39,297 nucleotides of DNA from Chitinophagales bacterium. GTDB taxonomy: Bacteria; Bacteroidota; Bacteroidia; Chitinophagales; S012-47. Below, in pieces: positions 1 through 39,297 of the stretch. Both the position numbers and the translations under genes were made by a program. Within the stretch, counting starts at the first letter, position 1; each line of letters opens with the position of its first letter. The notes below the pieces were generated by a model. That model saw only the letters and a list, made by a program, of their open reading frames with translations, made no database searches and was not told where the DNA came from. Location: positions 1 through 39,297 of the forward strand of contig WFPF01000010.1 in assembly GCA_015487695.1 (NCBI GenBank). The letters run 5' to 3'.

Positions 1-543
1 GCCTTGATTGATATCAAGAAAGGCGGCCTGATGTGGAATGGTACCAAAGGGGCCCTCTATTTCTTCGGTACGCATAAAGACACCGAAAACAGGGGTGAGA
101 GCAAAGTCTGGGAAGGTGTTTACGGACACATTGATGCCGATGGAGAAATCGCCCATTATGAGACACCTTTCGATCCGACAACGGAAGTCAAAGGCGTGGG
201 CAGCACAAACACAACGGATGTAGTTGTAGATGAAACCTGGTACTGGTGGGAAGGAGAAGGAAGTGGATTTACGGGTCCTTCCTCTCCTTATGTTGAAAAA
301 GCCGGATGGGTACGACTGAGAAATATTACCCTTTCTTATCAGTTTAGTCCATCGCTGCTTGATAATGGACCGTTTAGGAGTGTGGAGCTGTATGTGACAG
401 GATTTAACCTTTGGCTCAATACACCTTATACAGGAGTTGATCCCGAAACCAGCCTAGTGGGAAGCAATAATGGATTAGGAATTGATTACTTTAACAACCC
501 GGGAACAAAGGGTTATACCTTTGGGCTTAATCTTGGCTTTTAA
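1..543 (+). CDS. SusC/RagA-family TonB-linked outer membrane protein, C-terminal fragment (5' end outside window)
   Basis: The reading frame is open from the first base, so this is the last 180 codons or so of a longer gene. The visible part has the alternating hydrophobic and polar pattern of outer-membrane beta-strands (for example GWVRLRNITLSYQF) and ends in a strand finishing with Phe (YTFGLNLGF), the signal for outer-membrane barrel insertion. The phrases FNLWLNTPYTGVDPE and NPGTKGYTFGL are typical of the end of SusC/RagA proteins. In that family the barrel imports large nutrients such as oligosaccharides or peptides with energy from TonB, and a SusD-like lipoprotein forms the lid. That partner follows 21 bases downstream, which supports the call. 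The substrate cannot be told from this fragment. The N-terminal carboxypeptidase-like and plug domains are not in the window. Confidence 0.88.
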   Translation, partial: ALIDIKKGGLMWNGTKGALYFFGTHKDTENRGESKVWEGVYGHIDADGEIAHYETPFDPTTEVKGVGSTNTTDVVVDETWYWWEGEGSGFTGPSSPYVEKAGWVRLRNITLSYQFSPSLLDNGPFRSVELYVTGFNLWLNTPYTGVDPETSLVGSNNGLGIDYFNNPGTKGYTFGLNLGF

Positions 544-564
544 TCAGTTGTCAAAAAATAAAAA

Positions 565-1914
565 ATGAAAATCATGAAAATGAGAAATATAATATTAACG
601 ATATCAACGACAGTAATGCTTTTTGCTTCCTGTCAGTGGATAGATCCGGAGATTAATATCAATCCGGATAGTCCGACCGATGTTTCTCTTGATCTTCTGC
701 TTCCGGGCATTGAAGGTCAGGTGGGTTACTATATTGGTGGCTTTGATGTAGCAGCAGTCCCCAATATCTGGACACAGCAAATTCTCGGACAGGACAGACA
801 GGCGTCCGCAATTAACGGATATATTTATCGAGAGTCAGATCCCAATACACTGTGGAGTAATATGTATTCGGGTGTGATGATGGATCTGAAAAATTTCATT
901 GCAAAAGCTGAGAATCCCGATGCACCTTCAAGAAATGTGGCTGGTGTGGGTAAAGTGCTGATGGCTTTATGTCTGGGAACATTGACAGATCTATTTGGAG
1001 ATATTCCTTATAGTGAAGCCCTTCAGGGTCAGGACAATCTGCAGCCGATTTATGATTCTCAGGAGAGTATATATAATGAAATATTTAGGTTGCTTGCAGA
1101 TGCTGTGGCTGATTTGGAATCAACAGATCCTTTCGAGAATATTAACACTATTGAAAATGACTTTATCTATGGGGGAGATCCTTCACTATGGGCTAAGGCC
1201 GCACATACCTTGCTGGCAAGGTATAACATGCATCTGGTTAAAGTGAAAACCGTTGATTATGATGCGGTTATTAGTCATATTGATGCGGGTATATCAGATA
1301 TTTCTGAAGATATGCAGCAGCCGTTTGATGCATCCCCTTCAGCGCAGAATCCTATGTACCAATACTTGACCCAAAGAAGTGGATATATTACCGATCACAC
1401 TACATTTGTTGGTATGATGATGGATGATACATTAAGCTATGGAGTAGCAGACCCCAGGGCCAGTGTAAATGTTGTAGATGTTAGCGGATACTGGACATCA
1501 AAAGCCTCACCTGTTGCATTGGCACAATATACGGAAGCCTTGTTCTTAAAGGCTCAGGCTTATGCTCTTAAAGGTGCTTATAGTGATGCCAGAAATACTC
1601 TCAAAGCAGCAGTTGCTTCTTCAATGAATAAGTATGGTGTTAGTGATGCCAACTGGACAACTGCATTCGAATCGGATGTTGATAATACTGCGGATGGGGA
1701 TTTGATGAAGATGATTGTAGAACAAAAGTATCTACACATGTTTTTCCAGCTGGAGGCTTTTACGGATTATCGTTTGTACGGTTTTCCTGAGTTAACTCCC
1801 GTTGTAGGAAATCAAATTCCAAGAAGATATCCCTACCCTACATCTGAGAATTTGTATAATAATGCAAATTATAGATCGGTAACGATCTTTGAAAGAGTTT
1901 GGTGGGATCAGTAG
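565..1914 (+). CDS. SusD/RagB-family outer membrane lipoprotein
   Basis: The 449-residue product begins with a lipoprotein signal peptide ending in the lipobox LFASC, so it should be anchored by a lipid on Cys. Family features include NPDSPTDVSLDLLLPGIEG after the signal, the helix around GKVLMALCLGTLTDLFGDIPYSEAL, and DPSLWAKAAHTLLARYNMHL, all typical of the SusD_2-like (nutrient-binding) group. These proteins are built on TPR-like helices and bind the ligand on top of the SusC barrel. It lies directly behind the SusC-like gene and is closed by a terminator, so the two form the end of one operon. At 449 residues it is shorter than most relatives I know (roughly 480-530). The stretch between DPRASVNVVDVSG and ALAQYTEALFLKAQAY seems contracted. 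A second ATG at 574 gives a nearly identical protein. Confidence 0.88.
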   Translation: MKIMKMRNIILTISTTVMLFASCQWIDPEININPDSPTDVSLDLLLPGIEGQVGYYIGGFDVAAVPNIWTQQILGQDRQASAINGYIYRESDPNTLWSNMYSGVMMDLKNFIAKAENPDAPSRNVAGVGKVLMALCLGTLTDLFGDIPYSEALQGQDNLQPIYDSQESIYNEIFRLLADAVADLESTDPFENINTIENDFIYGGDPSLWAKAAHTLLARYNMHLVKVKTVDYDAVISHIDAGISDISEDMQQPFDASPSAQNPMYQYLTQRSGYITDHTTFVGMMMDDTLSYGVADPRASVNVVDVSGYWTSKASPVALAQYTEALFLKAQAYALKGAYSDARNTLKAAVASSMNKYGVSDANWTTAFESDVDNTADGDLMKMIVEQKYLHMFFQLEAFTDYRLYGFPELTPVVGNQIPRRYPYPTSENLYNNANYRSVTIFERVWWDQ

Positions 1915-1940
1915 CATTCTGATCCTTCTAAAGGAAAAAG

Positions 1941-1979
1941 GAGGTCATCTCATATAATTGAGATGATCTCTTTTTTTTT
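1941..1979 (+). terminator. Rho-independent terminator of the susCD operon
   Basis: A 12-base stem (GAGGTCATCTCA with TGAGATGATCTC, one G-T pair) encloses the loop TATAAT and is followed by nine T. It starts 26 bases after the SusD stop codon. Confidence 0.9.
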
Positions 1980-2099
1980 GCATTAGCAATATTTTCATAG
2001 ATATTATAATATGAATATAATTCCTTTTGATTATGCTTAGCCGTACAACGATGTAATTTGTCAGGTTTCACTCCGGAATTAGATGCATCTCTTTAAGTC

Positions 2100-2540
2100 G
2101 CCCTCAAATCAATTTAGCAGTGAAATAACAAGTAGAAATAAAAGCAGTGAGAAAACTTCTTTTAAAGCCCTTTTTGACCCATTACTTTTTTAGAGGATTT
2201 ATGGAAATAAAAACTACCAGTATTAATCGGTATTGACTTTAAAAAATAAGTACAAGATTTTAAGGGCTTTCCTCAATGTTTAATGCTGGTAGCTATTGCC
2301 TGGGTATGCATAAGTAGGCACCTTGAGTAAGAGTTAGGTTTGCTCACAGACATCGGATCACCATCTATAACCCAAGACTATACTTCCGATACTCAACACT
2401 TGCACAATACTGTTCACAAGTCAGGCAGGGTGTTTCTTCTCGGCAAAAATGGTAATTTTATAAGTGAACGAAAAGATTGCTATAGTGCGTAATCTTCGTA
2501 AAACTACCTTTGAACTATTGTGTATTTGGAGGGAGGCTAG
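2100..2540 (+). mobile_element. Decayed 3' remnant of an IS4-type transposase gene
   Basis: There is no intact gene between 1980 and 2712. Translating the plus strand gives, in order but in different frames, pieces that match the end of Bacteroidota IS4-type DDE transposases: ENFF and EKTSFKAL near 2149-2172 (the family has IE-x-FFKALK), GFMEIKTTSI from 2195 (family GF-x-x-E-x-T-x-x), LMLVAIAWVC at 2280-2309 (family LLALVAIAFVWC), YFRYSTLAQY near 2380-2410 (family SLFRYGLDYL) and FELLC near 2512-2526 (family FKFLSCT end). Many stops and frameshifts lie between them. The 5' part of the element is missing. I saw no clear terminal inverted repeats. The pieces are short, so this is a pattern match by eye, not an alignment. 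The rest of the interval, 1980-2100 and 2540-2660, is AT-rich and shows nothing further. Confidence 0.5.
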
Positions 2541-2662
2541 ATACTTAGGAATTGGTTAAAATAGCTCGATTTGTAGGTGTCATTAAGTGTTCATTAGAGG
2601 ACCCCATCCTTTTGCTCCGGCCTTTTTTATTTTTCTCTGCGATGAGAATTTCTCCCTAAATC

Positions 2663-2693
2663 TTTTTTAGAAATAAGAATCTCAGTACTTTTG
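2663..2693 (+). promoter_or_regulatory. Bacteroidota-type promoter of the ATP synthase operon
   Basis: TACTTTTG at 2686-2693 fits the -7 element TAnnTTTG exactly, and TTTT at 2663-2666, 19 bases upstream, fits the -33 TTTG in three of four positions. It ends 25 bases before the atpB ATG at 2719. Confidence 0.6.
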
Positions 2694-2718
2694 TCCCGAT
2701 TTTGAAAGAGGTGTGAAT

Positions 2719-3867
2719 ATGCAAAATAAAATTCTGGCTATTCTGTTGATTGGCTTGGCTTTATGCCAGCCTTATTTTTTATATGCCTCGCCCGAAAAGG
2801 TGGTGGAGGAAATAGAGGCCGGGGAACATGCATATGATGCCCCGAAAGAAATCATTCATCACATTACGGATGCCAATGAATTTCATATTATTGGCGATCT
2901 GTCCATGCCCCTGCCATGCATACTCTACAATCCGGACAATGGTAAGGTATCCACCTTCCTGTCGAGCCGCTTCCATCATGGTGAACTGGCAATAGACGGC
3001 TATGTGCTGGATCACGGGAGAATCAAGATGATTCAATCTGACGACTTTCCGGAAGGGGAAGTGCATGTAGCTCTTCATCATGAAGAGAAAGATGGCGAGG
3101 AACTTAGCTATGTAGAAGTGGATGGCAAGAGATATGAAGTGGAGCGTTCCGGGTTTATGGACTTCTCCATCAGTAAGGTCGTGTTTGGTATGTTTCTGGC
3201 CGCTTTGCTCATGAGTATCATCTTTCTGATGGTTGCCAGGGGATACAAAAAGAGAGACGGCCAGGCTCCCAAAGGCATTCAGTCATTCTTCGAGCCTCTT
3301 ATCATATTTGTAAGAGACGATATTGCCAAGCCGAATATTGGAGAGAAGTATGAGAAGTACCTGCCTTATTTGTTGAGCATATTTTTCTTTATCTGGTTTA
3401 ACAATATGCTCGGTTTGATTCCCTTTTTTCCCTTCGGAGCCAACACCACCGGCAACCTGATGGTGACTTTGACTTTGGCTGTATTTACGCTACTGATCAC
3501 CAACCTGAGTGCAAACAAATCGTACTGGCAGCATATCTTCTGGATGCCGGGCGTCCCGGTACCCGTTAAAATATTACTTGCACCCATTGAATTGATAGCC
3601 GTTTTCACCAAGCCATTCGCCCTGATGGTACGTTTGTTTGCCAATATCAGTGCCGGGCATATTATCATTTTGAGCCTCATCAGCCTGATTTTCATTTTTG
3701 GCGATGCAGGGCACAATCTGGGTGGCGGAATCGCAGGAATCAGTATTGCAGTTCCTTTTGTATTGTTTATGAACTTACTTGAATTGCTTGTAGCATTTCT
3801 GCAGGCTTTCATTTTTACCATACTGACGGCCCTCTTTATCGGACAGGCCGTGGAAGAGCATCATTAA
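2719..3867 (+). CDS. atpB: F1Fo ATP synthase subunit a
   Basis: Subunit a of the membrane Fo sector carries protons to and from the c ring. The 382-residue product starts with a signal-like hydrophobic segment (KILAILLIGLALCQ), then has an extension of about 130 residues likely outside the membrane, and only then the usual helices. The extension is a known feature of Bacteroidota AtpB. The first core helix is near residues 152-175 (VFGMFLAALLMSIIFLMVA). The essential Arg is at about 305 in FALMVRLFANISAGH, and the last helix carries LLELLVAFLQAFIFTILTALF. A GTG at 2713 would add two codons. I prefer the ATG at 2719 because a purine-rich GAAAGAGG lies 8 bases in front of it. This is the first gene of the operon, and no atpI-like gene is seen before it. 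Confidence 0.96.
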   Translation: MQNKILAILLIGLALCQPYFLYASPEKVVEEIEAGEHAYDAPKEIIHHITDANEFHIIGDLSMPLPCILYNPDNGKVSTFLSSRFHHGELAIDGYVLDHGRIKMIQSDDFPEGEVHVALHHEEKDGEELSYVEVDGKRYEVERSGFMDFSISKVVFGMFLAALLMSIIFLMVARGYKKRDGQAPKGIQSFFEPLIIFVRDDIAKPNIGEKYEKYLPYLLSIFFFIWFNNMLGLIPFFPFGANTTGNLMVTLTLAVFTLLITNLSANKSYWQHIFWMPGVPVPVKILLAPIELIAVFTKPFALMVRLFANISAGHIIILSLISLIFIFGDAGHNLGGGIAGISIAVPFVLFMNLLELLVAFLQAFIFTILTALFIGQAVEEHH

Positions 3868-4095
<228 letters not shown>

Positions 4096-4108
4096 TGATG
4101 GTACATAA

Positions 4109-4146
4109 AGCAGAAGCCAGCGATTGGCTGGCTTGCTGCTTTTTTT
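4109..4146 (+). terminator. Terminator-like hairpin between atpE and atpF (possible attenuator)
   Basis: AGCAGAAGCCAGC (4109-4121) pairs with GCTGGCTT plus CTGCT (4127-4140) through 13 base pairs with one bulged G, and is followed by seven T. It has the full form of an intrinsic terminator but lies inside the operon, 14 bases before the atpF ATG. Confidence 0.75.
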
Positions 4147-4160
4147 AAAACAACAGGACT

Positions 4161-4685
4161 ATGAACACGATATTATTAAGTGGATTTACCCTCATAAAGC
4201 CCGAACCGGGTCTCATACTATGGACTACGGTTATTTTCCTTATTCTTTGGTTGCTTCTGGGCAAGTTTGCATTCCGCCCTATTGCTAATGCATTGAAAAA
4301 GCGGGAACAATCTATTGACGAGGCGCTTAAAGCGGCCGAAAAGGCACGTCTAGAAATGCAGGAACTCCACAGCAAGAACGAGCAATTGCTGAAAGAGGCG
4401 CTCGAAGAAAGAAGTAAAATCCTGCAGGAAGCCAAGAAAATGAAGGAGAGCATCCTCGTGGAAGCACGCAACAAAGCCAAATCGGAATATGAAAAAATTG
4501 CTGCGGCTTCAAGGGCAGAACTGCAAAATCAAATGAACGAAGCCAAGATGCAACTCAAAACCTTTGCTGCGGATCTTGCTATTTCGATTGCAGAAAAAGT
4601 GGTGAAGAAAGAATTGAAAGGGGACAAAGAGCAGCAGGAATATGTAAAGACACTTCTTGCTGATCTGGATGCAAATAAAAACTAA
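4161..4685 (+). CDS. atpF: F1Fo ATP synthase subunit b
   Basis: Subunit b is the peripheral stalk that holds F1 still against the rotor. The 174-residue product has one N-terminal membrane helix (GLILWTTVIFLILWLLLGKFAF, roughly residues 14-35) followed by a long charged, Ala- and Glu-rich coiled coil (ANALKKREQSIDEALKAAEK onward) typical of b. The C-terminal part AADLAISIAEKVVKKELKG is the delta-contacting region. Length is normal for the family. The gene starts 65 bases after atpE, behind the hairpin, and ends 5 bases before atpH, so b and delta are probably translated together. Confidence 0.95.
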   Translation: MNTILLSGFTLIKPEPGLILWTTVIFLILWLLLGKFAFRPIANALKKREQSIDEALKAAEKARLEMQELHSKNEQLLKEALEERSKILQEAKKMKESILVEARNKAKSEYEKIAAASRAELQNQMNEAKMQLKTFAADLAISIAEKVVKKELKGDKEQQEYVKTLLADLDANKN

Positions 4686-4690
4686 GGAAA

Positions 4691-5251
4691 ATGGCCTCAT
4701 CGAGACTAGCAAGACGTTATGCGAAGGCATTGATCGAAATGGCCCGGCAGCATGACACGGTGGAAAATATCACAGCCGATGTCAGGGAATTGCTATCGAA
4801 TATCAGCGCCAGCCGGGAGTTGAAACTGCTCTTCCAGTCGCCCGTCATTAAACCGGAGCTCAAGAAAAAGGTGATCGGTCAGATTTACAGAGGCAAGCTC
4901 AATGATTTGACACTGTTGTTTATGGAGGTAGTGATTGAGAAGCGGAGAGAGCATTGGATAGCGGATATGCTCAATGCCTATGTAGTCCTTTACAATGAGC
5001 TGAAGGGCATCGTACCTGTGAATGTGATTACGGCCACAGAAATGAATGAGGAAATTGAGAAGGAATTCAGGGCTATGATGCAAAAGGATTTCGGAATAGA
5101 CAATATGGAAATGAGCAAGGAGGTCAACCGGGATATTATCGGAGGATTTATCCTGCAATTTGAAGACAAACGATATGATGCCAGCGTAAAGAACACGCTG
5201 GATCGAATAAGAAAAGATTTACACAATCAGGTTAATATTAAAATGTCATAA
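4691..5251 (+). CDS. atpH: F1Fo ATP synthase subunit delta
   Basis: Subunit delta (OSCP type) joins the top of F1 to subunit b. The 186-residue protein begins ASSRLARRYAKALIEMA, the usual start of the family with R-Y-A-x-A-L, and has the helical N-terminal bundle including FQSPVIKPELKKKVIGQI. The C-terminal domain carries the conserved DxxIIGGFILQFEDKRYDAS pattern (about residues 149-168), then NTLDRIRKDL. Length is typical. It sits between atpF (5-base gap) and atpA (3-base gap) in the compact part of the operon. Confidence 0.95.
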   Translation: MASSRLARRYAKALIEMARQHDTVENITADVRELLSNISASRELKLLFQSPVIKPELKKKVIGQIYRGKLNDLTLLFMEVVIEKRREHWIADMLNAYVVLYNELKGIVPVNVITATEMNEEIEKEFRAMMQKDFGIDNMEMSKEVNRDIIGGFILQFEDKRYDASVKNTLDRIRKDLHNQVNIKMS

Positions 5252-5254
5252 GTT

Positions 5255-6829
5255 ATGAATATAAAGCCGGATGAAATATCAGCCATATTAAGGCAGCAAC
5301 TCTCGGACGTAAAAAGTGCAGCAGGGCTTGAGGAAGTGGGTACGGTACTTGAGGTGGGTGACGGTATTGCCCGTATTTACGGACTGACCAAAGCCCGTGC
5401 CGGAGAACTGGTTGAATTTGAAAATGGCATCGAGGCCGTTGTTCTCAACTTGGAAGAGGACAATGTGGGTGTCGTGCTCATGGGTGAAACCGAAAAAGTA
5501 AAAGAAGGATTTAATGTAAAGCGGACCGGGCGCATCGCCTCTATCAAAGTAGGCGAAGGACTGATTGGCCGTGTGGTTGATACCCTAGGTGAACCGATTG
5601 ACGGAAAAGGCCCGATCACCGGGGATCTGATAGAAATGCCCATCGAACGAAAGGCCCCGGGTGTTATCTACCGGCAACCGGTAAATGAGCCGCTTCAGAC
5701 CGGTATCAAAGCCATTGACTCCATGATTCCCATTGGCCGCGGCCAGCGGGAGTTGATCATTGGTGACCGCCAAACGGGTAAAACAGCCATTGCCATTGAT
5801 ACCATTATCAATCAGCGTGAGTTTTATGAAAAAGGTGAACCTGTATATTGTATTTACGTAGCCAGTGGTCAAAAAGGATCAACGGTTGCGGGAATTGCAA
5901 AAATTCTCGAAGAGCACGGAGCAATGGATTATACGACCATTGTGTTTTCACCGGCTTCTGACCCGGCTCCGCTTCGTTTTTATGCACCTTTTTCTGGTTG
6001 CGCCATCGGAGAATATTTCCGTGATACGGGTCGCCCGGCCTTGATTATTTATGATGACCTTTCCAAACAAGCCGTAGCCTATCGCGAGGTATCGCTGTTG
6101 CTGAGAAGGCCTCCGGGACGTGAAGCTTATCCGGGAGACGTATTCTATCTGCACTCACGCCTCCTGGAACGAGCAGCGAAAATTATTAACGATGATTCTA
6201 TTGCTTCGAACATGAACGACCTGCCAGAGTCGCTGAAGGGCAAGGTAAAGGGCGGTGGATCACTTACAGCACTGCCAATCATTGAAACACAGGCTGGCGA
6301 TGTTTCGGCATATATTCCTACCAATGTGATTTCAATTACTGACGGACAGATATTCCTGGATGGAGACTTGTTCAACTCGGGTGTTCGCCCGGCCATCAAC
6401 GTAGGTATCTCGGTTTCGCGGGTAGGTGGTGCGGCTCAAATTAAATCAATGAAGAAAGTGGCCGGTACACTGAAGTTGGACCAGGCTCAGTTTCGTGAGC
6501 TGGAAGCCTTCTCGAAATTCGGTTCAGACCTTGATCCCGCCACGAAAGCGACCCTTGAGAAAGGTGCACGCAATGTGGAGATTCTCAAGCAACCTCAATA
6601 CTCTCCGATGGCAGTCGAAAAGCAGGTGGCCATCATCTATTGCGGAACTCAGAACCTGCTGAAAGATATACCGGTAAGCAAAGTGAAAGAGTTTGAATCG
6701 GTTTACCTGGAAGCGCTGGATGCCGGACACAGGGATGTGCTGGAAGAAATCAGAAAGGGTAAGCTGACGGACGAAATCAAAGCGACCCTGGAGAAAGTAG
6801 CCATGGAAATTGTGGCCACTTTAAAATAA
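5255..6829 (+). CDS. atpA: F1Fo ATP synthase subunit alpha
   Basis: Alpha alternates with beta in the F1 hexamer and binds a non-catalytic nucleotide. The 524-residue product has the N-terminal delta-contacting helix, the beta-barrel domain (about 25-95), the P-loop GDRQTGKT (170-177), the family signature around [17 protein letters not shown] with the Arg finger at about 389, and the C-terminal helical domain. The segment [19 protein letters not shown] (about 312-330) is longer than the matching loop in Escherichia coli alpha. The ATG lies three bases after the atpH stop. The beta subunit gene atpD is not in this window, so beta and probably epsilon are made from another locus. Confidence 0.98.
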
Positions 6830-6853
6830 TTGATCAGGCTAAATAAGGCTTAA

Positions 6854-7744
6854 ATGTCAGGAAAATTAAAAGAGGTACGATCGAGAATCAGCTCGGTTCA
6901 GAATACGCAGCAAATAACGAAAGCCATGAAACTGGTTTCGGCTGCCAAACTGAGGCGTGCGCAGGAGGCCATACTGAATATGCGCCCCTATGCCAACAAG
7001 CTGCAAACCATCCTGGGAAGTATCACGGCCGCATTGCAGGGCGAGGTGGATATCAAGCTGGCCGAAGAACGGCCCGGTGAAAAGGTACTGCTGGTCCTGA
7101 TTACTTCTGACCGCGGACTGGCCGGAAGTTATAATTCAAACCTGATCAAGCTGGCTGAAAAACTGATGAAGGAAGAGTATGCGGATGCCGTGGCCAGAGG
7201 GCAGTTGACCCTGATGACAATCGGAAAGCGCGGCAATGATTATTTTGAGCGCAGGTTGTCCGAATCAGTTATTGACAGCAGATATGTCACCCTCTTTCAT
7301 AGCCTCAGTTTCAAGGATGTTTCGGCTGTTGCCAATGAGATCATCGGACGCTTTGAAAAAGGAGAAATCGATCAGGTCAAGGTAGTATACTCCGAATTTA
7401 AAAATGCAGCCTTTCAAATTTTCAGGGATGTGCAGTATTTGCCCATTCCGAAGGAGGCGCCCTCGGCAGAAGAACAGGAGCAGGATTATATCTTCGAGCC
7501 TACGCTCTCGCTGATGGTTGAGGAATTGATACCGAAAATACTGCGTACTCAATTCTATAAATTCATGCTGGACGCCAATGCATCGGAACACGGGGCCAGG
7601 ATGACCGCCATGGATAAGGCCACGGAAAATGCCAGTGAACTGCTCAAAGACCTTAAAATATCCTACAACCGGGCCCGGCAGGCGGCAATCACAACCGAAC
7701 TTACGGAGATCGTCAGTGGGGCTGCCGCTCTCGAAGATTTGTAG
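6854..7744 (+). CDS. atpG: F1Fo ATP synthase subunit gamma
   Basis: Gamma is the central shaft that turns inside the F1 hexamer. The 296-residue product begins GKLKEVRSRISSVQNTQQITKAMKLVSAAKLRRAQ, the conserved N-terminal helix, has the middle Rossmann-like part (VLLVLITSDRGLAGSYNSN), and ends with the C-terminal helix ARMTAMDKATENASELL and ITTELTEIVSGAAAL, the family signature. It is the last gene of the operon, 24 bases after atpA, and a terminator begins 24 bases after its stop codon. Confidence 0.97.
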   Translation: MSGKLKEVRSRISSVQNTQQITKAMKLVSAAKLRRAQEAILNMRPYANKLQTILGSITAALQGEVDIKLAEERPGEKVLLVLITSDRGLAGSYNSNLIKLAEKLMKEEYADAVARGQLTLMTIGKRGNDYFERRLSESVIDSRYVTLFHSLSFKDVSAVANEIIGRFEKGEIDQVKVVYSEFKNAAFQIFRDVQYLPIPKEAPSAEEQEQDYIFEPTLSLMVEELIPKILRTQFYKFMLDANASEHGARMTAMDKATENASELLKDLKISYNRARQAAITTELTEIVSGAAALEDL

Positions 7745-7768
7745 GTACAGAATATCTTATAAAGAAAA

Positions 7769-7807
7769 GCGCCTGATGAGCCGAAGAATAGCTCAGGCGC
7801 TTTTTTT
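7769..7807 (+). terminator. Rho-independent terminator of the ATP synthase operon
   Basis: GCGCCTGA (7769-7776) pairs with TCAGGCGC (7793-7800), with extra GC pairing possible inside the loop, and is followed by seven T. It ends 12 bases before the scpB ATG. Confidence 0.85.
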
Positions 7808-7819
7808 ATTTTTATTCCC

Positions 7820-8383
7820 ATGAATCACCTGGAACGAGATATTGAAGCCATCATATTTTGCTCAGACAAACCCGTTACGGAACGCGAGCTGATTGAAGTA
7901 TTGAACAACCGGGAAGGGGAAGCCTTCATCGAAACGGAAGAGATCAGGCAGACCCTGGAAAAGCTAAAAAGAAAATACAGTGCAGATGATTACTCATTTG
8001 CACTGGTGGAGATTGGCGGGGGCTATCAGTTTCTGACCAAAGCCCGCTTTCACAAATTAATCAACCTTTTATTAAGTCAGCGCATCAGACGCAAGCTGAG
8101 TACAGCTGCTCTGGAGACGCTTGCAATTATTGCATACAAGCAGCCGGTAACCAAACAGGAGATTGAGCATATTCGGGGGGTGAGTGCCGATTACAGCATT
8201 ACCAAACTGCTGGACAAAGAGTTGATCAGCATCTCGGGCCGGGCGAGCCTGCCGGGCAAGCCCATATTGTATGGGCTGAGCGAAACGTTCATGGAATATT
8301 TTGGGATCAACTCGGTCAATGATTTACCGAAGCCCAAAGATCTTTCTTCGATTAACAGCAGTGAAATCGGAGAAAAGGAATAA
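7820..8383 (+). CDS. scpB: Segregation and condensation protein B
   Basis: ScpB binds ScpA and the SMC protein in the condensin complex that compacts and segregates the chromosome. The 187-residue product starts with the winged-helix pattern LERDIEAIIFCSDKPVTERELIEVL and has the highly conserved second winged-helix core LSTAALETLAIIAYKQPVTKQEIEHIRGV (about residues 94-122) followed by LLDKELISISGRASLPGKPILYG. The tail after residue 165 is polar and variable. It is separated from atpG by a terminator, so it should have its own promoter, although I do not see a clear one in the 12 bases that remain. Its stop codon overlaps the T-run side of a minus-strand terminator. Confidence 0.95.
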   Translation: MNHLERDIEAIIFCSDKPVTERELIEVLNNREGEAFIETEEIRQTLEKLKRKYSADDYSFALVEIGGGYQFLTKARFHKLINLLLSQRIRRKLSTAALETLAIIAYKQPVTKQEIEHIRGVSADYSITKLLDKELISISGRASLPGKPILYGLSETFMEYFGINSVNDLPKPKDLSSINSSEIGEKE

Positions 8384-8419
8384 AAAAAGCGGAAGCCGAT
8401 CTTGCGATTGACTTCCGCT
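8382..8419 (-). terminator. Rho-independent terminator, minus strand
   Basis: AGCGGAAG (8388-8395) pairs with CTTCCGCT (8412-8419); on the minus strand the stem is followed by seven T (8388-8382). There is no T run on the plus side, so it serves the minus-strand RNA rather than scpB. Confidence 0.8.
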
Positions 8420-8817
8420 CACCCTTCCGGATTCCGTAGAATCCCTGGGGTTGCAAGAAAGTTTTAAAACATTCTGCGTCACCTGGCAATTCAGGTGCCA
8501 TCGTTGCGATGAATTAACCATGGAGCGAACTCCGTGGTTTGATGGCGAAGATTTTGTGACCGAAGTCATTTCAGCTTCTCCCGAAGGATCCGCCTTTCTC
8601 TTTACCATCTGTGAGGTAAATTCTTCTGCTGCCCGAAGACAGCGCGAGAGTTGATTTTCCATGCAGGTTGATTCCCGTTTCATCCTGCCCCGTTAAGGGC
8701 AAGACTTTGGATAAATCAATTTCTCAAAGAACTTCCTCGCTTCACCACAAGATGGGGTTTTGCAACCGGCATCCTGTTTCCCTCTCTTGCTATATCAAAT
8801 GTCTAATTATCCTGCAT
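8382..8817 (-). ncRNA. Unidentified highly structured RNA, about 430 nt
   Basis: Between scpB and 8991 there is no convincing protein gene. The minus strand can fold into a dense series of hairpins. In plus coordinates, the closing arms are 8687-8690/8697-8700 or 8663-8667/8684-8688, 8628-8633/8638-8643, 8601-8606/8615-8620, 8557-8560/8565-8568, 8518-8525/8530-8537 nested inside 8497-8502/8541-8546, 8480-8485/8492-8497, and 8429-8434/8439-8444. Read on the minus strand, three loops are UUCG and one is UACG, the stable RNA tetraloops; on the plus strand they would be CGAA and CGTA, so the minus strand is the likely transcript. It ends in an intrinsic terminator (8382-8419) and has a promoter-like element at 8824-8853. 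I found none of the signatures of tmRNA (GGGGCUG start, CCA end, tag frame) or RNase P RNA (GAGGAAAGUCC). The exact 5' end is inferred from the promoter. Confidence 0.6.
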
Positions 8818-8823
8818 TTTAGC

Positions 8824-8853
8824 CAAATATTTTTCATTGGAAATACAAACAAA
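8824..8853 (-). promoter_or_regulatory. Promoter-like element for the minus-strand RNA
   Basis: On the minus strand AATATTTG (8831-8824) matches TAnnTTTG in seven of eight positions, with TTTG (8853-8850) 18 bases upstream as the -33 element. Transcription would begin near 8817. Confidence 0.45.
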
Positions 8854-8940
8854 ATATGAACAGCAATTCACATACTTATCCACGGGGTTTTCAACGAAAA
8901 AGAAGGCGGCTATGTGTAAAAGCCCCGGATTTTGCAATAT

Positions 8941-8971
8941 TTCGCATGCAAATTGAAACTACGTAGCTTTG
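8941..8971 (+). promoter_or_regulatory. Bacteroidota-type promoter of the C1 peptidase gene
   Basis: TAGCTTTG at 8964-8971 fits the -7 consensus exactly, and TTCG at 8941-8944 is 19 bases upstream (three of four for TTTG). The ATG at 8991 is 19 bases downstream, which implies a very short leader. Confidence 0.6.
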
Positions 8972-8990
8972 TTTCACTAATTTGATGACT

Positions 8991-10109
8991 ATGAAAATTT
9001 ACTTTCTCACAATTATTTACCTCGGATTTTCCCTTTTTTCGAAAATTCAGGCACAAAATTTACCTTCCGGAGCTGCCTTTGATTTTAAAATCAGCATCGA
9101 AAACGGAGCGACCAGCGTAAAGAACCAGGAAAGAAGTGGTACCTGCTGGAGTTTTTCTACGGTTTCTTTCCTCGAGTCAGAGATGATACGCACAGGGGGC
9201 AAGGCCATCGACCTTTCTGAGTTGTTCATTGTAAATGGTATTTACCGTGATAAAGCGGAGAATTACATATTGAGGCAGGGCGATGCCGGCTTCAGTGAGG
9301 GCGCACTGTCGCATGATGTAATCAATGGCTACAAAAAGTATGGTATCGTTCCGCAGGATGTGTACAGCGGATTGCCTTCCGGCAGCGAGACCATTGATCA
9401 CAGCGAGCTGGTGGCTGCCATCGGAGGCATGCTGGACGGTATCTTAAAAAACAAAGGGGGAGTGTACTGGCGGGATGCAACGGAAGCACTGCTCGATGTA
9501 TATATGGGGCCAGTCCCTGCCACGTTTAATTATGAAGGAAAGGAATATACAGCAAAGAGCTTTGCAGAAAAAGTAGTTCGGCTCCGGCCCGGGGACTACA
9601 TTGAAATATCGTCCTTTACCCATGTGCCGCTTTACGAATCTTTTGTACTGGAAGTCCCCGACAATTTTTCGAGTGGCAGATATTTTAATGTGAAGCTCGA
9701 TGAAATGGTGGAGACGGTTAGGCAGGCCCTTGCGAAAGGCTATACGGTTGTTTGGGATTGTGATGTGAGTGAAAAAGGATTTAACCCGCGGGAGGGATAT
9801 GCCATTATTCCCGATCCGGCCGGGGGCAGCAGAAACGGTCTTCCTGTCGAAATGAATGTGACACCCGCCATGCGTCAGGCAGCCTATGAGCGTTTTGAAA
9901 CCACGGATGATCATCTGATGCACATTATCGGGATGGCCAAGGACAAAAACGGCAATGAGTATTTTATAGTGAAGAATTCCTGGGGCGAAGTAGGTCCCTT
10001 TGAAGGATACCTCTATGCCTCCATCCCTTATTTCAAGATGAAAACCCTCGGCATTATGCTTCATAAGGATGCCGTACCGGAATCCATAGCCGGCAAATTA
10101 TTTAAGTAA
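8991..10109 (+). CDS. Secreted C1-type (bleomycin hydrolase/aminopeptidase C-like) cysteine peptidase
   Basis: The 372-residue protein starts with a signal peptide (MKIYFLTIIYLGFSLFSKIQAQ), so it acts in the periplasm or outside. The papain-fold active site is complete: the oxyanion Gln and catalytic Cys in VKNQERSGTCWSFS (Cys about 52), the His in DDHLMHIIG (about 308) and the Asn in IVKNSWG (about 329). The order and the HLM motif fit the C1B (bleomycin hydrolase, PepC) group, which are usually cytosolic, so the signal peptide marks it as one of the exported Bacteroidota versions. In-frame starts exist at TTG 8982 and ATG 8985. I prefer ATG 8991 because the signal peptide begins there and the promoter lies so close. 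A DUF2911 lipoprotein gene follows after 12 bases, probably in the same transcript. Confidence 0.88.
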   Translation: MKIYFLTIIYLGFSLFSKIQAQNLPSGAAFDFKISIENGATSVKNQERSGTCWSFSTVSFLESEMIRTGGKAIDLSELFIVNGIYRDKAENYILRQGDAGFSEGALSHDVINGYKKYGIVPQDVYSGLPSGSETIDHSELVAAIGGMLDGILKNKGGVYWRDATEALLDVYMGPVPATFNYEGKEYTAKSFAEKVVRLRPGDYIEISSFTHVPLYESFVLEVPDNFSSGRYFNVKLDEMVETVRQALAKGYTVVWDCDVSEKGFNPREGYAIIPDPAGGSRNGLPVEMNVTPAMRQAAYERFETTDDHLMHIIGMAKDKNGNEYFIVKNSWGEVGPFEGYLYASIPYFKMKTLGIMLHKDAVPESIAGKLFK

Positions 10110-10121
10110 AAGATTCTGATC

Positions 10122-10724
10122 ATGAAAACTCAAATTGCATTTCTCATAGCTTTTGCCTTCCTTCTCGGCTCGATGGGCTGCGGAAAAGAGCAATCAAAAG
10201 ACGAAGCGGGCACGGGTCAGAGTGCCGCTGTAGTAAATGACAGCACAACAGCGGATAAGTCGCAGGAGCGGCTCAGCCCACCCGATACGAGCATTCTGCA
10301 GATAGATGACTGGAATCTAAAAATCAGCTACAGTGCCCCCTCGGTTCGCGGACGAAAGATATGGGGAGACTTGGTGCCCTATGAAAAAGTATGGCGAACC
10401 GGAGCCAATGAAGCGACCGTATTTTACTCAAGCAAGACCCTTATCATAGAAGGGGACACGCTTCCTGCAGGACGCTATTCCTTCTTCACGATTCCGGGTG
10501 AGAATGAATGGACCCTCATTTTTAACAAAGAATGGAATCAGTGGGGTGCGTATGAATATGACGAAGAGAAAGATGCGCTTCGGGTCAAAACCACTCCTGA
10601 AAAAGCCGACACGATGAATGAAGTGCTCCGTTTCGAATTGCTCGAAGGTGATTCCTCAACGGCTGTGATGCACTTTTACTGGGAGAAACTCCACCTGGCC
10701 GTTCCGCTAAGAGAAGCAGAGTAG
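10122..10724 (+). CDS. DUF2911 domain lipoprotein
   Basis: The 200-residue product has a lipoprotein signal peptide with lipobox LGSMGC (Cys20), then a Ser/Thr/Asp-rich linker of about 45 residues, then a DUF2911 domain. The domain is recognised by LKISYSAPSVRGRKIWGDLV, YEKVWRTGANEATVFYS and LPAGRYSFFTIPGENEWTLIFNK. The biochemical role of this family is unknown to me. Many members are exported or lipid-anchored Bacteroidota proteins. It follows the C1 peptidase by 12 bases, so co-expression is likely. Its stop codon lies only 3 bases from the 3' end of the convergent thioredoxin-domain gene. Confidence 0.85.
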   Translation: MKTQIAFLIAFAFLLGSMGCGKEQSKDEAGTGQSAAVVNDSTTADKSQERLSPPDTSILQIDDWNLKISYSAPSVRGRKIWGDLVPYEKVWRTGANEATVFYSSKTLIIEGDTLPAGRYSFFTIPGENEWTLIFNKEWNQWGAYEYDEEKDALRVKTTPEKADTMNEVLRFELLEGDSSTAVMHFYWEKLHLAVPLREAE

Positions 10725-10727
10725 CCA

Positions 10728-11903
10728 TTAATTTTCATATTCTTCCATCAGCTTCTCTGTACTCGAATAGTCTTCTCCCGACTTTTTTGCGGTTCGGATG
10801 GCTTCCAGGGCCATCCCATGCGCTTTTTCTGTATGACCGGTTTTGTAAAGGAGCGCGGCATAGGTGTCGAGTATTGAGTATTCTTTGCTGAGTTCCACTG
10901 CCTTTGCGGCCCATGCCAGCCCTTTCTCGAGCACTTCCTTATTCTCAGCATCCACCGATTCGTACAAGGTCCAGGCCACACTGTTCAGGAAACCGGCATC
11001 TTCTCCGCGTCCCCCTTCAATCAGGATATCCACCGATTTTGCAAAATTATTCCAATCCGACAGTGCCTTGTAATAATACATGTCACTTAGTGCAAGTATC
11101 TTGTCGAGATCCTGAACAGGCTCCGTGGCGAGGTGCTCACGGGCTTCCAGATAAGCATCTTTCCCTTCACGAAGTTTGCCGAACATATACTTTCTCAGGG
11201 CCTGGCTGATGCCGGTCTGAATCTTCTCTCCGTTTTCTTCATCCAGGGTGCTTTGTTCCTTCAGCATAACTGCAAAGAGCTCACTGCCGTAAACCGGAGG
11301 GTAGTCTCTGATTAAATCAGACCACCGGACAAGATTTTCCGGAGAAGCATCAATTGAGGCATAAACAGTTTGCAATGCTTCATCCGTAGGAATACATGAT
11401 TCATCCAGTGTTTTTACATATTGAAGGACCTCCCGGGGATCGTCTTTTGGGCTCTTCTCAAATTTTTCGGTAATAAATGTGTAGGTGCTGTCCTCTGTAA
11501 GGGCATTTCGGACCTTAGCCAGAAATTTTTCTTTGGGCATGGAACCGCAAAAACGGTGAACCAGCTCGCCTTTGGAATTGACAAAAATATAAGTGGGATA
11601 AGCCTTTACCATGTATTTCTCCTGCAAGTCGGGGCCTTCGCCTTTTTCCATATCAATTTTGGCATTGATAAAATGTTCGTTCATGTAGGCTCCTACCTCG
11701 GGATCGGTGAAAACATTGGCAGCCATCCATTTACAGGGTCCGCACCATTCGGCATAGGCATCCAGAAAAATAAGCTTATTCTCTTTGCCGGCTTCTTGGA
11801 GGAGGCTGTTCCAGTCGCTGTGATTAAAGAGAATTCCATCGGATTGGGCGAAAGTTGAGCCGGAAAGCAACATTATAAAAAGAGCAGCGTAAAGACGATT
11901 CAT
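10728..11903 (-). CDS. Exported thioredoxin-domain protein with helical C-terminal region
   Basis: The 391-residue product has a signal peptide ending near STFAQ, a thioredoxin fold with the active site AEWCGPCKWM (Cys54 and Cys57) and the cis-Pro region VKAYPTYIFVNSKGE (about 98-112), and then about 240 residues of Ala/Glu/Leu-rich helices that look like TPR-type repeats (for example LEKGLAWAAKAVELSKEYS and LLYKTGHTEKAHGMALEAI near the end). The CGPC motif predicts a disulfide oxidoreductase working in the envelope; the helical part may bind partners. The thioredoxin part resembles the DsbD-gamma/Thioredoxin_7 type. It is transcribed alone, converging on the DUF2911 gene. Confidence 0.85.
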   Translation of the reverse strand: MNRLYAALFIMLLSGSTFAQSDGILFNHSDWNSLLQEAGKENKLIFLDAYAEWCGPCKWMAANVFTDPEVGAYMNEHFINAKIDMEKGEGPDLQEKYMVKAYPTYIFVNSKGELVHRFCGSMPKEKFLAKVRNALTEDSTYTFITEKFEKSPKDDPREVLQYVKTLDESCIPTDEALQTVYASIDASPENLVRWSDLIRDYPPVYGSELFAVMLKEQSTLDEENGEKIQTGISQALRKYMFGKLREGKDAYLEAREHLATEPVQDLDKILALSDMYYYKALSDWNNFAKSVDILIEGGRGEDAGFLNSVAWTLYESVDAENKEVLEKGLAWAAKAVELSKEYSILDTYAALLYKTGHTEKAHGMALEAIRTAKKSGEDYSSTEKLMEEYEN

Positions 11904-12004
11904 TTTGAGCTTGATTTCATTAAAAATAAGGGTTGACAGTGCGCGTTATATCCCATTAATTTGAAGGCCTTGGATGCAAAGCATTACAATACAATGGATT
12001 TTAG

Positions 12005-12026
12005 CCCAAATTATTATAATTTTGGG
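12005..12026 (+). promoter_or_regulatory. Promoter-like -7 element inside an inverted repeat upstream of the primary sigma gene
   Basis: TAATTTTG at 12017-12024 fits TAnnTTTG. It lies within an inverted repeat with arms CCCAAA (12005-12010) and TTTGGG (12021-12026). The -33 region is weak, and the start codon is 122 bases away, which would give a long leader compared with other genes here. Confidence 0.4.
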
Positions 12027-12146
12027 AACTTCCAGGAAAAAATCTCGTTTTAGAGAGCGTTATCCGCCCCAAGCCCTGTCACCCCATGCAGTCCGCAATG
12101 AAAAAAGCAAGACATAAAATATTATCATTAATAAAAGGAGAAGTGA

Positions 12147-13016
12147 ATGCGACAGCTTAAAATTTCCAAATCGATTACCAACCGGGAATCCCAATCAATT
12201 GAAAAGTACCTGCAGGAAATCGGTAAAGTAGATCTGATCACAGCCGAAGAAGAAGTAGAGCTGGCCAAGCGGATCAAACAAGGAGATCAGGAAGCACTGG
12301 AAAAACTGGTAAAGGCCAACCTCAGATTCGTGGTATCGGTGGCCAAACAATATCAAAACAGCAGTCTGTCACTGAATGACCTGATCAACGAAGGCAACGT
12401 GGGGCTGGTAAAAGCAGCACAAAAATTTGATGAAACCAAGGGTTTCAAATTCATATCTTATGCGGTTTGGTGGATACGTCAATCCATCATGCAGGCACTT
12501 GCCGAGCAATCAAGATTGGTAAGGCTGCCTTTAAATAAGGTAGGGTCTCTCTCGAAGATCAATCAGGCCTTTGCCGAGCTGGAGCAGAAATATGAGCGTG
12601 AGCCGACACCTGAAGAGCTGGCAGAAGCGCTTGAGCTGGGAGCCGAGGAAATCGAAACAACCATGCGTGTTTCTTCGCGCCCGGTTTCAGTAGATGCACC
12701 CTTTCAGGAAGGAGAGTCCAACTCGCTGCTTGATGTGCTTGAAGACGGAAATGCCCGCAATACGGATGAATCCATGGTCTACAGCCACTCTTTGAGTGTC
12801 GAAACGGAAAGATCCCTCTCTACACTTACCGAAAGAGAACGGGATGTGATCAAATTATTTTTCGGAATCGGAGTGGCTTACCCGATGTCGCTTGAAGATA
12901 TTGGCGAAAAATTCGGACTGACCCGCGAACGGGTACGGCAGATTAAAGACAAAGCCATCGAAAAACTGAGGTCTACATCAAGGAGCAAAGGACTCAAATC
13001 CTATTTGGCTCATTGA
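12147..13016 (+). CDS. rpoD: Primary RNA polymerase sigma factor (Bacteroidota RpoD/SigA)
   Basis: The 289-residue protein directs RNA polymerase to housekeeping promoters. It has region 1.2 ([20 protein letters not shown]), region 2 with [32 protein letters not shown] and the DNA-melting part [17 protein letters not shown] (to about residue 123), region 3, and region 4 with the helix-turn-helix [22 protein letters not shown]. It lacks the large region 1.1 and the non-conserved insert of the Escherichia coli protein; this compact form of about 287 residues is the primary sigma of Bacteroidota and recognises TTTG and TAnnTTTG, the elements found in this window. An AAAGGAGAAG sequence lies 4 bases before the ATG. 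It is followed by a terminator, so it is a single-gene unit. Confidence 0.95.
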
Positions 13017-13034
13017 TCCTTTAATAGTTATTTT

Positions 13035-13060
13035 AAACCGGCCTTGTGCCGGTTTTTTTT
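13035..13060 (+). terminator. Rho-independent terminator of the sigma factor gene
   Basis: AAACCGGC (13035-13042), loop CTTGT, GCCGGTTT (13048-13055), followed by T to 13060. Confidence 0.88.
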
Positions 13061-13087
13061 ATTTTCATCGCCCAAAGAAAGACAAGA

Positions 13088-13987
13088 ATGAAAATCAGGA
13101 AAGAGCGAATTTATTCGGCTCCATTTGCACTCTTTGAAAAGGAGCCCGAGGGAAAAGGTTACCTCTTGGAAGAGCGGGAATATGACGGGCTGGGCCATTT
13201 GATAAAAATGACCCGCTACTTTGAAGACGGAAACCTGGACGAGCGTGCCGAATACGAATATGATGAGAAAGGACGTCTGGTCGAAGAGCGGGTTCGATAT
13301 GCACTGAGCGACAGCAGCGACAAACGCTGCTTTATATATGATGATGAAAAGAACCTGGAAACAGAGATATATTATTATGGTGACGAGGAGGGTGAAAAAA
13401 CGCTTACGCTGAAGAACGAGGATGGTGATATACTTGAAATCAGAAGACTTGACGATATGGGAATGCTGATCAACCGCGAAGTTTTTGAATATTTTGCGCC
13501 CGGTAAAAAGAGCTACGAGGCTGAATTTACGGGGGAGGGTGTAAAACTCAAGGAAGTCATCACACGCTATGATGAGAACGGAAAAGAAATCAGCCAGGAA
13601 GTGTGGTCGGCCGAGGAGGTAGAGATCAATCAGCGGGTGGAGATTGTGCATGAAGCGCAAAAAGAAATAGCCAAAGCATTCGATCAGGAAGGTGAATTGC
13701 TCTACACACGCATAAGGGTGTTTGACGAAAAGGGCAATCTGACAGAATTCACACATACGGATGCCAATGAAGGCGGAGAAACCATCCAAACGGTGGAGTA
13801 TGATAATGAGGGACACCCGCTTCTTGTAGAGTGGAGAAGCGGCAGTGGCAATCTGATGCGAAAGCAAAAATCAGAATACAACGAATCGGGCCATCTCGTC
13901 AAGGAGTTCTATTTTGACCTGAACCCTCTGACCGGGCAACAGACCCACCAGATCACCCTTCACGAGTACGAATATTTTGAAGAGTAG
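13088..13987 (+). CDS. YD-repeat (RHS-like) acidic protein, function unknown
   Basis: The 299-residue protein is strongly acidic and made of short repeats of the YD type: EYEYDEKGRLVEE, TRYDENGKEISQE, RVFDEKGNLTEF, VEYDNEGHPLLVE and SEYNESGHLVKEF, spaced about 20-40 residues apart. Such repeats build beta-strand spirals in RHS proteins. It has no signal peptide, no RHS core ending and no toxin tip, so it is not a standard RHS effector and may be cytosolic. The open frame reaches back to GTG 13046, but that lies inside the sigma-factor terminator; ATG 13088 is the sensible start. It lies between two terminators and so is a single-gene unit. I do not know a function. Confidence 0.75.
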   Translation: MKIRKERIYSAPFALFEKEPEGKGYLLEEREYDGLGHLIKMTRYFEDGNLDERAEYEYDEKGRLVEERVRYALSDSSDKRCFIYDDEKNLETEIYYYGDEEGEKTLTLKNEDGDILEIRRLDDMGMLINREVFEYFAPGKKSYEAEFTGEGVKLKEVITRYDENGKEISQEVWSAEEVEINQRVEIVHEAQKEIAKAFDQEGELLYTRIRVFDEKGNLTEFTHTDANEGGETIQTVEYDNEGHPLLVEWRSGSGNLMRKQKSEYNESGHLVKEFYFDLNPLTGQQTHQITLHEYEYFEE

Positions 13988-13988
13988 A

Positions 13989-14024
13989 GCCGGCAATAGC
14001 AGCATCATGCTGGCGTTTTTCTTT
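13989..14024 (+). terminator. Probable terminator after the YD-repeat gene
   Basis: GCCGGCA (13989-13995) pairs with TGCTGGC (14008-14014) with one G-T pair, followed by GTTTTTCTTT. Confidence 0.6.
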
Positions 14025-14042
14025 CCATGAGAAGCTATTTCA

Positions 14043-14050
14043 TAGCTTTG
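14043..14050 (+). promoter_or_regulatory. -7 element of the gldA operon promoter
   Basis: TAGCTTTG fits TAnnTTTG exactly and lies 17 bases before the gldA ATG. The -33 position, near 14020-14023, falls in the T run of the preceding terminator (TCTT), so it is a weak match. Confidence 0.55.
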
Positions 14051-14067
14051 CGATTGAATGAGCTCAT

Positions 14068-14988
14068 ATGTCGGTTAAGTTAGAAGGTGTTAGCAAATTG
14101 TATGACAGTCAGCGGGCGGTTGATGATATTTCATTTGAAATACAGCCGGGTGAGGTAGTTGGTTTTCTGGGCCCCAATGGGGCCGGGAAGTCTACGACCA
14201 TGAAAATCATAAGTTGCTATACCCCGCCAAGCGAGGGCAGGGCCACCGTAGATGGCTTCGATGTGATGAGAGAATCTATGAAAGTGCGCCAGCGGGTGGG
14301 ATACCTTCCTGAGAGCAATCCCCTTTATCCGGATATGTATGTGCGCGAGTTCCTTCATTTTGTAGCCGGGCTGCATCGCATTCCGCAGAAAAAAAGGAGG
14401 ATTGAAGAGATGATAGGCCTTACGGGCCTGAACGAAGAATCTACCAAAAAGATCGGGCAGCTCAGCAAAGGCTACCGGCAGCGGGTCGGCCTGGCCCAGG
14501 CTTTGATTCACGATCCCGATGTGCTCATTCTGGATGAACCTACCACAGGGCTTGACCCCAACCAGCTCGCAGAAATAAGAAAGCTGATCAAAGGCCTGGG
14601 AAAAACCAAAACCATCATATTGTCGACCCACATAATGCAGGAAGTACAGGCGATTTGTGACCGGGTGCTGATCATCAGCCGGGGGCGCATTGTGGCCGAT
14701 GCCCCCATTGAAGAATTGCAAGCACGGATGCAGGGCGGACAAATCGTGGAAATAGCCTTCCTGCGGCCCATGCCGCTGACGGCTCTTGAAGCCCTGGAAG
14801 AAGCGACAGAAGTTTTTGCAGAAGATGAGCGGGCCTTTCGTATTGGGGTGCGGCCCGGGAAGGAAATCAGGACGGCACTATTTGAACTGGCCGTGAGAAA
14901 CGAAAACCCCATCCTGCACATGAATCTGAAACAGCAGGGACTGGAAGAGGTTTTCAGAGCATTAACAAGCCAAAAGGATTCGAAGTGA
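14068..14988 (+). CDS. gldA: Gliding-motility-type ABC transporter ATP-binding protein GldA
   Basis: The 306-residue ATPase has the Walker A GPNGAGKST (35-43), the Q-loop region, a signature LSKGYRQRVGLAQAL, Walker B VLILDEPTTGLDP and the switch His in LSTHIMQEV. It lacks membrane segments and must work with permeases. The long C-terminal part and the overall sequence fit the GldA/NosF-like group of ABC-2 exporters. It overlaps gldF by 4 bases (GTGA), and gldF and gldG follow, so the three form one transporter. In Flavobacterium johnsoniae GldA, GldF and GldG are needed for gliding. Many non-gliding Bacteroidota also carry these genes, so motility is not proven here. Confidence 0.92.
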   Translation: MSVKLEGVSKLYDSQRAVDDISFEIQPGEVVGFLGPNGAGKSTTMKIISCYTPPSEGRATVDGFDVMRESMKVRQRVGYLPESNPLYPDMYVREFLHFVAGLHRIPQKKRRIEEMIGLTGLNEESTKKIGQLSKGYRQRVGLAQALIHDPDVLILDEPTTGLDPNQLAEIRKLIKGLGKTKTIILSTHIMQEVQAICDRVLIISRGRIVADAPIEELQARMQGGQIVEIAFLRPMPLTALEALEEATEVFAEDERAFRIGVRPGKEIRTALFELAVRNENPILHMNLKQQGLEEVFRALTSQKDSK

Positions 14989-15722
14989 ACAGCATTTTCA
15001 GAAAAGAAATCAATTTGTTTTTCAGCTCGGTGAGTGGTTATGTGGCCATTGCCGTCTTCCTCTCCGTGACGGCATTGTTTCTTTTTGTGTTTCCGGGCGA
15101 TCTCAACATCTTTTTATATGGATTTGCCACCCTCGATCCCTTTTTTGAGCTGGCACCGCTCGTCTTCCTTTTTCTTATTCCGGCTGTCACCATGCGCTCA
15201 ATAGCCGAAGAAAAAAGTCTTGGTACAATGGAAATTATTGTCACCAAGCCCGTGAGTGACTGGAAAATAGTAGGCGGGAAATACCTGGCATCTCTGGCAC
15301 TGCTCCTTTTTGCACTTATCCCGACCCTGGTCTATGCCCGGGTCATCTCGAGTCTGGCCGTTCCACAGGGAGCGGTCGACTGGGGTGGTATTGCCGGCTC
15401 CTATGTCGGCCTCTTTCTGGTGGCATCCTCTTTTGCTGCCATCGGAATTTTTGCCAGCACCCTTACTTCAAATCAGATCGTGGCATTCATTACCGCCCTC
15501 TTCTTTTGTTTTGCAGGCTTTTTTGCTTTTGATTTTATCAGCAAGATCAGTGTGTTTAGCGGCAATCTGGATTACCTCATCAGGCAGATCGGGATGAACG
15601 CACATTACCTCTCGGTTAGCAGGGGCGTGCTGGATCTCAGAGATGTGTTTTACTTTTTTAGTGTGAATGTTTTATTTCTTTCACTGGCCAAAACCGCCAT
15701 CGAAAGCAGGAAATGGAAATGA
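14985..15722 (+). CDS. gldF: Gliding-motility-type ABC transporter permease GldF
   Basis: The 245-residue membrane protein has about six hydrophobic helices and the ABC-2 permease features NSIFRKEINLFFSSVSGYVA at the start, PAVTMRSIAEEKSLGTMEII (about 65-84) and ALFFCFAGFFAFDFI later. It is the membrane part that pairs with GldA. The GTG start overlaps the gldA stop, and the next gene overlaps its end by 10 bases, showing tight translational coupling across the operon. Confidence 0.9.
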   Translation: MNSIFRKEINLFFSSVSGYVAIAVFLSVTALFLFVFPGDLNIFLYGFATLDPFFELAPLVFLFLIPAVTMRSIAEEKSLGTMEIIVTKPVSDWKIVGGKYLASLALLLFALIPTLVYARVISSLAVPQGAVDWGGIAGSYVGLFLVASSFAAIGIFASTLTSNQIVAFITALFFCFAGFFAFDFISKISVFSGNLDYLIRQIGMNAHYLSVSRGVLDLRDVFYFFSVNVLFLSLAKTAIESRKWK

Positions 15723-17422
15723 ACAGGCAAAAGAAAATAGCCTGGACGAGGCTGGCCCTTCTGACTGCGGCACTGATAGTCGTCAATGTGCTCATTCAGG
15801 GGGTGTACTGGCGCATAGACCTCACAGGTGACAAGCGATTTACCATATCCAAACCCAGCAAGAACATTCTCAAAAGACTGGATGACAAAGTCTATTTCAG
15901 AATTTTTCTGGCGGGCGACCTTCCGGCCGAGTACCGGAGACTGAAGGTGGCTATTTCAGATATGCTGGATGAGTATGCCGCTTATTCGGGCCATCAGGTG
16001 CTTTATGAGTTTTACAATCCTTTTGATCTGGACGATGAGAAAGCCGTTAATGCCGAGCTGAAATCCATTACCCAGTCGGGAGTGATTCCCAGGCCCATCG
16101 CCCGGACCGAAATGGGAGAACTCACCCAAAAAGTCATTATTCCCGGAGCAATTGTCAGCTACAAGGGCAGGGAGATTCCGCTGAACTTCCTGCCTCCCTC
16201 CAAAGCGCTCACGGAAAATGACGTGGAAGTGGTCAATGCTGCCATCAGTACACTGGAATACAAAATGTCATCGGCCATTGCCCGCCTCATGGCAACCCGG
16301 AAAAAGAAGGTCTTATTTACCGAGGGCCATGGCGAGCTGCCCCGGGCCAATATTGCTGACATGGGTATTACGCTGCAGGAGGCACAGTATGATGTGTCAT
16401 TTATCGATCTTCGCGAGGCCGTGGGCATACCGCCCCTCACCGATCTGATTATTATTGCAAAACCCACACAGCCTTTTCCTGAAAAGGATAAATTCAAAAT
16501 CGATCAGTACATTATGCATGGCGGCAAGGTGCTGTGGCTCGTTGACGGCATGAAGGCCGACCTCGACAGCCTGGCCGGCAAGGAAGAGTTTCTGGCCATG
16601 GATCTTCCGCTCAATCTGGAAGATCAGCTTTTTGAGTACGGAGTCCGGATCAACAAGGACCTGCTGCTCGACAAGCGCTGCAATCCCCTGCCGCTCTTTT
16701 CACAAAACGGAAAGATAAAAAACTACTACCCCTGGTATTTCTTCCCGATTGTTTTTTCAAACAGCAGGCATCCGGTGGTGAAGCATCTGGACCCGGTCAT
16801 GATGCGATTTGCCAGCACCATGGATACCATCGAGGTGCCGGAAGTGAAGAAGACCGTGCTTCTTGCAAGTTCCAACGAGAGCACTGCCTGGAAGACACCC
16901 GTACTGGTGCGCCTGGCACTGGCGCGCACACCTCCGCTGGATGAGCAGTTTCGCAGCCGGGATTTGCCGGTAGCCGTTCTGCTCGAAGGCCGTTTCAGGT
17001 CGCTTTACGAAAATCGCATACCGGAAAAAACGCTTCGAATCTACCGGGATTCGCTGGGGCTTGAATTTAAGTCCCGCTCGGCAGACAATAAAATGATCAT
17101 CGTGAGTGACGGAGATGTCATCAGGAATGAATACACACGGGAAGGAAAAATAATCCCGCTGGGGCAGTACCGCTTTAACCCGAAGGCTTACTTTGGCAAC
17201 AGGGATTTTTTGATGAATTGTGTGGATTATCTGACAGACGAATATGGCCTGATCGAAACCCGCTCCAAAGATTTCAAGGTGCATCCGCTGAATACCGAAG
17301 TGCTGCGCAAAAGCCTCTGGCGCTGGCAGCTTGCCGTGCTGGCCATCCCCTTGATTTCGCTCCTTATTTTCGCCTTTGTTTATACGCTTATGCGCAAAAA
17401 GAAATACACCGGTAGCTTATGA
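15713..17422 (+). CDS. gldG: Gliding-motility-type ABC transporter auxiliary substrate-binding protein GldG
   Basis: The 569-residue protein has one membrane helix near the N terminus (LALLTAALIVVNVLIQGVYW) and one at the C terminus (LAVLAIPLISLLIFAFVYTLM), with a large extracytoplasmic domain between them. The start RIDLTGDKRFTISKPSKNIL and the middle VLFTEGHGELPRANI with IDQYIMHGGKVLWLVDGM are the marks of the GldG/ABC_transp_aux family, in which the domain resembles the N-terminal part of intraflagellar transport protein IFT52. It overlaps gldF by 10 bases and the DUF4340 gene by 4 bases. A second ATG at 15719 is possible. Confidence 0.92.
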   Translation: MEMNRQKKIAWTRLALLTAALIVVNVLIQGVYWRIDLTGDKRFTISKPSKNILKRLDDKVYFRIFLAGDLPAEYRRLKVAISDMLDEYAAYSGHQVLYEFYNPFDLDDEKAVNAELKSITQSGVIPRPIARTEMGELTQKVIIPGAIVSYKGREIPLNFLPPSKALTENDVEVVNAAISTLEYKMSSAIARLMATRKKKVLFTEGHGELPRANIADMGITLQEAQYDVSFIDLREAVGIPPLTDLIIIAKPTQPFPEKDKFKIDQYIMHGGKVLWLVDGMKADLDSLAGKEEFLAMDLPLNLEDQLFEYGVRINKDLLLDKRCNPLPLFSQNGKIKNYYPWYFFPIVFSNSRHPVVKHLDPVMMRFASTMDTIEVPEVKKTVLLASSNESTAWKTPVLVRLALARTPPLDEQFRSRDLPVAVLLEGRFRSLYENRIPEKTLRIYRDSLGLEFKSRSADNKMIIVSDGDVIRNEYTREGKIIPLGQYRFNPKAYFGNRDFLMNCVDYLTDEYGLIETRSKDFKVHPLNTEVLRKSLWRWQLAVLAIPLISLLIFAFVYTLMRKKKYTGSL

Positions 17423-18462
17423 AAATGTCTAAATCCCTAAAAATCTTTTCCATTGCAGCTGTTCTGCTGCTTCTTGTGCTGGCGCTCTGCTGTCTTCGCG
17501 GGAAAGGCCCCGGAGACCGTGATTTTGCCGTAAAGGATTCGGAAAAGATCGGAAAGATATTCATGGCCGATCGCGAAAACAATAGCATTTTGCTGGAGCG
17601 GAAAGGCCCCCGAAACTGGACCCTGAACGGAAAATACAAAGCCGATCAGGCCGCTGTGGACGAGTTGCTGCGAACGCTCCGACTTATGAGTGTAAAGGCT
17701 CCCGTACCTGACGCAGCCCGGGAGAATGTGATCAAAGGCATGGCTGTGAAAAACACCCGGGTTGAATTATTTGACCGCAGCGGAAAGCTCATCAAAGCGT
17801 TCTTTATAGGGGCCCCCGTGGAGCGGGGCAGTGGAAATTACATGCTGATGGATGGCTCCGAAAACCTCTACATAGTGCATATCCCGGGATTAAATGCCAT
17901 GCTGCATACCCGCTTTTTTACGGATGAACCCAAATGGCGCGACCGAAGCATCTTCCATTACAAGCCGGGCAGCATTCGCAAAGTGGAAGTAGATTATCCT
18001 GTACAGCCCGGGCAGTCCTTTGCCATCGAAGTATTTCGAAGAGACTCTTTTGCCCTCTATCCCCTACATAGGAGCGAGGCCGACTACAGGACCGGAGCTG
18101 ACAGGATGGTGATCGCCCGCTATCTGAATGCCTTTGCTGAAGTTAATGCCGAGGCTTATCTCAACAGCTATTCAAAAAAAGACAGCATCTTGGCGCAGGG
18201 GCCGTATGCCGTAATTCGGGTGGAGGACACGGCAGGCGATTCGAGGCAGATTTCCCTTTTTTACAAGCCCCTCGACAAACGAACAAAGATGCTGATGGAC
18301 AGCACCGGACGCTATCTGCCCTTTGACCGCGAAAGAAGCTATGCGCTGATAAATAATGATGAGGATTTTGTATTGATCCAACATTTTGTTTTCGGCAAAT
18401 TGCTGATGCGCTACGACTATTTTTTCAAAGCGGGCGAGGAAGGCAAAAAAGAATATAAGTAA
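17419..18462 (+). CDS. DUF4340 domain protein of the gld transporter operon
   Basis: The 347-residue product has an N-terminal membrane anchor or signal segment (FSIAAVLLLLVLALCCLRG) and repeated beta-rich modules of the DUF4340 kind: FAVKDSEKIGKIFMADRENN, WTLNGKYKADQAAVDELLRTLRLMSVKAPVP, then a second copy-like part from FHYKPGSIRKVEVDYP. DUF4340 proteins often lie beside GldG/ABC_transp_aux genes; here the ATGA overlap with gldG shows co-translation. I infer an extracytoplasmic part of the same transporter, but its action is not known. Confidence 0.82.
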   Translation: MKMSKSLKIFSIAAVLLLLVLALCCLRGKGPGDRDFAVKDSEKIGKIFMADRENNSILLERKGPRNWTLNGKYKADQAAVDELLRTLRLMSVKAPVPDAARENVIKGMAVKNTRVELFDRSGKLIKAFFIGAPVERGSGNYMLMDGSENLYIVHIPGLNAMLHTRFFTDEPKWRDRSIFHYKPGSIRKVEVDYPVQPGQSFAIEVFRRDSFALYPLHRSEADYRTGADRMVIARYLNAFAEVNAEAYLNSYSKKDSILAQGPYAVIRVEDTAGDSRQISLFYKPLDKRTKMLMDSTGRYLPFDRERSYALINNDEDFVLIQHFVFGKLLMRYDYFFKAGEEGKKEYK

Positions 18463-18520
18463 CAGAATATCAGCAAGATAACTTAAAGTGACCGGGCAGA
18501 ATCTGTTTTTCTAAAATACT

Positions 18521-18528
18521 TATCTTTG
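18521..18528 (+). promoter_or_regulatory. -7 element of the dnaN promoter
   Basis: TATCTTTG fits TAnnTTTG exactly, 22 bases before the dnaN ATG. The -33 match is poor. Confidence 0.5.
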
Positions 18529-18550
18529 CCATACGTCAAAATCTACAAAC

Positions 18551-19669
18551 ATGAAATTTATTGTTTCTACCGGAAGCCTTTTGAAAAATCTCCAGACCAT
18601 TGGGGGCGTGATCAGTACCAATACGGTATTGCCCATACTTGAGGATTTTTTATTTGATGTACGCGATGGAAAATTACATGTTTACGCTACCGACCTGGAC
18701 AACAGCATGTCTACAGTAATAGAAATCGAAGCGAAGGAAGACGGGCAGGTGGCTGTTCCGGCCCGCCTGTTGCTGGATATATTGAAAAACCTGCCGGAGC
18801 AACCGCTGAGTTTTGATATTGACCTGGAGAACTTTGCCATAGAAATTACGACCGACAACGGGAAGTATAAACTGGCCGGAGAAAACGGAGAAGACTTTCC
18901 TAAAATTCCGGTACCCGAAGATGTGAAGCACATCGAAATGACAACTCAATCGCTGAGCCGTGCAATCAATCATACTTTGTTTGCAGTAAGCAATGATGAG
19001 CTTCGCCAGGCGATGACGGGTGTTTACCATGAACTGAATGAGGAGGACCTGACCTTTGTGGCAACCGATGCGCACAAGCTGGTTCGATATCGCAGGCGGG
19101 ATGTGCAGAGCAGCAATCCTTCCAGTTTTATCGTCCCCAAAAAGGCACTAAACCTGCTGAAAAGCACCCTGCCGGCTGAAGGCAAGGTGCGGCTTTCCTA
19201 CAACAACAACAATGCATTTTACAAGTTTGACAACTTCAGCCTCATTTGCCGGTTGATTGACGCCAAGTATCCCGACTACAATGCCGTGATTCCAACCGAA
19301 AACCCGAACCGTCTGCTTATCAGCAGGCTGGAGTTGATAGGGGCATTGCGCAGAAGTGTCATATTTGCAAACAAAACCACCCACCAGGTGGTGCTGAAGA
19401 TCACAGGCAGCGAACTGAGAATATCGGCACAGGACCTGGACTTTTCAAATGAATCGAGTGAAAGACTGAGTTGCAATTATGAGGGCGAGGACATGGAAAT
19501 CGGATTCAATGCCCGTTTTCTCATTGAGATGCTCAACACACTCGATACCGATGAAGTGGAAATGAAGCTTTCGACTCCTACCCGGGCCGGACTGATACTT
19601 CCTGTAGGTCAGGAGGATGAGCATGAAGATATCCTTATGCTCGTGATGCCGGTTATGCTCAATGGCTAA
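18551..19669 (+). CDS. dnaN: DNA polymerase III beta sliding clamp
   Basis: The 372-residue protein forms the dimeric ring that holds DNA polymerase III on DNA. The three clamp domains are visible by conserved stretches: LLKNLQTIGGVISTNTVLPIL (about 8-28) and YATDLDNSMS in domain 1, the middle domain with TGVYHELNEEDLTFVATDAHKLV, and the C terminus ending in LMLVMPVML, the peptide-binding pocket side. Length matches the family (about 370). It is not next to dnaA or an origin here. It follows the gld operon with 88 bases between and has its own promoter element. Its 3' end overlaps the convergent aminotransferase gene by 4 bases. Confidence 0.97.
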   Translation: MKFIVSTGSLLKNLQTIGGVISTNTVLPILEDFLFDVRDGKLHVYATDLDNSMSTVIEIEAKEDGQVAVPARLLLDILKNLPEQPLSFDIDLENFAIEITTDNGKYKLAGENGEDFPKIPVPEDVKHIEMTTQSLSRAINHTLFAVSNDELRQAMTGVYHELNEEDLTFVATDAHKLVRYRRRDVQSSNPSSFIVPKKALNLLKSTLPAEGKVRLSYNNNNAFYKFDNFSLICRLIDAKYPDYNAVIPTENPNRLLISRLELIGALRRSVIFANKTTHQVVLKITGSELRISAQDLDFSNESSERLSCNYEGEDMEIGFNARFLIEMLNTLDTDEVEMKLSTPTRAGLILPVGQEDEHEDILMLVMPVMLNG

Positions 19670-20856
19670 TCAGCGGCTTCGTCCAGCGATTCCAGAATAA
19701 TTTTACAGGCTTTCTGAATATCCTCGCTTTCAATGATCAGCGGGGGCGCTATTCGTATGCAATGCGCTGCAAAAAGAAACCAGTCAAGAAAAAGCCCCTT
19801 CGCAAGGCAAAGATCAATGACTCTTTTGCAGTAGACAGGATCTTCCAGGTCGAGGGCCATCAATAGCCCTTTGTTTCTGATTTCCCTGATTCTCTCATGC
19901 ACGAGCAGGGATTTGAATTGCTCTGCTTTCTCTTCAACGGATTCGTAGAGCCTTGTTTCCGTCAAATATTCGAAAGCAGCGAGACCCGCAGCGCAGGCTA
20001 TGGCATTGCCTCCGAATGTGGTAATGTGCCCCAGCACCGGGTTGTGACTCAGTGCCTGCATCCGTTCAGGCGAGGCTACGAATGCTCCCAGAGGAAGGCC
20101 GCCTCCGAAGGCTTTGGCCAGTGTGATTATGTCAGGAACAATATCAAAATGTTCGAAGGCGAAGAGTTTGCCCGTTCGGCCCATTCCGGTCTGCACTTCA
20201 TCCAGTATTAGGAGGGCTCCGCTTTCCGAACACTTTTGCCGGAGGGCCTTCATAAATTCCGGAGACGGAATTCGCACTCCGGCCTCTGCCGGAATACTTT
20301 CTACCATGACACAGGCACAGTCGCGGTCAATTTCGCTGAGGGCCTCCATGTCGTTAAACGGAAGGTGTTTGTGCCCCGGTATCAAAGGACGGTAATTTTG
20401 CCGGTAGCTTTCGTCACCTATCAGGCTAAGGGCCCCCTGCGTGCTGCCGTGGTAGGCATTTTCAAAGGCGATTACTTTGGCCCTGCCCGTATATCTTTTT
20501 GCCAGTTTGACGGCTCCCTCCGTGGCTTCCGACCCGGAGTTGACGAAGTAGGTGCTGCTCAACTTGCCGGGCAGGCGGGCAGCCAGGGCCTCTGCCAGTT
20601 TGACCTGCGGAGCCTGGATCATTTCTCCGTAGACCATCACATGGCTGTATTTCTGCAGCTGGTCCTGCACGGCTTCGTTGACTCGCGGATGACAGTGGCC
20701 CAGGTTGCTCACGGAAATCCCGCTGATCAGGTCCAGGTATTTTTCCCCGGCAGGGCCGTATAGATATACGCCCTCGGCCCGTTCAATTTCAATGGCCAAC
20801 GGCTGATCGCTGGTGGGTGCGAGGTACTGCTGGAAAAGCTGGCGGTGTGAGATCAT
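19666..20856 (-). CDS. Class III PLP-dependent aminotransferase (acetylornithine/ornithine-type)
   Basis: The 396-residue enzyme belongs to the fold-type I, class III aminotransferases. Key sites are NSGSEATEGAVKLAKRYTG (about 106-124) for phosphate binding, the cofactor Asp219 in LLILDEVQTGMGRTG, and the Schiff-base Lys248 in IITLAKAFGGGLPLGA. N-terminal LYGPAGEKYLDLISGISVSNLGHCHP is typical. The closest named activities are acetylornithine and ornithine aminotransferases, but no arginine-pathway genes are nearby, so the substrate cannot be fixed. It is divergent from the GSCFA gene and convergent with dnaN. Confidence 0.88.
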   Translation of the reverse strand: MISHRQLFQQYLAPTSDQPLAIEIERAEGVYLYGPAGEKYLDLISGISVSNLGHCHPRVNEAVQDQLQKYSHVMVYGEMIQAPQVKLAEALAARLPGKLSSTYFVNSGSEATEGAVKLAKRYTGRAKVIAFENAYHGSTQGALSLIGDESYRQNYRPLIPGHKHLPFNDMEALSEIDRDCACVMVESIPAEAGVRIPSPEFMKALRQKCSESGALLILDEVQTGMGRTGKLFAFEHFDIVPDIITLAKAFGGGLPLGAFVASPERMQALSHNPVLGHITTFGGNAIACAAGLAAFEYLTETRLYESVEEKAEQFKSLLVHERIREIRNKGLLMALDLEDPVYCKRVIDLCLAKGLFLDWFLFAAHCIRIAPPLIIESEDIQKACKIILESLDEAAD

Positions 20857-20905
20857 AAGGCGAATTTACAGATTGCCTAGTTTTAGGATTAAATTAATTC
20901 GGAAA

Positions 20906-21889
20906 ATGAAATTCAGAACGGAAATAAAACCGGCCCCATCATCTCGGAAGATCAAACACGGGGAAGCGCTGCTGCTGATCGGCTCCTGTTTTACCGAACA
21001 CATCGGCAGCCGGCTGCAAGAAGCGGGATTCGAAGTGATGAACAATCCGTTTGGCATCAGCTACAACCCGGCATCGATCGGGGACATATTAAAAAGGCTG
21101 ATGGAGAACCGGGCACTGTCGGAAGATGAACTCTTCGAAAACCAGGGACTCTGGCATTCCTACGATTTTCACGGGCGCTACTCGGATGCGGACAGGGGCA
21201 GGGCGTTTCAACGCATGCAGAAACAGTTTGAAGCGGGCCGGTCCTGCCTGCGTAAAGCCAGTCACCTGCTGATAACTTTCGGTACATCCCGGGTCTTCCG
21301 GCTTCGCGATAGCGGAAAAGTTGTAAATAACTGCCACAAGATGCCGGCTTCTGTTTTTGAGCATACAATGCTCTCACCGGAAGAAATGCAGTCGCAGTGG
21401 TTTGCCCTTTTGGATGCATACTTTGAAACGAATCCCGGGGTACACATTGTATTGACCGTAAGCCCGGTGAGGCACCTCGCGGCCGGACTGGCTGCCAACA
21501 CACGGAGCAAAGCCCGCCTGATAGAACTGGTTCATCAACTGGCAGAGCGCTATGAGGCCCTCAGCTACTTTCCGGCCTACGAGATATTCATGGATGATTT
21601 GCGCGATTACCGATTTTACGACAAGAGCCTGGTACACCCCTCCGATATGGGGATTGATTACGTATGGGAAAAATTTACTTCGGCTTTCTTCACAAAAGAA
21701 ACGCAGGAAATTGCCCAAAAGCTAAGAGCTGTTTCAAAAGGCTTGCAGCACCGGCCTTTTCATCCCGAATCAAAGGAACATCGCGCTTTTCTGAAAGCAC
21801 TTTATGATGAAATCGAAAGATTGAAAAAGAGGCATCCGGGCATTTATCTTCCCGCAGAGTCCGCTGATCAGCGGGGCCGGTCGGCATAG
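20906..21889 (+). CDS. GSCFA domain protein (SGNH-hydrolase-like)
   Basis: The 327-residue protein has the motif that names the family, IGSCFTEHIG (Ser27-Cys28), close to the N terminus, followed by NPFGISYNP, WHSYDFHGRYS, ITFGTSRVFRL, VLTVSPVRHL and near the end HPSDMGIDYVWEKF. This resembles the block order of SGNH/GDSL hydrolases, with the Ser of GSC and the late His (HPSDMG) as likely catalytic residues; that is an inference from the fold, and no substrate is known. No signal peptide is seen. The frame extends back to 20813, but that part overlaps the start of the divergent aminotransferase gene and reads unlike the family; ATG 20906 gives the proper MKFRTEIKP start. Its 3' end overlaps the convergent gene by 22 bases. 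Confidence 0.88.
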   Translation: MKFRTEIKPAPSSRKIKHGEALLLIGSCFTEHIGSRLQEAGFEVMNNPFGISYNPASIGDILKRLMENRALSEDELFENQGLWHSYDFHGRYSDADRGRAFQRMQKQFEAGRSCLRKASHLLITFGTSRVFRLRDSGKVVNNCHKMPASVFEHTMLSPEEMQSQWFALLDAYFETNPGVHIVLTVSPVRHLAAGLAANTRSKARLIELVHQLAERYEALSYFPAYEIFMDDLRDYRFYDKSLVHPSDMGIDYVWEKFTSAFFTKETQEIAQKLRAVSKGLQHRPFHPESKEHRAFLKALYDEIERLKKRHPGIYLPAESADQRGRSA

Positions 21890-22935
21890 CCCAGGACGAC
21901 CAACGCAATGAGGGGAACGGGGACTTTCCCTTCGATGATAAACTCCATGTCCGGGTCATTGATCCATTTGGGTCTCACGCGGTCGCCATCAATGATCCAA
22001 ACCCGGTCGGGATTGTCGTCCCAGCGCGGCTTCAGTGTGTACCCGTCAAAAGTGTAGGTGTGATCCGGAAATTCACCCCAGGCAGGCTTCAGCACCCGGC
22101 CATCCCAGGTCCACTCCGATTCCCCCTCAATTCCCCAATAAGGAACAATGCTATTCCCGTTGAATATCCACTCATCTTCGGGCCGGTTGCCCCAGCGCGG
22201 TCTGAGCATGCGTCCGTCCCAGGTCCATTCGCTGTAGGCGTCATTTCGCCATGCCGCTTTGATTACTCCGATTATTCCCTGGGCAGGGATGAGCTGTTCT
22301 TCGGTGATCAGGGGGCCTGCAATTTCACTGACGGAGGGAATCTTGAGCAATGAGATGGCAATGGCCATAAGCTCGGCTTCGCTGAAATTGCCCAGCGCAA
22401 GGGCCACTTCTTCCCATTCTTTTCCGGCATAAAAACGATAATTCTTTTCCCCCTCCTTTACGATTTTCAGCACCTGATTGTATGAGTTCAGCCCTCTTCC
22501 GTAATAAATAACCCCGCGGCTGATGCTGTATTTTACCTTTGCCGCATCCGGATAATAGAGATAACTGATTTTCCGGCTGAAAATTCCCCTCGTTTTAAGC
22601 ATGTAGGCAATGCTGTCGCGGTCGCTGCTTGTGCCGCTGAAAATGACATTGCCCTTTATCGTAAAGCGGATTTTAGCGCTGTCCACCAACTGTCCCCGTT
22701 CGATTTGAAACAAGGTTTCGTGATCCCGGTTGAATACACGTCCATCACCCTGCGACCGGGTAGGCATTTGTGCAAGAACAGCAAATGAGAGAAATAAGAG
22801 TATTCGGAGCACCGGATAGTTTTTATTCAAAAAAAAGAGGAGTCGAAAACGTTTCCTTTTCCGTAAAAATAAACTTATCCGCAGCATGCCGGAAGGCCGT
22901 TTTTCGGAAAGCATTGAATTATATAGGATAAACAT
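21868..22935 (-). CDS. Secreted protein with tandem 19-residue W-x-x-DG-x-x-x-x-P-x-W repeats, function unknown
   Basis: The protein (355 residues from the longest start) has a hydrophobic export segment YPVLRILLFLSFAVLAQMP at about 40-58, then a domain of about 160 residues with no family I recognise (for example VIFSGTSSDRDSIAYMLKTR), then seven tandem units of exactly 19 residues from about 218 to 349, and a short tail. The start is uncertain: ATG 22935 lies beside the -7 element of the divergent thx promoter, and starts at ATG 22887 or a TTG at codon 35, just before the hydrophobic segment, are possible. The gene overlaps the 3' end of the GSCFA gene by 22 bases, within its last repeat and tail. 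Confidence 0.72.
   Translation of the reverse strand: MFILYNSMLSEKRPSGMLRISLFLRKRKRFRLLFFLNKNYPVLRILLFLSFAVLAQMPTRSQGDGRVFNRDHETLFQIERGQLVDSAKIRFTIKGNVIFSGTSSDRDSIAYMLKTRGIFSRKISYLYYPDAAKVKYSISRGVIYYGRGLNSYNQVLKIVKEGEKNYRFYAGKEWEEVALALGNFSEAELMAIAISLLKIPSVSEIAGPLITEEQLIPAQGIIGVIKAAWRNDAYSEWTWDGRMLRPRWGNRPEDEWIFNGNSIVPYWGIEGESEWTWDGRVLKPAWGEFPDHTYTFDGYTLKPRWDDNPDRVWIIDGDRVRPKWINDPDMEFIIEGKVPVPLIALVVLGYADRPR
21889..22284 (-). repeat. Seven tandem 57-base coding repeats (19 residues each)
   Basis: The units run AQGIIGVIKAAWRNDAYSE (weak first copy), WTWDGRMLRPRWGNRPEDE, WIFNGNSIVPYWGIEGESE, WTWDGRVLKPAWGEFPDHT, YTFDGYTLKPRWDDNPDRV, WIIDGDRVRPKWINDPDME and a partial FIIEGKVPVPLIALVVLG. The register is W at 1, D/N-G at 4-5, P at 10 and W at 12 without any insertions. 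Confidence 0.85.
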
Positions 22936-22943
22936 TATTTTTG
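22913..22943 (+). promoter_or_regulatory. Bacteroidota-type promoter of thx
   Basis: ATTG at 22913-22916 (three of four for TTTG), a 19-base spacer, and TATTTTTG at 22936-22943 (exact TAnnTTTG). The thx ATG is 20 bases downstream. Confidence 0.7.
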
Positions 22944-22963
22944 TTTGCTAAAAATTTTAAAAT

Positions 22964-23113
22964 ATGGGTAAGGGAGACAGAAGATCGAGGAGAGGCAAAA
23001 TTTGGAACGGTTCATTTGGAAAGTTTCGCCTCAAGGCTTCTAAATTGAGAAGAATGAAAGCCGGATCGGAAACCGCTTCGGCCAAAAGCAAGGCTTCGAA
23101 GAAAGCCAAATAG
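22964..23113 (+). CDS. 30S ribosomal protein THX
   Basis: This 49-codon gene encodes a very basic protein starting [20 protein letters not shown], which matches the THX family (MGKGD-x-x-T/S-RRGKIW-x-G-S/T-x-GK). In Thermus the Thx peptide sits in a cavity in the head of the small ribosomal subunit and stabilises it; Bacteroidota have homologues. The first 22 residues hold the conserved domain. The remaining 27 form a Lys/Ala/Ser-rich tail (for example [12 protein letters not shown]) longer than Thx itself. A complete promoter lies just upstream, so the gene has its own transcript. It is divergent from the repeat protein gene. Confidence 0.9.
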
Positions 23114-23178
23114 GCCGGACGCGGGAGTGTTTTCTGGCGATTCTTGTCAAAAGACAGAATTGGGTAACATTTTATTTG

Positions 23179-24576
23179 ATGAAATTTAAACTACTTATAC
23201 TGCTCCTTTTTCTGGGATGGGGGGTCAGGGCTCAGAACTATTCTGCCGATTCGCTGCGTATCAAAGGCTTCTTTGACATGGCATTGACCGAAGGGATGGC
23301 GTACAGTTGGCTTGATGATTTGTCCAACAAGATCGGAGGACGTTTAAGCGGCTCGCCCGAAGCTGCCATGGCGGTGGAATGGGCCCGCCAGGTGATGGAC
23401 AGCCTTGGCCTCGATTCTGTATGGCTGCAGCCTGTGATGGTGCCGCACTGGGTGCGGGGAAGCGAGGAAAAGGCCGCCATGATCAGCGATGCCACTTTTG
23501 GTCGCGAAGAAGTGAATGTTTGTGCCCTGGGCGGATCGGTGCCGACTGCCCCCGGAGGATTGCGCGCTCCGGTAGTGGAGCTGAGGTCCTTTGACGAACT
23601 GGAGCAGCTGGGCGAATCCGGCATCCGGGGAAAGATTGTGTTCTTCAACACTCCGATGGATGCAAAAAAAATATCTACTTTTCATGCTTACGGATCTTGT
23701 GTGGGCTACCGGGTCAACGGGGCTTCAAAAGCCATAGAGTATGGGGCACTTGCTGTCATCGTACGATCGATGACACTGAAAATTGACGATGATCCGCACA
23801 CCGGGGTCATGCACTACAGCGACCCGACAAAAAAGATTCCGGCAGCTGCCATCAGCACCCGAGATGCCGAGCGAATGAGCCGGGCACTGAAACACGACCC
23901 CAATCTTGAATTCTATCTTAAAATGGATTGCCATGAGCTGCCCGAAGTCCGCTCCTTCAATGTGATTGGTGAAATCAGGGGCGCTGAATTTCCGGATGAA
24001 ATCATAGCTGTGGGCGGGCATCTTGACTCCTGGGATCTGGGCGATGGTGCCCATGACGATGGTGCGGGCTGTGTGCAGTCGATGGAAGTGTTGCGCCTGT
24101 TCAGAAAAAGCAATTACCACCCGAAGAGAACCATCAGGGCCGTGCTTTTTATGAATGAGGAAAACGGACTGAGAGGCGGAATCAAATATGCCGAAGAAGC
24201 CAAAAGGCTGGGCGAAAAACACATTGCCGCTTTGGAAAGCGATGCCGGTGGATTTTCGCCAAGGGGTTTTTCGATCAATGATTCATCGTATGTGGTTCGC
24301 TATTTCCAAAATTATAGACCCCTCTTTCTCCCCTATGGAGTTTATATGATCAATGCAGGATATGGTGGAGCCGATATCAGCAGGCTGAAAGCCGGAGGGA
24401 CTACCTTAATCGGCCTCCTGCCCGATCCGCAGCGATACTTTGACTATCATCACTCCAGGGAAGACACCTTTGACAAGGTAAACCCGAGGGAGTTGCACCT
24501 TGGAGCCGCTTCGATGGCCTCGCTTGTATATTTGATATCGGAACACGGCATTCCGAAGAAAATGGATAAGAACTAA
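23179..24576 (+). CDS. Secreted M28-family zinc metallopeptidase
   Basis: The 465-residue enzyme has a signal peptide (KLLILLLFLGWGVRAQ). A protease-associated (PA) type insert covers about 115-245 (GLRAPVVELRSFDELEQLG, GKIVFFNT, GALAVIVRSM). The catalytic domain has the metal ligands in order: GGHLDSWDLGDGAHDDGAG with His and Asp, the catalytic Glu and ligand in MNEENGLRGG, the Asp in LESDAGGF, and the last His in FDYHHSREDTFDKV. This is the pattern of M28 aminopeptidases and carboxypeptidases (peptidase Q/plasma glutamate carboxypeptidase-like). ATG 23179 is preferred over the TTG one codon before it. Its 3' end overlaps nth by 4 bases. Confidence 0.92.
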   Translation: MKFKLLILLLFLGWGVRAQNYSADSLRIKGFFDMALTEGMAYSWLDDLSNKIGGRLSGSPEAAMAVEWARQVMDSLGLDSVWLQPVMVPHWVRGSEEKAAMISDATFGREEVNVCALGGSVPTAPGGLRAPVVELRSFDELEQLGESGIRGKIVFFNTPMDAKKISTFHAYGSCVGYRVNGASKAIEYGALAVIVRSMTLKIDDDPHTGVMHYSDPTKKIPAAAISTRDAERMSRALKHDPNLEFYLKMDCHELPEVRSFNVIGEIRGAEFPDEIIAVGGHLDSWDLGDGAHDDGAGCVQSMEVLRLFRKSNYHPKRTIRAVLFMNEENGLRGGIKYAEEAKRLGEKHIAALESDAGGFSPRGFSINDSSYVVRYFQNYRPLFLPYGVYMINAGYGGADISRLKAGGTTLIGLLPDPQRYFDYHHSREDTFDKVNPRELHLGAASMASLVYLISEHGIPKKMDKN

Positions 24577-25229
24577 ATCTCTTCTTTTTTCTTTTTCCGG
24601 CTTTGATAGTATTTGCAGATGGAGGTCAGGCCACACTGATCACAAAGCGGCTTTCGGGCTTTGCAAATATAGCGGCCGTGGAGAATGAGCCAGTGATGGG
24701 CTTTCCCCTGAAGTTCTTCGGGAATATAACGGACGAGTTGTTGTTCTGCCTGCAGCGGATTTCTGGCATTGGTGGTCAGTCCAATGCGCTTTGCTACCCG
24801 AAATACATGCGTGTCGACAGCAATAGCAGGCTGGTCGAAGAGAACGGATACGAGCACATTGGCCGTCTTGCGCCCCACACCCGGCAGCCTGATCAGTTCT
24901 TTTACTTCGCGGGGAAGTTTTCCTTCGTATTCATTGATCACCATTTGAGCCATGGCAATGAGGTGCTTGCTCTTGTTGTTGGGATATGAGCAGGAGCGAA
25001 TCAGGGCAAAGACCTGATCAAATGAGGCATGGGCAAGGGAATGGAAATCGGGGAAGGTCTCAAAAAACGGGGGTGTGATGATGTTGACCCGTTTATCGGT
25101 GCATTGTGCCGAAAGAATGACTGCCACAATAAGTTCATACTCATTGGCATAAACCAGTTCGGTCTCGGGGTTGGGGCGATGTTCCTTGAAATAATTGATG
25201 AAAAACTGATACCGCTCTTTCTTCGTCAT
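24573..25229 (-). CDS. nth: Endonuclease III (base-excision DNA glycosylase/AP lyase)
   Basis: Nth removes oxidised pyrimidines and cuts at the abasic site. The 218-residue protein has the helix-hairpin-helix LPGVGRKTANVLVSV with catalytic Lys121, the catalytic Asp139 in AIAVDTHVFRVAKR, and the C-terminal [4Fe-4S] loop with Cys189, 196, 199 and 205 in the spacing C-x6-C-x2-C-x5-C. All key residues are present and the length is normal. A bidirectional terminator lies upstream, so it is transcribed apart from the ECF sigma genes, and it converges on the M28 peptidase gene. Confidence 0.96.
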   Translation of the reverse strand: MTKKERYQFFINYFKEHRPNPETELVYANEYELIVAVILSAQCTDKRVNIITPPFFETFPDFHSLAHASFDQVFALIRSCSYPNNKSKHLIAMAQMVINEYEGKLPREVKELIRLPGVGRKTANVLVSVLFDQPAIAVDTHVFRVAKRIGLTTNARNPLQAEQQLVRYIPEELQGKAHHWLILHGRYICKARKPLCDQCGLTSICKYYQSRKKKKEEI

Positions 25230-25242
25230 GGGGTAAAAATAA

Positions 25243-25271
25243 AAAAGCAGGGCTCAAAGGGCCCTGCTTTT
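25243..25271. terminator. Bidirectional-type terminator between the ECF module and nth
   Basis: AAAAGCAGGGC (25243-25253) pairs with GCCCTGCTTTT (25261-25271). The A tract on the left gives a T run on the minus strand, so it can end the transcript of the small gene at 25298-25534. Confidence 0.85.
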
Positions 25272-25297
25272 CTTGTCATTCCATTCTTTAATTCAAA

Positions 25298-25534
25298 TCA
25301 TACGGCTTCAAGTCTTCCCAACTTTTTACTGTGGTTGAGAATAATGTTGACAGATGTGGGACTTGGATTGCAAATCAAACGGTCCAGCATTTTGCTCACT
25401 TTGCGCATTTCATGATACTCTTCTCTGAGTTCTGTATCCATGGCCAGCGAGCGTTTGATCGCATCATTTTCTCTCATATCTGTTTCGTGATAGATGTAAC
25501 GGACTAAATTGTTAATTGTAGAATCTCTGTTCAT
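25298..25534 (-). CDS. Small soluble protein paired with an ECF sigma factor
   Basis: The 78-residue product (start MNRDSTINNLVRYIYHETD) has no signal peptide or membrane segment. It is mostly helical with many charged residues (for example DTELREEYHEMRKVSKMLD), and ends with a segment containing NPSPTSVNIILNHSKKLG. It lies 79 bases downstream of the ECF sigma gene in the same direction and is closed by a terminator. Similar small proteins with the N-Y-IY-x-E-T start and NPSPTSVNIIL-type end occur next to ECF sigma genes in other Bacteroidota, as far as I recall. It could act as a small anti-sigma or co-regulator, but that is a guess from position. It lacks the zinc-binding HxxxCxxC motif of ZAS anti-sigma factors. 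Confidence 0.78.
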   Translation of the reverse strand: MNRDSTINNLVRYIYHETDMRENDAIKRSLAMDTELREEYHEMRKVSKMLDRLICNPSPTSVNIILNHSKKLGRLEAV

Positions 25535-25613
25535 AGGCAGCTTTTGGGTGATTAATCAATTTACCTACCCAAAACGGCCTGCTTCAGAGAAATATTATCT
25601 GAGTGTCAATTTT

Positions 25614-26192
25614 TTACAACGCAATTTGCTTTTCCTCTATCATTTTGCGCATATTGATGAGCGCATAGCGCATCCGGCCCAGGGCCGTATTGATACTCAC
25701 ACCGGTGAGTTTGGCTATTTCCTTGAAGCTCAGCTGCGCATAATGCCGCAGGATGACCACTTCTTTTTGCTCGTTTGGCAATTGATTGACCAGTTTCCGT
25801 ACACGGTCGTGCGATTGATTTCTGATCATCGTATCCTCGGCATTGTCCGTGTCGAAGCGAAGGATGTCAAAAATGTCGTAGCCATCACCATTGGTAATAG
25901 TGGGCGTGCGCTTGGTTTTACGAAAATGATCGATACACAGATTCCGTGCGATGCGCATGGCCCAGGGCAAAAATTTGCCCTCTTCCTTGTATTTGCCCCT
26001 GCGCAGGGTATCTATAATCTTGATAAAAGTGTCCTGAAAGATATCTTCAGCAAGATACCGGTCCTTGACAAAAATGTAAATGGAGGTGAAAATCTTCTCT
26101 TTGTGCCGTGTAATCAGCAATTCGAGAGCTGCCTCGTTTCCGCTTTGATATTGTGACAAGAGTTCTTTGTCACTAATAACATGATCCTGCAT
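25614..26192 (-). CDS. ECF-type RNA polymerase sigma factor
   Basis: The 192-residue protein has region 2 (ELLITRHKEKIFTSIYIFVKD, then AEDIFQDTFIKIIDTL and FLPWAMRIARNLCIDHFRK, about 23-92) and region 4 (QLPNEQKEVVILRHYAQLSFKEIAKLTGVSINTALGRMRYAL, about 137-178) with the DNA-binding helix-turn-helix, and no region 3, which defines group IV sigma factors. No membrane anti-sigma gene is adjacent; the only partner is the small soluble protein downstream. The upstream region of this gene and that of the small gene share a short motif (see findings). Confidence 0.93.
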   Translation of the reverse strand: MQDHVISDKELLSQYQSGNEAALELLITRHKEKIFTSIYIFVKDRYLAEDIFQDTFIKIIDTLRRGKYKEEGKFLPWAMRIARNLCIDHFRKTKRTPTITNGDGYDIFDILRFDTDNAEDTMIRNQSHDRVRKLVNQLPNEQKEVVILRHYAQLSFKEIAKLTGVSINTALGRMRYALINMRKMIEEKQIAL

Positions 26193-26356
26193 AGTCAGAA
26201 ATTTTAATTAAAAAATGGAATCAAGTTGATTAGTGTAGAACTATGTTGTCTATAGGCAGCGTTTATTTTGGTTTTTTGAAGAAAGATTTTGGGTTATGAT
26301 CTAACGGAACCCTATTCTTTATATTTTGTTGGCACAAATACTTTGCCAGTCATTTT

Positions 26357-29185
26357 ATGCCGAATCACGTTAACGAAGATATAGAAAAAAACGACCTGCG
26401 TCAAATAATTTTTGACGAAGGGGAATATATCGTGCTTAAAGGAGCACGACAGCACAACCTGAAGAACATCGATGTTTCCATACCGAAAAACAAACTGGTA
26501 GTGGTTACCGGGGTGTCGGGATCGGGCAAGTCTTCTCTGATAATGGATACCCTCTATGCCGAGGGACAACGCAGATATGTGGAGTCGCTGTCATCCTATG
26601 CACGCCAGTTTCTCAACCGGATGAACAAGCCTGATGTGGATTACATCACGGGGCTTTGTCCGGCCATCGCCATCGAACAAAAGGTGACCACGCGCACTAC
26701 GCGTTCTACGGTGGGCTCACTGACGGAGATTTTCGATTATCTGAAACTGCTCTTCGCCCGGATTGGCAAGACCTACAGCCCGCTAAGCGGAGAGAGGGTC
26801 AAAAAACAGGAAGTATCGGATGTGGTGGACTTTATCCTTTCCTGTCCGCCTTCTTCCAAAGTAGAACTTCTGGCTCCGCTCGTACGGCATGAAAGCAGGC
26901 CGCTGCGCAAAGAACTTGAAATATTGCTGCAGAAAGGATTTACCCGGGTAATGCTTGGGCAAAGGCGAACAGAGCTGGAAGACTTGCTCGGGGAAGAGAC
27001 AGACTCTTTGCAGGATGATATTCATATCCTCGTAGATCGCTATCTCATAGCCGACACGGATGAAGCCTTTCGCAAACGGGTGGCCGATTCGGTACAGACG
27101 GCTTTCTTTGAGGGGCACGGACATTGCTTCGTGCGTGTGGACGGGAAAGAGCCCGTGTCTTTTTCGAATTTGTTCGAAAGAGACGGAATGAGTTTTGAAG
27201 AACCCACCCCTGATTTTTTCAATTTTAACAGCCCCTATGGAGCCTGCAAAAGATGCGAAGGATTTGGTACGATCATCGGCATTGACGAAAAACTAGTGTT
27301 CCCTGATCCGGAGCTATCGGTCTTCGACAACGGAGTGGCTCCGTGGCGCGGTCAGAAAATGAATGAATGGAAAGAGGCCTTTATTCGCGCAGCTTTCAAG
27401 TATGATTTCCCGATTCATCGCTCTATTTGCGAGCTGGATGCCGAAGAGCTCGATCTGCTTTGGAACGGAAGAGGGGATGTGCGCGGCATCAACGATTTTT
27501 TTCGCTATCTCGAGGAGAACAACTACAAAATCCAGTACCGCGTCATGCTTTCGCGTTATCGCGGCCGCACCCTCTGTCCTGAGTGTGAAGGTACCCGGAT
27601 CAGAAAAGATGCGGGCTATGTAAAAATTGCGGGATACTCGATTATGCAGCTCTTAAAGATGCCGGTGGATGAGTTGTATGCCTTTTTTAGCAAGCTGGAG
27701 CTGAGCCCGCACGATTATACGATTGCAGAGCGAATACTGCTTGAAATAAATACCCGCCTCGACAGCATGGTCAGGCTGGGACTTGGCTATCTTCATCTCA
27801 ACCGTTTATCCAACACCTTATCGGGTGGCGAAACCCAGCGCATCAATCTCACCCGCACTTTGGGCAGCAATCTGACGAGTTCCATGTACATTCTGGATGA
27901 GCCGAGCATCGGCTTGCATCCGAAAGACAACGATCGTCTCATCACAGTGCTGAAAGATCTCCGTGATTTGGGCAATACGGTGATTGTGGTGGAACACGAT
28001 GAAGAGATTATGCGCGAATCGGATTACATTATCGATATGGGCCCCGAGGCGGGCATTCATGGCGGCCGGGTGGTGGCAGAAGGCGATTTTAAGGCCATTG
28101 TCGACTCCGGAGAAAGCCTGACGGCACGCTATCTGTCGGGCGCAATGCGCATCGATGTGCCTCCGGTCAGGCGCAGAGGCCTGGGCCATATCTATCTGGA
28201 AGGGGCATCCATGCACAACCTTAAGAATATTGATGTACAGTTTCCGCTGGCAGCGCTCACCGTTGTGACGGGTGTCTCGGGTTCCGGAAAATCCACACTG
28301 ATCAAGAAAACACTTTATCCGGCTTTGCTTCAGCATATGGGCCGGCAGGATCTGATGCCCGGACACCTGCGCAGCATCAGCGGTGACCTTGATCGCATCG
28401 AGCAAATAGAAATGATCGATCAGAATCCGATTGGCAAATCGTCCAGGTCAAATCCGGTGACCTATGTGAAGGCTTACGATGCCATCCGTGATCTTTTTGC
28501 ACGACAGCAGATGTCAAGAGTCCGGGGATTTAAACCGAAGCACTTCAGCTTTAATGTCGAGGGAGGACGATGCGAGCATTGCAAGGGCGAAGGAGAGATC
28601 ACCGTAGAGATGCAGTTTCTGGCCGACATTCACCTGCCCTGCGAACAATGTGGTGGCAAGCGATTCAGGGAAGAAGTGCTGGAAGTGAAGTACAAGGGGA
28701 AAAATATATTTGATGTGCTGGAGATGAGCATAGAAGAGGCGCTCGCATTTTTCAAAGAGCATAAGGAAATTACAGCCAAGCTGCAACCCCTCATGGATGT
28801 GGGGCTGGGATATGTGCATCTCGGTCAGTCGTCCTCCACACTTAGTGGCGGGGAAGCGCAGCGGGTCAAGCTTGCTTATTTTCTGGCCCGGGGCAACACC
28901 CGCAACAAAATCTTATTTCTCTTTGATGAGCCCACGACCGGCCTGCATTTTCACGACATCCGAAAATTGATTGATGCCTTCAATGCATTGATTGAAGAGG
29001 GCCATACCATTGTCGTAATTGAACACAATCCGGAAGTTATCAAATGTGCCGACTGGGTTATCGACCTGGGGCCGGAAGGAGGAAAACGGGGTGGGGAATT
29101 GCTTTTTCAGGGAACACCCGAAGACCTTCAACATGCCAAAAACTCCTTTACGGCAGCATTTATAAGGGAAAAATTAGCGCAGTAA
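26357..29185 (+). CDS. uvrA: Excinuclease ABC subunit A
   Basis: UvrA finds bulky DNA damage and loads UvrB for nucleotide excision repair. The 942-residue protein has two ABC ATPase halves: Walker A GVSGSGKSS (52-60) with signature LSGGETQRI and ILDEPSIGLHP in the first, and GVSGSGKST with LSGGEAQRV and LFDEPTTGLHF in the second. Zinc modules are visible at CKRCEGFG with LCPECEGTRI, and at CEHCKGEGEI with CEQCGGKRF. Length is normal for UvrA1. It is a single gene, divergent from the ECF sigma gene. Its last 12 bases overlap the end of the convergent PKD-protein gene. Confidence 0.97.
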   Translation: MPNHVNEDIEKNDLRQIIFDEGEYIVLKGARQHNLKNIDVSIPKNKLVVVTGVSGSGKSSLIMDTLYAEGQRRYVESLSSYARQFLNRMNKPDVDYITGLCPAIAIEQKVTTRTTRSTVGSLTEIFDYLKLLFARIGKTYSPLSGERVKKQEVSDVVDFILSCPPSSKVELLAPLVRHESRPLRKELEILLQKGFTRVMLGQRRTELEDLLGEETDSLQDDIHILVDRYLIADTDEAFRKRVADSVQTAFFEGHGHCFVRVDGKEPVSFSNLFERDGMSFEEPTPDFFNFNSPYGACKRCEGFGTIIGIDEKLVFPDPELSVFDNGVAPWRGQKMNEWKEAFIRAAFKYDFPIHRSICELDAEELDLLWNGRGDVRGINDFFRYLEENNYKIQYRVMLSRYRGRTLCPECEGTRIRKDAGYVKIAGYSIMQLLKMPVDELYAFFSKLELSPHDYTIAERILLEINTRLDSMVRLGLGYLHLNRLSNTLSGGETQRINLTRTLGSNLTSSMYILDEPSIGLHPKDNDRLITVLKDLRDLGNTVIVVEHDEEIMRESDYIIDMGPEAGIHGGRVVAEGDFKAIVDSGESLTARYLSGAMRIDVPPVRRRGLGHIYLEGASMHNLKNIDVQFPLAALTVVTGVSGSGKSTLIKKTLYPALLQHMGRQDLMPGHLRSISGDLDRIEQIEMIDQNPIGKSSRSNPVTYVKAYDAIRDLFARQQMSRVRGFKPKHFSFNVEGGRCEHCKGEGEITVEMQFLADIHLPCEQCGGKRFREEVLEVKYKGKNIFDVLEMSIEEALAFFKEHKEITAKLQPLMDVGLGYVHLGQSSSTLSGGEAQRVKLAYFLARGNTRNKILFLFDEPTTGLHFHDIRKLIDAFNALIEEGHTIVVIEHNPEVIKCADWVIDLGPEGGKRGGELLFQGTPEDLQHAKNSFTAAFIREKLAQ

Positions 29186-31537
29186 GAGCAGATGTCCGTT
29201 CACCCGCAGGGTTTGACCCTGGCAGTCGAGCGTGATTTCATAGACATAGTTTCCGGGCGGGCTGTATCTGCCGTTGTGCCGCCCGTCCCAGGCCAGTTCC
29301 GAAGCGGAAGAAAAATGCACCAACTCGCCCCAGCGGTTGTAAACAGAAAGGCTTATCATCTTGCCGTCTCCCAGATTGACCGGGTAGAAATAGTCATTGT
29401 TTCCGTCCCCGTTGGGGCTGAAGGCATTGGGAATAAATAGATTATAGCAGTCCGGCAGTACTTCTACCCGAATCGATTTTTTGTTGATGCATCCATCATC
29501 AGATACCGCTTCTACGGTATATGTGGTACTCCGTTCGGGTCGGGCCGTCACCTCCGGACCACGGTTCGCGTCAAGCGTAAAAGAAGGAGACCAGAAAAGC
29601 CCGGATGCATTGCTCATTGCCCGCAGCACGGCATGTCCGCCTTTCAAAATACCGGTATCCCCTGATACTTCAAGAAGAGGCAGGGGAAGCACCCGGACAT
29701 CGACCCAGGCGGTGTCGGCATAGCAGCGGTCACGGACGATAACCCGGTAGCGCGTATCTTTTGTCGGTTTAAATATTACCGAGCTGCTGTTGGCGGTCTG
29801 TCCGGGAGGCGTCCATTCAAAGTAATATCCTCCTTCGGCAAAAAGTCGAAGCGGACTGCCGTAGCAGATAGAAGTATCAGGCCCGGCCGTGGCAACGGTT
29901 CTCGGGCGGACAATAATTTCGCGGCTGAAACTGTCCACACAGCCCTGCTCCGATCTTTCGATCAGGCGAAGAAGGTAGCTGCCGGGCTGATGATAACGGA
30001 TGGCCGGAATGCTGCTCGACTGAATGGGCGGATTGCCGTCTCCGGGCTCCCAGATTCTCGCCACGATAATACCACTGTCAATTTTCGATCGGAGCTGAAT
30101 GGGCAGAAGACTGTCGAGGCATACCGTGCCGACATCAAAACGACTCTGAGGGCGCGGGTAAATCTTTATCTTCTCTTCATGCCGGTCGCGGCAGCCATAG
30201 CGATTTTCAATGGTCAGTCGAATAGTGTAATCTCCGTCCCGCGTGTATCGGTGAACCGGATTCATGCTGTCCGATTCTTTTCCGTCTCCGAAGTCCCACT
30301 GCCAGGCGGTGATGGGGCCGTAGCTGTTGCTGCTGATGTCAATAAGCGGGACCGAGTCGCTGGGGCAGCTGTTTTCTACCCGGAAGCCTGCTTTCAACAG
30401 AGGGTAAATTCTGACGCTAATGTAGTCGGTATCAGAGCAAACTCCTCCGGGCTCGGCAATGAGCATGACCCGGTAGCTGCCGGTATCCGGATAGGTGTAG
30501 GAGGGATTCTCCTTCTCCGAAAAATCATTGTTCAAGGATTCTACTCCGAAATCCCAGAAAAATCGGCTGCTGCCCGAGCTGAGGTTCTCAAAGCGGATGG
30601 TAAAATCCTTGCAGTTGTTCAGAGAGGTGTCGGGCCAGGCCCTCGCTATTTCGGCATCCACTTCTTTTTGGCAATCGCTAACATTGAACTGAAAGTCCCG
30701 GATATTTTCACCCAGCAGCTTGTTTCCCCGGTATTCTTTCACGCAAATACCCACAACGTATTGACCGGGAAGGGTTGGTTTTCCTGTGATGATTCCGGTA
30801 TGGGGGTCAATCTTCAGTGCCGGATTGGAGGAGAGTGGATATTGTTCTGAAAATCCCCTGATCGTGTTGAAGTTGACTTTCTGATAAGGAGGTGCCTGGG
30901 GAATTCCGGGAATCGGGTCTGCAATGCTGGCTCCTTTCAGAGGAGCGCAGAATTCGTAAACCAGCGAATCGCCATCGGGATCAATGGCAGAGTGGTCGAA
31001 GACAAAGGTTTTGTTGGCACAAATGGCTATGGGAGGCCATTCTTTGTAGACCGGGCTGCTGTTGCAAAGGAGTCCGCCCACCTCGGGGATAACCGTGAAA
31101 TAGGTAGCTCCCTGCTCGCTGGGGTTGAAAAGGTTGGCAATGGTGGCATTGCGACAGCATCGCTGATAGGAAAGAATATATCCCTCGCTGCTCGTTGGAA
31201 GATTGATAACGGCCGTATAAAGGCCTTCTTCCACACAAAGGCTGGGGGGTGCATTCAGACAGGGGTCATCCAAAATAACCGGAATGGGTGTGACGGAGCC
31301 GAGAGGTATGTGAAGCACATCAAAAAGGCTGTTGTCGCTTCTCCGGTAAATGGCCACGTTGGCAGGATTGTCAAAAGGAGCTTCCCCGTTGTAACAATCT
31401 CGGTAGATCTTCATGGTAATCCGGAAGCTGTTTTCTCCCAGACATTCGTAGAAAATACGACCGCCCACAATGTGCGTGGCATCTGCCAGAAGTGGCAGAA
31501 ACAAAAATGCTGCTATGAGTAGAATCGGGCGAATCAT
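29174..31537 (-). CDS. Secreted PKD-domain protein with gliding-motility (CHU) C-terminal sorting domain
   Basis: The 787-residue protein has a signal peptide (LLIAAFLFLPLLADA), an N-terminal region of about 290 residues starting THIVGGRIFYECLGENSFRI, then PKD-like domains with AWQWDFGDGKESD and related FFWDFG stretches, an Ig-like stretch around TAGPDTSICYGSPLRLFAEGG, and a C-terminal domain IPNAFSPNGDGNNDYF ... SVYNRWGELV ... AWDGRHNGRYSPPGNYVYEI. That last domain is the CHU_C/gliding-motility-associated type, which directs proteins through the type IX secretion system (type B signal). I infer export to the surface, consistent with a T9SS organism. Adhesion is a reasonable guess for its role. 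Confidence 0.9.
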   Translation of the reverse strand: MIRPILLIAAFLFLPLLADATHIVGGRIFYECLGENSFRITMKIYRDCYNGEAPFDNPANVAIYRRSDNSLFDVLHIPLGSVTPIPVILDDPCLNAPPSLCVEEGLYTAVINLPTSSEGYILSYQRCCRNATIANLFNPSEQGATYFTVIPEVGGLLCNSSPVYKEWPPIAICANKTFVFDHSAIDPDGDSLVYEFCAPLKGASIADPIPGIPQAPPYQKVNFNTIRGFSEQYPLSSNPALKIDPHTGIITGKPTLPGQYVVGICVKEYRGNKLLGENIRDFQFNVSDCQKEVDAEIARAWPDTSLNNCKDFTIRFENLSSGSSRFFWDFGVESLNNDFSEKENPSYTYPDTGSYRVMLIAEPGGVCSDTDYISVRIYPLLKAGFRVENSCPSDSVPLIDISSNSYGPITAWQWDFGDGKESDSMNPVHRYTRDGDYTIRLTIENRYGCRDRHEEKIKIYPRPQSRFDVGTVCLDSLLPIQLRSKIDSGIIVARIWEPGDGNPPIQSSSIPAIRYHQPGSYLLRLIERSEQGCVDSFSREIIVRPRTVATAGPDTSICYGSPLRLFAEGGYYFEWTPPGQTANSSSVIFKPTKDTRYRVIVRDRCYADTAWVDVRVLPLPLLEVSGDTGILKGGHAVLRAMSNASGLFWSPSFTLDANRGPEVTARPERSTTYTVEAVSDDGCINKKSIRVEVLPDCYNLFIPNAFSPNGDGNNDYFYPVNLGDGKMISLSVYNRWGELVHFSSASELAWDGRHNGRYSPPGNYVYEITLDCQGQTLRVNGHLLLLR

Positions 31538-31630
31538 GGGAGAATGAAAAAATTTATACTCCCTAATTTACATCAATAATTGTACTTCCTTCAGCGACCG
31601 CTGCTTACTGAAAAACTTATAGCTAAGGCT

Positions 31631-31996
31631 TTAACCCGGATAAAAACAGTGCCAAAGCCGGGGCAGAAAAATAATTAGCCCGCTCGATACAGCACCGATG
31701 ACTGCCAGAAATACGGCTCCGGCCGCAATGTCTTTGATCTTTCCGGCTACTTCATTCCACTCAGGAGAGATCTTGTCTGTCAGCAGTTCAATGGCCGTGT
31801 TTATCATCTCGGCACTTAGTACCAGAATGATCCATAAGATCAGAATCAGCCATTCATAGCGGCTGACTTCCAGGGAAACGCCAGCGGCCACAACCATCAG
31901 TGCCACAAGAATGTGAATCCTGAAATTGATCTGATCACGAAAACAAAATCGAATGCCGTTTGCTGCGTACCAGAACTTTTTAAGGAAGCTTTTCAT
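31631..31996 (-). CDS. dgkA: Diacylglycerol kinase/undecaprenol kinase family protein
   Basis: The 121-residue membrane protein has three hydrophobic helices and the family signature AEMINTAIELLTDKISPEWN (about 62-81) with the two Glu that bind metal and ATP, and KIKDIAAGAVFLAVIGA in the third helix. Members phosphorylate diacylglycerol or, in Gram-positives, undecaprenol; which applies here is open. It is short and complete. It is divergent from the TraB/GumN gene (82 bases apart) and followed on its strand by the PKD-protein gene 93 bases further on. Confidence 0.92.
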   Translation of the reverse strand: MKSFLKKFWYAANGIRFCFRDQINFRIHILVALMVVAAGVSLEVSRYEWLILILWIILVLSAEMINTAIELLTDKISPEWNEVAGKIKDIAAGAVFLAVIGAVSSGLIIFLPRLWHCFYPG

Positions 31997-32078
31997 TTAG
32001 CTATTTTTATCGCTTATCTAATTTAAGGAATGTAATTTGCTTCCGGAATTTCATCATCTTCCACACATCAGTACATAA

Positions 32079-32990
32079 ATGAAAAATATCCTCATTCGGC
32101 TTCTCACGGTTCTGTTTTTCTTCTTCACGGCAACAGAGGGAGCCATACATGCCCAGAGCAGTCAAACGAAGGAAAACTATCGGGCACGAAAAAGCCTGCT
32201 CTGGAAGGCTGAGCCTGCCGGTGGAGGCAAAGCGGTTTATATCTATGGCACTATGCATCTGATGCCCAAAGAAGACTTTTATCTGGGGCCCGGACTGAGG
32301 AAGACCCTTCTCGCTTCTGATGTTCTCGTCATGGAGCTCGAGCTTAACGAGGAAAGCATGATCAGGGCCATGGGCAAGATGTGGCTGCCGGAGGGAAAGA
32401 CCCTGGAGGAACTCATGAACAGAGAGGCGTTTGACTCCTTGAAAAGTTACCTGCTCGATACGCTCCGGATGCAGGAAATGCAATACAAAATGGTGATTCG
32501 GATGAAGCCATTTTTGGCAACACAACTCTTCTATAGCGATATGATGGGCGAATCCCCCGCCTCTTTTGAACTGGTTTTTAAGTCCATGGCAGATTCGGCA
32601 GGAATGGAAATCGCAGGGCTTGAGACCATTGAAGAGCAAATTGCCGTAATCGATTCGATTCCGCTTGACGAGCAGATTGAAATGCTCATGCAGGGTGTAC
32701 GGGGCGAAAATGAATTTGGAGATGATTTCAGCACCATGATTTCAATATATAAGTCGCAGGACCTCGACAGTCTTTATCGCTATATGATGAGTGAAGGAAC
32801 GAATCTGATGGAATATGAGGATGTGCTGCTGCGAACGCGAAATATGAACTGGGCGCAGAAAATCACGGAACTGGACAAGAACAGGAGCTACTTCATCGCT
32901 GTGGGGGCGGGGCACCTGGCAGGGCCTTATGGCCTGCTCAATCTTCTGGAGGAAAGAAACTATTCCGTCACACCTCTTTCTACCGAGTAA
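32079..32990 (+). CDS. TraB/GumN-family protein, exported
   Basis: The 303-residue protein starts with a signal peptide (LLTVLFFFFTATEGAIHAQ). It carries the family motifs: YIYGTMHLMPKEDF (GTxH), MELELNE, a middle region MKPFLATQLFYSD with FKSMADSAGMEIAGLET, and late YFIAVGAGHLAGPYGLLNLL (GxxH). The GTxH and GxxH pair are thought to form a metalloprotease-like active site in the related animal Tiki proteins; whether it is active here is unknown. Its end overlaps the convergent class V aminotransferase gene by 11 bases. Confidence 0.88.
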   Translation: MKNILIRLLTVLFFFFTATEGAIHAQSSQTKENYRARKSLLWKAEPAGGGKAVYIYGTMHLMPKEDFYLGPGLRKTLLASDVLVMELELNEESMIRAMGKMWLPEGKTLEELMNREAFDSLKSYLLDTLRMQEMQYKMVIRMKPFLATQLFYSDMMGESPASFELVFKSMADSAGMEIAGLETIEEQIAVIDSIPLDEQIEMLMQGVRGENEFGDDFSTMISIYKSQDLDSLYRYMMSEGTNLMEYEDVLLRTRNMNWAQKITELDKNRSYFIAVGAGHLAGPYGLLNLLEERNYSVTPLSTE

Positions 32991-34269
32991 GCATCTTGCG
33001 GATGGCTGATACCAGCGTGTCCAGGTCATTCAGGGTCGTATACACATGCGGGGATACGCGCACGCCTTTCACCTCTTCATGATTGATGGCCACCGTGTAG
33101 ATGCGGTAATCGCGGAATAACTCCTTTTGTATATCGGCTGCGCTCATTCCGTCAATGGAAAAGTTGACAATGGCTCCATAAGCGCCCTCCCGGAAGGAGG
33201 TGTTGAATCGAATTCCCTTCATATCCTTTACCCGCGACACCCAGTAATCGCTAAGATAGCGAAGCCGGGCAGCCTTTCTTGCTCCACCGATGCCACGGTG
33301 AAACTCAATGGCATGGCCAATGGCCATTTCGGCCGGGAAAGAACGCGTACCGAGGTGTTCGAATTTTTCAATCTTTTCCTCTTCCCCATCGGGGGCAGCC
33401 AGCAGGGGCCATACATTTTTGATCTTTTCCTTCCTTATGTAGAGCATGCCCGTGCCAAAGGGTGCGCAGAGCCACTTGTGAAGGCTCGTTCCGAAATAAT
33501 CGCACTCCAGCTCATCCATGGTAAAAGGGAAGTGTGCAAAGGTGTGGGCCCCGTCCACGATGACCGGGATTCCATGCTGGCGGCCCAGTTTGCAAACGGC
33601 TTTTACCGGCAGAATCTGTCCGGTGAGGTTGATCATGTGGCAGAGCAGAATGAGCCTGGTTTTAGCGCTTATGGATTTTTCAAAACGTCTCACCAGCTCT
33701 TCTTCATCATCCAGGGGAACCGGCACATGCACTCTCTTTATCTGAATTCCCTCCCGCCTCGCCCGCTGATTGAGGGCATTTTGCATGCTCGGGTAATCCT
33801 GGCTGCTGGTAAGTATCTCGTCTCCCGCTTGCAAGTCGAAGCCGAAAATCAGGTTTTCGAGTGCCTCGGTCGTGTTTCGCTGTATGGCAATTTCTTCGGG
33901 GCTAGCTCCCGCCATTTCGGCAAGCTTGCGTTTGACCGTCAGCCGGCCTTTGTCGACAATGCGCCACATGTAGTAGGCCGGCCCTTCGTTCGACTCCCGG
34001 TTGTAGAGGTCTTGTGCCTGCTGCACCCTGCTGCTTTGCGGACTGACTCCTCCGTTGTTCAGGTTGATGACATTGGGCGATACCGTATAGGCCTCCTGCA
34101 CCAGCCTCCAAAAATCTTCATCGTTTGCTCCGGCTTTGCCTCCCTCGCGGTCGTAATCAAGAATGCGGGAAAGTATGGCGGGTGAGCTTTCGATGTTTAA
34201 TACAGCCGGGACAAAAGGAAGGATACCGGCAGTGCCGAGATGGCGCAGGAATTTTCTTCTCGAAGACAT
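32980..34269 (-). CDS. Class V PLP-dependent aminotransferase/epimerase-like protein with Tat signal
   Basis: The 429-residue protein begins with a twin-arginine signal, SSRRKFLRHLGTAGILPFVPAVL, so a folded enzyme with its cofactor may be moved to the periplasm. The class V fold is seen in NLNNGGVSPQS, the phosphate-binding region IQRNTTEALENLIFG, the cofactor Asp239 in VIVDGAHTFAHFPF and the Schiff-base Lys265 in CDYFGTSLHKWLCAPFGTG. The sequence is of the isopenicillin-N-epimerase-like group. The reaction is not known, and no neighbours hint at a pathway. A hairpin with a minus-strand T run lies 55-86 bases upstream of the start. Confidence 0.88.
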   Translation of the reverse strand: MSSRRKFLRHLGTAGILPFVPAVLNIESSPAILSRILDYDREGGKAGANDEDFWRLVQEAYTVSPNVINLNNGGVSPQSSRVQQAQDLYNRESNEGPAYYMWRIVDKGRLTVKRKLAEMAGASPEEIAIQRNTTEALENLIFGFDLQAGDEILTSSQDYPSMQNALNQRARREGIQIKRVHVPVPLDDEEELVRRFEKSISAKTRLILLCHMINLTGQILPVKAVCKLGRQHGIPVIVDGAHTFAHFPFTMDELECDYFGTSLHKWLCAPFGTGMLYIRKEKIKNVWPLLAAPDGEEEKIEKFEHLGTRSFPAEMAIGHAIEFHRGIGGARKAARLRYLSDYWVSRVKDMKGIRFNTSFREGAYGAIVNFSIDGMSAADIQKELFRDYRIYTVAINHEEVKGVRVSPHVYTTLNDLDTLVSAIRKMLTR

Positions 34270-34323
34270 GGCTTTTTCTTTTCAATTTAGAAAAGATAAA
34301 ATAAAGTGAAACGGGGGAGGACG

Positions 34324-34355
34324 AAAAAGGCCGGGAGTTTCGCTTCCCGGCCTTT
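34324..34355 (-). terminator. Strong hairpin with minus-strand T run upstream of the class V aminotransferase gene
   Basis: AAAGGCCGGGA (34326-34336) pairs perfectly with TCCCGGCCTTT (34345-34355); on the minus strand it runs into TTTTTCG. It may be an attenuator in the leader of the gene at 32980-34269 or the end of a short upstream RNA. The rest of 34270-34526 shows only the patB promoter. Confidence 0.6.
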
Positions 34356-34499
34356 GGGTTTCGCTCTATTAAACGCAATTAATAAGAGAGGAAAAAGTTT
34401 TTCAGAGCCTTATGAGAAACTTTATATAGATAGACTGCCACGCCCGCCTGATGGTTGCAAGAGCGCCCTGATATTTTTCACGATGAGCCGTTTTTCAGG

Positions 34500-34507
34500 T
34501 ACTTTTG
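34500..34507 (+). promoter_or_regulatory. -7 element of the patB promoter
   Basis: TACTTTTG fits TAnnTTTG exactly, 19 bases before the ATG at 34527. The -33 position (TTCA at 34477-34480, in a T-rich stretch) is weak. Confidence 0.55.
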
Positions 34508-34526
34508 TAAGCAGAAATCCCTCCCC

Positions 34527-35693
34527 ATGAAATACCCTTTTGATAAAATCATAGATCGCAGCGGAACCCACAGTGTGAAGTGGGATATGCGCAGTGAGGT
34601 TTTCGGAAGCGACAAGGTCCTGCCTTTTTGGGTTGCCGACATGGAGTTTCTTTCTCCTCCGGCCGTGCAGCGGGCATTGCAGCAAAGAATAAAGCACAAC
34701 TGTTTTGGCTATACACTGATGCCGGAGTCCTACTGGCAGTCCTTTGCCTCCTGGGCCGAAAAAAGGCACCTGTGGAAAGTGGAGCGGGAAAGCCTTCAAT
34801 TTAGTCCGGGTGTGATTCCGGCACTCGATTTTGCCATACAAAGCATAACAAAACCCGGTGACGGGGTCATCATTCAGCCTCCCGTTTACCATCCATTCTA
34901 CAACGTGGTGAAACGCAACCGGAGAAAGCTCCTCCTCAATCCGCTCCGGCTTGATGAGGGACAATATCACATGGATTTTGAGGGGCTCGAAAATTACCTG
35001 AAAGCGGGAGCAAAGGCTATCATTTTATGCAATCCGCATAACCCGGTCGGCAGGGTTTATACCAAACAGGAACTGGAGACCCTCGGGGAATACTGCCTGC
35101 ACTACGGAGCCAAAATCGTTTCGGATGAAATCCATTGGGATATTGTCTACAGCGAAGGGGTTCATGTGCCCGTTTCCGCCCTCGACAAGGATTTGGCTGA
35201 TATTACCATTACCGCCACTTCACCCGGAAAAACATTTAATCTTCAAGGCTTTAATACCGCCTTTGTGGTGATACCCAACAAAAAGCTGAGACAGGGATTT
35301 GAACGGGCGCGTCACCGCAACGGCATTTTTATGAATAATGTGCTGGGTATCACGGCAAGTGAGGCAGCCTATACCGAAGGCGAAGACTGGCTGGATGAAC
35401 TCTTGCCGTACCTGGAAAGCAATTACAGAAAACTGCAAAATTTCATTCGAATGGAAATGCCCGGTGTTGAGCTGATTCAGCCCGAGGGGACCTATGTGGC
35501 GTGGCTCGACTTTCGAATGGTACCCGTGGAGGATATACATCGGTTTATGATTGAAAAAGCCGGAGTGGGAATGAACAACGGACTGGAGTTTGGAGAAGAG
35601 GGGCGTGGATTCTTAAGGTTCAACTTTGCCGCCCCCTGGCCGATGATCGAAAAAGCGCTCCGGCAGATGGCAGCAGCGCTTAAAAGCATCTAA
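34527..35693 (+). CDS. PatB/MalY-family aminotransferase (cystathionine beta-lyase-like)
   Basis: The 388-residue PLP enzyme has fold-type I class I/II features: LPFWVADMEFLSPPAVQRAL, the glycine-poor GYTLMPESYWQSFASW, ILCNPHNPVGRVYTK (about 167-180), cofactor-binding Asp200 in VSDEIHWDIVY and the Schiff-base Lys235 in TATSPGKTFNLQGFNTAF. WVADMDF-like and SDEIHxD motifs mark the MalY/PatB group, which splits C-S bonds of cystathionine or cysteine conjugates. The frame extends to TTG 34455, but the promoter at 34500-34507 lies inside that extension, so ATG 34527 is the start. It converges on the small lipoprotein gene with a gap of 13 bases. Confidence 0.9.
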   Translation: MKYPFDKIIDRSGTHSVKWDMRSEVFGSDKVLPFWVADMEFLSPPAVQRALQQRIKHNCFGYTLMPESYWQSFASWAEKRHLWKVERESLQFSPGVIPALDFAIQSITKPGDGVIIQPPVYHPFYNVVKRNRRKLLLNPLRLDEGQYHMDFEGLENYLKAGAKAIILCNPHNPVGRVYTKQELETLGEYCLHYGAKIVSDEIHWDIVYSEGVHVPVSALDKDLADITITATSPGKTFNLQGFNTAFVVIPNKKLRQGFERARHRNGIFMNNVLGITASEAAYTEGEDWLDELLPYLESNYRKLQNFIRMEMPGVELIQPEGTYVAWLDFRMVPVEDIHRFMIEKAGVGMNNGLEFGEEGRGFLRFNFAAPWPMIEKALRQMAAALKSI

Positions 35694-35706
35694 ATCCCCT
35701 TGATTT

Positions 35707-35883
35707 TTATCTTCTCATCTTTTTGGGGAAAAGGCCCTGGTCTTTCACTTTCTTCCCCGACTTGGCTTTATACTTTCCTGATTTCTGATCGTAGGTGGGG
35801 CACCCCGTCTTTTTACTGCACGATGCAGTGCCAAGAAGGGCAATGGTCAGAAGGAAAAGAAAAATAAATCGCCTGATTGTCAT
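35707..35883 (-). CDS. Small lipoprotein, 58 residues
   Basis: From the ATG at 35883 the product begins MTIRRFIFLFLLTIALLGTASC, a lipoprotein signal with Cys22 in the lipobox, leaving a mature peptide of only 37 residues. The mature part is very basic (KSGKYKAKSGKKVKDQ, ending FPKKMRR) and contains one more Cys in TGCPTYDQ. It is likely a small envelope peptide, perhaps binding the acidic cell surface, but no function is known to me. An upstream ATG at 35943 would put non-signal residues in front and is less likely. Confidence 0.72.
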   Translation of the reverse strand: MTIRRFIFLFLLTIALLGTASCSKKTGCPTYDQKSGKYKAKSGKKVKDQGLFPKKMRR

Positions 35884-35951
35884 AAGATGCACTTCTTCTG
35901 CAAAAATACGCCCCCCGGACAAATGGGAGGAGGATATCTTCACGTACTTGC

Positions 35952-35959
35952 TACATTTG
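35952..35959 (+). promoter_or_regulatory. -7 element of the TlpA-like gene promoter
   Basis: TACATTTG fits TAnnTTTG exactly, 18 bases before the ATG at 35978. No clear -33 element. Confidence 0.45.
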
Positions 35960-35977
35960 TGCCAAATCTGCTACAAA

Positions 35978-37207
35978 ATGAAAAAAATCATCTGGCTTGC
36001 ACTGTGGCTGCCAATGCTGTTTTCGGCATGTCGCCCAAAGGAGAATACGAAATCTCCGATACCTCCGGAGGGTATCTGGCGAGCGGAGATAAGGCTCAAA
36101 GGCGCCTGGCTGCCCTTTAATTTTAACCTGAGCTACTCAGATGGCAGTCCTTTGATGAGCATCAAAAACGGTGAAGAACTCATTGAAGTGCAGGACCTGG
36201 TCATGACGAACGATTCACTGATTATCAAGATGCCGGTTTTTCATTCTGAAATTCATCTGGCTGTGGCAGATGATACCATGCGAGGTGAATGGTGGTATCT
36301 TTCTGCCGGAAGCGATTATCGACTCCCCTTTCGGGCGGTTCACGGGGTAGCATATCGTTTTTTCCCGGATACAGCTCTTCAGGTACCGGCCGTTGATATC
36401 AGTGGAAAATGGAAAGCGGTGTTTCATCCGGGCGATCCTGAACGGGAAAGAGTCAAACTTGGTATTTTTCATCAGAAGGGGAATAAGCTCAAAGGGACTT
36501 TTGACTCTCCCACCGGTGATTACCGTTATCTCGAAGGAGTTGTGAGTGGCGACAGTCTCTATCTTTCCGAATTTGACGGGGCCTTTGCTTATCTTTTTAA
36601 AGCAAAAGTTGGAGACACCATCCGGGGGATTTTATATTCCGGAAGGTCCGGTGTTTATCCATGGATTGCCTTCCGGGACGAAGCGTTTACACTGCCTGAT
36701 CCTGAGAGCATGACCCGGCTCAAACCGGGAGAAGAGCGCATACTCCATACTTTCAGCGACCTGGAGGGGCAGCCGGTCAGTCTCAGTGACGAGCGTTTCA
36801 GGGGAAAGGTGCTTGTGGTGGAAGTAATGGGTACCTGGTGTTCGAACTGTAAAGACGAAGCAAAACTGCTGACCCGACTCTATGAAAAGTACAAGGACAA
36901 AGGCCTGGAAGTGGTTTCGCTGGCCTATGAGCGCAGTGGAGATCTTGACAAGGAAAGAGAAAACATCCTGCGCATGCGCGATAACCTCGGAATTCCATAC
37001 ACAATCCTCTTTGCCGGAAAAATCGGAGAGGCAGAAGCGCAGTTACCCATCGATCGTCTCTACAGTTACCCGACCACTTTCTTCATTGACCGGAGCGGCC
37101 GAATCCGTAAAGTTCACAGCGGATTTAGCGGCCCGGCCACCGGGGAAGCGTATGAGCGAACAGTGCAAAAATTTAATGAAATCATTCAAAACTTACTTGA
37201 AGAGTAA
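35978..37207 (+). CDS. TlpA-like thioredoxin-fold lipoprotein
   Basis: The 409-residue protein has a lipoprotein signal (lipobox LFSAC, Cys18). Residues of about 25-250 are beta-rich with a repeated pattern (GIWRAEIRLKGAWLPFNFNL and later GKWKAVFHPGDPERERVKLG), like lipocalin-type or DUF4369-like front domains. From about 265 there is a TlpA/AhpC-type thioredoxin fold: FSDLEGQPVSLSDERFRGKV, active site GTWCSNCKDEA (Cys288 and Cys291) and the cis-Pro region YSYPTTFFIDRSGRI. It should reduce or transfer disulfides at the membrane. The open frame extends back to 35795 across the small lipoprotein gene, but the signal peptide fixes the start at 35978. Confidence 0.88.
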   Translation: MKKIIWLALWLPMLFSACRPKENTKSPIPPEGIWRAEIRLKGAWLPFNFNLSYSDGSPLMSIKNGEELIEVQDLVMTNDSLIIKMPVFHSEIHLAVADDTMRGEWWYLSAGSDYRLPFRAVHGVAYRFFPDTALQVPAVDISGKWKAVFHPGDPERERVKLGIFHQKGNKLKGTFDSPTGDYRYLEGVVSGDSLYLSEFDGAFAYLFKAKVGDTIRGILYSGRSGVYPWIAFRDEAFTLPDPESMTRLKPGEERILHTFSDLEGQPVSLSDERFRGKVLVVEVMGTWCSNCKDEAKLLTRLYEKYKDKGLEVVSLAYERSGDLDKERENILRMRDNLGIPYTILFAGKIGEAEAQLPIDRLYSYPTTFFIDRSGRIRKVHSGFSGPATGEAYERTVQKFNEIIQNLLEE

Positions 37208-37224
37208 GGCGATCGCATAGAAAG

Positions 37225-37246
37225 AAGCCGACCCGGTGGCCGGCTT
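37225..37246. terminator. Hairpin between two convergent genes
   Basis: AAGCCG-CC (37225-37233) pairs with GG-CGGCTT (37238-37246) around the loop CGGT with one mismatch. No long T run follows on either strand, so termination is uncertain. Confidence 0.35.
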
Positions 37247-37274
37247 ATCCGCTTTTCGCGTCAGGCATTAATCT

Positions 37275-39164
37275 TTATTCCAGGGGAATATTTCCGCCCT
37301 TCGGGTATTTCACGCTGTAGCTGAATCGCACAATCTTGCTGCTGCCCGCGGGAATGTCGAGCACCCATTCCAGATGCCCGTTCTTCGCGTCAAGTTTCGC
37401 TCCGTCCAGCTCCTCAGCGGTGACAACTATTTCGCTGCTGTGTGAGACCGGAATCTGATCCTGAATCACGATGCGAATGGGCTGTTCTTTTTTATTGCGA
37501 ACGCGAATCTCCCAGCCCGTACTTTGTATCTTTTTATTTCCCAGAAAGCGCTTCTTATTGAAGTCCCTGATCTTTTCGCGGCTGACCACCACCGAGGGGT
37601 CTCTGCCAAGCGAGAGGGAAAGTGTGTCACCTGTACTTGCCGGATCAATCACCGTTTTTCCTACGAAAGCTCCTTCAAAGTAGAGGTTTGCTTCCCCGGC
37701 CAGGAGATTGAGGCTATCCCATCCGGTGATTTCGGCTGCGAGAAAAGCATCATTTTCGATTTTCGGAACGGCATAATACAGAAAGCGGGCATCCAGGGAT
37801 GTGCGGGCAATCCGGATCGTGCTGGGTGTGCCTTCGCTGCGGATGGTGTAGCGCTCCCTTACTGCAAATGTGCGGCTGATGCTTTGAGTCCTTTGCTCAA
37901 CCTGTGGCGCAGCAGCCAGGGGCTCGGCCTCTGCATCGGCTCCCGGTCTTCCGGGGGCCATTCCTCCAACCTTTTTGTTCCTCAGCAATTGAGGATGGTC
38001 TTCTACCACAACTTCCTCCAAACCCTTTGTTTGTGGCTGCAGATAAACGGTCATCAATGCATTCTGTAAGGGCATACTCCTTTTTTCATATCCTACAAAA
38101 TAAAATTCCAGGTAACGCGCATTGCGCGGAACTACAAGTTTGAAGTGTCCGTGCACATCCGTCAGGGTGCCAATGGTGCTACCGGCAACGCGCACGGTGA
38201 CATAGGGAATCGCTTCACCGCTGGATGCATCCAAAACATAACCCTCTGCTTCGCCCTTGTTGCTCAGGTATGATCCGCTGTGATAGCTGTAGGGATAGCC
38301 GTTGCGCAGGTCCAGATACCATTTGTCGAGCTCGGGCTTGACGCCTCCGAGAGAGGGATTTCCTGTAGAAAATGTAATGGCTGCGTCTTTCCAGTCTACT
38401 CCCGTTTGCTGGCTGACGTTGGCCTTCCATTCAAGTTCCAGGGGATCGTTGAGCCCCTTGCCCCGAATGTCGTAACTCGGAAACCATGACGCATGATCTA
38501 CCACATATTGCAGGACAAATTCGGCCTGTGGCACGGCTTCCCGGGCCTCGATGCTCACCAGTACTTCGGAGCCGGGTTCCTGCTCCGGATTGAGCAGGGC
38601 ATTGAGCTGGCCCTGATACTTTTGATACTCTTTGTTCAGCTTTTCATTGGCGCGCTTCAGCTCCAGTTGTTTTTTCTTTATTTCAAGCATGCGCGAACGA
38701 TAAAAGGTGGCCGCTTCTTTCAGTCCGCCCACATCTACTCCCGTTTCGCTTCCTCCTATCTTCCTGTTTTCATTCAGCAGGGCTTCTTCGCTGCTGAATA
38801 CCGAAAGCATGGCATTGTTGTCGGCCACTTTGTTCTGAATCTCTTTTACTTTATTCCTCAGCTCTTCGAGGCGGGCATCGGCTTGCTGCTCTTCGAGGAA
38901 ATTGATTTGATGCCGCACCGAAAGAATGGTAAACTTTCCCTTTCCGATGACTTGCAGCGATGCCGGATCAAGATATTGAGAGAGGCCGGTAAATCGAAGC
39001 ACATGTTTGCCGCCGGGAATCTTTGTCTTTGCCGTACGGCTGATTTCGGCCTGATTGAAATAGACAGTCACCGCTTCGATTTTAGAGTCGGTTTTTATGG
39101 CCTCCTCCTGGGAATATCCGAAAAAAGAGAAAAGAAGAAGACTGGCAATAAGGAGATTTTTCAT
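37275..39164 (-). CDS. DUF4139 (MuiA-like) exported protein with inserted carboxypeptidase-regulatory-like domain
   Basis: The 629-residue protein has a signal peptide (KNLLIASLLLFSFFGYSQ), the N-terminal DUF4140-type part (KIEAVTVYFNQAEISRTAK and GKHVLRFTGLSQYLDPASLQV), a coiled coil of about 100 residues (for example KKKQLELKRANEKLNKEYQK), then the DUF4139 barrel (WFPSYDIRGKGLNDPLELEWKANVSQQTGVDWKDAAITFSTG). At about 304-385 an extra domain of the CarboxypepD_reg type interrupts it (AEGYVLDASSGEAIPYVTVR, TDVHGHFKLVVP, LEEVVVEDHPQLL), the same fold found at the N terminus of SusC proteins. DUF4139 resumes to the end. MuiA was linked to mucoidy in Xanthomonas; the role here is unknown. ATG 39164 is used rather than the TTG two codons upstream. 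Confidence 0.86.
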   Translation of the reverse strand: MKNLLIASLLLFSFFGYSQEEAIKTDSKIEAVTVYFNQAEISRTAKTKIPGGKHVLRFTGLSQYLDPASLQVIGKGKFTILSVRHQINFLEEQQADARLEELRNKVKEIQNKVADNNAMLSVFSSEEALLNENRKIGGSETGVDVGGLKEAATFYRSRMLEIKKKQLELKRANEKLNKEYQKYQGQLNALLNPEQEPGSEVLVSIEAREAVPQAEFVLQYVVDHASWFPSYDIRGKGLNDPLELEWKANVSQQTGVDWKDAAITFSTGNPSLGGVKPELDKWYLDLRNGYPYSYHSGSYLSNKGEAEGYVLDASSGEAIPYVTVRVAGSTIGTLTDVHGHFKLVVPRNARYLEFYFVGYEKRSMPLQNALMTVYLQPQTKGLEEVVVEDHPQLLRNKKVGGMAPGRPGADAEAEPLAAAPQVEQRTQSISRTFAVRERYTIRSEGTPSTIRIARTSLDARFLYYAVPKIENDAFLAAEITGWDSLNLLAGEANLYFEGAFVGKTVIDPASTGDTLSLSLGRDPSVVVSREKIRDFNKKRFLGNKKIQSTGWEIRVRNKKEQPIRIVIQDQIPVSHSSEIVVTAEELDGAKLDAKNGHLEWVLDIPAGSSKIVRFSYSVKYPKGGNIPLE

Positions 39165-39181
39165 ATTCAATGGCTTTTGTA

Positions 39182-39189
39182 TAAAGATA
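39182..39189 (-). promoter_or_regulatory. -7-like element of the DUF4139 gene
   Basis: On the minus strand TATCTTTA matches TAnnTTTG in seven of eight positions, 17 bases before the ATG. No -33 element is seen. The remaining bases to 39297 show no other feature. Confidence 0.35.
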
Positions 39190-39297
39190 ATATGCGAAGT
39201 CAGTAATGCCCGCTTTTATACAAGAATTACGCCATGAACAGAATACCCGGTTGCTTATCAGCCTCTTAAAAAGCGTTAAGGTTGAAGAGAAAAAGAG

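Follow-up and report, generated by a model that had tools for sequence, protein, structure and literature searches.

Bacteria have few large structured RNAs with no assigned role, and the ones that have been studied so far proved to be ribozymes, RNP cores or RNA-only complexes. OLE, ROOL and GOLLD, the closest described systems, each have their own gene and a large, elaborate and conserved structure, and their function is poorly understood (PMC12286853). The RNA described here, encoded in a 39,297-nucleotide stretch of DNA from a Chitinophagales bacterium (contig WFPF01000010.1, hereafter the window), resembles them in these respects. It is smaller, however (~435 nt, compared to roughly 600 to over 800 nt), and lies among housekeeping chromosomal genes, whereas ROOL and GOLLD occur in phage or tRNA islands (PMC12286853). 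Unlike all three, it is known only from one Bacteroidota family so far. Neither the window nor the homologues of the RNA contain an Rfam covariance match to OLE, ROOL or GOLLD.

The original prediction was that an unrecognised structured RNA is encoded downstream of scpB. Covariation with a close and with a distant relative, conserved synteny, a promoter block, a terminator and the lack of an Rfam match all bear it out. Covarying conserved secondary structure, by which a large structured bacterial noncoding RNA gene is recognized, is found here. The locus, on the minus strand at ~8382-8819, almost certainly makes an RNA of ~435 nt which is folded elaborately and kept in at least two genera. 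Judging from the sequence, the existence of a structured RNA gene is hardly in doubt, and the RNA very likely represents a new family. The whole reading, that of a free-standing RNA gene of its own lineage-restricted family whose product serves as a stable scaffold in trans, has a probability of about 0.6.

The locus and the predicted fold

The gene scpB (PF04079) occupies positions 7820-8383 and the ORF of a C1-type peptidase begins at ~8982-8988. The gap of roughly 600 bases described originally is therefore real (from the end of scpB at 8383 to ~8988), and inspection of ORFs and Pfam matches in this interval revealed no protein gene. The closest named relatives of scpB are from Saprospiraceae and other Bacteroidota, which makes Chitinophagales the probable order.

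The minus strand of 8370-8830 is predicted to fold at −172.4 kcal/mol, compared to −126.8 (sd 6.1) for shuffled sequences (z −7.47; none of 100 shuffles equals it). The local hairpins reported earlier are all present in the sequence, as arms of a larger, predicted multibranched fold which is closed by long-range stems. The count of one UACG loop (hairpin P11, 8421-8451) stands, but up to four UUCG loops are found rather than three (P7, 8628-8643; P8a, 8573-8594; P8b, 8557-8568; P9, 8516-8539), two of which rest on a sub-fold of equal energy.

Two homologous loci are available for comparison, one in a genome of the same genus (G001) and one in a genome of another genus within the family (G003). 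Stem P1 (8782-8790 with 8453-8461) closes the body of the fold (8453-8790) and continues in the pairing of 8775-8780 with 8466-8471 (probability 0.91-0.99 in both same-genus sequences), and the closing stems of G003 are topologically equivalent to P1. P2 (8756-8767), which alignment and pairing both support, is a 4-bp hairpin with a GNRA loop (GCAA, or GAAA in G003) within the best-conserved stretch, AACAGnnnnCCGnUUGnAAAAnC. The predicted long-range stem P3 joins 8741-8755 to 8498-8513 (probability 0.97-0.99). P7 is a 6-bp hairpin, 100% paired in the three sequences, with double changes at three pairs and an ACCG loop in G003. P9 has two compensatory double changes when the window is compared with G001. 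P10 (8480-8497) is a 6-bp hairpin with a probability of 1.00 in the window and in G001, and a hairpin occupies the same place in G003. P11 stands between the body and the terminator (probability 0.96-1.00).

One arrangement of these elements probably appears twice. Module A (8664-8705) consists of a 10-bp tetraloop hairpin (P5, 8682-8705), GAAA (8678-8681), a 4-bp hairpin (P6, 8664-8677) and CA. P5 is paired in all three sequences, across which seven of its ten pairs are changed on both sides. Module B (8557-8594), in the 3' half, has the same layout: P8a, GAAA (8569-8572), the 4-bp P8b and CA. It belongs to alternative folds, of equal energy in the window and, in G003, 0.7 kcal/mol higher than the minimum, and is less certain than module A because the P8 hairpins are improbable in G001 (0.01-0.07). 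A module made of a tetraloop hairpin, GAAA, a 4-bp hairpin and CA is thus common to both genera, and it is probably used twice.

The promoter-like element expected at the other end of the RNA is present, as a conserved block (8821-8900, minus strand) which differs from G001 at one position in 80; the 141 bp at 8860-9000 contain 30 mismatches, nearly all beyond 8897. The consensus of the Bacteroidota −7 box is TAnnTTTG (PMC9723704). The candidate −7 box in the block, AATATTTG (8824-8831), has one mismatch to it in both genera and is by itself a weak indication; a TTG lies 18 bp from it, at 8850-8852. Transcription from this block would start at ~8819, run through the multibranched fold on the minus strand and stop at an intrinsic terminator at the end of scpB. 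The terminator with a T run on the minus strand was found as foreseen: at 8382-8420, an 11-bp stem followed by T7 overlaps the scpB stop codon (probability 0.98 in the fold). The segment 8384-8430 is without mismatch to G001, and G003 has an equivalent hairpin and T7. A generic terminator scan did not flag 8382-8420, although the terminator is plain in sequence and fold; the probable reason is that another hairpin, with an internal mismatch, is contained in the 11-bp stem.

Conservation of the fold in two relatives

Aligning the interval with related genomes had been proposed as a way to find covarying pairs, and compensatory changes are indeed seen in both the close and the distant relative. 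In G001, the interval is 93% identical (32 substitutions) and the gene order is the same. To score these 32 substitutions, we used the structure predicted for the window by itself; for the null, each substitution was moved to a random position carrying the same base (20,000 random placements). Two pairs are broken, compared to 11.4 expected (sd 2.0), and five pairs have double compensatory changes, compared to 0.36 expected; neither value was reached in the 20,000 placements. Nine single changes retain pairing. When the window and G001 are folded independently, 144 of ~152 pairs are identical. The folding energy of G001 is −166.6 and that of the window −165.6 (−168.3 with a slightly different T/U energy convention), compared to −146.9 for the mean random mutant. 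In the core of 123 pairs, 99.2% of the cells pair, compared to 37-49% when the partners are slid, a control which favours the structure because the structure came from the window; the mutant null ignores the relative's fold.

The divergence from G001 is 7% in the RNA, 14% in scpB DNA and 17% in peptidase DNA, next to 1/80 in the block at 8821-8900. The changes in scpB, 10/5/65 by codon position, have the usual third-position excess. At the level of the sequence, these substitution patterns show that selection maintains the RNA fold, and not a protein.

The scpB of G003 is 61-62% identical to that of the window. The homologue of the RNA occupies the corresponding site: on one side of its noncoding stretch are scpB and an additional ORF, on the other the peptidase homologue. 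The additional ORF (L042 898-1568), which intervenes between scpB and the RNA, appears to resemble DNA alkylation repair proteins. Only about half of the letters match the window, but the helices follow in the same order, from the closing stems through the small GNRA hairpin and the long stem to the 10-bp tetraloop hairpin, the GAAA, the 4-bp and 6-bp hairpins and, finally, the terminator. The minus strand of the G003 stretch folds at z −5.0. With a fold that is kept while half of the letters have changed, such an RNA offers a definite target for probing, deletion and pull-down of partners.

The alignment with G003 includes a stretch of 152 columns without internal gap, and the pair counts use this gapless alignment only, since MAFFT of shorter pieces misaligned G003. 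Across P2, P5 and P7 in the three sequences, two of which are close, 60 of 60 cells are paired and 11 of 20 pairs are changed on both sides, which none of 500 shuffles matches. Model R1, built without G003 and run with filters off on 1 kb of the G003 locus, places its top match (6.1 bits) at the colinear position, on the P5-GAAA-P6 module; with default filters it finds no match at this locus. The match of model R2 in G003 is not independent, because G003 went into that model. In G003, P6 and the inner stems are offset by one or two positions relative to the window, which supports the topology rather than column-by-column covariation.

Alternative readings and possible function

Most likely, the RNA would be a stable scaffold working in trans, either for a partner or for itself. 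This function is a guess, somewhat less probable than its opposite, and no dedicated protein partner is apparent among the adjacent genes, scpB and the C1 peptidase gene. The hairpin-GAAA-hairpin-CA modules and the GNRA-capped arm could dock on each other or on a partner in the manner of other ornate RNAs. It is a tentative idea, a little weaker still, that the RNA belongs to a new ornate class, an RNA-only or RNA-protein machine with a repeated hairpin-GAAA-hairpin-CA module in one Bacteroidota lineage. A function as a leader is unlikely because the minus strand has no gene downstream of the RNA, and regulation of scpB through convergent transcription cannot be general because another gene intervenes in G003.

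The RNA could instead be a trans-acting antisense regulatory sRNA, with a stable body and a single-stranded 5' leader or junctions that pair with target mRNAs. Like such sRNAs, the RNA has a promoter-like block and an intrinsic terminator of its own, and the 5' segment of ~30 nt is predicted to be weakly structured. Yet conservation is mostly in the paired, structured parts, ~435 nt is long for an RNA of this type, and the 5' leader differs between the window and G003. This reading has perhaps one chance in five.

It is improbable that the RNA is a divergent form of one of the large RNAs already described (RNase P RNA, tmRNA, 6S RNA, a group I or II intron, a retron or another ncRNA), even if its size range and complexity are compatible with one. 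Searching all families of Rfam 15 with cmscan, as the original prediction had suggested, gave no match for the window or the homologues, none going beyond chance even at E values up to 10. RNase P RNA and tmRNA are similar in size (~350-400 nt) and have a compact multi-helix fold, but the locus has no covariance match to either. Both had been set aside from the start, correctly, as they are encoded at other loci of the genome (G000): RNase P RNA (RF00010) at C94 with 252 bits and tmRNA (RF00023) at C91 with 125.6 bits, the window having no RNase P RNA match and no tmRNA by Rfam or ARAGORN. The 6S RNA model (RF00013) finds no match in the genome, which is a weak test since the model also misses the Bacteroides control, but 6S RNA is one long hairpin with an open central bubble whereas the fold of the present RNA is multibranched. 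The adjacent genes include no intron, RT or Cas gene, and the RNA is single-copy in its genome. A full-text literature search, covering few subscription papers, returned surveys of structured RNAs from bacteria and studies of OLE, ROOL and GOLLD, and no description of an RNA between scpB and the peptidase gene.

A resemblance to the boxA-bearing rRNA leaders had also been proposed. The nine letters GUUCUUUGA are shared with them, and TCAAAGAAC, their complement, is indeed at 8724-8732. The reading as a boxA element fails: the letters GUUCUUU are inside helix P4 in the window but in the outermost stem in G003, and boxA is rejected because these letters are not positionally conserved in the homologue.

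The interval might produce no RNA, the structure being that of DNA hairpins or a product of chance between convergent or divergent genes. The plus strand of 8370-8830 also folds well, as hairpin-rich DNA would, but less strongly than the minus strand (z −4.96 vs z −7.47). After eight one-sided changes in G001, pairing survives only on the minus strand, as G-U, and the promoter-like block and the terminator share the same reading direction. These observations leave this reading very little probability.

The minus-strand ORF of 119 aa at 8324-8683, which would be a small protein gene and whose frame is still open in G001, is refuted as a coding gene by 13 nonsynonymous vs 3 synonymous changes (4/11/5 by codon position), the absence of a Pfam match and the absence of a matching long frame in G003.

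A free-standing gene for a structured RNA outside the catalogued families is an unexplored RNA gene. It also shows that lineage-restricted ornate RNAs can occur among housekeeping genes, where annotation based on Rfam shows a blank gap.

Distribution and neighbouring signals

R2 was applied to 398 order-level and 395 class-level genomes (some shared; ~760 distinct by estimate), and matches are convincing only in G000, G001 and G003. Of the weak matches in other genomes of the order, the best dozen were inspected, and each of them falls within or overlaps a long open frame, as expected from chance. At the class level, three weak matches were obtained in the 395 genomes (E 0.014-0.045 per genome). 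In the fourth genome from this family, which is 89% complete, no match is convincing and the peptidase is also absent. More widespread, diverged relatives are possible because the large searches had stricter filters and G003 is invisible to the two-sequence model.

The scpB loci of 80 other Bacteroidota gave no R1 match, and the strongest-folding gaps at such loci, among those inspected, are tRNAs or unrelated sequences. In other families, the gaps preceding C1 peptidase genes were also considered, and the two longest of them are unrelated. A candidate homologue in G102 is a chance match within a ribulose-phosphate epimerase-like gene. The RNA was not found in phage and plasmid records at blastn sensitivity; the conserved 23-mer pattern occurs in 23 viral contigs, which is about the number expected by chance according to our own estimate, with no convincing model match.

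Upstream of the RNA promoter, at 8876-8921, are the DnaA-box-like 9-mers TTTTACACA (minus strand) and TTATCCACG (plus strand), with counterparts in G001 and G003 (TTTTGCACA, TTATGCACA). Their number is within chance and their placement recurs; they might regulate the RNA. An adjacent oriC, which these 9-mers brought to mind, was rejected: the GC skew keeps its sign here and box counts are at chance level.

Upstream of scpB, a plain intrinsic terminator (a hairpin then a T run, 7768-7810) follows an atpG-like ORF. On the plus strand, right before the start of the C1 peptidase, TAGCTTTG (8965-8972) fits the TAnnTTTG −7 box and is present in G001 too; from its sequence, the peptidase gene seems to be served by a promoter of its own, other than the block of the RNA.
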